A stretch of DNA of 49,020 nucleotides from Lachnospiraceae bacterium (lineage in GTDB: Bacteria > Bacillota > Clostridia > Lachnospirales > Lachnospiraceae), in the NCBI GenBank assembly GCA_017457865.1, contig JAFTGN010000026.1, forward strand, positions 1-49,020, written 5' to 3'. The notes beneath the pieces are model-generated. The model saw only the letters and a list, made by a program, of their open reading frames with translations. It was not told the DNA's origin and did not search any database. A program made the position numbers and the translations under genes. Positions 1-49,020 of the stretch are shown one piece after another. Each line of letters begins with the position of its first letter. Position 1 is the first letter of the stretch.

Positions 1-213
1 CAGGGGATTGAACAGGGCAGAGCACAGGGGATTGAGCAAGGTAGAGTACAGGACGTGAAAAACATCATGGATTCTCTGGGGTTGACACCACAGCAGGCAA
101 TGGATGCAATGAAGATTCCGAAAGAAGACCAGGACAAATTTTTGACACTGATCAATAAAGAAGTTCCGGTGCAGACAAAGGCTCAAAAGCAGCCGGAAAT
201 TGCAAATGAATAA
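1..213 (+). CDS. C-terminal end of an Rpn-family recombination-promoting nuclease/putative transposase (5' truncated by window)
   Basis: An open frame enters from the left edge and stops at 211-213. The visible 70 residues begin with two tandem copies of a QGIEQGR-type Gly/Glu/Arg heptad, followed by a helical tail in which LGLTPQQAMDAMKIP is recognisable. This layout (xGxxxGxxxG repeats, then a LT.EQAMDAL.IP tail) is typical of the C-terminus of the Rpn/PD-(D/E)XK nuclease family that is abundant in Lachnospiraceae. The catalytic nuclease domain lies upstream of the window, so activity cannot be judged. A rho-independent terminator follows 25 bp after the stop. The call rests on the tail alone and is moderate. 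Confidence 0.55.
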   Translation, partial: QGIEQGRAQGIEQGRVQDVKNIMDSLGLTPQQAMDAMKIPKEDQDKFLTLINKEVPVQTKAQKQPEIANE

Positions 214-238
214 AAGATTATATTGCAAAAAATATAAA

Positions 239-268
239 GGCAGTCTTTGAAAGAGGACTGTCTTTTTT
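239..268 (+). terminator. Rho-independent terminator of the Rpn-type gene
   Basis: GGCAGTC at 239-245 pairs with GACTGTC at 256-262 (one G-U), with a short A/T loop and six T residues at 263-268. It ends the gene at the left edge. The remaining ~150 bases up to 423 show no further gene. Confidence 0.8.
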
Positions 269-422
269 ATGGGACAATTTTCAATCAGGATCAGGGTGAA
301 CAAAAACATACAGATATGTAGAATATATGGATTTGTGAAGAAAGGATGATAAGATTGCCCATCAGAAAGAGGGCAGATACATTCCGGAAAGAAATGTAAA
401 GAATCGATGAAGGGAGAATTGT

Positions 423-749
423 GTGAAATATCAAATGAATAGAACATATACAAGACAGTTGAAGGGCAAACAGTCTCGTGGACAGATCATTTGGTGGATG
501 CTGTTGTTGATGCTTTCAGAATGTGGAACTGTTGATGAAAAGGATACTATGTACATAGATACTGAGTCTGTGATACAACAATTAAATGCATCAAACAATA
601 TGAAAGAATGGGGAAATCTTATGCCTTATTTTACAACAGAAAAAGATGGCACAGACATTAGAAATCAAACAGGAAGATTTTTTAGAAGAAAAAGAACAAT
701 CCCATGGATGAAAAAAATGCAAAAGAACAAAAAAGAAAAATGGGAATGA
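423..749 (+). CDS. Small protein of unknown function upstream of a sortase, possibly frameshifted
   Basis: I do not recognise this 108-residue ORF. It starts with GTG, 6 bases after AGGGAG (411-416), and ends 13 bases before the sortase start, so the two are probably co-transcribed. Residues 1-20 are basic and residues 23-32 (IWWMLLLMLS) are hydrophobic, as in a weak signal or anchor segment. A Cys follows at residue 34 but the lipobox is poor. The last 30 residues are almost all Arg/Lys. In the +1 frame the same DNA (from about 647) reads as an acidic peptide, MAQTLEIKQEDFLEEKEQ, ending at a stop just after. A slip in the A5 run near 640 would therefore exchange a basic tail for an acidic one. 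I see no sortase sorting signal. It is either a real small protein or the remnant of a longer gene. Confidence 0.4.
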   Translation: MKYQMNRTYTRQLKGKQSRGQIIWWMLLLMLSECGTVDEKDTMYIDTESVIQQLNASNNMKEWGNLMPYFTTEKDGTDIRNQTGRFFRRKRTIPWMKKMQKNKKEKWE

Positions 750-762
750 TGTGGGGATATGA

Positions 763-1554
763 ATGAAAAAGAAACAAACACAAAAACAAAGGTTATCATT
801 GATATTGATGTGTATTGCCGTTTTTTGGGTGATCATGGCGATTGTGGTTTATATTGCTCCTTATCAAAAAGGATATGAAAGACAGCATGTAGAAGAACAG
901 ATGGCAGTTTCCTATTTACAGGAACTGCGGAAACAGAGAGGGAAAGATACTGATATAGAGGGAACGGAACTTGAAACAGAAATCATACAGAATTCCCCAA
1001 ATACAAAAATACCAGTGCAGAATCTTTCTAAAGGCACATGGAGAGATGAGGAATATTATGAGTTAAATGGTATTACGTATACCCCGGATTATGCGGTAGG
1101 TGCAATAGACTGTGTATTGATCATTCCTAAGATCCACCTTTGCCGTGGGGTCTATACTGGAACGTGGGATGAGATTTATCACAATTTGGATGTTTGGATG
1201 ACAACAACAGCAAGACCTGACTATCGTTTGGGAGAGACACATTATTGTATTTATGGGCATAATACACCCAGATTGAATCTGTCTTTTAATCGGCTACAGT
1301 CTTTGGAAGAAGGAGATATTTTCTATCTGGTGAATGAAGAAGGCGCATATCAATACAGAGTGACCCATTCATTTGGGATCAGCCGCAGTGACAGTACCCG
1401 GTATACAGATGATTTTTCAATTGAGAGTACCTGTTGTTATCTGATTACCTGTGGAAGAGGGGCATATCAATATCTGGATTTGTTTGTAGAAGGACAGTTA
1501 CAGGAGTTTACAGAGTTATCTGCAATTGATATCAACCAGTATTTTATAGAGTGA
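763..1554 (+). CDS. Sortase (class B-like), membrane anchored
   Basis: A 263-residue protein with a single N-terminal membrane segment (about residues 11-32) and an extracellular sortase barrel. The sortase signature is visible as IPKI at 121-124, the YGHN motif with catalytic His166, and LITC with catalytic Cys230. Sortases cleave a C-terminal sorting signal and transfer the protein to the peptidoglycan cross-bridge or to a pilin lysine. The catalytic Arg normally lies about 10-13 residues after the Cys. Here the only nearby Arg is residue 232, two after the Cys, which is unusual. The YGHN form and the CCYLITC strand resemble class B more than class A. No substrate with a clear sorting motif is seen in the window. 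It appears to be in an operon with the small upstream ORF. Confidence 0.75.
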   Translation: MKKKQTQKQRLSLILMCIAVFWVIMAIVVYIAPYQKGYERQHVEEQMAVSYLQELRKQRGKDTDIEGTELETEIIQNSPNTKIPVQNLSKGTWRDEEYYELNGITYTPDYAVGAIDCVLIIPKIHLCRGVYTGTWDEIYHNLDVWMTTTARPDYRLGETHYCIYGHNTPRLNLSFNRLQSLEEGDIFYLVNEEGAYQYRVTHSFGISRSDSTRYTDDFSIESTCCYLITCGRGAYQYLDLFVEGQLQEFTELSAIDINQYFIE

Positions 1555-1568
1555 GAATGGTGAATGAC

Positions 1569-1597
1569 TTGTAAAGTATGCTGGTTTTCGCTATAAT
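1569..1597 (+). promoter_or_regulatory. SigA-type promoter for hisA
   Basis: TTGTAA at 1569-1574, a 17-base spacer and a perfect TATAAT at 1592-1597. Transcription would start near 1604, giving a leader of about 100 bases before the hisA-like ATG at 1705. The ribosome site is AGGAGAG just before the start. Confidence 0.75.
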
Positions 1598-1704
1598 GCA
1601 AGCAGTGAAATGTGATTTGATTTCTTTCAGACAAATGAATTGCAGGAAGAAAGATCAGGTATTTCATTTATATAAAATATAATCTTAGGAATCAGGAGAG
1701 AAAG

Positions 1705-2502
1705 ATGCGATTTAGACCTTGTATTGATATTCATAACGGAAAAATCAAGCAGATTGTAGGAAGCAGTCTGAAAGATCAGGGAAACCAGGCGGTAGACAAC
1801 TTTGTTTCAGAGCAGGATGGAGCCTTTTATGCCAATTTTTACCGAAAGGATGGACTGCAGGGAGGACATATTATTTTGTTGAATCCAGCAGGAAGCGAGT
1901 ATTATGAAGCAACCAAGCAGCAGGCACTTTTGGCATTACGGGCATATCCAGGTGGATTGCAGATTGGTGGAGGTATTCATGATAGAAATGCAGTAGAATT
2001 TCTGGAAGCAGGTGCATCTCATGTGATTGTGACTTCTTTTGTATTTCGGGATGGAAAAATTTCTTATGAAAATCTGGAAAGAATGAAACAGGCAGTGGGC
2101 AGGGAACATCTGGTGCTGGATTTGAGCTGTCGGAAGAAAGATGGGCAATATTATATTGTCACAGATCGTTGGCAGAAATTTACAGATGTGGCAGTCACCT
2201 CTGAAGTATTGGATACGCTTTCGACGTATTGTGCAGAATTTTTAATTCACGCAGTAGATGTAGAGGGGAAGGCATCTGGAATCGAAGAAGAACTGGTTAG
2301 AATGTTGGCCGATTGGGATGGAATACCCATTACCTATGCAGGTGGGGTAGGCACGTTTGCAGATTTGGAAAAGCTAAAGGAATTGGGAAAAGGGAAACTG
2401 GATGTGACCATTGGCAGTGCCTTGAGTTTGTTTGGTGGACAGATGGAGTATGAGGCGGTATTGGATTATATCTGCCGGGATCAAGACTCTATTGGGAAGT
2501 AA
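1705..2502 (+). CDS. hisA: Phosphoribosylformimino-5-aminoimidazole carboxamide ribotide isomerase, eukaryotic (HIS6) type
   Basis: Predicted to catalyse the fourth step of histidine synthesis, the Amadori isomerisation of ProFAR to PRFAR, as a cytosolic TIM barrel. The 265-residue protein follows the fungal/plant HIS6 branch rather than the usual bacterial HisA: CIDIHNGKIKQIVG at 6-19, NFVS at 32-35, LQIGGGI at 85-91, VIVTS at 107-111, LDLSCRK at 138-144, EFLIHAVDVEG at 178-188, YAGGV at 211-215 and the IGSAL phosphate loop at 236-240. The two catalytic Asp residues correspond to Asp8 and Asp139. It stands alone with its own promoter; no other his gene is next to it. It converges on the pdaB-like gene. 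The subfamily call is strong, from clear likeness to remembered yeast HIS6. Acquisition by transfer is inference. Confidence 0.9.
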   Translation: MRFRPCIDIHNGKIKQIVGSSLKDQGNQAVDNFVSEQDGAFYANFYRKDGLQGGHIILLNPAGSEYYEATKQQALLALRAYPGGLQIGGGIHDRNAVEFLEAGASHVIVTSFVFRDGKISYENLERMKQAVGREHLVLDLSCRKKDGQYYIVTDRWQKFTDVAVTSEVLDTLSTYCAEFLIHAVDVEGKASGIEEELVRMLADWDGIPITYAGGVGTFADLEKLKELGKGKLDVTIGSALSLFGGQMEYEAVLDYICRDQDSIGK

Positions 2503-2549
2503 CTCCATTGGTCAAATAGGTCAATTCAGGGAAACAAATACAAAAATAC

Positions 2550-2621
2550 GAAACTCCCATTTATGTATGTCAGTTTGGATTTTGCGTAGAATAGGAACTG
2601 CGAAGCATGAATGGGAGTTTC
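2550..2621. terminator. Bidirectional stem-loop between convergent hisA and pdaB
   Basis: GAAACTCCCATT at 2550-2561 pairs perfectly with AATGGGAGTTTC ending at 2621. Inside the loop is a second small repeat, CAGTT/AACTG (about 2571-2600). On the minus strand the stem is followed by a T-rich run, so it should end the pdaB transcript; on the plus strand the T-tract is weak. Confidence 0.65.
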
Positions 2622-2691
2622 TATAAAACAATACTTGTTTTAAATAGAGTATTTTTGAATCCTAGCAGTCATTTTGTATAGAGTGCTTTCG

Positions 2692-3510
2692 TTAATCTTT
2701 ATGCTGCATACCATTGGCATCCATATGGAAATTTTCTGTATAAATCAGTTCGGAGATTGGCACGATGGTATATCCTTTTTCCTGTAACCCAGTAATGACC
2801 GCATCTAATGCCTGAGCCGTATATTTTGCACCATTGTGCATTAAGATAATAGATCCGTCAGCCAGATTTTTGTGATTTAATACTCGGTTGATGATATCAT
2901 CCACTCCATAGTTTTTCCAGTCCAGACTGTCTACACTCCATTGGATGGTAAAGTAGTTGTTGGCAGTAGCAGTTTGGATCAGATTATTGTTGTAATCACC
3001 ATATGGTGGACGAAACAGTGCCATGTCTATGCCAGTTAATTCTTTGACTTTTTTATGTACACTCATTAATTCTTCAGTGCATTGGGATGAATTCAGCTTG
3101 CTCATTTCCTTGTGATTTTCACTGTGATTTCCCAAGTCGTGTCCTGCTGCAGCAATGGCTTTGACATCATCTGGATAAGCTTCTACCCAGCCTCCTGTCA
3201 TGAAAAAGGTCACATGAACATCATGTTTTGCCAGAACATCCAAAATGTTCTGTGTATCTTCATTTCCCCAGGCTGCATCAAAACTAAGAGCCACCTTTGG
3301 CTCATCCGTATCTACACAATAAATGGGCAATTCTTTTCCATTGACTGTGGTGCTGGCGGTGATTCCTTCAGGCAGTGCTTTGATCGCCCCCATAACGAAC
3401 AACAGAAACAGTGTGCCAATGAGAATGCTTTGCATCACTGCATGCAAGCGTTTCGTATTGGTCAATTTTTCGGATAATTCTTTCAAAGTCCTATGCTCCA
3501 ATAGATTCAT
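2692..3510 (-). CDS. pdaB: Sporulation polysaccharide deacetylase, PdaB-like (NodB domain)
   Basis: A membrane-anchored NodB-fold carbohydrate esterase of family 4, likely acting on spore-cortex or cell-wall glycan. Residues 27-45 form one membrane segment. The deacetylase motifs follow in order: SFDAAWG at 76-82 (only the first Asp of the usual Asp pair, as in PdaB, which has FDISWG), HSENH at 129-133, RPPYGDYN at 167-174, WSVDSLDWKN at 191-200 and ILMHN at 222-226. Length (272) is normal for PdaB. The ATG at 3510 has no ribosome site. A TTG at 3486, nine bases after GGAG, fits better and would also suit the sporulation-type promoter whose -10 element ends just upstream of 3511. It is monocistronic and divergent from bioY. 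Confidence 0.8.
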   Translation of the reverse strand: MNLLEHRTLKELSEKLTNTKRLHAVMQSILIGTLFLLFVMGAIKALPEGITASTTVNGKELPIYCVDTDEPKVALSFDAAWGNEDTQNILDVLAKHDVHVTFFMTGGWVEAYPDDVKAIAAAGHDLGNHSENHKEMSKLNSSQCTEELMSVHKKVKELTGIDMALFRPPYGDYNNNLIQTATANNYFTIQWSVDSLDWKNYGVDDIINRVLNHKNLADGSIILMHNGAKYTAQALDAVITGLQEKGYTIVPISELIYTENFHMDANGMQHKD

Positions 3511-3517
3511 TCTATAC

Positions 3518-3545
3518 AGTATATGTGAAATAGAGGCAATTATTC
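3518..3545 (-). promoter_or_regulatory. Candidate sigma-E type promoter for pdaB
   Basis: On the minus strand GAATAAT (3545-3539), a 13-base spacer and CATATACT (3525-3518) resemble the mother-cell sigma-E pattern kmATAtT-N14-CATAcAhT. The start site would fall around 3510, implying translation from the TTG at 3486 rather than the ATG at 3510. B. subtilis pdaB is known to be a mother-cell gene. The match is by eye. Confidence 0.45.
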
Positions 3546-3577
3546 ATCTGCCGTGAGCAACAGAGATTTTGCGACAA

Positions 3578-3609
3578 AGGTCAACTTATTTTAATATAAT
3601 TGTTGACAA
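3578..3609. promoter_or_regulatory. Candidate BirA (biotin repressor) operator upstream of bioY
   Basis: An inverted repeat GTCAAC-N16-GTTGAC (3580-3585 and 3602-3607) lies in the extended form AGGTCAAC...GTTGACAA. The right half is close to the known BirA half-site GTTtACAA, and the 16-base spacing fits BirA sites. It overlaps the -35 box of bioY, so a bound repressor would block transcription. The birA gene in this window encodes the helix-turn-helix version needed for repression. Confidence 0.55.
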
Positions 3610-3631
3610 TAGAAGATAAAAAAGCTAATAT
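3603..3631 (+). promoter_or_regulatory. SigA-type promoter for bioY
   Basis: A consensus TTGACA at 3603-3608, a 17-base spacer and TAATAT at 3626-3631. The -35 box lies inside the candidate BirA operator. Confidence 0.75.
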
Positions 3632-3673
3632 GGTATTGGCACAGTGTTTTTTGACAGTAGAAAGGAAAAGGTT

Positions 3674-4240
3674 ATGACAACAGAAAGAAAAGAGCACAAA
3701 AAAAATTTACGAACCATTGATTTGACATTGATTGCGGCATTTGCGGCATTGATTGCCGTTTGTTCTTGGATCAGTATTCCCACCACCATACCATTTACAT
3801 TGCAGACCTTTGCAGTTTTTTTGACGGTAGGTGTACTTGGTGGAAAGAGGGGCACGATTGCGGTTGCCGTATATATTTTGCTGGGAGCTATCGGATTACC
3901 GGTATTTGCAGGAATGAAAGGAGGTCTGGGTGCGCTTCTTGGTACCACAGGCGGATATATTCTGGGGTTTCTATTTTCCGCATTGTTGATGTGGGGACTG
4001 GAAAAAATATTGGGGCATAAGCTGTGGAATCTGGCCATCTCTATGGTGCTGGGACTTATCGTATGTTATGTATTTGGCACAGGATGGTTTTTGGTTGTGT
4101 ATACAAAAGTAAATGGAGTTGTTTCCCTGGGAACTGTGTTGGGATGGTGTGTGACGCCGTTTATTGTGCCGGATTTACTGAAAATTGCACTGGCACTTGT
4201 GCTGACCAGACAGTTAAAGCCTTATCTGCCGGGGGAATAG
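3674..4240 (+). CDS. bioY: Biotin ECF transporter S component BioY
   Basis: Integral membrane substrate-binding subunit for biotin uptake, working with the shared EcfA/EcfT module (not in this window) or alone. About six hydrophobic helices are visible. BioY hallmarks are present: IPFTLQTFAVFLTVGVLGGKRG near residues 38-59 and the small-residue stretch around AGMKGGLGALLGTTGGYILGF. The start at 3674 is preferred because GAAAGGAAAAGG lies just upstream; a longer reading from 3644 adds ten non-family residues. It has its own promoter with a candidate BirA site and converges on birA, giving a compact biotin uptake/ligase locus. No biotin synthesis genes are seen here, so the cell may depend on uptake. 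Confidence 0.92.
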   Translation: MTTERKEHKKNLRTIDLTLIAAFAALIAVCSWISIPTTIPFTLQTFAVFLTVGVLGGKRGTIAVAVYILLGAIGLPVFAGMKGGLGALLGTTGGYILGFLFSALLMWGLEKILGHKLWNLAISMVLGLIVCYVFGTGWFLVVYTKVNGVVSLGTVLGWCVTPFIVPDLLKIALALVLTRQLKPYLPGE

Positions 4241-4296
4241 GGCCTGATAAAAGTTTTAAAAACAGAAAGTGATTGTTTACAATAGCATATTTTAGA

Positions 4297-4381
4297 GAAA
4301 TCGCTCCAATCTGATAGGTTCCCTTTAAGTGAGTTTTTATTACCAAAGAAAGAACCTATCAAGAAAGATTGAAGCGATTTC
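4297..4381. terminator. Long bidirectional stem-loop between bioY and birA
   Basis: GAAATCGCTCCAATCT plus GATAGGTTC (4297-4321) pairs with GAACCTATC plus AGATTGAAGCGATTTC (4353-4381), leaving a five-base bulge and one mismatch. The arm ends directly at the birA stop codon. It fits a shared terminator for the convergent genes. Confidence 0.7.
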
Positions 4382-5317
4382 CTATGTCAGTTCAATTGTG
4401 CCGCCATGAAAGGTTTCTGTATGTCCATCTGCATGAAGAATGGTCAGACCACCGTCTGATTCGATGGACAATGCCTGAACTAATTTTCCCTGGTAGCAAA
4501 TGGTCTGGTGTAGCACAAGGGAATGTTCCGTGTATTCATTTATATAAGTAGAGGAATTCTGCCAGTCTATGGTCAGTAATTGAGTACAGATTTCTGCAAT
4601 CAGATCACAGCGATGTACCTCGGTGAAAGACAAACTGGTGGCAATGCTGGAAAGAGAAGCTGGAAACGAACAGCTGTGCAGATTCAATCCAATGCCTACT
4701 ACAGCATGAGAAATTTGTCCGCTTTCCAAATCAGAAATGGCTTCTGTCAGGATCCCCCCAGCCTTTTTTCCATGAAAAAAAATATCGTTGACCCATTTAA
4801 TCTGAAGCTGTATGCCGGTCAGGGTAGATACACTGCGCAGCACTGCCACCGCTGCAGCAATGGTTAGCAATGTAGGATTCTGACAGGGATAGGGAATGGG
4901 CAGAATCAGTGACATATAAATCCCTGTTTTTTGGGGAGAGTAGAAAGATTTTCCTTTGCGTCCCCTGCCATTTGTCTGAGTGTCGCTGACAATTAATGCA
5001 TATCCATCAAATCCAGAGGCCAGCATACGTCGCGCCTCGCTATTGGTGGAGTCGATGGTGGAAAAAACAGCAATCTGCAGATCAGGAAAGTTTTGTAATG
5101 ATTTTTGCAGCACTTGTGTGGAAAGCAGGTCACAATCCGGAGAAAGGAGATAGCCCTCCTTTGGAATGGCATCAATGGGATAGCCTTCTGCTTTTAAAGC
5201 ATTGATTGTTTTCCAGATTGCATTGCGGGATACCTGATAGCGATTGGCAAGCATCTGACCGGAAAGGGGTTGGGAGCGATTTTGCAGCAGTTCTGTAAGT
5301 ATTTGATTTTTTAACAT
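4382..5317 (-). CDS. birA: Bifunctional biotin--[acetyl-CoA-carboxylase] ligase / biotin operon repressor BirA
   Basis: Activates biotin to biotinyl-AMP, attaches it to carboxylase carrier proteins, and as a dimer with biotinyl-AMP represses biotin genes. The 311-residue form starting MLKNQIL at 5317 is chosen because AGAGGA lies upstream; the longer frame to 5416 runs through the promoter. Residues 1-60 are a winged helix-turn-helix (VSRNAIWKTINALKAEGY at about 29-46). The catalytic domain shows STIDSTNSEA (86-95), GRGRKG (117-122), KWVNDI (174-179), the downstream GKKAGGIL and VVGIGLNL (207-213), followed by a C-terminal SH3-like domain. It is the group II, DNA-binding type, consistent with the operator-like repeat at bioY 700 bp away. 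Confidence 0.93.
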   Translation of the reverse strand: MLKNQILTELLQNRSQPLSGQMLANRYQVSRNAIWKTINALKAEGYPIDAIPKEGYLLSPDCDLLSTQVLQKSLQNFPDLQIAVFSTIDSTNSEARRMLASGFDGYALIVSDTQTNGRGRKGKSFYSPQKTGIYMSLILPIPYPCQNPTLLTIAAAVAVLRSVSTLTGIQLQIKWVNDIFFHGKKAGGILTEAISDLESGQISHAVVGIGLNLHSCSFPASLSSIATSLSFTEVHRCDLIAEICTQLLTIDWQNSSTYINEYTEHSLVLHQTICYQGKLVQALSIESDGGLTILHADGHTETFHGGTIELT

Positions 5318-5387
5318 AGAAAATCCTCTTTTATGCATTTTTAGTAACCTGTTTTTTGAAAAACTCTGTGTACAAAGTGTAATTATC

Positions 5388-5416
5388 ATTATAACAGAAT
5401 CTGGCATATTTGTCAT
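5388..5416 (-). promoter_or_regulatory. SigA-type promoter for birA
   Basis: On the minus strand ATGACA (5416-5411), a 17-base spacer and a perfect TATAAT (5393-5388). The leader to the ATG at 5317 is about 65 bases. Confidence 0.65.
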
Positions 5417-5463
5417 TTTCTTCCATGAAATTTATACTTTCATTGATTTTCCTCAAAAAACAG

Positions 5464-5492
5464 TTGTCACATTGGAAACAATCATTTATAAT
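5464..5492 (+). promoter_or_regulatory. SigA-type promoter for the D,D-carboxypeptidase gene
   Basis: TTGTCA at 5464-5469, a 17-base spacer and TATAAT at 5487-5492, 38 bases before the chosen start codon. Confidence 0.75.
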
Positions 5493-5530
5493 TGGAATGC
5501 AAATAAAATATTGTTTGAATGAGGCGAGAG

Positions 5531-6985
5531 ATGAAGAAGATGATGAAACAGTTAATCTTCGGTCTGGTGCTGATTGCACTTTTGGGTACGACAGTCAGCC
5601 AGTCGGTGTTGGCCAGTCCGGAAGATTATGCAGAGGAAGAAGTGGATCTGGAGGGGCCAGACATTCACGGAGAGGGATACTGTGTACTGGATGCAGACAC
5701 AGGAGAAGTTCTGTTATCAAAAAATATGAACCATGAATTTTATCCTGCTAGTATTACGAAGGTAATGACCGCATTGATTGTGTTGGAACATGTGAAAAAA
5801 CTGGATGATACTCTTACGTTTTCAGATTATGCCATTAACTCTTTGACGAGCAACAGTTCTACGCTATCACCAAAGGCAAAGGTGGGAGAGCAGATGACCG
5901 TTCGGAATGCGTTGTATGGCATGATGATGGTATCTGCCAATGAATGTTCTACTGCATTAGCAGAATACGTGGCAGGCAGTGAGGAACAGTTTGCGGAGTT
6001 GATGAATCAAAAAGCAAAAGAATTAGGCTGCACTCAGACACATTTTGTCAATGCCCATGGATTGCATAATGATGCCCATTATACTACACCATATGAAATG
6101 TTGCTCATTTTCAGAGAAGCGTTGAAAAATGATACCTTTCGAGTGATTGATGCAACCGTTAACTATACATTGCCAGCCACCAATCTAAGCGATGCCCGTA
6201 CTCTTCGTATGGGACATGCTATGCTCAATGGAGATGAACCAGCGGTGGGAGTTTACGCAGGTAAGACTGGACGGACTTATTATGCAGGCCGGACATTATT
6301 GACTGCGGCAGAACACAACGGACACCATTTGCTGTTTTGTGTGATGAAATCGGATGATTATAACTGTTATATTGATACACGGATTTTGATGGAATATGCA
6401 TATGGGATGGTGGATGGGATTCTTCCAGTTCCGTTTGCATGGAACATGAAAACAGAGACGCTTATTACGACAGGTTCTGTCAATATCAGGGAATTTCCCA
6501 GTACAGAGTCGTTGTCAAAAGGAAGCTTTCCGGAAGGAACAGAAGTCACCCGTTTAGGCAGTTATGGCGGATGGAGTATGGTACAGTGTGACAGTGGTGT
6601 GTATTATGTATCCAGTTCCATGCTGGGATGGTATGACGCATCAGGCAATTTAGTTGTGGAATCCATACCGGAACAAATTTCTGTTGTACCACCTGTCACA
6701 GAAACAGAATTGGAAACAGAGACAAAGGAAACATTGTGGATGGAAGAGAACAGTGTGGCAGAGGTTTCTGTTTCGGAGGCAGAGTCTACTGTGACAACGA
6801 CAGAGCAATCTGTAGACGAACGTTCTGAACAGTTGAAGGAAAACTTTCTGATGAAAGCAGGACATTTCTTTGGAAATATGAGTACGGAGACATTGACAGT
6901 GTTGATGCTGGTATTTTTTGCACTGTCCGTGGTGTTGTTGATTGCATTGATTATATTGCTGTTCCTGATTCGAAGATGGAGATAG
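5531..6985 (+). CDS. D-alanyl-D-alanine carboxypeptidase (penicillin-binding protein 5/DacF family) with SH3 domain and C-terminal anchor
   Basis: A secreted serine peptidase of family S11 that trims the terminal D-Ala from peptidoglycan stem peptides. The start at 5531 follows GAGGCGAGAG; a reading from 5519 is less likely. Residues 1-28 are a signal peptide ending VLA-S. The three active-site motifs are intact: SITK at 74-77, SAN at 135-137 and KTG at 245-247. A bacterial SH3-like stretch follows at about 312-370 (TGSVNIREFPS...GWSMV...GVYYVSSSMLGW), then a Ser/Thr/Glu-rich linker and a C-terminal transmembrane helix (about 455-478) with a basic end. The membrane helix replaces the amphipathic anchor of classical PBP5. 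The gene is monocistronic, with a promoter at 5464 and the 6S RNA locus downstream. Vegetative versus sporulation role cannot be told. Confidence 0.9.
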   Translation: MKKMMKQLIFGLVLIALLGTTVSQSVLASPEDYAEEEVDLEGPDIHGEGYCVLDADTGEVLLSKNMNHEFYPASITKVMTALIVLEHVKKLDDTLTFSDYAINSLTSNSSTLSPKAKVGEQMTVRNALYGMMMVSANECSTALAEYVAGSEEQFAELMNQKAKELGCTQTHFVNAHGLHNDAHYTTPYEMLLIFREALKNDTFRVIDATVNYTLPATNLSDARTLRMGHAMLNGDEPAVGVYAGKTGRTYYAGRTLLTAAEHNGHHLLFCVMKSDDYNCYIDTRILMEYAYGMVDGILPVPFAWNMKTETLITTGSVNIREFPSTESLSKGSFPEGTEVTRLGSYGGWSMVQCDSGVYYVSSSMLGWYDASGNLVVESIPEQISVVPPVTETELETETKETLWMEENSVAEVSVSEAESTVTTTEQSVDERSEQLKENFLMKAGHFFGNMSTETLTVLMLVFFALSVVLLIALIILLFLIRRWR

Positions 6986-7072
6986 TGAGAGATTTGGAAG
7001 ATGGTAGTTGGCATTTTTTGGTCAGGAGCAAAAGATTTGCACATTTTGTAAGATTATACCATCGATTTGTAC

Positions 7073-7101
7073 TTGTATATTTTGCCATAATGCGGTATAC
7101 T
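7073..7101 (+). promoter_or_regulatory. SigA-type promoter for the 6S RNA
   Basis: TTGTAT at 7073-7078, a 17-base spacer and TATACT at 7096-7101. Transcription should start near 7108. Confidence 0.7.
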
Positions 7102-7107
7102 ATGAAT

Positions 7108-7332
7108 ACAAGAAAGCAGTCAGAATCAACAGAAGCTGACTGTAGTATCCTGGGGTGTTCGAGATCCTGCCATGTTTGAACCTACATGACATAATACGGG
7201 ATTCCTATATCATCAGACGGATGCCAGGCCTCCGTTTTGCAGTGGAAGGCAGATGTCTGCTTTGCGGTTGCCCACCTAGCTTTGCTAGGAGTCAAATAGG
7301 TAGGGACGGCATTTTGGGATTATGCAAAAGAT
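7108..7332 (+). ncRNA. ssrS: 6S RNA (RNA polymerase-sigma-A regulator)
   Basis: This ~490-base space between genes holds no coding frame but has a promoter and a strong terminator. The RNA begins with a CAGTCAG/CTGACTG hairpin (7117-7142). A closing stem follows, in which ATCCTGGGGTG (7147-7157) pairs with CATTTTGGGAT (7310-7320) over 11 positions, counting G-U. Between them lie GTTCG...TTTGAACCTACATGAC and ACGGGATTCCT near 7157-7208, sequences I associate with Firmicute 6S RNAs, then a series of small hairpins. 6S RNA mimics an open promoter and sequesters the vegetative RNA polymerase holoenzyme in stationary phase. The identification rests on overall form and remembered motifs, not on a covariance search. 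Confidence 0.75.
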
Positions 7333-7366
7333 CAGGTTGTTGCAGTTTGCAGCAGCCTGGTTTTTT
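7333..7366 (+). terminator. Rho-independent terminator of the 6S RNA gene
   Basis: CAGGTTGTTGCA (7333-7344) pairs with TGCAGCAGCCTG (7348-7359) over 12 positions including G-U pairs, with a three-base loop, followed by T6 at 7361-7366. Confidence 0.85.
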
Positions 7367-7479
7367 CTTCCTGACCGGGGGCGGAAATTCCGCAGGGCAG
7401 AATGCTGTCTTACAACAGAAAAAGAATAAGAGATACTTCCGAACCATAAGAAAACAACATTGGGTAAGGAGTTTGTGTC

Positions 7480-9573
7480 TTGAAAATAAAATGGATGACA
7501 GGCGCCATGGCAGTGTTGCTGTGCACCTTCTTTTTTTGGCAAATGACAGGTATCATGCAGTCAGAACAGACTGCATCGGTTCCGGTCAGTGGAATTTCAA
7601 GAGGAGTGGTTTGTAAAAGTCTGGCACTGTCTCTGACAGATCCATCTGTTTGCAGTCAGGCAGACCAGGGGATACTCATGTTATCTGACAGAGAGGACTG
7701 GTATGCACCTTATTACGCATACTTATATGAACAGGGGATTGTGACGGAACAATTGATCACTCCTTCTCGTATCGTTATGGAGACAGGCATTACCACCGGA
7801 GAATTGAAATATATGCTGGGGCAGATGCAATTGACAGAACTGGCAGAGCGGTATTTACAGGCAGAACCCGACGAACTGGTAGACAAGGAGTTGTTTTGGG
7901 AATTATACCAGAAGATATTGGAGGCCACTGACGTAACAGGAGAAGTGACAGAGTTGGTCATACAGATTTATGGAACCGCTGCGAACCTGACAGATGCGGT
8001 GGCATGGCAGTGTTATACCAGTGAAGGCGTGATGGGATTTTCAGGACTGGCACTGGATTATTACATAGACAGTTGGATACGTGTCTTGCAGCGAGACCAT
8101 GAAATTATTGTGGTACTGGGAGAAACAGAATCGGTACAGTTGGCAGAAGAATCGGAATCGCCTCTTTTGGCAGATGCTTCCGGAATTCCCATGATTCGTG
8201 TACTGCTGAATAATTCGAATTACACATCCTGCTATCATCCTTATGTGGAACTGACTTGTAGACAGAATTGGCTGTTACAAAAGGGGGAAGTGTTTGAAGA
8301 AATACCAGCAGGGGAAGTGGTGCATTTAGAGCCGGGAGATGAGCGGTTTGCATTTGGTACCATCACTGCGCATGCAGTGCAGGATGAAATAGCAGTATTA
8401 AACATTCAAAGAAGCCTGGGAACTCCTTCTTATGGAGGAAAGTTGGAAATTACAGAAGACGGGCAGGGGTTATTGATCGTCAATGAGCTTCCAATTGAAT
8501 CTTATTTGGTGAAAGTGGTGCCGAGTGAAATGCCATCCAGATATGGAATAGAAACAGCAAAGATTCAGGCAGTTTGTGCCAGAAGCTATGCCATCAGACA
8601 GATTCAGCAAAATGCCTGTCGTGCGTATCGTGCGCATGTAGATGACAGTACGGCTTTTCAAGTGTATAACAATGTGCCAAGCCAGCCTATTTCTCAACAG
8701 GCAGTAGAAGAGACAGAGGGGGAAGTGCTGACAGATGCTCAGGGGAATGTATTGTCTGCCTATTATTTTTCCACTTCTTGTGGGTATACCACAGACATTA
8801 CTTCATGGAATGCAGATGCTGCCATACCGGCGTATTTGGAGATGAAAGAAGTGAAGCAACAACCGGAACGTATGGATATTCGAAACGAAGATGTATTTCA
8901 GTCTGTCATAATGGACTGGAATCATCCGGGATATGAACTGGGGATGGTTTGGTATCGCTGGAAATATAAATGTTCTTTAGAGACATTGGGCGAAACGATT
9001 GAAGATCGGCTGCCTGCAGTGATTGCGCAATGTGGACAGATGATCTGGATGGAACGGGATGGGGAACTATTACCGGCAGATTTATCCATACAGTTAGGAG
9101 CATTGCAGGACATACAGGTGATACAAAGGGGCAGTGGTGGAATCGTGCAGGAAGTTGCACTTACGGGAAGTGAGGCAGTTCTGCATGTATATGGACAGAC
9201 AGCCATCCGTAAACTGTTGGCTGCACCCGATTATATGTATGACAATGGCTCTGAGGAGGGCAGAAGTCATAGCGAAAGTACACTATTGCCCAGCGGTTTC
9301 TTTTGTTTACAGCCGGTATGGATTGAAACAGAAAAGGAGGCACCTGTAATACCGAAGGAAACAGTAACATCGAAAGACACATTGTCATCGATGGAATCAG
9401 AAAGGTACAATGGTTACGTTTTTTGGGGAGGTGGCAATGGTCATGGCATTGGAATGAGCCAAAACGGTGCTTATGCTATGACACAGGCAGGCATGAACTA
9501 TCAGGAGGTTCTGCAATTTTTCTATAAAGGCAGTGAAATTCGTAAGATTACAGAGAATTTTGCACAAAGTTAG
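7480..9573 (+). CDS. Large SpoIID/LytB-domain cell-wall protein
   Basis: A 697-residue exported or membrane-anchored protein; residues 8-25 are a hydrophobic signal or anchor. It starts at TTG 7480, eight bases after AAGGAG. The first ~235 residues match nothing I recognise. The SpoIID domain follows (about 238-445) with LIVNELPIESYLVKVVPSEMP at 332-352, the catalytic Glu350 of PSEMP, KIQAVCARSYA at 361-371 and YYFSTSCGYT at 428-437. After ~200 further residues the domain closes with GGGNGHGIGMSQNGA near 650-665. SpoIID is a lytic transglycosylase that removes denuded glycan during engulfment. This protein is twice the length of classical SpoIID (about 340 residues), so it may be a paralogue with a different wall role. 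It sits alone behind the 6S RNA gene, and no clear promoter was seen between them. Confidence 0.75.
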   Translation: MKIKWMTGAMAVLLCTFFFWQMTGIMQSEQTASVPVSGISRGVVCKSLALSLTDPSVCSQADQGILMLSDREDWYAPYYAYLYEQGIVTEQLITPSRIVMETGITTGELKYMLGQMQLTELAERYLQAEPDELVDKELFWELYQKILEATDVTGEVTELVIQIYGTAANLTDAVAWQCYTSEGVMGFSGLALDYYIDSWIRVLQRDHEIIVVLGETESVQLAEESESPLLADASGIPMIRVLLNNSNYTSCYHPYVELTCRQNWLLQKGEVFEEIPAGEVVHLEPGDERFAFGTITAHAVQDEIAVLNIQRSLGTPSYGGKLEITEDGQGLLIVNELPIESYLVKVVPSEMPSRYGIETAKIQAVCARSYAIRQIQQNACRAYRAHVDDSTAFQVYNNVPSQPISQQAVEETEGEVLTDAQGNVLSAYYFSTSCGYTTDITSWNADAAIPAYLEMKEVKQQPERMDIRNEDVFQSVIMDWNHPGYELGMVWYRWKYKCSLETLGETIEDRLPAVIAQCGQMIWMERDGELLPADLSIQLGALQDIQVIQRGSGGIVQEVALTGSEAVLHVYGQTAIRKLLAAPDYMYDNGSEEGRSHSESTLLPSGFFCLQPVWIETEKEAPVIPKETVTSKDTLSSMESERYNGYVFWGGGNGHGIGMSQNGAYAMTQAGMNYQEVLQFFYKGSEIRKITENFAQS

Positions 9574-9592
9574 ATAAGATGCGTGTTTTTTA

Positions 9593-9621
9593 TTGCGAAA
9601 TACAGCAGATAAAGGTATAAT
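9593..9621 (+). promoter_or_regulatory. SigA-type promoter for icd
   Basis: TTGCGA at 9593-9598, a 17-base spacer and TATAAT at 9616-9621. The leader is short and the ribosome site AGGAGG is at 9650-9655. Confidence 0.7.
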
Positions 9622-9660
9622 AAGCATGGCACAAAGTTTTTGACTGAGTAGGAGGCAATT

Positions 9661-10869
9661 ATGGCAAAGATTCAGATGACAACTCCCCTTGTTGAGATGG
9701 ACGGAGATGAGATGACCAGAATTCTCTGGAAGATGATCAAAGATGATCTGTTACTTCCTTTTGTGGATTTGAAGACAGAGTATTATGATCTTGGTCTGGA
9801 GTACAGAGATGAGACAGATGACCAGGTGACAATAGATTCTGCCTTGGCGACAAAGAAGTATGGTGTTGCAGTAAAGTGTGCCACCATTACCCCGAATGCT
9901 GCCAGAATGACAGAATACAATTTAAAGCAGATGTGGAAGAGCCCAAATGGTACCATTCGTGCTCTTTTGGATGGTACAGTATTCCGTGCTCCGATTATTG
10001 TAAAAGGAATTGAACCAAATGTGAAGACATGGGAGAAGCCAATTACCATTGCCAGACATGCGTATGGTGATGTCTATAAGGCCACTGAAATGAAGATTCC
10101 AGGTGCGGGCAAGTGTGAGTTGGTTTATACTGATGAGAATGGCAATGAAACCCGCGAACTGATTCATGAATTTGCAGGTCCTGGCATTGTACAGGGACAA
10201 CACAATATAGAGGCATCCATTGAGAGTTTTGCAAGAAGTTGCTTCAACTATGCATTGGATACCAAGCAGGATATCTGGTTTGCAACGAAGGATACCATTT
10301 CCAAGAAGTATGACCATACATTTAAGGATATTTTCCAGGAAATTTTCGATGCAGAGTACAAGGAGAAATTTGTAGCAGCAGGAATCGAGTATTTCTATAC
10401 ACTGATTGACGATGCAGTTGCCCGTGTTATCAAGTCCAAGGGTGGCTATATTTGGGCATGCAAGAACTATGATAGTGATGTGATGAGTGACATGGTAGCC
10501 ACAGCATTTGGGTCTCTGGCTATGATGACTTCTGTACTGGTTGCACCGGATGGAACATATGAGTATGAAGCTGCACATGGCACAGTACAGAGACATTATT
10601 ATAAGCACTTAAAGGGAGAAGAAACTTCCACCAACTCTGTGGCAACGATTTTTGCATGGAGTGGTGCGCTGAGAAAGCGTGGAGAGTTAGACAATCTGCC
10701 AGAGTTAGTAGCATTTGCAGATAAGCTGGAGAAGGCAACCATTGATACCATTGAAAGTGGTACCATGACCAAGGACCTTGCCCTGATCACCACATTAGAG
10801 AATGTGAATGCAGTCAACAGCGAAGGCTTTATCAAAGCGATTGCAGCCAATTTGGCAGCAATGATGTAA
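9661..10869 (+). CDS. icd: NADP-dependent isocitrate dehydrogenase, type II (eukaryotic IDH1-like homodimer)
   Basis: Oxidatively decarboxylates isocitrate to 2-oxoglutarate, supplying glutamate carbon and NADPH in the cytosol. The 402-residue protein matches the IDH1/IDH2 branch almost word for word at key sites: MDGDEMTRI at 13-21, CATITPN at 74-80, [12 protein letters not shown] at 88-99, the substrate loop [13 protein letters not shown] (Arg equivalent of human Arg132), the TIAAHGTV-like [12 protein letters not shown] stretch and the metal Asp in [12 protein letters not shown]. Type I IDH of E. coli or Bacillus looks different and has a regulatory phospho-serine loop not seen here. It is monocistronic, between its own promoter and a double terminator. 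No citrate synthase or aconitase is adjacent, suggesting use in a partial TCA branch. Confidence 0.95.
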
Positions 10870-10879
10870 CATAAAAATA

Positions 10880-10927
10880 GAGACACCTTTTCGGAAATGA
10901 ATGAAAACCGAGAGGGTGTCTTTTTTT
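10880..10927 (+). terminator. Rho-independent terminator of icd
   Basis: AGACACC at 10881-10887 pairs with GGTGTC at 10915-10920 around a loop that also holds a short TTTTCGG/CCGAGA pairing; T7 follows at 10921-10927. Confidence 0.85.
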
Positions 10928-10930
10928 GGG

Positions 10931-10979
10931 TGTGACCAATGTAAAAAAAATAGGAACATTTTGGTCACATCTTTTTTTT
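10931..10979 (+). terminator. Second stem-loop with T-tract, tandem terminator or operator
   Basis: TGTGACCAA (10931-10939) and TTGGTCACA (10961-10969) form a perfect nine-base inverted repeat, extended by TGT/ACA with a two-base bulge, and are followed by T8 at 10972-10979. It lies only four bases after the first icd terminator. It may be a back-up terminator or an operator for the next gene, whose promoter I could not identify. Confidence 0.55.
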
Positions 10980-11055
10980 AAGTAAATGTTTTGTTAGTAT
11001 GAACCCAACAGCCATTTACAGCAGTGAGTGGTTGAGTTATGTAGGAGGTCATACT

Positions 11056-13764
11056 ATGAAACAAAGAACCTTATCCATTTTGTTGACAGTTGCTTTATTA
11101 ACAGGCGGAGCAGTACAACCAGTACGGGCAGAAGAACCGGAAGTGATCCAATCAGTATCAGAAGAAAAGACAGAAAGCATCCAATCAGTATCAGAAGAAG
11201 AAACACAAATGACACAATTTGTGCAGGAAGAAGAATCTATAGAAACGCCAGACGAATTACAGAACTGGGAAGAACCGGAAAGTATTTCAGGAAGTGAAGG
11301 GGTGATGCGTCTGTTTGTATCTGTAGATATGCAACTGGAAGGACTTTCTTTAGAGGAAGGAGAGGCAGAAGAACCAGAAAGCCAGGCCGAAACAGAACCG
11401 GAGGAAACTACCCGGGAGGAGACAGAAACTGAAACGGAGGAACCTGTACCGACCCCCATTGATCTTTCCAGAGGGAAAATTCGATTATCTGACACGGTAT
11501 ATACGTATGATGGAAAGGCAAAAACACCAGAAGTGTCAGTTGTATTAGGAGAAACACAACTGGCGCAGAATGTAGATTATACGTTGGTGTATGAAAACAA
11601 TACTGCCATTGGAACCGGTTCTGTGACCGTCAGCGGAATGGGGGGTTATACCGGAACGCTGACTGCCACATTTTCCATTCAAATGGCACAGCCCAAATTG
11701 GAAAAAGCAGAAAATACAGTTGCGGGTGTTTCTGTGAAATGGAGCAAAGTCAATGGAGCAGAAGGGTATTATGTATATCGAAAAACAGAAAACAGCAACT
11801 GGAAAAGAGTAGGAACAGTAGAAAGAGGAAATACCGTCAGTTTTGTAGATACCACCGTTTCTTCTGGTACGTCTTATGTGTATACAGTTCGGGCTTATGT
11901 AGGTTCCATCAGAAGTGGGTATGATGCAGCAGGTATAAGCATAAGGTATCTGGCAACCCCATCTCTGAATGTGGTCAACGGTGTGAAAGGTGTGACGGTG
12001 ACATGGAATCAGATTAAGGGAGCCACAGATTACAATATTTACAGAAAAAGCGGCAGTGGAAACTGGAGAAAAATCGGAACGACAGGAAAAGGAACCGTGC
12101 TGCGATACAGTGACCAGACGGCTTCTTCCGGAACAACTTATACGTATACAGTAAGAGCGGTATCCGGCAATGTAATGAGCAGTTATGATCCGGCAGGAAA
12201 AAGTCTGAAATATTTGTCTAAGCCGGTGGTGACGGAAGCTTATAATGGAGTGGCAGGCGCCACTGTGAAGTGGAAGAAAGTGAACGGTGCAGAAGGATAC
12301 CATATATATAGAAAGAATGGAAATGGAAACTGGAAACGGGTAGGTACTGTAAAGGGTGTGAACACATTACGTTATGCAGACAGCAATGCATCTTCCGGTA
12401 CTGTGTATACGTATACAATCCGTGCGTATGTTGGCAGTACATTAAGCGGATATGATATAGCAGGAAAGAGTGTACATCGTCTGGCACAGCCTGTTGTGAA
12501 AGATGCAGTCAATGGTGTATACGGTGTGACAGTAAAATGGGGCAAAGTCAATGGTGCAACTGGTTATAATATATACCGAAAAAGCAGCAACAGTGACTGG
12601 AAAAAGATTGGGACAGTAAAGGGCGGCAGTACCGTGACATATAGTGACCGGACCGCAACATCCGGCAAAGATTATACTTATACAGTGCGTGCCAGCTATG
12701 GAAAAACACTCAGCAGCTATGATACAAAAGGAAAAAGTCTGTATTACCTGTCCAGACCGGGATTGACCGGTATTTCTGATGGCGGATCTGGTGTGACAGT
12801 GAAGTGGAAGAAGGTGACAGGAGCATCGGGATATCGTGTGTATCGGAAGTCCGGCAACAGCGGTTGGAACAGAATTGCCACTGTAAATGGTGTTTCTGTG
12901 AATGAATATACAGATAAAACAGTTGCATCTGGTACACATTATGTGTATACTATACGTGCGTATTCCGGTCACACACTCAGTGGATATGATCCTTCCGGTA
13001 TTGGAATTGATGTGGTTGGGGTGCATTATCCTTCCAGTCAGACCATTGATTTGGCAAATCGTCTGGACAAGACAGTGAAAGGGTATGGACAGGGAAGGGA
13101 AGTAGATGGACAGAATCGCCCTATTTATGCACTGAGTATGCAAAGTGCATATGGAAAATACAATGCTACTTTTCTCAATTCCAATCCAAATGCAGTGTCC
13201 TTTATTTTTACATGTGGATGGGAGAACAGCTCCGGTGGAAGACCCAATACAGAAAAAGTGCTGGATATCTTAAAACAGAAGGGTGTAAAAGCAGCATTTT
13301 TTGTGACACATGAGTATGCAAGTCATAATCCATCGATTGTGCGGCGCATCATCAATGAAGGGCATATTTTGGGCAGTCATGGCTATTCTCATCCAGACAA
13401 CGGCATCCCATCTTTGGGTGTGACAGCCCAGATTGATGACACTTTACGGATGCAAAACTATATTCGGGATACATTTGGATATGAGATGCGCATCTATAAT
13501 TTTTCATCCTCTTATTGGAGTGACAGTTCTATGGCACTGATTTCCGGTATGGGATATCAGATTTGCTTTTACAGCATCAACTATAGAGATTGGCTGGTGA
13601 ATCAGCAGCTACCTGTTAGTCAGGCATATGCCCATCTGGTTAACTCCATGCACCCAGGTGCCATTTATATGCTGCATACGGTGTCTGATACCAATGTGGC
13701 AATCCTTGGGTCCGTGATCGATGAAGCAAGACGAAGAGGGTATACGGTGACATCCGTGTATTAA
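11056..13764 (+). CDS. Secreted multidomain protein: five Fn3-like repeats plus degenerate PdaA-type polysaccharide deacetylase domain
   Basis: A 902-residue exported protein; the start follows AGGAGG at 11042-11047, not the longer frame at 10999. A signal peptide (1-25, cut after VRA) precedes an acidic Glu-rich linker, a DYTLVYENN...YTG-type adhesin-like beta domain (about 135-212) and five ~88-residue fibronectin-III-like repeats (about 212-653), each with VKWxKVxGAxGYxxYRK and YTYTVRA. The C-terminal ~200 residues align with PdaA (KVLDILKQKGVKAAFFVT, EGHILGSHGYSHPD, HPGAIYMLHTVSDTN). The zinc His775/His779 and His874 of the LHT motif remain, but PdaA motif 1 (FDNGYEN) is FTCGWEN with Thr719 for the catalytic Asp, and the RPP motif is NFS (815-817). 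It is probably a glycan-binding pseudo-enzyme or altered esterase on the cell surface. Confidence 0.8.
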   Translation: MKQRTLSILLTVALLTGGAVQPVRAEEPEVIQSVSEEKTESIQSVSEEETQMTQFVQEEESIETPDELQNWEEPESISGSEGVMRLFVSVDMQLEGLSLEEGEAEEPESQAETEPEETTREETETETEEPVPTPIDLSRGKIRLSDTVYTYDGKAKTPEVSVVLGETQLAQNVDYTLVYENNTAIGTGSVTVSGMGGYTGTLTATFSIQMAQPKLEKAENTVAGVSVKWSKVNGAEGYYVYRKTENSNWKRVGTVERGNTVSFVDTTVSSGTSYVYTVRAYVGSIRSGYDAAGISIRYLATPSLNVVNGVKGVTVTWNQIKGATDYNIYRKSGSGNWRKIGTTGKGTVLRYSDQTASSGTTYTYTVRAVSGNVMSSYDPAGKSLKYLSKPVVTEAYNGVAGATVKWKKVNGAEGYHIYRKNGNGNWKRVGTVKGVNTLRYADSNASSGTVYTYTIRAYVGSTLSGYDIAGKSVHRLAQPVVKDAVNGVYGVTVKWGKVNGATGYNIYRKSSNSDWKKIGTVKGGSTVTYSDRTATSGKDYTYTVRASYGKTLSSYDTKGKSLYYLSRPGLTGISDGGSGVTVKWKKVTGASGYRVYRKSGNSGWNRIATVNGVSVNEYTDKTVASGTHYVYTIRAYSGHTLSGYDPSGIGIDVVGVHYPSSQTIDLANRLDKTVKGYGQGREVDGQNRPIYALSMQSAYGKYNATFLNSNPNAVSFIFTCGWENSSGGRPNTEKVLDILKQKGVKAAFFVTHEYASHNPSIVRRIINEGHILGSHGYSHPDNGIPSLGVTAQIDDTLRMQNYIRDTFGYEMRIYNFSSSYWSDSSMALISGMGYQICFYSINYRDWLVNQQLPVSQAYAHLVNSMHPGAIYMLHTVSDTNVAILGSVIDEARRRGYTVTSVY

Positions 13765-13822
13765 AAAAACAAGGGGAGAGGCATTCGGTCTACTTGCTCT
13801 TGATAGAGAAGAGGGAAGTAAG

Positions 13823-14875
13823 TTGGAAAAAACAACGGGAGAGGAAATGCCTGTATTCGAAAGACTGGCAAAGTGGGACAATTTAAAAGGTGTGCTGATT
13901 ATCTGCGTGGTCATTGGTCATTTTGTCCAGTATGGTGCAGCGCAGGAAGAACTGACACTGTTTCGAAATGTATTTATTTATATATACAGTTTTCATATGC
14001 CCATGTTCATTTTTGTAATGGGATTGTTTTATAAGCGAACAGAAGAGACACAGTTGAAGACAGACCGGATTCGGTATTATTTGATACTGTATGTAGGATT
14101 GAAAACATTGATTTTTTTGCTACGGCAGTGGTTGACTGGAGAGGGCAGTTTTACCCTGTTATCGGAGGATGGTACCCCTTGGTACATGTTTGCGGCAGCT
14201 GTCTATATGGGACTGGCGTATGTGATACGGAATCAAAAACCGGCATTTGTGGTAACGGTGTCGGTTTTATTGGGTATCTTTGTAGGATATGATGCATCAA
14301 TAGGAGATTTTCTGGTATTGAGTCGTATTTTTGTTTATGCACCTTTTTTCTTTTTGGGATATTATGCAGAACCAAAAACGCTGGCAAGGCAGCTAGATGG
14401 CAGAAAGATGAATTATGTGATTGCGTTGATGGTGATGATCGGACTTGCTGTGTATTGCAGTAGAAATTTGGAAACTGCATATGCGTATCGTCCATTGTTC
14501 ACTGGTCGTCATGCGTATCAGGTATGTAAGGAAATTGAAAACTGTAGCGGATGGAATCGAATCCTCAGTTATGGCATTGCGCTGGTGGTAGGAATGTCTC
14601 TGGCAGTGTGGATGCCCAATCGAAAGATTCCGCTATTGACCAATTGCGGCAGACATTCTTTGGGGGTTTATTTTTGGCACAGACTGGTGTTATATATTTT
14701 AAATTTTTATATGGTAGAGACCACATTACAGAACTTTGATCTGTTATGGTATCAGATTATATGGATGGCGATAGCAGTGATACTGGCATTGGTATTGTCT
14801 CTTCCTGTATTTGAAGTGCCGTTGCAGTGGCTGGCCAAACTGTGTGGGGACAAAGCAAAAGCAGATGTGAGATAA
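13823..14875 (+). CDS. Membrane acyltransferase, family 3 (fucose 4-O-acetylase-like)
   Basis: A 350-residue integral membrane protein with about ten hydrophobic helices. The N-terminal block RLAKWDNLKGVLIICVVIGHF, with a His in the first helix, followed by YSFHMPMFIFVMGLFYKR, is characteristic of the acyltransferase-3/OafA and COG3594 groups, which move acetyl or succinyl groups onto exported sugars. The TTG start at 13823 follows GAGGGAAG. A late NCGRHSLGVYFWHRLVLYIL stretch is the usual C-terminal active helix. It lies 58 bases after the Fn3/PdaA-like gene with no visible terminator between, so the two may be co-transcribed and act on the same surface glycan. The substrate is unknown. Confidence 0.8.
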   Translation: MEKTTGEEMPVFERLAKWDNLKGVLIICVVIGHFVQYGAAQEELTLFRNVFIYIYSFHMPMFIFVMGLFYKRTEETQLKTDRIRYYLILYVGLKTLIFLLRQWLTGEGSFTLLSEDGTPWYMFAAAVYMGLAYVIRNQKPAFVVTVSVLLGIFVGYDASIGDFLVLSRIFVYAPFFFLGYYAEPKTLARQLDGRKMNYVIALMVMIGLAVYCSRNLETAYAYRPLFTGRHAYQVCKEIENCSGWNRILSYGIALVVGMSLAVWMPNRKIPLLTNCGRHSLGVYFWHRLVLYILNFYMVETTLQNFDLLWYQIIWMAIAVILALVLSLPVFEVPLQWLAKLCGDKAKADVR

Positions 14876-14878
14876 AAA

Positions 14879-14920
14879 ACAGGCAGAAATGATCCAAACA
14901 TAGGTATCATTTCTGCCTGT
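14879..14920 (-). terminator. Terminator of the minus-strand coat-like genes (possibly bidirectional)
   Basis: ACAGGCAGAAATGAT (14879-14893) pairs perfectly with ATCATTTCTGCCTGT (14906-14920). On the minus strand six Ts follow the stem, so it is a strong terminator in that direction; it also lies directly behind the acyltransferase stop. Confidence 0.8.
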
Positions 14921-15001
14921 CGTACATAATGAAATCACGGTTGTGTTTGAAATGATAAGATAACTAGCGCATCCATATCGTGATTCTTTTTACATGACCA
15001 A

Positions 15002-15256
15002 TTAAAGGACTCTTTCTGTGAAGATTCGTTTTACACTCTGAATTTCTTCATCTGTGGCAGGGCGAGCCGGTTCGTAATAGCCATGATTTTTTGCCAGTTC
15101 AAATAATTCATACTGAGAAGTTTCACAAGAGTTTCTCATTTGAATCAGCTGCTGACGAAGTTCCTGATTGGCTGTCTGGCTGATCATATGACCATATCCT
15201 TCCAGACTGGCATTGATTTGAGATAAAGCGTCGGATACCATGATTTTTTCCTGCAT
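15002..15256 (-). CDS. Small CotF-like spore coat protein
   Basis: An 84-residue, mostly helical protein resembling half of a coat-F domain: MVSDALSQINASLEGYGHMISQTANQELRQQL, then a Q-rich helix and a C-terminal YYEPARPATDEEIQSVK, which is like the YP/YxPA tail of clostridial CotF-related proteins. Such proteins are made in the mother cell and deposited in the spore coat. The ribosome site AGGAAGGAG lies upstream of the ATG; a second Met at residue 6 is possible. It pairs with a similar, smaller gene 98 bases upstream on the same strand and ends at a strong terminator. The call is by composition and neighbourhood, so moderate. Confidence 0.55.
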   Translation of the reverse strand: MQEKIMVSDALSQINASLEGYGHMISQTANQELRQQLIQMRNSCETSQYELFELAKNHGYYEPARPATDEEIQSVKRIFTERVL

Positions 15257-15354
15257 GATAAGGTTGCTCCTTCCTAAATAATAAAACTGTGATTGTTTTT
15301 GTAAGGATTCAGATACTGTTTTCTGTGAAAGAACTGAATCGTGACGGATTGTTT

Positions 15355-15558
15355 TTACTGTAAGAAACGCATCAGATCTGTTTTGGTCTGTGCTGCGCTC
15401 TGTGCAGATTTCTGGAAATACTGCTGAATTTCCGGAGTAGTTGCCTCCTCTGCATAGGCGGTCATCTTGCAGGATAAGGTGTCATGCTGCATGATCAGAT
15501 GACGGAGTGTCTGTAATTCCATTTCATTGATACAAGAATGAGAAGAAGTTGTGTTCAT
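15355..15558 (-). CDS. Small CotF-related protein, probable coat protein
   Basis: Starting at 15558, six bases after AAAGGAGT, the product is 67 residues: MNTTSSHSCINEMELQTLRHLIMQHDTLSCKM followed by a Gln/Ala-rich helix. The E.E..TLRH.I..H pattern and amphipathic helices resemble the first half of coat-F domains found as tandem small genes in Clostridia. A longer frame to 15594 ignores the ribosome site and runs into the MITE-like repeat. Together with the following gene it seems to be a split or paired coat-F unit. The promoter must lie in or beyond the repeat at 15588-15699. Confidence 0.5.
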   Translation of the reverse strand: MNTTSSHSCINEMELQTLRHLIMQHDTLSCKMTAYAEEATTPEIQQYFQKSAQSAAQTKTDLMRFLQ

Positions 15559-15587
15559 AAGAAGACTCCTTTCTAAATTTAATACGA

Positions 15588-15699
15588 TAGACAATTGCGA
15601 AACTATGATGCCGAACGTCTTTCATCAAAATTTTTATTTGAAAAAATTTCTGATGTGCAGACTGTTTTAGGTCTGCTCAAAGAGTTTCGCAATTACCTA
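15588..15699. mobile_element. MITE-like element, copy A (112 bp)
   Basis: The ends TAGACAATTGCGAAACT (15588-15604) and AGTTTCGCAATTACCTA (15683-15699) are inverted repeats with two mismatches. The interior is A/T-rich and partly self-complementary (AAAATTTTTATTTGAAAAAATTT). It has no coding capacity. The same left half is at 48947-49020 and a longer, reversed copy is at 30089-30302. It sits immediately upstream of the small coat-like gene, where its promoter would be expected. No target duplication is seen. Confidence 0.75.
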
Positions 15700-15830
15700 T
15701 GGAATACTACAGGCGATGCCTGCTGGGTGATGGATTGAATCATCACACAGGACTAGCATGTGAAAATTCGGGTTTTTTATGCTGGAAAAAAGAAACAGTC
15801 TGGATAAAACGATTTAAATTTGTAGAAAAA

Positions 15831-15837
15831 TGTCGAA
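15831..15837 (+). promoter_or_regulatory. Spo0A-box-like heptamer upstream of glgB
   Basis: TGTCGAA, the core Spo0A box, lies 66 bases before the -35 box of the glgB promoter. A single heptamer can occur by chance. Apart from it and the flanking repeats, the stretch 15700-15900 shows no gene or RNA that I can identify. Confidence 0.25.
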
Positions 15838-15902
15838 CTGTACAGAATGAAGGATATCGACCAGAAAAGAATGATATATTTTAGTAAAATTGCGCAATTT
15901 GG

Positions 15903-15931
15903 TTGACGAATGACAGAAAAAAAGATAAAAT
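15903..15931 (+). promoter_or_regulatory. SigA-type promoter for glgB
   Basis: TTGACG at 15903-15908, a 17-base spacer and TAAAAT at 15926-15931. The transcript would carry a leader of about 240 bases filled by palindromic repeat units. Confidence 0.65.
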
Positions 15932-15966
15932 AATCATAGCAGACAGAAAGATTTTATCTGCACATC

Positions 15967-16159
15967 GTCAGTTCATGGAGAGCTATAGTTGTGAAGGTAC
16001 TGGACTGTTGTGAAGAAACAAGGTAACTATTCAGGAGGCAATATTTCGCGAAGGTTTTGCGAAGCAAAATCCTGAGTCATGCAGGCAAAAACACAAACGA
16101 CGGAGTCGATTAGGAATGGATTTTTGCCCATAACTGTGAGGGTACTGAACAGTTACGAA
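15967..16159. repeat. Palindromic leader-repeat family, two units in the glgB leader
   Basis: A short diverged unit (15967-16012, ending GTGAAGGTACTGGACTGTT) is followed by a long unit (16023-16159) that opens GTAACTATTCAGGAGG and closes GTACTGAACAGTTACGAA. The opening and closing arms are complementary. The long unit also contains TTCGCGAAGG...TTGCGAAG and an extra A-rich insert. Related units occur at 20893-20939, 32015-32079 and 35776-35820, each just upstream of a gene start. Confidence 0.65.
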
Positions 16160-16179
16160 ACAAGGAAGGAATGGTCAAA

Positions 16180-18471
16180 ATGAGTATGGGGTATAAGATT
16201 CTTGAAATTGACAGTCTGTTAGGCAGATATTATGAGCGGGATATCAATCTTCGTATGGAGAATTATCATCGTATGAAGAATGAATTGCTGACAGAAGGAC
16301 AGAATTTATCTGATTTTGCCAATGGTGCAAATTATTTTGGCATACATAAGACAGAGACGGGCTGGGTGTATCGAGAGTGGGCACCGGCAGCAGAAGCCAT
16401 GTTCTTTATGGGGGATTTCAATGGCTGGAATAAAGAAGCAAATCCCATGAATTACATTGGAAACGGTGTGTTTGAACTCTACTTAGACGGTGGGAATGCA
16501 TTGTGGAATGGCTGTAAGGTAAAAGCAGTGGTTCGTCATGATGGCCAGATGTTAGAGCGTATTCCATTGTATGCCAAGCGTGTGGTACAGGATCCGAATA
16601 CCCTTGTGTGGTGCGCTGAGGTGTATGATTCTTCTGATTTTGTGTGGACAGATGCAGGATTTAAGGCGGACCCTACACCATATATTTATGAGTGTCATAT
16701 CGGTATGGCACAGGAGAAAGAAGGGATCGGCACATACAAGGAGTTTAAGGAGTTTAACCTGCCTCGTATCAAGGCTCTGGGATATAATACCATCCAGATT
16801 ATGGCCATCATGGAGCATGTGTATTATGGTTCCTTTGGCTATCAGGTATCCAACTTCTTTGCCGCTTCTTCCAAGTATGGTACACCGGATGAGCTGAAAG
16901 ATCTGATCAATACTGCCCATGAGATGGGCATTCAGGTATTGTTGGATGTAGTACATTCTCATGCAGTGCGCAATACAGCAGAGGGACTCAATGAATTTGA
17001 CGGTACCGTATACCAGTTCTTCCATGCAGGAGGCAAGGGAGATCACAGTGCATGGGGTACAAAACTGTTTGATTACAACAAAAAAGAAGTCCTGCACTTC
17101 CTGTTGTCCAATTTGAAGTTCTGGATGACAGAGTATCATTTTGACGGTTTCCGGTTTGATGGTGTTACATCTATGTTATACCATGATCACGGTCTGGGAA
17201 CTGCATTTGATCATTATGATAAATATTTTTCTTTGAATACAGATACAGAGTCTGTGACGTACTTACAGCTTGCCAATGATCTGATTCGTCAGGTGAATCC
17301 GGCAGCCATTACCATTGCAGAGGATATGTCTGGTATGCCGGGAATGTGTATTCCCATCGAAGATGGCGGAATCGGATTTGATTATCGTCTGGCAATGGGC
17401 ATTCCGGATATGTGGATTCGAATGATCAAAGAGAGAAAAGACGAAGACTGGGATATGTGGGGCATTTATCATGAGTTGACTGGTCGCAGACCACAGGAGA
17501 AGGTCATTGGTTATGCAGAGTCCCATGACCAGGCATTGGTAGGGGATAAGACCATTATGTTCCGTCTGTGCGACAGCGAGATGTATTATAAAATGGATAA
17601 GGCAAGTTCCAGCATGATCATCGACCGTGGTATTGCACTGCATAAGATGATTCGTCTGGTGACCGCATCTTTAGGCGGGGAAGGTTATCTGAATTTTATG
17701 GGCAATGAATTCGGTCATCCGGAATGGATTGACTTCCCCCGTGAGGGCAATGGATGGAGTTATTTCTATTGCCGCAGACAGTGGAGTCTGGCAGACAATC
17801 CGGATTTGAAGTATATGTGGCTGAATGATTTTGACAAAGCCATGTTGTCTCTTTTGCAGAAGAATAAGGTACTGAGCAAAGGGGAAACACACAATCTCTG
17901 GACACATCAGGGAGACAAGGTACTGATTTATGAGCGCAACAATCTGCTCTTTATTTTCAGCTTCCATCCCAATAAATCCTTCAGTGGCTATTTCGTGCCT
18001 GTGACAAAGGGAGGTGAGTATAAGGTCATCCTGAGTACAGATGCAGGGGAATTTGGTGGATATAATCGTGTGGATACCAAGATGGAATACCGGACAGAAA
18101 CACTGCCAGATGGCAGGATTGGATTCCTGTTCTATATTCCAAGTCGTACCGCAGTGGTGATGAAGCGCATTATTCGCCGCAAAAAGAAAGCAGATGTGGT
18201 AGAAGGAACCGCCGTAGAAGTGTCAGAAGAGAAGCCAAAGCACAGAATGAGAAAAACTGCTGTGGTGACGGAAACAGTGTCAGAAGAAAAGCCAAAACGC
18301 AGAACCAGAAAAGCCGCGGCAGCAACGGAGGAAGCAGCAGAAGAAAAACCAAAGCGCAGAACCAGAAAGACTGCGGGGGAGAAAGCAGCAGAAGCTGAGA
18401 CAGTGGCAGCCACAGAAGAGAAGCCAAAGAGAAGAGGCCGTAAAAAGAAGACTGAGGAAAAAGAGGAATGA
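16180..18471 (+). CDS. glgB: 1,4-alpha-glucan branching enzyme, eukaryotic (GBE1) type, with basic repetitive C-terminal tail
   Basis: Makes alpha-1,6 branches in glycogen. The start at 16180 is nine bases after AAGGAAGGA. An N-terminal CBM48 (GWVYREWAPAAEAMFFMGDFNGWN) is followed by a GH13 barrel matching animal/fungal GBE1 over long runs (SFGYQVSNFFAASSKYGTP, LLDVVHSHA, FDGFRFDGVTSMLYHDHG, TIAEDMSGMPGMC, YAESHDQALVGDK, GGEGYLNFMGNEFGHPEWIDFPR). The nucleophile is Asp327, the acid/base Glu381 and the third carboxylate Asp450. After the family normally ends (YIPSRTAVV), about 100 extra residues (from about 663) hold four units of EEKPKxRxRK separated by Ala/Thr/Glu spacers, ending KPKRRGRKKK. 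This looks like histone H1 or an AT-hook. No other glycogen gene is adjacent; coaX follows after three bases. Confidence 0.93.
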   Translation: MSMGYKILEIDSLLGRYYERDINLRMENYHRMKNELLTEGQNLSDFANGANYFGIHKTETGWVYREWAPAAEAMFFMGDFNGWNKEANPMNYIGNGVFELYLDGGNALWNGCKVKAVVRHDGQMLERIPLYAKRVVQDPNTLVWCAEVYDSSDFVWTDAGFKADPTPYIYECHIGMAQEKEGIGTYKEFKEFNLPRIKALGYNTIQIMAIMEHVYYGSFGYQVSNFFAASSKYGTPDELKDLINTAHEMGIQVLLDVVHSHAVRNTAEGLNEFDGTVYQFFHAGGKGDHSAWGTKLFDYNKKEVLHFLLSNLKFWMTEYHFDGFRFDGVTSMLYHDHGLGTAFDHYDKYFSLNTDTESVTYLQLANDLIRQVNPAAITIAEDMSGMPGMCIPIEDGGIGFDYRLAMGIPDMWIRMIKERKDEDWDMWGIYHELTGRRPQEKVIGYAESHDQALVGDKTIMFRLCDSEMYYKMDKASSSMIIDRGIALHKMIRLVTASLGGEGYLNFMGNEFGHPEWIDFPREGNGWSYFYCRRQWSLADNPDLKYMWLNDFDKAMLSLLQKNKVLSKGETHNLWTHQGDKVLIYERNNLLFIFSFHPNKSFSGYFVPVTKGGEYKVILSTDAGEFGGYNRVDTKMEYRTETLPDGRIGFLFYIPSRTAVVMKRIIRRKKKADVVEGTAVEVSEEKPKHRMRKTAVVTETVSEEKPKRRTRKAAAATEEAAEEKPKRRTRKTAGEKAAEAETVAATEEKPKRRGRKKKTEEKEE

Positions 18472-18474
18472 TAG

Positions 18475-19239
18475 ATGATTTTAGCGATTGACATCGGAAA
18501 TACAAATATTGTCATTGGCTGTATCGAGGGAACCGATATTTCTTTTGTGGAACGGATTTCCACCGATACTCAGAAGACAACTTTAGAATATGCATCTATT
18601 TTTAAGATGGTATTGGATATTTACCATATTCAACCAGGACAATTAAAGGGAAGCATCCTTTCTTCTGTGGTACCACCTATCAATCATGTGATTTGTGATG
18701 CCATTGAAAAAGTGATGCACATCAAACCCATGGTGGTAGGTCCCGGTGTGAAGACAGGACTCAATATTCTGATCGACAATCCGGCACAACTTGGCAGTGA
18801 TCTAGTGGTAGATGCAGTGGCGGCATTAAAGGAATATCCGGCACCATTGATCATTATTGATATGGGCACTGCTACTACCATGTCTGCCATCGATGCAAAG
18901 GGCAATTTTTTAGGAGGTACCATTACACCGGGCATACGGGTGGCATTGGAATCCCTGGTCAGTCGGACTTCTCTATTGTCTCAGATCAGTCTGGAACCGC
19001 CCAAAAAGGCCATCGGCAGCAACACCATTGACAGTATGAAGAGCGGCTCTGTTCTGGGCAATGCAGCTATGCTGGATGGTATGATTGACCGTTTCTGCGA
19101 GGAATTACAGGGAGATGTGACAGTGGTGGCGACCGGAGGACTGGCACAGTTTATCGTTCCATTGTGTCGGCATGAGATCATTTATGACGATGCATTGCTG
19201 TTAAAAGGACTTTGGTATATTTACGAAAAAAACAGCTGA
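18475..19239 (+). CDS. coaX: Type III pantothenate kinase
   Basis: Phosphorylates pantothenate in the first step of coenzyme A synthesis, in the cytosol, needing a monovalent cation and insensitive to CoA feedback. The 254-residue ASKHA-fold protein shows AIDIGNTN at 4-11, ISSVVPP-like SSVVPPIN near 62-69, GPGVKTGLNI near 89-98, GSDLVVDAVAAL near 107-118, IDMGTATT near 128-135 and GGTITPGIRV near 147-156, all typical of CoaX. Length is normal. It starts three bases after the glgB stop, so it is translationally coupled to glgB, an unusual pairing. A stem-loop behind it overlaps the spoIIIAA ribosome site. Confidence 0.95.
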   Translation: MILAIDIGNTNIVIGCIEGTDISFVERISTDTQKTTLEYASIFKMVLDIYHIQPGQLKGSILSSVVPPINHVICDAIEKVMHIKPMVVGPGVKTGLNILIDNPAQLGSDLVVDAVAALKEYPAPLIIIDMGTATTMSAIDAKGNFLGGTITPGIRVALESLVSRTSLLSQISLEPPKKAIGSNTIDSMKSGSVLGNAAMLDGMIDRFCEELQGDVTVVATGGLAQFIVPLCRHEIIYDDALLLKGLWYIYEKNS

Positions 19240-19260
19240 AAGGTTCTCTTTTTTTCAAAC

Positions 19261-19288
19261 TCATAAAACCCTCTTTGACACATATATT
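19261..19288 (+). promoter_or_regulatory. Candidate sigma-E promoter of the spoIIIA operon, inside the coaX terminator
   Basis: TCATAAA at 19261-19267, a 13-base spacer and CATATATT at 19281-19288 (7 of 8 against CATACAnT). Transcription would start near 19295, in the right arm of the hairpin and just before the AAAGGGGG ribosome site. The spoIIIA operon is a known sigma-E target. Confidence 0.5.
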
Positions 19289-19305
19289 GTGTTAAAGGGG
19301 GTTTT
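19265..19305 (+). terminator. coaX terminator hairpin whose right arm contains the spoIIIAA ribosome site
   Basis: AAAACCCTCTTTGACAC (19265-19281) pairs with GTGTTAAAGGGGGTTTT (19289-19305), with two G-U-type mismatches and a seven-base loop. The right arm includes AAAGGGGG (19294-19301), the only ribosome site for the ATG at 19310. The T-tract is only four long. Transcripts from coaX would hide this site. Confidence 0.7.
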
Positions 19306-19309
19306 CTGT

Positions 19310-20302
19310 ATGGCAAAGGAAGCAAGGAAAGCAGGGAAGAAAAAAGAACAGCTGATGAAGATTTTTTCCGGGCGTCTGCGAAAAATATTGATGCAGCTGC
19401 CTGTTGATTTTGCAGAAGTGCAGGAAATCCGTATGCGGATTCATGCACCATTGCTGATCGTGTATCAGAATCGTGAATATGCAGTGTTAGAACAGGGTGG
19501 TTTAGGGGCGGTAGATACAGGGGCAATACAGATTACCCGGGAGGAAATCAGAGAAACACTGGAATTGATCAGCAATCATTCGCTATATGCCTATGAAGAA
19601 GAAATCAGACAGGGCTTTATCACCATTCAGGGAGGACATAGGGTAGGCATTGCCGGAAAAACAGTGGTGGATGAACGGTTTATGATTAAGGGCATGAAAT
19701 ACATCAGTTTTTTGAATATACGTGTCTCTCATGAGGTGAAAGGATGTGCAGACAAACTGATGCCATATCTTTGGGGAAAAAATCAGGTGAAGCAGACATT
19801 GCTCATTTCTCCTCCCTGCTGTGGAAAGACCACCATGCTGCGGGATGTGGTGCGGCAGTTGTCCAATGGAAGTCCGGATGGAGCAGAAAGAAGAGAAGGA
19901 CTGACAGTAGGGGTGGTAGATGAACGCAGTGAGATTGGTGCCTGCTATATGGGAGAGCCACAGAATGATCTGGGGATTCGAACCGACATATTGGATTGTT
20001 GTCCCAAGGCACAGGGTATGATGATGCTCATTCGAACCATGTCACCTCAGGTTGTGGCAGTAGATGAAATTGGTAGCAGGGAAGAATTGGATGCCATGTA
20101 TTATGTGATGAACTGCGGTGCAAAACTGATTGCCACCGTCCATGGCACGTCTATGGAAGATATTCGCACCAAACCGATTTTGACCCAAATGGTGGCACAA
20201 AGACTGTTTGAGCGGTATGTGATTTTGGATCAGATCCCCACCATTGGCAGCATTCGTCAGATCTTTGATGAAGGGGAGCATCTGCTGTACAGTCAGGTAT
20301 GA
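19310..20302 (+). CDS. spoIIIAA: Stage III sporulation protein AA, secretion-type ATPase
   Basis: A mother-cell cytoplasmic ATPase related to type II/IV secretion and pilus motors, thought to energise the SpoIIIA-SpoIIQ channel needed for late forespore gene expression. The start at 19310 is chosen over 19289 because of AAAGGGGG eight bases upstream; the product has 330 residues. The Walker A motif is PPCCGKTTM at 168-176, with Cys-Cys in place of the common Pro/Gly residues; Walker B is VVAVDEIG and ATVHG follows as in the family. An N-terminal EIRMRIHAPL block is typical of SpoIIIAA. It is the first gene of the eight-gene operon. Confidence 0.95.
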   Translation: MAKEARKAGKKKEQLMKIFSGRLRKILMQLPVDFAEVQEIRMRIHAPLLIVYQNREYAVLEQGGLGAVDTGAIQITREEIRETLELISNHSLYAYEEEIRQGFITIQGGHRVGIAGKTVVDERFMIKGMKYISFLNIRVSHEVKGCADKLMPYLWGKNQVKQTLLISPPCCGKTTMLRDVVRQLSNGSPDGAERREGLTVGVVDERSEIGACYMGEPQNDLGIRTDILDCCPKAQGMMMLIRTMSPQVVAVDEIGSREELDAMYYVMNCGAKLIATVHGTSMEDIRTKPILTQMVAQRLFERYVILDQIPTIGSIRQIFDEGEHLLYSQV

Positions 20303-20327
20303 CGAATATGAAGGGAGCGCATATCAA

Positions 20328-20852
20328 ATGGAATATATAACCATGGCAGGGGTGGTGCTGTTACTTATGGGAAGCAACGGACTGGGATACTGTTTTTGTC
20401 AGCAGAAAATTCGCCGTCGCCGTCAGTTGGGGGAATTGACCCAGCTGCTCATTTTGCTACAGGGAGAAATTCGATGTCACAAAACGGTGCTGGAGGAAGC
20501 CTTTTTGATCCTGCAGGACAAGACATCGGGCTTTTGCCATGCTTTTTTACAGGAAATGGTGGCAGGCTTGCAGCAACAGGACGGATGTCGTTTTGTGGAA
20601 ATTTGGAACAGAGCCATTTTGTCTGTACAGGAACAGGTGGCATTTTCACAGGAAGAGCGGAAACTTTGGATGGAACTTGGCAGCAGGATTGGGTATCTGG
20701 ATCTGCAGATGCAGGAGCAGGTGCTGGAACAGTACATTACATTTTTTACTGACAGAGTACATTGGCTGGAGGGACAGGAAGCGCAGACCTGTCGGATCTA
20801 TCGGGTGTTTGGTGCGGCAGGAGGATTGTTGCTGGCAGTGTTATTGCTTTGA
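20328..20852 (+). CDS. spoIIIAB: Stage III sporulation protein AB
   Basis: A mother-cell membrane protein of the SpoIIIA channel, related in fold to the GspF cytoplasmic domains of secretion systems. The start MEYITMAGVV at 20328 is ten bases after AAGGGAGC and avoids the 60-base overlap with spoIIIAA of a longer reading; the product has 174 residues. An N-terminal membrane helix (about 6-22, including LGYCFCQQKIRRRR) and a C-terminal hydrophobic helix (GAAGGLLLAVLLL) flank a soluble helical domain starting LGELTQLLILLQGEIRCHKTVLEEAF, the recognisable family core. Order and spacing in the operon are standard. Confidence 0.92.
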   Translation: MEYITMAGVVLLLMGSNGLGYCFCQQKIRRRRQLGELTQLLILLQGEIRCHKTVLEEAFLILQDKTSGFCHAFLQEMVAGLQQQDGCRFVEIWNRAILSVQEQVAFSQEERKLWMELGSRIGYLDLQMQEQVLEQYITFFTDRVHWLEGQEAQTCRIYRVFGAAGGLLLAVLLL

Positions 20853-20892
20853 AATACCATCGTAATATAAAGATGATTTACATAGAATAGAA

Positions 20893-20939
20893 GTAACTGT
20901 TCAGGAGCCATTATTCTGTGAGAGTACTAAACAGTTACG
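20893..20939. repeat. Palindromic leader-repeat unit between spoIIIAB and spoIIIAC
   Basis: GTAACTGTTCAGGAGCC...GAGTACTAAACAGTTACGA. The arms GTAACTGTT (20893-20901) and AACAGTTAC (20930-20938) are perfect inverted repeats. It is closely related to the unit at 35776 and to the ends of the glgB-leader unit. It sits inside the spoIIIA operon, just before spoIIIAC. Confidence 0.7.
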
Positions 20940-20947
20940 AATAGAAA

Positions 20948-21166
20948 ATGGAACAAGAAAGGGTGGCAGGATTGGGGATTGATTTAATATTTCGCATTGC
21001 CGCAGTGGGAATTTTGGTTTCTGTCATTGGACAGGTTTTGAAATACAGTGGAAAAGATGAGCATGCATTTTTGGTCAGTCTGGCAGGATTGTTGCTGGTA
21101 TTGTTCTGGATCGTGCCGTATATTTCAGATTTGTTTGATACGATTAGAAGGTTATTTGCAATTTAA
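20948..21166 (+). CDS. spoIIIAC: Stage III sporulation protein AC
   Basis: A small two-helix membrane protein of the mother-cell channel; 72 residues if it begins at ATG 20948. That ATG has no ribosome site, since a palindromic repeat ends eight bases upstream. TTG at 20972, about ten bases after AAAGG, would give MGIDLIFRIAAVGILVS, which lines up with the N-terminus of Bacillus SpoIIIAC, and a 64-residue product. Two hydrophobic helices (IFRIAAVGILVSVIGQVL and AFLVSLAGLLLVLFWIVPYI) and the DLFDTIRRLF end are as expected. The insertion of the repeat may have created the longer frame. Confidence 0.9.
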   Translation: MEQERVAGLGIDLIFRIAAVGILVSVIGQVLKYSGKDEHAFLVSLAGLLLVLFWIVPYISDLFDTIRRLFAI

Positions 21167-21183
21167 GGAAAGAAGGCAGGAGG

Positions 21184-21561
21184 ATGTTTCAGGTAGCCAT
21201 TACAGCCATTGCAGCAGCACTGTTGGCGGTGCAATTAAAGCAGGCCAAACCGGAATATGGAGTGTATATTGGACTGGCAGCTGGTGTGGTAATCTTGTGG
21301 TTTACCACAGACCAGATTGGACAGGTGTTGTCTTCTATCGAACTGTTGGAACAGTATGTGCAGATAGATGCGGTATACTGGTCAGTGCTGCTGAAAATTA
21401 CGGGCATTACCTATTTGTCAGAATTTGCGGGAAACATCTGCCGGGATGCCGGATATCAGGCACTGGCAGGGCAGGTGGAACTGTTTGCCAAAATCCTGAT
21501 TATGGCACTGGGGATTCCGGTGGTATTGGCATTGTTAGAAACCATAGAAAGTCTTATGTAA
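21184..21561 (+). CDS. spoIIIAD: Stage III sporulation protein AD
   Basis: A mother-cell membrane protein of the SpoIIIA complex with 125 residues and four hydrophobic stretches. The family features KQAKPEYGVYIGLAAGVVIL and YWSVLLKITGITYLSEFAGNICRDAG are present; the latter matches the conserved K.. GIAY..EF...CRD.G block. The ATG at 21184 has AGAAGG seven bases upstream, with a second AGGAGG touching the codon. It follows spoIIIAC by 17 bases and precedes spoIIIAE by 12. Confidence 0.92.
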   Translation: MFQVAITAIAAALLAVQLKQAKPEYGVYIGLAAGVVILWFTTDQIGQVLSSIELLEQYVQIDAVYWSVLLKITGITYLSEFAGNICRDAGYQALAGQVELFAKILIMALGIPVVLALLETIESLM

Positions 21562-21573
21562 AGGAGGTGACGT

Positions 21574-22632
21574 ATGGAAGCAGGAACATTTCTGGATCAG
21601 TTTGATTTCACAAAGATTGAGGAAATTCTGAATCAGTGTGGACTTGGGGACAGGCTTTCTTTTTCCGGTTTGGTGGGAACTATTGTCAGAGGTAACTGGG
21701 TAGAGTTAAAAGAAATGTTGCAAAGCTATTTCGGTCAGGTTTTTTTGGGAGATCTGGTGTACAATCGGGAGATTCTGGTGCAAGCAATGGCTGCAGCCGT
21801 GTTTTCCGCTGTGTTCACTACATTTTCTTCTGTGTTTCGCAACAGCCAGATTGCAGAAAATGGATTTCTGGTCAGTTATCTGTTTCTGGTGTCTCTGGTC
21901 ATTGCATCGGTGATTCTGTCGGTTGGGATTGCAAGTGATGTACTGCAGACACTGCTGACCTTTATGCGTGCCTTTATTCCAGCCTTTTCTCTGGCATTGA
22001 CTTTTACCACAGGTAGCGGAGGTGCGCTGGTGTATGACCAGACTATCTTTATGATCTGTTACGGTGTGGAATATGGGATGAATCTTTTTGTCATTCCTCT
22101 GGTAGAAATGAATGTATTGCTTTGTATCACCAATCACATCAGCAAAGATGGTTTGCTGGAAAAATTAGAGGGACTTTCAGAATCGGTCTTGAACTGGGCG
22201 ATGAAATCGATGCTGATGGCAGTCATTGGTATCCAGATGATTCAAAATCTGGTGGTTCCTTTGCTGCAAAGCCGGAAGATTTCTCTGGTGCAAAAGGCCA
22301 TCGGGGTGATTCCGGGCATTGGCGACGGGGTAGAAGCGGTGTCTGATATTGTATTAGGTACGGGGATGCTGATTCAAAATGCAATGGGAGCAGGGGCACT
22401 GATCGTGCTGGTGCTTTGCTGTGCAGTGCCTCTTGGGAAACTGGCATTGACTGCCCTCATGTACCAGCTGGCAGCAGCGGTGATTCAGCCAGTGGCAGAC
22501 AAACGAATGGTAGAAACTCTTGCCTGTGCCGGGCGTGCCGCACGTTTTTTGCTGAAAATGGTTTTTGTCTGCTGTGTGTTGTTGTTCATTACAGTGGCAT
22601 TGATCTGTACTGCGGTAACTGGAAAATTCTAA
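21574..22632 (+). CDS. spoIIIAE: Stage III sporulation protein AE
   Basis: A polytopic membrane protein of the mother-cell channel; 352 residues with about seven to eight hydrophobic helices after a hydrophilic N-terminus. Family blocks are seen in FRNSQIAENGFLVSYLFLVSLV, SRKISLVQKAIGVIPGIGDGVEAVSDIVLGTGMLIQNAMGAGALIVL and the C-terminal IQPVADKRMVETL. B. subtilis SpoIIIAE has a cleavable signal, and here a hydrophilic N-terminus replaces it. The ribosome site AAAGGAGGTGA is the strongest in the operon. Confidence 0.94.
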   Translation: MEAGTFLDQFDFTKIEEILNQCGLGDRLSFSGLVGTIVRGNWVELKEMLQSYFGQVFLGDLVYNREILVQAMAAAVFSAVFTTFSSVFRNSQIAENGFLVSYLFLVSLVIASVILSVGIASDVLQTLLTFMRAFIPAFSLALTFTTGSGGALVYDQTIFMICYGVEYGMNLFVIPLVEMNVLLCITNHISKDGLLEKLEGLSESVLNWAMKSMLMAVIGIQMIQNLVVPLLQSRKISLVQKAIGVIPGIGDGVEAVSDIVLGTGMLIQNAMGAGALIVLVLCCAVPLGKLALTALMYQLAAAVIQPVADKRMVETLACAGRAARFLLKMVFVCCVLLFITVALICTAVTGKF

Positions 22633-22653
22633 TGTGGATGCAGGGAGGAAAAG

Positions 22654-23199
22654 ATGGAAGGGGTCGTTTCCTGGGTAAAAAGCATTGCGTATTATGTGAT
22701 TCTCGTTTCTTTGTTTCAGGGGATATTGCCGGACAACCGATATAAAAAGTATGTGCAGCTGTTTACCGGCATGGTGCTGACGCTGTTGGTTCTTTCTCCT
22801 GTTCTGCGGTTTCAAAGACAGGAGCAGACGCTTTCCGATGCGTTTACCGACTATGTGACAGAAATGCTTGAACAGGGTTTTACAGAAGAAGCCGGGCAGC
22901 TTCGAATGCAGACTTATTATGAGACGGAGATCAGGCAGTTGATGGAACACTGTGGATATGAGGTGTGTGGCATTCGGCTTTCGTTGGATAAGAAGGGAAT
23001 CCCGGAGTCGGTTTTATTGTCTGTCCGGCAAAAGGCAGAAGCGCAGGAAGAGGGCAGTATGGTGCAAGAAGTGACACCGGTGCAGATTGGCAGAGACAAA
23101 GGAGAAACAGAGGCACAGACATTGGGAATATTGGAAGAATTGATACAACAGCAGTATGATCTGAAAGAAGGAAAGGTACGGATACAGGTCCTTCCCTGA
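22654..23199 (+). CDS. spoIIIAF: Stage III sporulation protein AF
   Basis: A ring-forming protein of the mother-cell channel with the ring-building fold shared with SpoIIIAG and SpoIIIAH. Two N-terminal membrane helices (about 8-26 and 36-54, with DNRYKKYVQLFTGMVLTLLVLSPVL, the family signature) are followed by a soluble domain of about 120 residues in the intermembrane space. The product has 181 residues; the ribosome site GGGAGG is at 22643-22648. The C-terminal half is Glu/Gln-rich and poorly conserved, as usual for this protein. Confidence 0.92.
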   Translation: MEGVVSWVKSIAYYVILVSLFQGILPDNRYKKYVQLFTGMVLTLLVLSPVLRFQRQEQTLSDAFTDYVTEMLEQGFTEEAGQLRMQTYYETEIRQLMEHCGYEVCGIRLSLDKKGIPESVLLSVRQKAEAQEEGSMVQEVTPVQIGRDKGETEAQTLGILEELIQQQYDLKEGKVRIQVLP

Positions 23200-23293
23200 A
23201 ATGCAATGATGCTATTTTTATGCAACTTTCCATCGCTTTGTATGGTTACATTTGGATCCATGTGTGCATATAACAGGAATAGGAGGCGTAACA

Positions 23294-23947
23294 TTGACAC
23301 AAGAACAGGAAGAAGGTGTAGAACAGACAATTCCAACGGAAGAAAAAGAATCACTGGTTGAAAAATGGAAAGAACACCTGTCAGGAGTGTCGAAGCGCAA
23401 ATGGTATCTGATGACACTTGTGGGGATATTTTTGCTGATTTTGGCATCCAGACTGAATAAAATGGAGAAGAGTGCGGAAAATGAACCATCAAATACGGGG
23501 AAAAGTGGAGAAATGAGCACGTCTTCCCAGTATACAGATGCAGAAGATCATGCCTATACTACATACATAGAGCAGAAATTAAAAACAGTCCTGTCCACCA
23601 TTGAGGGGGTAGGAGAAGCAGAGGTGTTTGTGACATTGAAGGCATCTTCTGAAAAAATCATAGACAAAGAGTACAGCCGTTCTGATGATACATTAGAAGA
23701 AACAGATTCCGGAGGAGGAACCAGAAAAGACAGGCAACTGACCTATGAAGAAAACACAGTATTGGTAGGAGAAGGAAATGGAATGCCTTATGTCTTACAG
23801 GAAATGGCACCGGAGATAGAAGGGATTTTGATTGTAGCAGAGGGGGCTGATTCACCGGTCATTGCAGAACAGATTACAGATGCAATGTCGGCATTATTTG
23901 GAGTATCTCCGCATAAAATTAGGGTATTGAAGAAGGAATCATCTTGA
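23294..23947 (+). CDS. spoIIIAG: Stage III sporulation protein AG
   Basis: Forms the large 30-mer ring of the SpoIIIA-SpoIIQ channel in B. subtilis. The TTG at 23294 is chosen because AGGAGG lies at 23281-23286; the longer frame from 23252 has no site. The product has 217 residues. After a short cytoplasmic part a membrane helix (KWYLMTLVGIFLLILAS) precedes the ring-building domain (YTTYIEQKLKTVLSTIEGVGEAEVFVTLKASSEKII) and the IEGILIVAEGADSPVIAEQITDAMSALFGVSPHKIRVLK end, which is highly typical. A polar insertion (SRSDDTLEETDSGGGTRKDRQ) corresponds to the beta-triangle loop. Confidence 0.94.
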   Translation: MTQEQEEGVEQTIPTEEKESLVEKWKEHLSGVSKRKWYLMTLVGIFLLILASRLNKMEKSAENEPSNTGKSGEMSTSSQYTDAEDHAYTTYIEQKLKTVLSTIEGVGEAEVFVTLKASSEKIIDKEYSRSDDTLEETDSGGGTRKDRQLTYEENTVLVGEGNGMPYVLQEMAPEIEGILIVAEGADSPVIAEQITDAMSALFGVSPHKIRVLKKESS

Positions 23948-23960
23948 TATGGAGGTTTTC

Positions 23961-24818
23961 ATGAAGAGCATGAAGAGACTGTTGAAAAAAAATCAAACCA
24001 TTGTATCCGCACTGGCGGTGATGCTGGCAGTGGCAGGTTATCTGACTTATGCTGGAAACACTGATCGTACAAGAAAAAATCAGACGACTTCTACATATGT
24101 GGAAGCCCAGTACGAAATTTCTCAGGAAGATCTGCTGTCAGAAAACAGTGTAGACCTGACTGGAACCGGATTGTCTGCTGATATTGGTACAGATGTTCTG
24201 GAAGATGCAGCAGACACGGCAGGACAGACGGAAAAGACCGTGCTGCACAGAGAGGAGGAAGGACTTTCTGGTGATACAGTAGTGGATGGGGAGACAGAAA
24301 CCCAAACTGTAGCACAGGAAGAGGACGGACAAAATCAGGTAGCAGCAGAAGATGTGGCAGAGGATACGGACATTGCCAGTCTGGATCAGGATGCCTCTGA
24401 TTTAGACAGCGTGCCGGGAGAGGCAGTATTGACAAGCGGCATGACCGTATCTGACTTTGTGGCACAGAGTAAATTAGACAGAGAGCAGGTCAGAGGTGCC
24501 AACAAGGAAGCTTTGTTGAATGTGATCAATAATGATGGAGCTACAGATGAGGAGGTACAGGGTGCCATTGATACCATGGTGACACTGACTACAACTGCTG
24601 AGCTGGAAAGTGCCACAGAGATGCTATTGAAATCCAAAGGTTTTTCGGATGCCATTGTCAGTATCAACGGTGACCAGGTGGAGGTAGTCATTGGAAAGAG
24701 CAGCCTGACCGATGCACAGCTGGCCCAGGTGGAGGACATTGTCAAACGAAAAACAGACACCGGAATCGAAAACATCGTCATTTCTTTGATGGATATGGCA
24801 GGAGAAAAACAGCAATAG
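23961..24818 (+). CDS. spoIIIAH: Stage III sporulation protein AH
   Basis: The mother-cell ring protein that binds forespore SpoIIQ across the intermembrane space. The start at 23961 follows GGAGG; the frame from 23949 is too close to it. The product has 285 residues: an N-terminal membrane helix (about 13-30), a long acidic Gln/Glu/Asp linker of ~110 residues, then the YscJ/FliF-like domain (SKLDREQVRGANKEALLNVIN... to IENIVISLMDM). The linker is much longer than in B. subtilis (218 residues in total), suggesting a wider gap to bridge or a flexible tether. It is the last gene of the operon; the next promoter is at 24871. Confidence 0.92.
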   Translation: MKSMKRLLKKNQTIVSALAVMLAVAGYLTYAGNTDRTRKNQTTSTYVEAQYEISQEDLLSENSVDLTGTGLSADIGTDVLEDAADTAGQTEKTVLHREEEGLSGDTVVDGETETQTVAQEEDGQNQVAAEDVAEDTDIASLDQDASDLDSVPGEAVLTSGMTVSDFVAQSKLDREQVRGANKEALLNVINNDGATDEEVQGAIDTMVTLTTTAELESATEMLLKSKGFSDAIVSINGDQVEVVIGKSSLTDAQLAQVEDIVKRKTDTGIENIVISLMDMAGEKQQ

Positions 24819-24870
24819 TCATGCAGTGAAGGGGGAATTGCAAGAAATTTATAATTCTGCGGAAATTGAC

Positions 24871-24899
24871 TTTTCATTCTAACAGAATTCTGTTATAAT
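24871..24899 (+). promoter_or_regulatory. Promoter for the Asp23-nusB-xseA operon, with embedded palindrome
   Basis: An extended -10 (TGTTATAAT) with TATAAT at 24894-24899 and a weak TTTTCA -35 at 24871-24876, spacer 17. A consensus-like TTGACT lies five bases further upstream (24866) but at a 22-base spacing. The perfect 16-base palindrome TAACAGAATTCTGTTA (24880-24895) fills the space between the boxes and is a candidate operator. A GAACTGTGAACAGTTTACG stem follows at about 24911-24929. Confidence 0.6.
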
Positions 24900-24976
24900 G
24901 TATGGTATCGGAACTGTGAACAGTTTACGATTTATGATTTGGCTTTTATGCCAAATGTTTCACAGGAGGTACAATT

Positions 24977-25351
24977 GTGGCTAGAGAAGTGGAGAAAAAT
25001 TCATACGAAGTAATGTTGGAGAATGCATCCGGTAAGGTACAGATTGCAGAAGAAGTGGTTGCGATCATTGCCGGTCTGGCAGCAACAGAAGTAAAGGGCG
25101 TGGCTTCCATGGCAGGGAATATGACCAGAGAGTTGGTGGCAAAGCTGGGCATGAAGCACTTATCCAAAGGCGTTGCAGTTTCCATTTTAGAGCATACAGT
25201 TTCTGTAAAGCTTTCTTTGAATCTGTTGTATGGATATAACATTCCGGCAATCAGTGCCGCTGTACAGGATAGAGTAAAGGATGCCATTGAGAATATGACT
25301 GGTCTGCAGGTACTTGAGGTGAATATCGCCATTGCAGGTGTGAACATCTGA
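24977..25351 (+). CDS. Asp23/Gls24 family envelope stress response protein
   Basis: A small alpha/beta DUF322 protein that in Firmicutes forms membrane-associated fibres via AmaP or acts under envelope stress; the exact role in Clostridia is unknown. It starts at GTG 24977, seven bases after AGGAGGT; 124 residues. The family core is clear: GKVQIAEEVVAIIAGLAATEVKGVASMAG, GVAVSILEHTVSVKLSLNLLYGYNIPAISAAVQDRVKDAIENMTGLQVLEVNI. It precedes nusB, the usual position in Clostridia. A stem-loop with five Ts lies between it and nusB and may attenuate the operon. Confidence 0.93.
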   Translation: MAREVEKNSYEVMLENASGKVQIAEEVVAIIAGLAATEVKGVASMAGNMTRELVAKLGMKHLSKGVAVSILEHTVSVKLSLNLLYGYNIPAISAAVQDRVKDAIENMTGLQVLEVNIAIAGVNI

Positions 25352-25361
25352 GAACTGGTCG

Positions 25362-25403
25362 GGACTGTGGCAGGACTTTTTGGGTTCTGTGGCAGTCCTT
25401 TTT
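25362..25403 (+). terminator. Attenuator-like stem-loop between Asp23 gene and nusB
   Basis: GGACTG (25362-25367) and CAGTCC (25393-25398) close an imperfect hairpin, followed by T5 at 25399-25403. nusB starts 25 bases later with no promoter seen, so partial read-through is likely. Confidence 0.6.
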
Positions 25404-25428
25404 CGTGTAATTAAGATGGAGGAAGAAC

Positions 25429-25827
25429 ATGAACAGACGAGAACTTCGGGAAGAAACCTTTAAGATGGTATTTCACTGTGCGTTTTATCAGGATGAGGAA
25501 TTGAAGGAGCAGATTGATACCTATCTGGGTGAATTGACAGTTCCCACAGAAGAGGAGCAGATGCTGTTGAAAGGACGTTTTCTGGATATTTATGCGCAGA
25601 TTCCTGGACTGGATGAAAAAATTGCGGCAGTCAGCAAAGGATGGAGCATAGATCGTATGGGAAAAGTGGATCTGTCTATTTTGCGGGTGGCGTTGTATGA
25701 GATGCTGTATGATGACGAGGTACCAGTAAAGGTTGCCATCAATGAGGCAGTAGAATTGGCAAAGAGCTATGGTGGTGACAGTTCCCCGCAGTTTATCAAT
25801 GGAATTTTAGCGAAATACGCCAATTGA
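25429..25827 (+). CDS. nusB: Transcription antitermination factor NusB
   Basis: An RNA-binding helical protein that with NusE (S10) joins the rRNA antitermination complex. The 132-residue product starts after GGAGGAA and shows the family pattern [17 protein letters not shown] at the N-terminus, [56 protein letters not shown] at the C-terminus. Length is normal. It is followed by xseA after 13 bases. A stem-loop before it may tune its level. Confidence 0.96.
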
Positions 25828-25840
25828 CAGGAGAACAGAC

Positions 25841-27070
25841 ATGGCAGGTATTTATACCGTCCGGCAGGTAAATACTTATATTAAAAATATGTTTACCCAG
25901 GACTATGCTTTGAATCGGCTTCAGGTCAAAGGAGAAGTGTCCGGTTGTAAGTATCATCCATCCGGGCACATTTATTTTACATTAAAAGATGAATCCGGTA
26001 CCCTTGCCTGTGTGATGTTTGCGGGAAATCGAAGCAAGGGACTGTCCTTTGTATTGCAAAATGGCTTACAGGTGGTAGTGGAAGGCAGCATCAGCACCTA
26101 TGAACGGGACAGCCGTTACCAGATGTATGCAGCGAAGATCACGAGAGAAGGCATCGGAGAGTTGTACAGACGGTATGAGGAATTGAAGGCAGAGCTTCAG
26201 GAGATGGGTATGTTTGATGCCTGTTATAAGCAGCCCATTCCCCGTTATGCCAGAACCATCGGTATCGTCACAGCATCCAGCGGTGCGGCCATTCACGATA
26301 TTATGAATATTGCATCCAGACGAAATCCTTATGTACAGCTGATCCTTGCCCCGGCACAGGTGCAGGGCACAGGAGCAGCAGAGAGTATTGTGAAAGCCAT
26401 TGAGAGGCTGGATGCCATACACCCTGACTGTATGATTGTAGGCAGAGGGGGCGGCTCTATAGAGGATTTGTGGGCATTTAATGAGGAAATCGTGGCAAGA
26501 GCCATTTTTGACTGTGATACGCCGGTGATTTCTGCGGTGGGCCATGAGACAGATACCACCATTGCGGATTTCGTGGCAGACCTTCGGGCACCTACCCCCT
26601 CTGCGGCGGCAGAACTGGCAGTGTTTGATTACAGACAGTTTCTTGCCCAGTTAGAGGCAGGGCAGGAGCTGTTAAATCGTGCCATAGACCGGAAGATAGA
26701 GACTTGCAGACAGAAGTTGGAACGGGTGACACTGGAATTGCGGATGCAGCATCCAAAGAACCGATTGGCTACAGAAAAGCAGTATCTGTCAGAACTGGAA
26801 GATCGTTTGCAATGGAACATGGGACAGCAGCTAGAACAGATCAGATATACGTATGCACTGATGGCAGAGCGGTTAGAAGGCCTGTCTCCCCTGAAGAAAC
26901 TGACAGGCGGATATGGATATATTTCCGGTTCGTCTGGTGCGGTGAAATCTGTTCAGGACATTGACATAGGAGAGACGGTGCAGATTCGCCTACAGGATGG
27001 GGGGCTGACTGCCCGTGTAACAGACAAGCGGAAAATGGAGATGCCGAAGAAGACCGGCCGGGAAGGATAA
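25841..27070 (+). CDS. xseA: Exodeoxyribonuclease VII large subunit
   Basis: The catalytic subunit of the single-strand DNA exonuclease VII, which degrades single-stranded ends in both directions and acts in repair. The 409-residue product has an N-terminal OB fold (VRQVNTYIKNMFTQDYALNRLQVKGEVSG, ..HIYFTLKD..), a catalytic block (RTIGIVTASSGAAIHDIMNIASRRNP, VGRGGGSIEDLWAFNEEIVARAIFDCDTPVISAVGHETDTTIADFVADLRAPTPSAAAEL), a helical coiled region and a C-terminal GYGYI...V..I..G..V.I strand set. Length is slightly below E. coli (456). It is four bases upstream of xseB. Confidence 0.96.
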   Translation: MAGIYTVRQVNTYIKNMFTQDYALNRLQVKGEVSGCKYHPSGHIYFTLKDESGTLACVMFAGNRSKGLSFVLQNGLQVVVEGSISTYERDSRYQMYAAKITREGIGELYRRYEELKAELQEMGMFDACYKQPIPRYARTIGIVTASSGAAIHDIMNIASRRNPYVQLILAPAQVQGTGAAESIVKAIERLDAIHPDCMIVGRGGGSIEDLWAFNEEIVARAIFDCDTPVISAVGHETDTTIADFVADLRAPTPSAAAELAVFDYRQFLAQLEAGQELLNRAIDRKIETCRQKLERVTLELRMQHPKNRLATEKQYLSELEDRLQWNMGQQLEQIRYTYALMAERLEGLSPLKKLTGGYGYISGSSGAVKSVQDIDIGETVQIRLQDGGLTARVTDKRKMEMPKKTGREG

Positions 27071-27073
27071 AAC

Positions 27074-27274
27074 ATGGCAAGAGGAATTGAGGATTCCCTG
27101 CGGGAAATCCAGCAGATCGTTGAAGAGATGGAGCAGGGAGACCAGACATTAGAAGAAGCATTGAAAAGCTATGAAGCAGGCATCCGTCTGATTCGCAGTT
27201 GTGGCAGACAGATTGAGGAAGCAGAGAAGAAAATTGAGATTTTAAATGAGGACGAAGATGATGAAACAGTTTAA
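27074..27274 (+). CDS. xseB: Exodeoxyribonuclease VII small subunit
   Basis: A 66-residue helical protein that binds in several copies along the coiled arms of XseA. Family pattern: SLREIQQIVEEMEQGDQTLEEALKSYEAGIRLIRSCGRQIEEAEKKIEIL. It starts three bases after the xseA stop and its last codons overlap the start of ispA by 17 bases, so all three are translationally linked. Confidence 0.95.
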   Translation: MARGIEDSLREIQQIVEEMEQGDQTLEEALKSYEAGIRLIRSCGRQIEEAEKKIEILNEDEDDETV

Positions 27275-28151
27275 AGAACAGCTGACAGAACGTGTGGCAG
27301 CAGTGGAAGCATTGTTGAAGCAGTATTTGCCAAAGGAAGAAGGCCTGCAAAAAACCATTTTTGAAGCCTGCAATTACAGCATGCTGGCAGGTGGAAAGCG
27401 CATTCGTCCCCTGCTCATGCAGCTGACTTATGAAATGTTTGGAGGGCAAGGCAGTGAGATTGGACCGTTTATGGCAGCCATAGAGATGATTCATACATCC
27501 TCTCTGGTTCATGATGACTTGCCTTGTATGGACAACGACGAGTATCGCAGAGGCAGAAAGACCACATGGGTAGAATATGGCTACGATATGGCGGTGTTGA
27601 CTGGAGATGCGTTGATGATATATGCATTTGAGGTAGCATCTAAAACTTTTGCGGATACTGCCTGTCCAGAACGTGTGGGACGTGCCATTCAGATTCTGGC
27701 ACAAAAGACCGGTATTTACGGTATGATTGGCGGTCAGGTGGTAGATGTGGAAATGACAGGTTCCCCTATGACCAGAGAGCAGTTGGATTTTGTGTATCGG
27801 TTAAAGACCGGCGCCTTGTTAGAAGCATCTATGATGATCGGTGCGGTGCTTGCAGGGGCAGAGGATGCAGCGGTAGCAGACATGGAGCAGATTGCAGGGA
27901 AGATCGGTCTGGCATTCCAGATTCGGGACGATATTCTGGATGTGACTAGCACCACAGAGCAGCTTGGCAAACCGGTATTAAGTGATGAAAAGAATCAGAA
28001 GACCACCTATGTGACGTATGAGGGAATGACACAGTCTGAGGCAGATGTCAAACGGCTTTCCGAAGAGGCCATTGCAGGGGTTTCTTCTTATGAAGGAGCG
28101 CACCAGTTCCTGGTAGAGTTGATTCGTATGCTGATTACCAGAGAAAAATAA
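27258..28151 (+). CDS. ispA: Farnesyl/geranylgeranyl diphosphate synthase
   Basis: Condenses dimethylallyl diphosphate with isopentenyl diphosphate to C15 or C20 chains for undecaprenyl carriers and quinones; cytosolic and Mg-dependent. The start at 27258 (or 27261) follows GAGGACG and overlaps xseB; about 297 residues. Visible are GGKRIRP at 45-51, the first Asp-rich motif DDLPCMDNDEYRRGRKT from Asp86, GGQVVDVE and the second Asp-rich motif RDDILD at about 223-228. Bulky residues before the first motif suggest a short (C15) product, but chain length cannot be fixed by eye. Followed by dxs, so two isoprenoid steps are encoded together. Confidence 0.94.
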   Translation: MMKQFKEQLTERVAAVEALLKQYLPKEEGLQKTIFEACNYSMLAGGKRIRPLLMQLTYEMFGGQGSEIGPFMAAIEMIHTSSLVHDDLPCMDNDEYRRGRKTTWVEYGYDMAVLTGDALMIYAFEVASKTFADTACPERVGRAIQILAQKTGIYGMIGGQVVDVEMTGSPMTREQLDFVYRLKTGALLEASMMIGAVLAGAEDAAVADMEQIAGKIGLAFQIRDDILDVTSTTEQLGKPVLSDEKNQKTTYVTYEGMTQSEADVKRLSEEAIAGVSSYEGAHQFLVELIRMLITREK

Positions 28152-28225
28152 GAAACTGGGCGGTTGCCTGAAAAGACTCCCGTGATGGGAATACTTTGGG
28201 AAAAACCTCAAAATGGAGGAATACC

Positions 28226-30088
28226 ATGATTTTAGATAAAATTCAAACTCCGTCAGATGTAAAAAAATTGAAACAGAAGGAATTAGAAGAATTGGCAGGG
28301 GAAGTACGCCAGTTTTTGCTGCAATCTGTCAGCAAGACCGGCGGACATCTGGCTTCCAATCTTGGAGTAGTGGAATTGACCATTGCATTATTTTCTGTAT
28401 TTGATCTGCCGAAGGATCAGATTATATGGGATGTGGGACACCAGTCTTACACCCACAAACTGCTCTCCGGGCGAAAAGAGGGTTTTCAAACTTTGCGCCA
28501 GTTTGGAGGCATGAGCGGTTTTCCAAAACGAAAAGAAAGTCCTTGCGATGTTTTCGAGACAGGGCATAGCACCACCTCTATTTCCGCCGGACTGGGCCTG
28601 TGTCAGGCCAGAGATTTGCAGCACCAGGACAATTTTGTCATTTCTGTGATTGGAGATGGCTCACTTACCGGTGGGATGGCATATGAAGCCATGAACAATG
28701 CGGCACAGCTGAATTCCAATTTTATCATTATATTAAATGACAATGAAATGTCCATTTCCCCCAATGTAGGGGGAGTATCCAAATATTTGCAGTCCATTCG
28801 TACCGCACCAAGATATAACCAACTGAAGGAAAATGTGACCGATACCTTGTCTAAGATTCCTAAGGTGGGTTCTAGGATGGTGACTCGGATTCGAAAGACC
28901 AAATCCGGCATCAAACAACTGGTGATACCAGGGATGTTATTTGAAAATATGGGACTGACGTATTTAGGGCCGATAGATGGGCATGATATTGGGGCGTTGC
29001 GGGATGTATTAGAAGATGCCAGGCAGATGAACAGTGCGGTGTTGATACACATTGTCACCCAAAAGGGCAGGGGGTATCGTCTGGCAGAAAAGAATCCCAG
29101 TGCGTTTCACGGTGTGGTGCCGTTTCGATTGAACGATGGCAAGAAACTGGTACGCACCAAAGCCAAGAGCTATACGGAACTATTTGGAGAGACTATTTGT
29201 CAGATGGCAGAAAAGAATCCAAAGATCACAGCCATTACAGCAGCCATGGCAGATGGAACCGGTTTGAAGCAGTTTTCTAAGACATATCCGGATCGCTTTT
29301 TTGATGTGGGAATTGCGGAGCAGCATGCGGTGACCTTTGCGGCTGGATTGGCTGCAGGGGGGATGAAGCCGTTTGTGGCAATTTATTCTTCTTTTTTACA
29401 GCGGTCTTATGACCAGATCATACATGATGTGTGTATGCAGGAATTGCCAGTGGTGCTTCTGGCAGACCGGGCAGGTCTGGTGGGGAATGATGGAGAGACA
29501 CACCAGGGTGTGTTTGACATCAGTTATCTGGCACATATTCCAAATCTGACGGTGATGGCACCGAAGAATGGAAAGGAACTGGTTGCCATGCTTCACTTTG
29601 CGGAAACCTTTGATCAGCCACTGGCCATCCGTTATCCCAGAGGGGCAGCTGTGACTGCTATGGAACAGTATGATGCCCCCATTCAATGGGGCAAAGGAGA
29701 AGTGTTAGAGGCAGAAAGAGGCATTGCACTACTGGCATTTGGTTCTATGGTACAGACTGCTATGGAAGTACATGAATCCTTAAAACAAAAGCAAATTGCT
29801 TCCACGGTGGTGAATCTGCGGTTTGCCAGCCCTATTGATCGAAAATTGGTTGCACAGCTGACAGAAGAACATAACATCATCGTCACATTGGAAGAAAATG
29901 TACTCCGGGGCGGTGTAGGAGAAGCCATCAGTGCCTATCTGCTGGAAATCGGCTATACCGGCAGTATACTGCCCATTGGCATTCCCGATGCCTTTGTAGA
30001 GCATGGCAGTGTGAGCCAGTTAAAAGAGATGCTGGAAATCGACAGTACCGGAATCGAACAGCAGATTCTGGAACTGTACAGTAGATAA
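28226..30088 (+). CDS. dxs: 1-deoxy-D-xylulose-5-phosphate synthase
   Basis: A thiamine-diphosphate enzyme making DXP from pyruvate and glyceraldehyde 3-phosphate, the entry to the MEP isoprenoid pathway. The start at 28226 (MILDKI) follows GGAGG; 620 residues, normal. Motifs: GGHLASNLGVVELTIAL, WDVGHQSYTHKLLSGR, ETGHSTTSISAGLG, the ThDP-binding IGDGSLTGGMAYEAMNNA...NDN, PIDGHD, and in the second domain DVGIAEQHAVTFAAGLAAGG and LLADRAGLVGNDGETHQGVFD. The stop codon lies in an 11-base sequence that is repeated on the far side of the MITE-like element directly downstream, so the element inserted right at the end of this gene. Confidence 0.96.
   Translation: MILDKIQTPSDVKKLKQKELEELAGEVRQFLLQSVSKTGGHLASNLGVVELTIALFSVFDLPKDQIIWDVGHQSYTHKLLSGRKEGFQTLRQFGGMSGFPKRKESPCDVFETGHSTTSISAGLGLCQARDLQHQDNFVISVIGDGSLTGGMAYEAMNNAAQLNSNFIIILNDNEMSISPNVGGVSKYLQSIRTAPRYNQLKENVTDTLSKIPKVGSRMVTRIRKTKSGIKQLVIPGMLFENMGLTYLGPIDGHDIGALRDVLEDARQMNSAVLIHIVTQKGRGYRLAEKNPSAFHGVVPFRLNDGKKLVRTKAKSYTELFGETICQMAEKNPKITAITAAMADGTGLKQFSKTYPDRFFDVGIAEQHAVTFAAGLAAGGMKPFVAIYSSFLQRSYDQIIHDVCMQELPVVLLADRAGLVGNDGETHQGVFDISYLAHIPNLTVMAPKNGKELVAMLHFAETFDQPLAIRYPRGAAVTAMEQYDAPIQWGKGEVLEAERGIALLAFGSMVQTAMEVHESLKQKQIASTVVNLRFASPIDRKLVAQLTEEHNIIVTLEENVLRGGVGEAISAYLLEIGYTGSILPIGIPDAFVEHGSVSQLKEMLEIDSTGIEQQILELYSR
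30078..30088 (+). repeat. Left target-site duplication of MITE-like copy B
   Basis: ACAGTAGATAA, which includes the last codons and the stop of dxs. The identical sequence is at 30303-30313. Confidence 0.75.
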
Positions 30089-30302
30089 TAGACAATTGCA
30101 AAACTCTTTGAATAGAGCAAAAAACAACCTGTACATCAGAAATTTTTCACTAAAAAAACTCTGTGAAATGCCGGTACTTTATTTTTTGAGCAATAAGCGA
30201 TAAAAAATATTAGTACCGCTGCATGGAACCGAAGCGAGAGCGTGTTTTTTTAGTGAAAATTTTGATGAAAGGTGTTCGGTATCATAGTTTCGCAATTGTC
30301 TA
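30089..30302 (-). mobile_element. MITE-like element, copy B (214 bp), between dxs and tlyA
   Basis: The terminal inverted repeats TAGACAATTGCAAAACT (30089-30105) and AGTTTCGCAATTGTCTA (30286-30302) differ at one base. Exact 11-base direct repeats flank it. Relative to copies A and C it is reversed. Its arms share GTACATCAGAAATTTTT and TTTTGATGAAAGG...TCGGTATCATAGTTTCGC with them, but the middle ~100 bases are different and contain their own inverted repeat, CGGTACT...AGTACCG. It encodes no protein, so it would depend on a transposase elsewhere. A target duplication of 11 bases falls in the range known for IS4-group elements (10-13). Confidence 0.8.
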
Positions 30303-30313
30303 ACAGTAGATAA
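30303..30313 (+). repeat. Right target-site duplication of MITE-like copy B
   Basis: ACAGTAGATAA, identical to 30078-30088. The following T is also shared, so the duplication is 11 or 12 bases depending on where the element's end is placed. Confidence 0.75.
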
Positions 30314-30335
30314 TCCGGAAAGGAATGGTAACAAC

Positions 30336-31136
30336 GTGAAGGAACGTTTGGACGTGTTATTGTGTAATTTAGGGCTGGCACCTTCCAGAGAGAAGGCAAA
30401 AGCCATTATTATGGCAGGACAGGTCTATGTCAATGGACAAAAAGAGGATAAGGCAGGTGCCCAGTTTGATCTGTATGCCAATATTGAAGTGCGGGGGAAC
30501 ACACTGAAATATGTGAGCAGAGGCGGACTGAAGCTGGAAAAGTCTATGGATGCTTTTCACATTGACCTGACAGATAAAGTCTGTATGGATGTAGGTTCTT
30601 CTACCGGTGGTTTTACAGACTGCATGCTGCAAAATGGTGCAGCAAAGGTATATGCCATTGATGTGGGGCATGGACAGCTGGCATGGTCTTTGCGGAATGA
30701 TGACCGGGTGGTCTGTATGGAAAAGACCAATATCCGTTATGTATTGCCGGAGCATTTGCAGGAGCCGGTGGATTTCTTTTCCTGTGATGTGTCCTTTATT
30801 TCTCTCACCAAGGTATTGGAGCCGGTACAGGCGCTGCTTACCGAAAGAGGACAGGGGGTTTGTCTGATCAAGCCTCAGTTTGAGGCAGGCAGAGAAAAAG
30901 TAGGCAAGAAAGGCGTGGTGCGGGAAAAAAGTACCCACATTGAAGTGGTACAGCACATCATAGACTATGTGAAATCCATTGGGTTTGCTCCGCTGGGACT
31001 GGAATTTTCTCCCATCAAAGGACCGGAGGGCAATATTGAGTATCTCATCTATCTTCAGAACAATCCTACACCGGAGGAACTGGCATTGCCGGAAATCGAT
31101 GTAAAAGCACTGGTAGAACAATCTCATGAACTATAA
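30336..31136 (+). CDS. tlyA: TlyA family rRNA (cytidine-2'-O)-methyltransferase
   Basis: A predicted 2'-O-methyltransferase of ribosomal RNA (the 16S/23S cytidines in Mycobacterium), historically called hemolysin A. It starts at GTG 30336; AAAGGA lies about 12 bases upstream, a little far. The 266-residue product has an N-terminal S4 RNA-binding domain (MKERLDVLLCNLGLAPSREKAKAIIMAGQVYVNG), then an FtsJ-type domain with YVSRGGLKLEKSMDAF, the SAM motif MDVGSSTGGFTDCMLQNGAAKVYAIDVGHGQL, CDVSFISL and LIKPQFEAGREKVGKKGVVR. A mobile repeat separates it from dxs, while nadK follows after eight bases. Confidence 0.94.
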   Translation: MKERLDVLLCNLGLAPSREKAKAIIMAGQVYVNGQKEDKAGAQFDLYANIEVRGNTLKYVSRGGLKLEKSMDAFHIDLTDKVCMDVGSSTGGFTDCMLQNGAAKVYAIDVGHGQLAWSLRNDDRVVCMEKTNIRYVLPEHLQEPVDFFSCDVSFISLTKVLEPVQALLTERGQGVCLIKPQFEAGREKVGKKGVVREKSTHIEVVQHIIDYVKSIGFAPLGLEFSPIKGPEGNIEYLIYLQNNPTPEELALPEIDVKALVEQSHEL

Positions 31137-31144
31137 GGAGAACT

Positions 31145-32011
31145 ATGCGGCATTTTTGTATGATTGCAAATGTAACCAGAGAGGGTGTGCAGGAGGCTGC
31201 ACAGGAGGCACAAAGGTATCTGGAAGAACGGGGATGTATTTGCAGACCGTTTTCTGGTTGGTCACCCAAAGGAGAACAGCGGATTTTGACGAAGGAAGAA
31301 GTAGGCGGTGACACAGAATGTATTCTGGTGCTGGGAGGGGATGGTACCCTCATTCATGTCTGTCGGAATCTGCACACCCGGTATCCGGTTTATGGCATTA
31401 AACTGGGTACGCTGGGCTATCTGATGGAAACCGATCAAAACGGTATGTACCAGGCACTGGATTGTCTGGTGTCTGATCAGTATTTTATTGAGGAGCGGAT
31501 GCTGCTCAAAGGAGAAGTTCTGCGAGGGGATCAGGTACTGTTTGAAGACAGCGCCATGAATGACATTGTACTGAACCGCAATGGACATGTAAATATTATC
31601 CGCTTTAATATGTATGTAAATGGGGAGTGGATCTGCCGCTATGTGGCAGATGGAATGATCACAGCCACGCCGACCGGTTCTACTGCATATAACCTGTCAG
31701 CAGGGGGCCCCATTGTCAGTCCGGAAGCGGATTTGTTTATCGTCACTCCTATTTGTGCCAACGCCCTTTCTGCAAGAAGCATTGTGCTTCCGGCAGATGC
31801 TGTGATTGAACTGGAAATTGATGCTACATTTCGCAGCCACGAGACGGTGCGGCAGGGATGCAATGCCAGCGTATATTTTGATGGAGATTCCTACCAGGAA
31901 CTGCAACCGGGAGACAGAGTGCGGATTACACGCTCTTTGGACAAGGCACAGCTGGTGAAGACCAAAAAGCAGAGTTTCTTAGATGCCCTGCGCAGAAAAT
32001 TGGTAGATTAA
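31145..32011 (+). CDS. nadK: NAD kinase
   Basis: Phosphorylates NAD to NADP in the cytosol, using ATP or polyphosphate. The 288-residue product has the diacylglycerol-kinase-like fold with LVLGGDGTLI at 62-71 (catalytic Asp in GGDGT), GIKLGTLGYL at about 84-93, the second conserved block MNDIVLNRN, the NAD site YVADGMITATPTGSTAYNLSAGGPI and TPICANALSARSIVLPAD. AAGGAG lies just before the ATG. It is part of the tlyA-nadK-argR-recN cluster typical of Firmicutes. Confidence 0.96.
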   Translation: MRHFCMIANVTREGVQEAAQEAQRYLEERGCICRPFSGWSPKGEQRILTKEEVGGDTECILVLGGDGTLIHVCRNLHTRYPVYGIKLGTLGYLMETDQNGMYQALDCLVSDQYFIEERMLLKGEVLRGDQVLFEDSAMNDIVLNRNGHVNIIRFNMYVNGEWICRYVADGMITATPTGSTAYNLSAGGPIVSPEADLFIVTPICANALSARSIVLPADAVIELEIDATFRSHETVRQGCNASVYFDGDSYQELQPGDRVRITRSLDKAQLVKTKKQSFLDALRRKLVD

Positions 32012-32014
32012 AAT

Positions 32015-32079
32015 CAGGAGACTTGCTGGAAGCCATGATTCCGTGAAGGTTTTGTGTGGCAGAATCCTGGGTTACAACA
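32015..32079. repeat. Palindromic leader-repeat unit upstream of argR
   Basis: CAGGAG, an 11-base insert, then GCCATGATTCCGTGAAGG, TTTTGTGTGGCAGAATCCTGGGTTAC. It is related to the inner part of the glgB-leader unit (TTCGCGAAGGTTTTGCG..GCAAAATCCTGAGTCA) and to the GAGCCATTATTCTGTGA core at 20905. It fills most of the 109-base nadK-argR gap. Confidence 0.55.
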
Positions 32080-32120
32080 AAGGACAAAATGTAATTGACA
32101 GATGGAAAGTGAGGACGGAG

Positions 32121-32573
32121 ATGAAAATTCAGCGGCACAGCAAAATTGTAGAGCTGATTCGCAAGTATGATGTAGAAACACAGGAGGAACTGGCAAATCT
32201 GCTGCGTCAGCAGGGATTCGATGTGACGCAGGCAACGGTTTCCAGAGACATTCGGGAATTGAAGCTGAGTAAGGTGGCCACACCCGGAGGTAAGCAGAAA
32301 TACGTGGTATTTCAGGGGGATGTATCCGAGGAAACAGACCGGTATATCGGTATCCTGCGGGAAAGCTTTGTATCCATGGATATGGCCATGAACATTTTGG
32401 TCATTAAGACTTCTTCAGGTATGGCCATGGCTGCGGCCACTGCACTGGACGCCTGCAAATTTGAAGAAATCGTAGGCACCATTGCAGGAGATGATACCAT
32501 CATGTGTGCGGTTCGTTCCGTGGATCTGACCATTGCACTGATGGAAAAAATTACCACATTACTGAAACGATAG
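32121..32573 (+). CDS. argR: Arginine repressor ArgR
   Basis: A hexameric, arginine-responsive DNA-binding regulator of arginine synthesis and breakdown. The start MKIQRHSKIVELI at 32121, directly preceded by GAGGACGGAG, gives 150 residues as in the family; a longer frame from 32043 crosses the repeat. The N-terminal winged helix contains VETQEELANLLRQQGFDVTQATVSRDIRELKLSKV; the C-terminal oligomerisation/arginine domain contains VIKTSSGMAMAAATALDACKFEEIVGTIAGDDTIMCAVRS with the Asp-Asp arginine contact. As in many Firmicutes it lies in the recN cluster, away from arg genes. Confidence 0.96.
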   Translation: MKIQRHSKIVELIRKYDVETQEELANLLRQQGFDVTQATVSRDIRELKLSKVATPGGKQKYVVFQGDVSEETDRYIGILRESFVSMDMAMNILVIKTSSGMAMAAATALDACKFEEIVGTIAGDDTIMCAVRSVDLTIALMEKITTLLKR

Positions 32574-32667
32574 ACAGCAGTACAGTATGCTGTATATGAA
32601 TGGTATGGAACAGTGACAGAAAATACCATGGAAGCATGTGCAGTAGTTCTGTATAGAAAGAAGGAAT

Positions 32668-34347
32668 ATGCTACAAAATCTTTATGTAAAGAATATGGCA
32701 TTGATTGAAGAAGCAGATATTTCCTTTCAAGATGGACTCAATATTCTTTCCGGAGAAACCGGTGCGGGAAAATCCATTTTGATTGGTTCCATCAATCTGG
32801 CACTGGGCGGAAAAGCAGCAAAGGGGCTGATTCGGCATGGTGCCTCTTATGCATATGTGGAATTGACTTTTTCCATCAATGAACTCATACAGGCTGTGTT
32901 GGAGAAACTGGATCTGTATCCGGAAGGAAATTTGCTGACCATTTCCCGCAAGTTGACAGAAAACAGAAGTGTGTCCAGAATCAACGGGGAAAGTGTATCG
33001 ATCCACACGGTTCGGGCGGTGGCAGAATTGCTGTTGGATATTCACGGACAGCAGGAGCATGTCTCTCTGATGCGCAAAAGCATGCATCTGGAGATTTTGG
33101 ACAAATTTGGCGGCAGCAAAATAGAAGCAGCCAAAGAGAAGGTGGCTTCTTTGTACAAGCAGTATGAGAAGTGTAAAAAGCAACTGGAACGCTTTCAGTT
33201 AGAGGAAGAACAACGTCTGCGTCAGATGTCTTTTCTGGAATATGAGCTTCGTGAAATCGAAGAAGCCGCATTGCAGGAAGGGGAAGAAGAACCTCTCATG
33301 GAGCGTTACAAAAAACTGGCAAATGGCAGGCAGATTGCAGAAGGATTGGAAATCATTCAGGCGGCACTGGGCAGCGACAGAGCAGGCAGTGCTTCCAATG
33401 CGCTGGGAAGCAGTTTACAGGCCATTGGTGGAATCTGCCAGTATGATGGTGGGTTGCAGGAGATACAATCTATGCTGTTGGATGCGGAGGCACTGGTGAC
33501 GGATATCAACAGAGAAGTCAGTGGTTATTTAGACAGTATGGAACTGGACGAAGAAGCACTGTATGAGATACAGACCCGTCTGGACTTGATTCATAATCTA
33601 AAGAAAAAATACGGCGGCAGCGTACAGGCTGTGCTGGCATCCGCAGTGGAAAAACAGAAGGAATATGATACGTTGCTTCATTTTGAGGAACAAAAGGCAC
33701 AGTGGGAGCAGGCATATGCAAAGGCAGAGCGGGATTTGCAGGAAGCATCTGTTCGATTGTCCAGACTGCGTCAGTCTTGCAGTGAAACACTTTCAGAACA
33801 GATTACCAGATCGTTGAGTGAATTAAACTTTTTGTCTGTCCAGTTTTCCATCCGGTTTTCCCAGTTGGGTCGATTTACGGCAGGGGGAATGGATGAAGCA
33901 GAGTTTTATATTTCCACCAATCCGGGAGAAGAACAAAAGCCTCTTGGAAAGGTGGCATCCGGCGGTGAGTTGTCCCGTATTATGCTGGCCATCAAGACGG
34001 TGCTGGCAGATACGGATGAAATCGAAACATTGATTTTTGATGAGATCGATGCGGGAATCAGCGGACGGACAGCACAGATGGTTTCAGAAAAGTTGTCTGA
34101 GATCGGATGCAGTCGTCAGGTCATCTGTATCAGCCATCTGCCTCAGATTGTGTCTATGGCAGATGCCCATTTCCTTATTAAAAAACAGGTGGAGGATGGT
34201 GGCACGGTGACACGCATCCTGCCATTAGAGGAAGAACAGAGCATTTTGGAGCTGGCACGCTTGCTGGGTGGCAGTGAGATTACCGATACGACTATTGCCA
34301 GTGCAAAAGAAATGAAACAGCTGGCAGAACAAAAAAAGAAAAGGTGA
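32668..34347 (+). CDS. recN: DNA repair protein RecN
   Basis: An SMC-like ATPase that gathers at double-strand breaks and promotes end joining and recombination. The 559-residue product has Walker A GETGAGKSI at 29-37, VLLDIHGQQEHVSL-type LLDIHGQQEHVSLM, long coiled-coil arms (about 150-350), the signature VASGGELSRIMLAIK and Walker B ETLIFDEIDAGISG, followed by CISHLPQIVSMADAHFLIKK. The start follows GAAGGAAT closely. Its transcript is probably ended by the hairpin that overlaps the spoIVB start at 34389-34442. A fragment resembling the leader-repeat end (GGTATGGAACAGTGAC, about 32601) lies upstream. Confidence 0.96.
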   Translation: MLQNLYVKNMALIEEADISFQDGLNILSGETGAGKSILIGSINLALGGKAAKGLIRHGASYAYVELTFSINELIQAVLEKLDLYPEGNLLTISRKLTENRSVSRINGESVSIHTVRAVAELLLDIHGQQEHVSLMRKSMHLEILDKFGGSKIEAAKEKVASLYKQYEKCKKQLERFQLEEEQRLRQMSFLEYELREIEEAALQEGEEEPLMERYKKLANGRQIAEGLEIIQAALGSDRAGSASNALGSSLQAIGGICQYDGGLQEIQSMLLDAEALVTDINREVSGYLDSMELDEEALYEIQTRLDLIHNLKKKYGGSVQAVLASAVEKQKEYDTLLHFEEQKAQWEQAYAKAERDLQEASVRLSRLRQSCSETLSEQITRSLSELNFLSVQFSIRFSQLGRFTAGGMDEAEFYISTNPGEEQKPLGKVASGGELSRIMLAIKTVLADTDEIETLIFDEIDAGISGRTAQMVSEKLSEIGCSRQVICISHLPQIVSMADAHFLIKKQVEDGGTVTRILPLEEEQSILELARLLGGSEITDTTIASAKEMKQLAEQKKKR

Positions 34348-34377
34348 AGTCATAGATTCCCTGCCAAAAATAGCTAT

Positions 34378-34406
34378 GAGTAAGGAACCCGATTTGTCAT
34401 ATACTA
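34378..34406 (+). promoter_or_regulatory. Candidate sigma-G type promoter of spoIVB, within the recN terminator hairpin
   Basis: GAGTA (34378-34382), a 17-base spacer and TATACTA (34400-34406) resemble gHATR-N17/18-CATWMTA, one mismatch in each box. The overlapping CATATACT (34398-34405) also resembles a sigma-E -10. The start site would lie near 34413, in the hairpin loop, right before the GGAGG ribosome site. spoIVB is a forespore (sigma-G) gene in Bacillus. Confidence 0.45.
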
Positions 34407-34442
34407 ACCCTGGAGGTGAGGAGATGACAAATCGGTTTTTTT
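34389..34442 (+). terminator. recN operon terminator overlapping the spoIVB start codon
   Basis: CCGATTTGTCAT (34389-34400) pairs perfectly over 12 bases with ATGACAAATCGG (34424-34435); seven Ts follow (34436-34442). The first three bases of the right arm are the spoIVB ATG, and the loop holds its ribosome site GGAGGTGAGGAG. It is a complete intrinsic terminator placed on a start codon. Confidence 0.8.
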
Positions 34443-35728
34443 GTGCAATAGGAAAATCCTACAGGAAAACAAAAAGGCGGTTTTATGCTGTGTTTGGATT
34501 GCTGTATATGCTGTCTTTTTTCTATTTTTATCTTCAATCGTCCATTCCGGATCGGATTTGTATCGGGACAGCACAGGCGGGAACCTTGAATTTTTCCGTT
34601 CCGTTTGATGCCATTCTTTCTACAGAAAGTCAGGAAGTGGTGCTGACAGATGTATCCAATATTCCGTCAGACCGTCTGGAATTGACGCTGGATAAACCGT
34701 TTGAGGTATATGCAGAAAAAGAAGGGTCTTATTGGCTACAATTAAAGCTATTTGGGCTGTTTCATTATAAAGATATTGAATTGAATGTACTGGATGAGAC
34801 GGAAGTGATTCCCTGTGGCAATACAGTGGGCATTTACCTGGAATCGGATGGTATTCTGGTGGTGGGTACATCTGCTATTACGGATGAAAAAGGGGAATTG
34901 CAAAATCCCTGTGGGGAACAACTGCGGTCAGGGGATTATATCATTGCGGTAAACGGAAAAGAAATTTCCAAAAAAGAAGAATTGATTCGCACCATTGATG
35001 CTGGATGTGGAGAATCACTGCGTTTGACCATTCGAAGAAATCAGCGTCAGATAGAGACAGAGGTGACACCTGTTTCTGTTGGAAATGACACGTACCGGCT
35101 TGGCATATGGGTACGGGATGATACACAGGGAATTGGGACACTGACCTATATGACGAAGGATGGCACATTTGGAGCATTGGGGCACGGCATTAGTGATTCA
35201 GATGTGGGAAACATCGTAGAAATCAAGGGTGGTGCCCTTTATCAGGCACAGATTCTGGACATTATGCGGGGCAGCATCGGACATCCTGGTTCTTTGTCTG
35301 GCATCATTTGCTATGGAGAACCTCAATATTTGGGTGAGATCAGTGAGAATACCCAGTCTGGTATTTTCGGGAAGGCAGATGAGGCATTGGGGAGGTGGGT
35401 AGAGGGAGAAGCCATGCCGGTGGCATACAGACAGGAGGTGCATACCGGACCTGCTTCTATTTTAAGCAGCATTGACGGTACTGTAAAAGAATATACAGTG
35501 GAAATCACCCATATCAACCAGTCGTTGTATGCACAGAACAAAGATATGGTCATACAGGTGACAGACAACAAACTGTTGGAACTGACTGGCGGCATCGTGC
35601 AGGGGATGAGTGGTTCCCCCATCTTACAGGACGGAAAAGTAGTGGGGGCAGTGACGCATGTGTTTGTCAATGATCCCACTAGAGGGTATGGTATTTTTTT
35701 AGAGCATATGTTGATCTGCGAAAAATAA
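34424..35728 (+). CDS. spoIVB: SpoIVB peptidase (forespore signalling serine protease)
   Basis: A forespore-secreted PDZ serine protease of family S55 that triggers pro-sigma-K processing by cutting SpoIVFA. The start at 34424 (MTNRFFC) follows GGAGGTGAGGAG; 434 residues, close to the Bacillus length. Residues about 20-40 form the membrane anchor or signal. A PDZ domain (LESDGILVVGTSAITDEKG...LRSGDYIIAVNGKEISKKEELIRTI) precedes the protease: GTFGALGHGISD with catalytic His254 and GGIVQGMSGSPILQDGKVVGAVTHVFVNDP with catalytic Ser398. It follows recN as usual, but spo0A does not follow it here. Confidence 0.95.
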   Translation: MTNRFFCAIGKSYRKTKRRFYAVFGLLYMLSFFYFYLQSSIPDRICIGTAQAGTLNFSVPFDAILSTESQEVVLTDVSNIPSDRLELTLDKPFEVYAEKEGSYWLQLKLFGLFHYKDIELNVLDETEVIPCGNTVGIYLESDGILVVGTSAITDEKGELQNPCGEQLRSGDYIIAVNGKEISKKEELIRTIDAGCGESLRLTIRRNQRQIETEVTPVSVGNDTYRLGIWVRDDTQGIGTLTYMTKDGTFGALGHGISDSDVGNIVEIKGGALYQAQILDIMRGSIGHPGSLSGIICYGEPQYLGEISENTQSGIFGKADEALGRWVEGEAMPVAYRQEVHTGPASILSSIDGTVKEYTVEITHINQSLYAQNKDMVIQVTDNKLLELTGGIVQGMSGSPILQDGKVVGAVTHVFVNDPTRGYGIFLEHMLICEK

Positions 35729-35775
35729 CTTGCCATTTGTCCGCAAATGTGTCAAAATAAATAATTAGCATTGAT

Positions 35776-35820
35776 GTAACTGCTCAGGAGCCGGTGTTCT
35801 GTAAAGGTATGGAGCAGTGA
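35776..35820. repeat. Palindromic leader-repeat unit upstream of the gyrB-like gene
   Basis: GTAACTGCTCAGGAGCCGGTGTTCTGTAAAGGTATGGAGCAGTGATGG. It shares GTAACTGnTCAGGAGCC and TTCTGTnAnnGTA with the unit at 20893. The arms CTGCTC and GAGCAG are complementary, with both changed together relative to CTGTTC/GAACAG, which keeps the pairing. Confidence 0.65.
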
Positions 35821-35853
35821 TGGATCGATTTTTTTGGACAGGAGTGGAAAATC

Positions 35854-37779
35854 ATGGCAAATAAAGATACGTATAATGCAGATAGTATCACAGTGTTAGA
35901 AGGGCTGGAAGCGGTACGAAAAAGACCGGGTATGTATATCGGTGGAGTATCAGCCCAGGGACTGAATCATCTGGTATATGAAATCGTGGACAATGCGGTA
36001 GATGAGCATCTGGCAGGATACTGTACCCATGTAGAAGTTACATTGGAAGTAGACGGTTCTGTGACGGTAAAAGACAATGGCCGTGGCATTCCGGTGGACA
36101 GACACCAGAAGGGCGTATCTGCGGAACGTGTGATTTTTACTACTTTGCACGCAGGCGGGAAGTTTGACAACAGTTCGTATAAGACAAGCGGTGGACTGCA
36201 CGGAGTCGGTTCTTCAGTGGTTAATGCATTGTCTGTATCCATGGAAGTGGAAGTGTCTAAAAATGGATATGTGCATTATGATTCTTATGAGCGTGGTGTT
36301 CCGGTGACAGAGCTGAAAAATGGTCTGCTGCCCAAGAAAGGCAAGACAGAGGAAACCGGAACCAGGATTCATTTTATGCCGGACAAGGAGATTTTTGGCA
36401 AATCTAAGATGAATGCAGCTGCTATCCAGAGCCGCCTTCATGAAACCGCATATCTGAATCCGGGTCTGGAGATTGTCTTCACTAACCATAGAGAAGGGGA
36501 AGAAACACAGGTTACCTATTATGAGACAGAGGGCATTCAGGCATATATCAAAGAACTGAATCAGGGCAAGACACCGGTTCATGATGTGGTCTATCTGAAA
36601 GGCAGCAGTGAAGGGATCGAAGTAGAGGCTGCCTTTCAGTTTGTGGATACATTTGAAGAGAAGATTTTAGGTTACTGTAACAATATCTATACCTCAGAAG
36701 GTGGTACCCATATCACCGGTTTTAAGACCCGCTTTACCCAAGTCATCAACAGCTATGCCAGAGAACTGGGCATCTTAAAGGAAAAGGATGCCAACTTTAC
36801 CGGTGTGGATACCAGATGCGGCATGACAGCCATTCTGGCCATCAAGCATCCGGATCCCATGTTTGAAGGACAGACCAAAACAAAGCTTGGCAGTGCGGAT
36901 GCCGCCAAAGCTGCCAATCAGGTCACCGGTGAGCAGCTGGAACTGTATTTTGATAAAAATTTAGAAACCTTGAAGCTTGTCATTGGCTGTGCGGAAAAAT
37001 CTGCTAAGATTCGTAAGGCAGAGGAAAAGACCCGGGCCAATCTGTTGTCCAAACCGAAATTTTCCTTTGAAAGCAATGGCAAACTGGCAAACTGTGAGAG
37101 CAGAGATGCCTCTAAGTGTGAAATCTTTATTGTAGAGGGAGATTCCGCGGGAGGCTCTGCCAGAAATGCCAGAGATCGAAAATATCAGGCGATCCTTCCG
37201 ATTCGTGGTAAGATTTTGAACGTGGAGAAGGCTTCCATGGATAAAGTACTGGCAAATGCAGAGATCAAGACGATGGTACAGGCATTTGGCTGCGGCTTTT
37301 CAGAAGGATATGGCAATGACTTCGACATCAGCAAACTGCGGTATGACAAGATCGTGATCATGACCGATGCGGATGTGGATGGCGCCCATATTTCCACTTT
37401 ATTGCTCACTTTCTTCTACCGGTTTATGCCGGAGCTGATTTCTGAAGGACATGTGTACCTTGCCATGCCGCCTCTTTATAAAGTGGTGCCGAAACGTGGA
37501 GAAGGGGAATATTTATATGACGATGCGGCACTGGAGCGTTACAGAAAAAAACACAGCAGCAACAATTTCACCTTACAGCGGTACAAGGGTCTGGGTGAAA
37601 TGGATGCAGACCAGCTGTGGGAAACTACGTTAAATCCGGAGACACGCTGTATGAAACGGGTAGAGATCGAAGACGGACGTATGGCAGATATGATGACGGA
37701 AATCCTGATGGGAAGCAACGTAGATTCCAGAAGAGAATTCATCCATGATCATGCATCAGAAGCAGAACTGGATGTGTAA
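35854..37779 (+). CDS. Type IIA topoisomerase B subunit (GyrB/ParE family)
   Basis: The ATPase subunit of a DNA gyrase or topoisomerase IV. The 641-residue product has the GHKL ATPase domain (LEAVRKRPGMYIGG, EIVDNAVDEHLAGYC, VKDNGRGIPVD, HAGGKFDNSSYKTSGGLHGVGSSVVNALS), the transducer with EGQTKTKLGS, and a TOPRIM domain (IVEGDSAGGSARNARDRKYQAILPIRGKILNVEKA, IMTDADVDGAHI), ending RRxFI as GyrB/ParE do. It is paired with an A subunit 30 bases downstream. In Firmicutes the replication gyrase pair usually sits near dnaA-recF; this pair is far from such genes and is likely a second enzyme (topoisomerase IV or a gyrase paralogue). The two cannot be separated by eye from this subunit. Confidence 0.9.
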   Translation: MANKDTYNADSITVLEGLEAVRKRPGMYIGGVSAQGLNHLVYEIVDNAVDEHLAGYCTHVEVTLEVDGSVTVKDNGRGIPVDRHQKGVSAERVIFTTLHAGGKFDNSSYKTSGGLHGVGSSVVNALSVSMEVEVSKNGYVHYDSYERGVPVTELKNGLLPKKGKTEETGTRIHFMPDKEIFGKSKMNAAAIQSRLHETAYLNPGLEIVFTNHREGEETQVTYYETEGIQAYIKELNQGKTPVHDVVYLKGSSEGIEVEAAFQFVDTFEEKILGYCNNIYTSEGGTHITGFKTRFTQVINSYARELGILKEKDANFTGVDTRCGMTAILAIKHPDPMFEGQTKTKLGSADAAKAANQVTGEQLELYFDKNLETLKLVIGCAEKSAKIRKAEEKTRANLLSKPKFSFESNGKLANCESRDASKCEIFIVEGDSAGGSARNARDRKYQAILPIRGKILNVEKASMDKVLANAEIKTMVQAFGCGFSEGYGNDFDISKLRYDKIVIMTDADVDGAHISTLLLTFFYRFMPELISEGHVYLAMPPLYKVVPKRGEGEYLYDDAALERYRKKHSSNNFTLQRYKGLGEMDADQLWETTLNPETRCMKRVEIEDGRMADMMTEILMGSNVDSRREFIHDHASEAELDV

Positions 37780-37809
37780 CCGCCAGCAGAGAAGAGAGGA
37801 AGCAAGAAA

Positions 37810-40059
37810 ATGGCAGAAACAATTATCAATACAGAATATTCGGAGGAAATGCAGCAATCGTATATCAACTATTCCATGTCTGTGATTACCTCCAGAGCCG
37901 TGCCGGATATCCGGGACGGCTTAAAACCGGTTCAGAGACGTGTGCTGTATGCCATGCACCAGTTGGGACTGAATGCAGACAAACCCCATAGAAAGTCTGC
38001 CCGTATCGTGGGAGATGCTATGGGTAAATATCATCCTCATGGAGATTCTTCTATTTATGATGCATTGGTGGTCTTATCCCAGGATTTCAAAAAGGGGATG
38101 GCACTGGTAGATGGGCATGGAAACTTTGGTTCCATCGAAGGAGACGGAGCGGCAGCCATGCGTTATACAGAAGCCCGTCTGCGGAAGTTTACCCAGGAAG
38201 TGTATCTGGCTGATTTGGGAAAAAACACAGAAAAAAGTGTAGTGGATTTTGTCCCGAATTTTGATGAGACAGAAAAAGAGCCTGCAGTGCTGCCGGTACG
38301 AATCCCCAATTTCCTGGTCAATGGGGCAGAGGGCATTGCGGTAGGTATGACCACATCGGTACCTACCCACAATCTGTCTGAAGTAGTAGAGGCCATGAAG
38401 CTGTACATCCAGAATCCAAAGGCGACCACAGAGGAACTGATGGCTGTTATGCCGGGACCGGATTTCCCTACAGGGGGCATCGTCACCAATGCGTCGGAAC
38501 TGCTTTCTATGTATGAAACAGGAAAGGGACGGGTACGCATCCGTGGCAAAGCGGAAATCGAATATGCCCAGAAGAAGTCTGAGAAAGATCGTATTGTCAT
38601 TACGGAAATTCCGTATACCATGATCGGTGCCAATGTGGCAAAGTTTTTAAGTGATGTGGCATCGCTGGTGGAAAGCCGTGTGCTGCCGGATATTTCCGAT
38701 ATTATGAACCAGTCTTCTAAGGAGGGAATCCGCATTGTCATAGAACTGAAAAAAGGGGCGGATGCCGAGCGTACCTTACAGGGGCTGTATAAAAAGACGA
38801 AGCTGGAAGACACCCTGGGGGTGAACATGCTGGCAATTGCAGACGGAAAACCGGAAATATTGGGTCTGCGAAAGATTTTGGAACACAATCTCCGGTTCCA
38901 GGTGGAACTGAATACCAGAAAGTACAGCAATCTGTTAGAGAAAGAACTGGAAAACAAAGAAATACAGGAGGGCCTGATTCGGGCAGTGGACTGCATTGAT
39001 TTGATCATTGAAATCATCCGGGGCAGTAAGAATCTGACCATGGCAAAGAACTGTCTGGTGCTTGGTGAAACAGAGGAAATCAAGTTCCGTCATCCCGAAT
39101 CAAGGGAAGCAGCATCGAAACTGCGTTTTACCGTCAATCAGGCAACTGCCATTCTGGATCTGCGCCTGTCCAAATTGATCGGACTGGAAATTCTGGCATT
39201 GCAGCAGGATTACAAAAAGACACTGGCAAATATCAAAAAATATGAAGGGTTGTTAGGCAGCCGCAAGGCCATGTTGAAGCAGATCGTCAGCGACTTAGAA
39301 GAAATCCAGAAAAAGTTTTCCCTGCCCCGTAAGACTGTGATTTGTGAACAGGAAGTTGCGGTATTTGAGACGGCACCGGCGGCAGTGGTACCGGTGGTGC
39401 TGTGTATGAACCGGTTTGGCTACGTGAAGCTGATTGAGCAGGGCGTGTATGAAAAGAATGCAGAAGTCTTAGAACAGGAAAGCCGTCTGCAAATTTCCTG
39501 TGACAGTCAAAGTAAAATCTGTTTCTTTAGCCAGATGGGAGATATGCACCAGTTAAAGACAAAGGATCTGAACTTCAGCAAGCCAAAGGACAAAGGCGTA
39601 CCATTGGACAATCTGACCAATTATGATGGCAATCGAGAGGAAATTTTATATGCTGCAAAAGAGCCCTCTGAGGGGGATTTGCCATTGATTTTTGTGACAA
39701 GGCTTGGTATGATGAAACAGGTCAAAGCACAGGAGTTCCTGAGCAGTAAGAAAACCATGATGGCAACCAAACTGAAGGAAGAAGACAGTCTGCTTGCCAT
39801 TGTTCCCAATGAAAAAGAATATATCTGCCTGATCACCAGCCAGAATCGGGTTTTGAAATTTACAACAGCGGAAATACCGGAGCAGAAGCGGGCTGCGGTC
39901 GGGGTTCGTGGATTGAAACTGAATCCGGAGGAAGAGATCAGTCAGGTCGTCTTTTTACAGGAGAAAGAAAAATATCCGGTCAAAATAGGCAGCAGAAAAG
40001 TGGAATTGTCCAATGTAAAGTGCAAAAAGCGGGATGCTGCACCGGAAGTGATCAAATAG
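37810..40059 (+). CDS. Type IIA topoisomerase A subunit (GyrA/ParC family)
   Basis: The DNA-cutting subunit partnering the preceding gene. The 749-residue product has the winged-helix block SYINYSMSVITSRAVPDIRDGLKPVQRRVLYAM, the quinolone-determining region HPHGDSSIYDALV with the sensitive-type Ser and Asp, catalytic Tyr in AAAMRYTEARL, IPNFLVNGAEGIAVGMTT and a coiled-coil gate. The C-terminal DNA-wrapping domain is about 250 residues. The GyrA box QRRGGxG needed for negative supercoiling is not intact: the best match is QKRAAVGVRG. This favours a decatenating topoisomerase IV-like role. GyrA is normally longer (about 840). Confidence 0.9.
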   Translation: MAETIINTEYSEEMQQSYINYSMSVITSRAVPDIRDGLKPVQRRVLYAMHQLGLNADKPHRKSARIVGDAMGKYHPHGDSSIYDALVVLSQDFKKGMALVDGHGNFGSIEGDGAAAMRYTEARLRKFTQEVYLADLGKNTEKSVVDFVPNFDETEKEPAVLPVRIPNFLVNGAEGIAVGMTTSVPTHNLSEVVEAMKLYIQNPKATTEELMAVMPGPDFPTGGIVTNASELLSMYETGKGRVRIRGKAEIEYAQKKSEKDRIVITEIPYTMIGANVAKFLSDVASLVESRVLPDISDIMNQSSKEGIRIVIELKKGADAERTLQGLYKKTKLEDTLGVNMLAIADGKPEILGLRKILEHNLRFQVELNTRKYSNLLEKELENKEIQEGLIRAVDCIDLIIEIIRGSKNLTMAKNCLVLGETEEIKFRHPESREAASKLRFTVNQATAILDLRLSKLIGLEILALQQDYKKTLANIKKYEGLLGSRKAMLKQIVSDLEEIQKKFSLPRKTVICEQEVAVFETAPAAVVPVVLCMNRFGYVKLIEQGVYEKNAEVLEQESRLQISCDSQSKICFFSQMGDMHQLKTKDLNFSKPKDKGVPLDNLTNYDGNREEILYAAKEPSEGDLPLIFVTRLGMMKQVKAQEFLSSKKTMMATKLKEEDSLLAIVPNEKEYICLITSQNRVLKFTTAEIPEQKRAAVGVRGLKLNPEEEISQVVFLQEKEKYPVKIGSRKVELSNVKCKKRDAAPEVIK

Positions 40060-40080
40060 AAGAGAAAGGAAATTTGCGAA

Positions 40081-41154
40081 ATGAAACGCATCGTATATTA
40101 TGGCGTGACTGCGGCTATGATGGCAATGCTTTTGAGCAGTTGTCACAAAACATCCGATGAAGGACTGGCAGAGGCTGCTATGAGAACCTCTGCTTCCGCG
40201 GAAGAAACCGCAGCAGAACAGACGAAAGCAGATCTGATAGAAGAGACAGAAGAAGAGACGGAGACAGAGTCCGAAACAGAAGAATGGATCGATCCAAGAT
40301 TGGATGTACTGAATCATTATCAGAATCTGGGTGTGGTACGAGGCGTTTCAGATCATTTGAATGTGCGGGATCGACCGGAAATGAACGGGATGATCATCGG
40401 AAAGCTGCTGCCTTACAATGGCGTGGAAATCCTGGAAAATCTGGGAACTGGATGGTATCATATTCATTCCGGCGATCTGGACGGGTTCGTATCAGGGGAA
40501 TATATTGCAGACGGACAGGAAGCTGCCAATCTGGCAGTGGAGCATTGTAGAGAGTTTGTATCCGTGCAGGCGGATGTGCTGCATGTACGAACCGGCCCGG
40601 GAACCGAGTATGAGATATGGTTGGATATCACTTCCGGTGAAATGCAGCCAGTGAGCGGAAAAGAAGGAGAGTGGTATTGTCTGAACATCAACAATACCAT
40701 TGGATATGTACACCAGGATTATGTGCAGGAGTGCTATTATCTGGATTCCGGCTTTGCATGGTCGCCCATGGCAGATGTGTCTGCCACCAGACAGGCACTG
40801 ATCAATTATGGCATGCAGTTTTTGGGAGTCCCATATGTATGGGGTGGCAATGATCTGGCAAGCGGTGTAGACTGTTCCGGATTTACCAGAGGCGTGATGG
40901 CTTCTGTGGGTATTTCTTTGCCAAGGACATCCAGAGAGCAGGTCAACTATGGCACACCGGTAGCCAGCATGGCAGAAGCCAGACCGGGAGATTTGTTATT
41001 CTATGCAGATGCCAATGGAACCATTGATCATGTGGTCATTTACATAGGAGACAACAAGATCCTGCAGGCTGCCATGTCCATCGGCTGTGTAAACGTGACA
41101 CACTACAACTACAACAGCTATCCGGTGGCAATCCGCAATGTAGTAGGGGATTAA
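40081..41154 (+). CDS. NlpC/P60 endopeptidase lipoprotein with two SH3b domains
   Basis: A cell-wall hydrolase cutting D-Glu-gamma-mDAP-type bonds in peptidoglycan peptides. The N-terminus has a lipoprotein signal (LLSSC, lipidated Cys21), then a Ser/Thr/Glu-rich linker (about 30-78), two SH3b domains (about 85-150 with LNVRDRPEMNG and 158-225 with LHVRTGPGTEYEIW) and a C-terminal NlpC/P60 domain: GVPYVWGGNDLASGVDCSGFTRG with Cys265, RPGDLLFY and IDHVVIYIGD with His317. The 357-residue layout is common in Clostridia. It follows the topoisomerase genes by 21 bases and may share their transcript; the functional link is unclear. Confidence 0.93.
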   Translation: MKRIVYYGVTAAMMAMLLSSCHKTSDEGLAEAAMRTSASAEETAAEQTKADLIEETEEETETESETEEWIDPRLDVLNHYQNLGVVRGVSDHLNVRDRPEMNGMIIGKLLPYNGVEILENLGTGWYHIHSGDLDGFVSGEYIADGQEAANLAVEHCREFVSVQADVLHVRTGPGTEYEIWLDITSGEMQPVSGKEGEWYCLNINNTIGYVHQDYVQECYYLDSGFAWSPMADVSATRQALINYGMQFLGVPYVWGGNDLASGVDCSGFTRGVMASVGISLPRTSREQVNYGTPVASMAEARPGDLLFYADANGTIDHVVIYIGDNKILQAAMSIGCVNVTHYNYNSYPVAIRNVVGD

Positions 41155-41176
41155 TAGAAAATTTTGGTTGAAAATA

Positions 41177-41205
41177 TTGTCATTGCCCCTAAATTGGGTT
41201 ATAAT
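41177..41205 (+). promoter_or_regulatory. SigA-type promoter for pta
   Basis: TTGTCA at 41177-41182, a 17-base spacer and a perfect TATAAT at 41200-41205; AAAGGAG precedes the ATG at 41247. Confidence 0.8.
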
Positions 41206-41246
41206 AAAATTTGATGAGTTTATCAGTCACTGAAAGGAGTTAGGAT

Positions 41247-42242
41247 ATGGCATTTATAGATACCATTAAGGCCAGAGCAAAGGCCGACAAGAAGAAGATT
41301 GTATTACCAGAGTCTATGGACAGAAGAACCTTTGAAGCAGCAGCACAGGTACTGGCAGAGGACATTGCAGATATCATCATCATCGGTACAGAGGAAGAGG
41401 TTGCCGCAAACAGTGAAGGACTGGATATTTCCAAGGCCACCATCATCAATCCATTTACCTATGAGAAGACAGAAGAGTACCTGAATCTGTTTGTAGAACT
41501 GAGAAAGAAGAAGGGACTGACCTATGAGGAAGCAAAGAAGACTGCATTGGGAGACTATATGTACTATGCGTGTCTGATGGTGAAGGCAGGAGATGCAGAC
41601 GGTGTGGTATCCGGTGCATGCCATTCTACAGCCAACACACTGAGACCTTCCTTACAGATCGTAAAGACCAAGCCGGGATGCAAGCTGGTTTCCGCATTTT
41701 TCCTGATGGTGGTACCGGATTGCGAATATGGCTCTAATGGTACCTTTGTATTTGCAGACAGCGGCTTAGAGCAGAATCCAGATCCAGGGAAGTTAGCTGC
41801 CATTGCGGCTTCCTCCGCAGAGTCCTTCGAACTGCTGACAGGAGAGAAGGCACTGGTTGCCATGCTGTCTCATTCTACCAAGGGCAGTGCAAAGCATGCA
41901 GATGTAGATAAAGTAGTAGAAGCTACCCGTATCTGCAAGGAACAGTATCCGGATGTGACAGTAGATGGAGAATTACAGTTAGATGCTGCCATCGTGCCAA
42001 GTGTAGCTGCTTCTAAGGCACCAGACAGTCCGGTTGCAGGTAAGGCAAACGTACTGTGCTTCCCAGACTTGGATGCAGGTAATATCGGTTACAAGCTGGT
42101 ACAAAGATTGGCAAAGGCAGAAGCATATGGTCCTGTCACACAGGGCATTGCAAAGCCGATCAACGACCTGTCCAGAGGATGCTCAGCAGAGGATATCGTA
42201 GGTGTAGTTGCCATTACAGCAGTACAGGCCCAGGCCCAGTAA
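41247..42242 (+). CDS. pta: Phosphate acetyltransferase
   Basis: Converts acetyl-CoA and phosphate to acetyl phosphate, the first step of acetate and ATP formation in fermentation. The 331-residue single-domain product has KIVLPESMDRRTFEAAAQVL at the N-terminus, ADGVVSGACHSTANTLRPSLQIVKTKPG, DSGLEQNPDPGKLAAIAASSAES, MLSHSTKGSAKHADVDKVVEAT, DGELQLDAAIVPSVAASKAPDSPVAGKANVLCFPDLDAGNIGYKLVQRLAKAEAYGPVTQGIAKPINDLSRGC near the end, all typical of Pta. Acetate kinase, often directly downstream in Clostridia, is absent here; the next gene is yceD under its own promoter. Confidence 0.96.
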   Translation: MAFIDTIKARAKADKKKIVLPESMDRRTFEAAAQVLAEDIADIIIIGTEEEVAANSEGLDISKATIINPFTYEKTEEYLNLFVELRKKKGLTYEEAKKTALGDYMYYACLMVKAGDADGVVSGACHSTANTLRPSLQIVKTKPGCKLVSAFFLMVVPDCEYGSNGTFVFADSGLEQNPDPGKLAAIAASSAESFELLTGEKALVAMLSHSTKGSAKHADVDKVVEATRICKEQYPDVTVDGELQLDAAIVPSVAASKAPDSPVAGKANVLCFPDLDAGNIGYKLVQRLAKAEAYGPVTQGIAKPINDLSRGCSAEDIVGVVAITAVQAQAQ

Positions 42243-42283
42243 GAGTGTGCATTTTGTCTGACATAAAAAAATTCAGAAAACAG

Positions 42284-42312
42284 TTGACAAGCCTTTGGCT
42301 TTCGGCTATACT
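42284..42312 (+). promoter_or_regulatory. SigA-type promoter for yceD-rpmF
   Basis: A consensus TTGACA at 42284-42289, a 17-base spacer and TATACT at 42307-42312. The leader to the start at 42407 is about 88 bases. Confidence 0.8.
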
Positions 42313-42406
42313 ATTTTAGTGCGTATTGAGATGACTATCCGATGGGATGCTATGTTGTTAATAGATTATCATAACGGATATGGTTGACGCAGATAGGAGT
42401 GCAAAT

Positions 42407-42934
42407 ATGCAGATCAATTTGTCAGAGCTATTTATCAGTGATGGCAAGGAAAAGACCTATGAAGTTCCGTTGGAGATGGAGACATTTACTTGTGGAACAG
42501 AGGTATATCCGGTGAGGGAGAAGGCTCCTGTGGTATTGCATGTTCGACATGAGAAGGACAGGCAGATGACTATCACTGGACACGCAGCTTTGCAGCTGGA
42601 AATTCCTTGCGATCGTTGTCTTAGCCCAGTTTTATATCCTTTTGAGATAGAGATTGAGAAGCAGATCGATATGAATGCTTCTGATCAGGACAGGGTGGAT
42701 GCTCTTGACGAACAGCCATTCATCAATGGTTACAGCATTGATGTGGATTTGTTGGTGTATGGCGAGCTTCTGGTGAACTTACCTATGAAGGTTCTGTGCA
42801 GTGAAGACTGTAAGGGAATTTGTAATAGATGTGGTGCCAATCTGAACATAGAGCAGTGCCAGTGTGAAGACTCAGAGCTTGACCCACGAATGGCATCCAT
42901 TCGTGATATCTTTAATAAGTTTAAGGAGGTGTAA
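42407..42934 (+). CDS. yceD: YceD family protein (DUF177), linked to rRNA/ribosome metabolism
   Basis: A conserved protein almost always encoded before rpmF; in E. coli and plants it is tied to 23S rRNA processing, though the mechanism is unknown. The start at 42407 (MQINLSELF) follows TAGGAG; the frame from 42380 has no site. The 175-residue product has IPCDRCLSPV (first Cys pair) and a Cys cluster LCSEDCKGICNRCGANLNIEQCQCEDSELDPRMASI, which suggests zinc binding and is typical of the family in Firmicutes. rpmF starts three bases after the stop. Confidence 0.92.
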   Translation: MQINLSELFISDGKEKTYEVPLEMETFTCGTEVYPVREKAPVVLHVRHEKDRQMTITGHAALQLEIPCDRCLSPVLYPFEIEIEKQIDMNASDQDRVDALDEQPFINGYSIDVDLLVYGELLVNLPMKVLCSEDCKGICNRCGANLNIEQCQCEDSELDPRMASIRDIFNKFKEV

Positions 42935-42937
42935 ACC

Positions 42938-43117
42938 ATGTCTATCTGTCCTAAGAATAGAAGTTCTAGAGCTAGAAGAGATAAGAGAAGAGCAAACTGG
43001 AAGATGAGTGCTCCGACCTTAGTAAAGTGCAGCAAGTGTGGCGCATTGATGATGCCTCATAGAGTTTGCAAGGCTTGTGGTTCTTACAACAAGAAAGAAA
43101 TCATTGCTGCTGAATAA
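42938..43117 (+). CDS. rpmF: 50S ribosomal protein L32
   Basis: A 59-residue structural protein of the large ribosomal subunit. The sequence opens MSICPKNRSSRARRDKRRANWKM, where most bacteria have MAVPKRKTSKSRRDKRRA; the Ala-Val-Pro opening is replaced here by Ser-Ile-Cys-Pro. It carries the zinc ribbon CSKCG (31-35) and CKACG (44-48), so it is the C+ (zinc-binding) paralogue. The ribosome site AAGGAGGTG is at 42923-42931. It is followed by a terminator and then plsX, the classic yceD-rpmF-plsX order. Confidence 0.95.
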   Translation: MSICPKNRSSRARRDKRRANWKMSAPTLVKCSKCGALMMPHRVCKACGSYNKKEIIAAE

Positions 43118-43132
43118 TGCAGACAATCACAG

Positions 43133-43171
43133 AGGTGCCGTAGACGAGCAATTGTCATGGCACCTTTTTTT
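43133..43171 (+). terminator. Rho-independent terminator of yceD-rpmF
   Basis: AGGTGCC (43133-43139) pairs with GGCACCT (43159-43165); seven Ts at 43165-43171. Confidence 0.85.
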
Positions 43172-43236
43172 GTGCGAAGATTTCCGCAGACCAGTTTGTC
43201 TTTGTGAGAAATGCACCGGAATTGGGGATAAAATGA

Positions 43237-43265
43237 TTGATTTCTCCAGTCACATTTAGTATAGT
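43237..43265 (+). promoter_or_regulatory. SigA-type promoter for plsX-acpP
   Basis: TTGATT at 43237-43242, a 17-base spacer and TATAGT at 43260-43265. An AGAATC/GATTCT hairpin (43276-43296) follows, directly before the AAAGGAG ribosome site. Confidence 0.55.
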
Positions 43266-43317
43266 ATATCTAAACAGAATCGGGTCATCTGATTCTGGAA
43301 AGGAGCATGTAGCGACA

Positions 43318-44325
43318 ATGATAAGAGTTGCAGTAGATGCAATGGGCGGCGACTATGCACCGGATGAGATGATTCGGGGAGCAGTGGAAGCAGTCAATCA
43401 AAATGAAAATATCGCAGTTTTGCTGGTGGGTCAGGAACAGATCATCCGGCAGAAGCTGACAGAGTATACCTACCCGGAAGATCGCATGCAGATCGTCAAT
43501 GCCACAGAGGTAATCGACAATGATGAAATGCCTACTTTGGCGATCCGCCGGAAGAAAGATTCCTCGATTGTGGTGGGGATGAATCTGGTGAAAAGCGGAG
43601 AGGCAGATGCCATCGTATCTTGTGGCAGTACCGGTGCGGTTTTAGTAGGTGGTCAGGCGATCGTAGGACGACTGCCAAGTGTGAAACGTCCACCTTTGGC
43701 ACCATTGGTACCTACAGTAGAGGGCGTGTCTCTGTTGATCGACTGCGGTGCCAATGTAGATGCAAGAGCAGAACATCTGGTACAGTTTGCCAGGATGGGT
43801 TCTATCTATATGCGGGATGTCATGGGCATTCAGCAGCCTCGTGTGGCACTGGTAAACATTGGGGCCGAGGAAGAGAAGGGCAATGCACTGGTAAAAGAGA
43901 CCATGCCATTGTTAAAGGAATGTACAGACATTCATTTTATCGGCAGCATTGAGGCCCGTGATATTCCTTATGGCAAGGCAGATGTCATCGTCTGTGAGGC
44001 ATTTGTGGGAAATGTCATATTGAAGCTGTATGAGGGCGTAGGTGGTGCTTTGATTCAGGAGATCAAGCAGGCAATGCTTGGCAGTACCCGTGGTAAAATA
44101 GGTGCACTGCTTGCAAAACCATCACTGAAAAATGTGGTCAAGAAATTTGACAGCAGTGAATATGGCGGCGCACCCCTTTTGGGTCTGAATCGTCTGGTGG
44201 TAAAGGCACACGGCAGTTCCAATCACAAGGAAGTATGCAATGCAGTTTTACAGTGTGAGACATTTGCCAGACAGCAGATCAGCGATAAAATCAAAACCTG
44301 CATCCAGACGGATGGGAAAGAATAA
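43318..44325 (+). CDS. plsX: Phosphate acyltransferase PlsX
   Basis: A peripheral membrane enzyme that converts acyl-ACP to acyl-phosphate for PlsY in phospholipid synthesis. The start MIRVAVDAMGGDYAP at 43318 is the family N-terminus; the longer frame from 43237 runs through the promoter. The 335-residue product shows IVSCGSTGAVLVGG, LGRLP-like VGRLPSVKRPPLAPLVPT, LLIDCGANVDARAEHLVQFARMGSIYM, LVNIGAEEEKGN, FIGSIEARDIPYGKADVIVCEAFVGNVILK and EYGGAPLLGLN. acpP follows after 13 bases, matching substrate and enzyme. Confidence 0.96.
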   Translation: MIRVAVDAMGGDYAPDEMIRGAVEAVNQNENIAVLLVGQEQIIRQKLTEYTYPEDRMQIVNATEVIDNDEMPTLAIRRKKDSSIVVGMNLVKSGEADAIVSCGSTGAVLVGGQAIVGRLPSVKRPPLAPLVPTVEGVSLLIDCGANVDARAEHLVQFARMGSIYMRDVMGIQQPRVALVNIGAEEEKGNALVKETMPLLKECTDIHFIGSIEARDIPYGKADVIVCEAFVGNVILKLYEGVGGALIQEIKQAMLGSTRGKIGALLAKPSLKNVVKKFDSSEYGGAPLLGLNRLVVKAHGSSNHKEVCNAVLQCETFARQQISDKIKTCIQTDGKE

Positions 44326-44338
44326 GGAGGCTATTAAA

Positions 44339-44563
44339 ATGGAATTTGAAAAACTGAAAAGCATCATTGCAGAAGTGTTAAATGTGAATGCAGACGAGAT
44401 CACACCGGATACCACATTTGTGGATGATCTGGGAGCAGATTCTCTGGATGTGTTCCAGATCATCATGGGCATCGAGGAAGAATTTGATATTGAGATCAAG
44501 GACGTAGAGCAGATTGCAACAGTGGGAGAAGCAGTAGAGCTGATTAAGAATGCAATTGCATAA
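44339..44563 (+). CDS. acpP: Acyl carrier protein
   Basis: Carries fatty-acyl intermediates on 4'-phosphopantetheine. The 74-residue product starts at 44339, eight bases after AAGGAGG; the frame from 44240 is spurious. The attachment serine is Ser35 in LGADSLDVFQIIMGIEEEF; most ACPs have DSLDTVEL, so VFQ is a mild variation. The acidic helical form is typical. It ends at a terminator before rnc. Confidence 0.96.
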   Translation: MEFEKLKSIIAEVLNVNADEITPDTTFVDDLGADSLDVFQIIMGIEEEFDIEIKDVEQIATVGEAVELIKNAIA

Positions 44564-44573
44564 ATAACGGGCG

Positions 44574-44608
44574 GAATAGCCGTTTGCTATGCAGGCGGCT
44601 ATTCTTTT
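44574..44608 (+). terminator. Rho-independent terminator of plsX-acpP
   Basis: GAATAGCCG (44574-44582) pairs with CGGCTATTC (44596-44604), followed by four Ts. The short T-tract may allow read-through to rnc-smc, for which no clear promoter is seen. Confidence 0.75.
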
Positions 44609-44644
44609 ATGTTTCAGCCCAATATAGAATGGAGTGTGTGCACA

Positions 44645-45349
44645 TTGAGAAAAGAGCATATGTTTGCAAAATTAGAAACGGTCATTGGATATACGTTTCA
44701 GAATAAACAGCTGTTGAAGCAGGCAATGACCCACAGTTCCTATTCCAATGAACAGCGGCTCAGCAAAGTCAGCAACAATGAACGTCTGGAGTTTTTGGGA
44801 GATGCGGTGTTAGAACTGGTTTCCAGCGATTATCTGTATCATCAGTATCCGGATCTGCCGGAAGGAGAACTGACCAAGCTCCGTGCCAGCATGGTGTGTG
44901 AGCCTACATTGGCGTTGTGTGCCTTGGATATTCAACTGGGATCGTATCTTCTGCTTGGGAAAGGAGAAGATGCCACGGGGGGCAGAAGCAGAGATTCCAT
45001 TACATCAGATGCCATGGAAGCGTTGATTGGTGCCATTTATGAGGATGGTGGTTTTGCTAGTGCAAAAGAGTTCATTGATCGATTTGTGTTAAATGATGTA
45101 AAAAATAAAAAACTCTTTTATGATAGCAAAACTATCTTACAGGAAATCGTGCAGCGGGATTATAAAGAACCGTTGCATTATGAGCTGATGGGAGAGTCTG
45201 GTCCGGATCATGCCAAGACTTTTGAGGTGTGCGCGATGATTGGGGAAAAGGTCATCGGACAGGGAACGGGTAGAACGAAGAAATCTGCCCAGCAAAAGGC
45301 TGCTTATCAGGCGATCCTGTTGCTGCAGGCGGCCGGAGATGAGGATTAA
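44645..45349 (+). CDS. rnc: Ribonuclease III
   Basis: Cuts double-stranded RNA in rRNA precursors and regulated mRNAs. The TTG at 44645, ten bases after GGAG, is preferred; an ATG at 44609 abuts the terminator without a ribosome site. The 234-residue product has the RNase III domain with signature NNERLEFLGDAVLEL at 44-58 (metal Glu and Asp53), KLRASMVCEPTLALCA, SDAMEALIGAIYEDGG with the catalytic Glu, and a C-terminal dsRNA-binding domain (DSKTILQEIVQRD...GQGTGRTKKSAQQKAAYQAILLL). smc follows after six bases. Confidence 0.95.
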   Translation: MRKEHMFAKLETVIGYTFQNKQLLKQAMTHSSYSNEQRLSKVSNNERLEFLGDAVLELVSSDYLYHQYPDLPEGELTKLRASMVCEPTLALCALDIQLGSYLLLGKGEDATGGRSRDSITSDAMEALIGAIYEDGGFASAKEFIDRFVLNDVKNKKLFYDSKTILQEIVQRDYKEPLHYELMGESGPDHAKTFEVCAMIGEKVIGQGTGRTKKSAQQKAAYQAILLLQAAGDED

Positions 45350-45355
45350 ATTAAT

Positions 45356-48300
45356 ATGTATTTGAAATCAATAGAGGTACAGGGCTTTAAGTCTTTTGCC
45401 AACAAGATTCATTTTGAATTTCACAATGGAATTACCTGTATTGTAGGTCCGAATGGCAGTGGAAAGAGCAATGTGTCCGATGCGGTGCGCTGGGTGTTGG
45501 GAGAACAGAGTGCCAAGCAATTGCGTGGTTCCAACATGCAGGATGTGATTTTTGCAGGAACGGAGAACCGGAAACCGTTGGGCTATGCCATGGTGTCTAT
45601 CACACTGGACAATACAGACAGAAGTCTGCACATTGACTTTGATGAAGTGACGGTTACCAGACGGGTGTATCGTTCCGGGGAAAGTGAATATCTGTTAAAT
45701 GGCACGGCATGCCGTTTAAAAGACATCAACGAGTTGTTTTATGATACCGGTATCGGCAAGGAAGGCTATTCCATCATCGGACAGGGACAGATTGAACGGA
45801 TTTTGTCTACAAAGCCAGAGGACAGGAGAGAGCTGTTTGATGAAGCGGCAGGGATTGTCAAGTTCAAGCGTCGTAAGGCGGCTACCTTAAAAAAATTAGA
45901 CCACGAACAGCAAAATATGGTTCGAGTGAAAGATATTCTGACTGAACTGGAAAAGCAGGTGGGACCATTGGAACGCCAGTCTAAGGCAGCCAGAACCTAC
46001 TTGCAGTTAAAGGAAGAATTAAAAGGGTATGACCTGACCGTATTTTTGATGGAGCAGAAGACCGGAGAGGAAACGTTAAGAACAGTAGAGCAAAATATTG
46101 ACATTGCAGAACATTCTCTGGAAGAGGAAAATGTCCGTGCGGAAAAACTGCGCACAGATTATGAATCTGTACAGGAGCAGTTAGCAGGTTTACAGGAAAT
46201 CTACCAGCAGAAGCAGGAGACACTGCGCAGTAAGGCAGTGGAAAAGGGAGAAGCAGAAGGACAGGTGCGGCTATTAGAGGAACAGATTCGTTCCATCCTT
46301 ACCGAGAAAGAACGTCTGGAAACAGCGGCAAAAGAACTGGCAGAAAAGAAAGAGGCCAGAAGCAGGCAGCTGGAAGAAAACAAGGCAGCCATTGCGGAAT
46401 TACAGCAAAAGCGTGCAGAGCTGCTGACTCATCAGGCAGACATCAGCTACCAGTTAGAGCAGGCAGATGTACGAATCGGTCAGTTCAGCCAGTCAGCAGA
46501 GGAACAGAAGCAGAAGATGTTTCAGTTGATGAATGAAAAATCTGCACTGGCAGTGAAGGTACAGCGGCTGGACACTATGTTGGAGCAGAACCAGATCCGT
46601 AAGGCAGAGATTTCCAGAAAACTTCTGGGTAGTATGGGTGAGGAAGAACGGGTACAGTCCGGCATTGATTCCTGTAAGGCATCTTATGAGCAGGGACAGC
46701 AGATTTTACAGAAAGCAGTAGAGGATAATAACCGTCTGTATGAAGAACTGAACCGTCTGACCGCAGAGCAGAAGAAAAAGACACAGGAGCAGTCAGAAAG
46801 CCAGAGAGCCTATCATGTATTGCATTCCCGGTTAGAAACCCTGCAAAATCTGGCAGAGCGTTATGAGGGATACGGCAACAGCATCCGGCGCATCATGGAA
46901 GTGAAAAACCGGTATCCGGGCATTCACGGTGCGGTAGCAGATATCATCCAGACAGAGAAGAAATATGAAGTTGCCATCGAGACGGCACTGGGGGGCACCA
47001 TTCAAAATATCATTACCGATACCGAACAGACTGCCAAGGAACTGGTACAGTATCTGAAACAGAATAAATACGGGCGTGCCACATTCCTGCCTTTAGATGG
47101 GGTGTCAGGGGCTGCCGCTTTTCACCGCAGGGAAGTGTTACAGGAGAAGGGCGTCATTGGCGTGGCATCTGATCTGGTACAGGCAGATGCCTGCTATGAA
47201 GCGGTGGTGCGACAGCTTCTGGGCAGAAACATTGTGGTTGATACATTAGAGAATGCCCTTGCAGTGGCCAGAAAATACCATCACAGTCTGCGTATTGTCA
47301 CATTAGAGGGGGAACTGTTGCAGGCAGGCGGTTCCATTACCGGTGGTGCTTACAAAAACAACAGCAATCTGTTGGGCCGCAGACGTGAACTGGAGGAATT
47401 GGACCAGAAGAGCAAGGCAGAGAAAACACGGTTAGAGGAGCTGCGGAACATACTTTCCCAAATGGAACGTCAGATAGAACAGCTGCAGAAAGAGCGGAAC
47501 AGCACCCAACAGAAGATGCAGGAATATACCCTGTCTTGCAGTGAGGTGAAGCTTCGTCTGGAACAGCTGGAAAAGGAACTGACAGAAATACAGGAAGGTC
47601 GTATTGACGCTACCAGAGAAAAACGTCAGATGGAAAACCAGATGATGGAGCTGAATATGCAGAAGGAACAGCTGACAGATCAGATGGATACTTTAGAGGA
47701 TGCATCTGAAAGTTCCAGGCAGGAGATGGACACGGACAATGAAAAGATGGAATCTGAGCGTATGAGCAGACAGGAATTGTCCGGACAGTTATCTTCCATG
47801 CAGGTAGAACAGGCTTCTGTTTCCCAGCAGATTACCTTCCTTCATCAGACAGAGGAACGTCTGTTGCAGGAAGAGGAAGAAGAACAACGGCAGTTTGTAC
47901 AGATGACAGAAAATCAGTCCGGGGGAACTGCTGCCATTACGGAGAAGCAGGCCCGGATTGCGGTCTATCAGCAGACCATCCAGCAATTCAGCAGTGAAAG
48001 TACACTGTTAGAACAGCAGATTGCAGAAAATCAGGAACAACGTCAGGATCTGACCAATCAGCAGAACCGGTTCTTTCAGGAAAGAGAGGCGGCAGCAGAA
48101 CAGATTGCCTTGTTAGACAGAGAATTGCTTCGTCTGAACAATCAAAAGGAAAAGACAGAACTTAAGCTGGCAGAGCAGGTAGAGTATATCTGGAATGAAT
48201 ACGAGCTGCGTCCCAGTGAAGCAGAAAAATATCGTCGTGAAGGGGATATACAGGATGTGAGCGGTGTGAAAAAGGCTGCCAATGCATTAAAGAGTCAGAT

Positions 48301-48919
48301 TCGTGCATTAGGTTCTGTCAATGTCAATGCCATCGAGCAATATAAAGAAGTATCCGAGCGGTATCAGTTTATGAAACAGCAGTATGATGATCTGGTATCC
48401 GCAGAAGAATCTTTGAAGAATATCATCACTCAGTTGGATGAGGGCATGCGCAAACAGTTTGCAGAAAAATTTGTAGAGATTCAGAAGGAATTTAACAAAG
48501 TATTCCGGGAATTGTTTGGCGGTGGAAACGGTACACTGGAACTGATGGAAGGAGAAGATATCATCGAAGCCGGTATCCGCATCAATTCCCAGCCTCCGGG
48601 CAAGAAACTGCAAAATATGATGCAGCTGTCCGGTGGGGAGAAGTCCCTGACTGCCATTGCACTGTTGTTTGCCATCCAGAACTTAAAACCGTCTCCTTTC
48701 TGTCTGTTAGACGAGATTGAGGCGGCATTGGATGATGCCAATGTGGTTCGTTTTGCCGGTTATCTCCACAAACTGATCAAGAATACCCAGTTTATCGTCA
48801 TTTCCCATCGTCGTGGTACCATGACAGCCGCAGACCGTCTGTATGGAATTACCATGCAGGAAAAGGGCGTTTCCACACTGGTCAGTGTCAATCTGATCGA
48901 AGACAAGCTGGATGGATAA
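45356..48919 (+). CDS. smc: Chromosome segregation protein SMC
   Basis: An ATPase of the Smc-ScpAB condensin, which loads at ParB sites and aligns chromosome arms. The 1187-residue product has the N-terminal head with Walker [10 protein letters not shown] at 31-39 and QGQIERIL, a coiled-coil arm (about 170-500, Glu/Gln-rich), the hinge (about 505-660, including [12 protein letters not shown] and [22 protein letters not shown]), the second arm, and a C-terminal head with the signature LSGGEKSL at 1091-1098 and Walker [16 protein letters not shown] (Asp1119, Glu1120). Length is standard. ftsY usually follows; here a MITE-like element begins 28 bases after the stop and the window ends. Confidence 0.97.
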
Positions 48920-48946
48920 TACCGTCTTAATGTTTTTGACATAGAA

Positions 48947-49020
48947 TAAGCAATTGCGAAACTATGATACCGGACGCCTTTCAGCAAAATTTTTCAAATG
49001 AAAAAATTTCTGATGTGCAG
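48947..49020 (+). mobile_element. MITE-like element, copy C (cut by the window end)
   Basis: The left end TAAGCAATTGCGAAACTATGATACCGG and the following AAAATTTTTCAAATGAAAAAATTTCTGATGTGCAG match copy A with few changes and in the same orientation. It lies directly after smc. The right end is beyond the window. Confidence 0.7.

Follow-up and report, generated by a model that had tools for sequence, protein, structure and literature searches.

Among the closest described relatives of the system reported here are proteins that hold granules of a storage polymer in place. For PhaM, PMC9049629 describes that lysines of C-terminal motifs fix PHB granules to the nucleoid. PhaF and PhaM, for which tethering to the nucleoid has been proposed, join a part bound to the storage polymer to a basic, low-complexity, lysine-rich C-terminal tail. 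AlgP, an H1-like protein of polyphosphate granules, has been described to need its repeat-rich basic C-terminus for granule position, and its repeat domain for even granule spacing. For glycogen, PMC4836754 describes an E. coli csrA mutant in which the polymer collects at the old pole, with the chromosome excluded. The glycogen branching enzymes of subfamily GH13_8 comprise human GBE1, plant BEI and bacterial members; the core of the enzyme reported here aligns to human GBE1, and it forms one clade with three eukaryotic enzymes against GH13_9. GH13_8 is glossed as 'eukaryotic GBEs' in PMC6339891, and the GH13_8 tree legend in PMC7965971 mentions bacterial sequences (further cited sources are PMC9239181, PMC10395257 and PMC11046441). 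Neither this subfamily nor this kind of tail is new. In limited searches of the open-access literature, we found no description of such tails being joined repeatedly to branching enzymes and not to GlgA, GlgC or GlgP. To our knowledge, the placement of glycogen in bacteria and its sharing at division have been little studied.

We analyzed a stretch of 49,020 nucleotides from a Lachnospiraceae bacterium (assembly GCA_017457865.1, contig JAFTGN010000026.1), called the window in the following. It carries a branching enzyme gene with a tail (Table 1).

Table 1. Features of the branching enzyme gene in the window, in window coordinates.
Feature	Position	Strand	Remarks
GH13_8 glycogen branching enzyme gene	16171..18471	+	766 aa, ends in repeat tail; branching activity predicted
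CBM48 domain, residues 56-128	16336..16554	+	Pfam PF02922, 2.2e-11
Catalytic barrel	16759..17829	+	Pfam PF00128 at residues 197-267; GBE1 alignment; barrel end approximate
C-terminal all-beta domain, residues 577-665	17899..18165	+	Pfam PF02806; family fold stops here
102-residue net-basic tail, few hydrophobics	18163..18468	+	No Pfam, NCBIfam or PDB match
Tail repeat copy 1, EEKPKHRMRK	18219..18275	+	57 nt
Tail repeat copy 2, EEKPKRRTRK	18276..18332	+	57 nt
Tail repeat copy 3, EEKPKRRTRK	18333..18389	+	57 nt
Fourth EEKPK unit (EEKPKRRGRKKK) and tail end	18413..18468	+	Repeat family D2

The gene is a single open frame with an ATG start. The initial annotation had placed this start at 16180, i.e., at the second in-frame ATG, and the longest frame opens at 16171; both starts are possible because homologues, except for locus L035, first align at residues 3–10. 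CBM48, the barrel, the all-beta C domain and the conserved GH13 catalytic residues were all present, as judged from Pfam and an alignment of 22 sequences in which R328, D330, E384, H452 and D453 are invariant columns. D330, E384 and D453 we take to be the usual GH13 triad positions with catalytic roles. By its sequence, the window protein belongs to the GH13_8 glycogen branching enzymes, its catalytic residues are conserved, and branching activity is predicted for it.

The initial annotation had also stated that the catalytic domain follows animal and fungal GBE1 over long stretches and not bacterial GlgB, and had proposed a GH13 phylogeny as a check; both score and tree bear this out. The core (residues 9–667) reached 696 bits with human GBE1, whose alignment extends to residue 664, and 636–691 bits with other eukaryotic branching enzyme chains in a PDB search, compared with 196 bits for the highest-scoring bacterial GlgB of that database. 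The GlgB model NF008967 gave 274.5 bits, below its cut-off of 577. A FastTree phylogeny with local supports was calculated from 105 GH13_8, three eukaryotic and 12 GH13_9 sequences, and a 100% branch placed the window enzyme with the GBE1-type sequences and outside the GH13_9 GlgB. From model cut-off, bit scores and tree position we rejected an ordinary GH13_9 GlgB. A eukaryotic origin, if this had been meant, is not supported either: GH13_8 occurs in scattered Clostridia, the three eukaryotic enzymes form a clade of their own, and the window enzyme lies deep within the Clostridia part of the tree, which also led us to reject a recent gift from a eukaryote. The window enzyme stands closest in this tree to those of RUG702, CHKCI001, Candidatus Fimimorpha faecalis and another genus-mate. 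In an evenly drawn sample of the class, 25 of 393 genomes carried GH13_8, the window's own counted. Both genus-mates examined had the gene (2/2), and at the similarity level of the genus-mates it was found in none of 34 genomes from other genera of the same family, some of them incomplete. We infer that the GH13_8 gene of the window's genus may have been acquired from another Clostridia lineage.

The same genome encodes GlgA, GlgC with an adjoining second GlgC-like gene, two GlgP and a second branching enzyme, a GH13_9 frame of 642 residues without a tail. A type III pantothenate kinase gene (18475–19239) begins 3 nt past the stop codon of the tail and is followed by SpoIIIAA, hence there is no glycogen operon on the downstream side of the branching enzyme gene. 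The branching enzyme/pantothenate kinase junction is the same in L035.

Compared with human GBE1 and plant BEI, the window enzyme is bacterial and carries a 102-residue tail past the end of the family. The motif YIPSRTAVV ends at residue 663, and the 103 residues that follow, i.e., one Met plus the tail, contain 20 Lys, 14 Arg, 20 Glu, one Asp, 15 Ala and 11 Thr. With 34 basic versus 21 acidic residues and a net charge of +13, they form a polyampholyte, in which basic blocks (KPKRRTRK) alternate with acidic/alanine blocks (EEAAEE). About 100 extra residues with four EEKPKxRxRK units had been claimed for this part, and all four units were found: EEKPKHRMRK, EEKPKRRTRK (twice) and EEKPKRRGRK. 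At the DNA level, three copies of 57 nt stand in register, copies 2 and 3 being 74% and 72% like copy 1, respectively, and the fourth EEKPK unit follows 75 nt further on. The claim that the tail is in frame without a frameshift is confirmed by the single open frame and by L035 (RUG702, a separate assembly), which is 98% identical and carries this tail too, with a single residue inserted. The nearest relative thus does not lack the tail, which had been raised as a check, and we rejected an assembly error or frameshift as very unlikely.

The tail is probably flexible. Pfam and NCBIfam yielded no curated family model for it at E values up to 10, in searches with HMMER filters that can drop very short motifs, and the PDB yielded no match. 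The histone H1/AT-hook label of the initial annotation is apt as a loose likeness, i.e., with respect to the Lys/Arg/Pro/Ala-rich repeats; RGRK occurs in the window tail and GRPKK in the tails of L065, L088, L094, L098 and L104. As a family assignment the label fails, because the tail contains no Pfam family and is 20% acidic. True H1 tails are not known to be that acidic and are more basic than the window tail. The glutamate content of the window tail argues against a simple H1-like coating of DNA. The PAKKA/KPAA units of PhaF and PhaM are absent from the window tail, which has EEKPKxRxRK units instead. Moreover, PhaF and PhaM are granule-coat proteins of a polyester and not biosynthetic enzymes, and for the window tail DNA binding is a prediction. 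AlgP is likewise another protein on another polymer, and its basic character is much stronger, the published net charge of the protein being +55.

By likeness to PhaF, PhaM and AlgP, and in line with the tether considered in the initial annotation, we propose, at a probability of about one in three, that the tail anchors the enzyme, and with it the glycogen particle under construction, to a polyanion inside the cell, the nucleoid being the likeliest. We ranked this nucleoid tether ahead of three rivals, to each of which we assigned a smaller share. The tail would be disordered and would make many weak contacts with the polyanion, of which nucleoid DNA would be the likeliest and ribosomes or RNA the next. 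Branching enzymes act at the surface of the growing glycogen particle. Because the enzyme sits there, the tail could hold the particle itself, so that tailed enzymes on the particle surface would keep it in the nucleoid area. The tail would thereby set the site of glycogen formation and of its sharing at division; its occurrence on branching enzymes and not on the other glycogen enzymes examined suggests an anchor for stored sugar inside the cell. Against a nucleoid tether, we count that the window tail is a polyampholyte less basic than H1, and that AT-hook or H1 matches were not found in it.

We compared the tails of the window and L035 for signs of selection. dN/dS was 0.20 for the tail, where 18.3 synonymous changes face 14.7 nonsynonymous ones, and 0.012 for the core; the synonymous divergence was 0.32 in the tail versus 0.16 in the core. 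Only one of 12 tail substitutions (His to Arg) altered the charge class, where 51% would be expected (P = 0.0026); acidic residues were not lost, two Arg had become Lys and one Glu had become Asp. As far as the small counts from a single species pair tell, the tail seems to be under purifying selection and not to drift freely. We count this selection and the conservation of charge in favor of the nucleoid tether. They also speak, with the same reservation of one pair and small counts, against a neutral or nearly neutral expansion of DNA repeats at a tolerant C-terminus, or a generic solubility tail, which we consider improbable. A neutral origin would agree with the higher synonymous divergence of the tail and with the 57-nt direct repeats, which at 72–74% likeness resemble slippage products. 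Another rival starts from the fact that both charge signs are kept between the window and L035: blocks of opposite charge might pair with one another, or dock onto an acidic partner, which would cluster branching enzymes and glycogen, with nucleic acid unneeded. We regard such self-assembly as rather unlikely.

We analyzed tails on other enzymes with a composition test, i.e., K+R of at least 25% and large hydrophobics of at most 15% in the last 40 residues. This test is crude, as it flagged L107, whose tail differs in kind, and missed L124, L132 and L133. Among the GH13_8 frames recognized by motif in 80 loci plus the window, unrecognized frames being left out, 23 of 69 were positive, versus two of 533 other ORFs at the same loci; since the GH13_8 enzymes are related, the Fisher p of 1.4e-21 serves as a guide only. 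A bias of the search toward tailed loci was rejected because the tail-derived seed is contained in none of the 80 loci that it returned. In a wider set of 103 closed GH13_8 frames, 26 passed and 77 failed. L007, L036 and L037, the nearest relatives of the window after L035, also failed; L036 and L037 end soon after the core, and L007 ends in a 33-residue extension unlike the window tail with a net charge of 0. The tail is therefore dispensable to the family, which we count against the nucleoid tether. That its presence differs among near relatives would again fit a neutral expansion.

Placing the tail label on the tree of 105 GH13_8 enzymes required 15 changes, gains or losses alike, of which at least 11 were forced by starred branches. 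The repeat units vary by lineage, e.g., KKPTRKRTAKAAETE, KKKPGRPKKTAEAPAEVK and KKRTTRKKAAEAAPEAEAVKEEAP. The tails of the window and L039 belong to a clade apart from that of the other 23 flagged sequences, and their units differ. Such tails thus seem, from these sequences, to have arisen repeatedly on branching enzymes of related bacteria. We count the 15 changes with lineage-specific units for the nucleoid tether, and the likeness of many tails in composition, with different units, counts against a neutral expansion. Many of the tails are built of alternating basic and acidic blocks, which favors self-assembly. Of 25 flagged tails whose net charge was determined, 24 lay between +4 and +15 (L102, −2), which speaks against it. 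The net negative extension of L102 we also count against the tether. In the class sample, the window was the only tailed one of the 25 GH13_8 carriers, i.e., the window, 23 frames that were read and L278, whose frame of 666 residues leaves no room for a tail; L295 and L297 have 53-residue extensions with net charges of −3 and −1, respectively. Such tails are therefore a feature of certain clades, and that the window stands alone in this sample counts against the nucleoid tether. At L089:5001-7583, a GH13_8 enzyme and a LUD (lactate utilisation) domain form one continuous frame, which could be due to a lost stop codon in a metagenome assembly.

For other glycogen genes, we used 27 genomes selected because their GH13_8 is tailed or extended, G000 and G002 included, with frames taken by homology. 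The tail test was negative for all 24 GlgA scored of 30 loci (five partial or weak matches and one full match, L163, were left out), for all 27 closed GlgP frames (three of 30 loci were cut) and for GlgC at all 30 loci (25 distinct genes, GlgD-type partners left out). Frame lengths had pointed to a GlgC-GlgD fusion, which was rejected because a stop codon lies between the genes in the three loci checked. At E 1e-40, 22 of the 27 genomes had no GH13 branching enzyme besides GH13_8, in a search without GH57 and with some genomes incomplete, which lends indirect support to the predicted branching activity.

We also scored 1.22 Mb of sequence stretches hand-picked, not drawn at random, from genomes with tailed or extended GH13_8. 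A first set of 430 kb, to which the window belongs, contains 352 genes, of which three were flagged, namely the window enzyme, a topoisomerase I and YajC; in a further 789 kb (663 genes) there were four, i.e., a topoisomerase I, a recombinase-type protein and two spurious-looking ORFs. Such tails are therefore rare, with topoisomerase I, an enzyme acting on DNA and seen twice, as another bearer. That these genomes add such tails to their proteins in general was rejected because GlgA, GlgC, GlgP and nearly all sampled genes are without them. We count this absence for the nucleoid tether, and it likewise speaks against a neutral expansion. For self-assembly, the comparable tails of topoisomerase I are a difficulty, as clustering has no obvious need there. 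YajC is a membrane protein and is not known to bind DNA. Its tail therefore counts against the nucleoid tether and favors a third rival, which we also find improbable: the tail might bind RNA or ribosomes, or polyanions in general (polyphosphate, teichoic acids, membrane), without positioning glycogen. Disordered Arg/Lys-rich tails bind many polyanions, which we count for this rival, but present results do not link the tail to any single polymer, and general binding would leave its presence on the branching enzyme and its absence from GlgA, GlgC and GlgP unexplained.

The two DNA topoisomerases I (L266:13800-16067 and L326:14441-16681) have a lysine/alanine/threonine-rich C-terminal tail like those of the branching enzymes. 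A match to the tail DNA pattern on contig C107 was dismissed as chance, since it falls in a frame of only 30 residues that a second ORF overlaps.

Searching for similar tails on other enzymes had been suggested for the same genome and for the same family. In the window's genome, a protein search for copies of the window tail returned only the branching enzyme itself; in the family, some of the longer GH13_9 GlgB carry comparable long, K-rich tails, with KKVETKKVEP repeats in L120, KAKPTAAVANATAAKK in L124, AAKPAKKTG in L116 and others elsewhere. The tail test flagged ten of 44 closed GH13_9 frames, which is not a frequency, as many had been fetched for their long frames. We compared two GH13_9 enzymes from each of nine same-family genomes, in which further branching enzymes are listed, several regions having been chosen for long frames. 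In seven (G005, G009, G013, G021, G028, G029 and G030), one enzyme ends 0–10 residues past the domain and the other has a charged extension of 42–155 residues, and a similar split exists in the window's genome with its tailed GH13_8 and tail-less GH13_9. Both the K-rich GH13_9 tails and this split count for the nucleoid tether. Against it, we count that only four of the seven extensions pass the strict composition test, with L124, L132 and L133 failing it, and that G014 and G031, two of the nine genomes, have charged extensions on both enzymes.

Extending the nucleoid tether to both subfamilies, the branching enzyme of gut Clostridia might double as a glycogen 'phasin', which we put forward as a tentative and somewhat unlikely reading of these sequences. 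Tails on two distant subfamilies would dock growing glycogen on the nucleoid, the store would be placed and inherited evenly, and genomes with two enzymes would often have one docked and one free. If true, PHA, polyphosphate and glycogen would come under one positioning principle. A recurring, enzyme-specific tail would also be a simple genetic handle on glycogen positioning, as it can be deleted or moved.

A gene that presumably resembles MscS mechanosensitive channels, recognized by a shared motif, lies in the short locus of the tailed GH13_9 enzymes L020, L027, L116 and L121; the motif was not seen in L117, L120, L122, L132, L133 and L135. In L134, GGIRDKAAGAA-type repeats make up the 228-residue tail of the GH13_9 enzyme; part of this tail reads as X, and we take it to be LEA-like.
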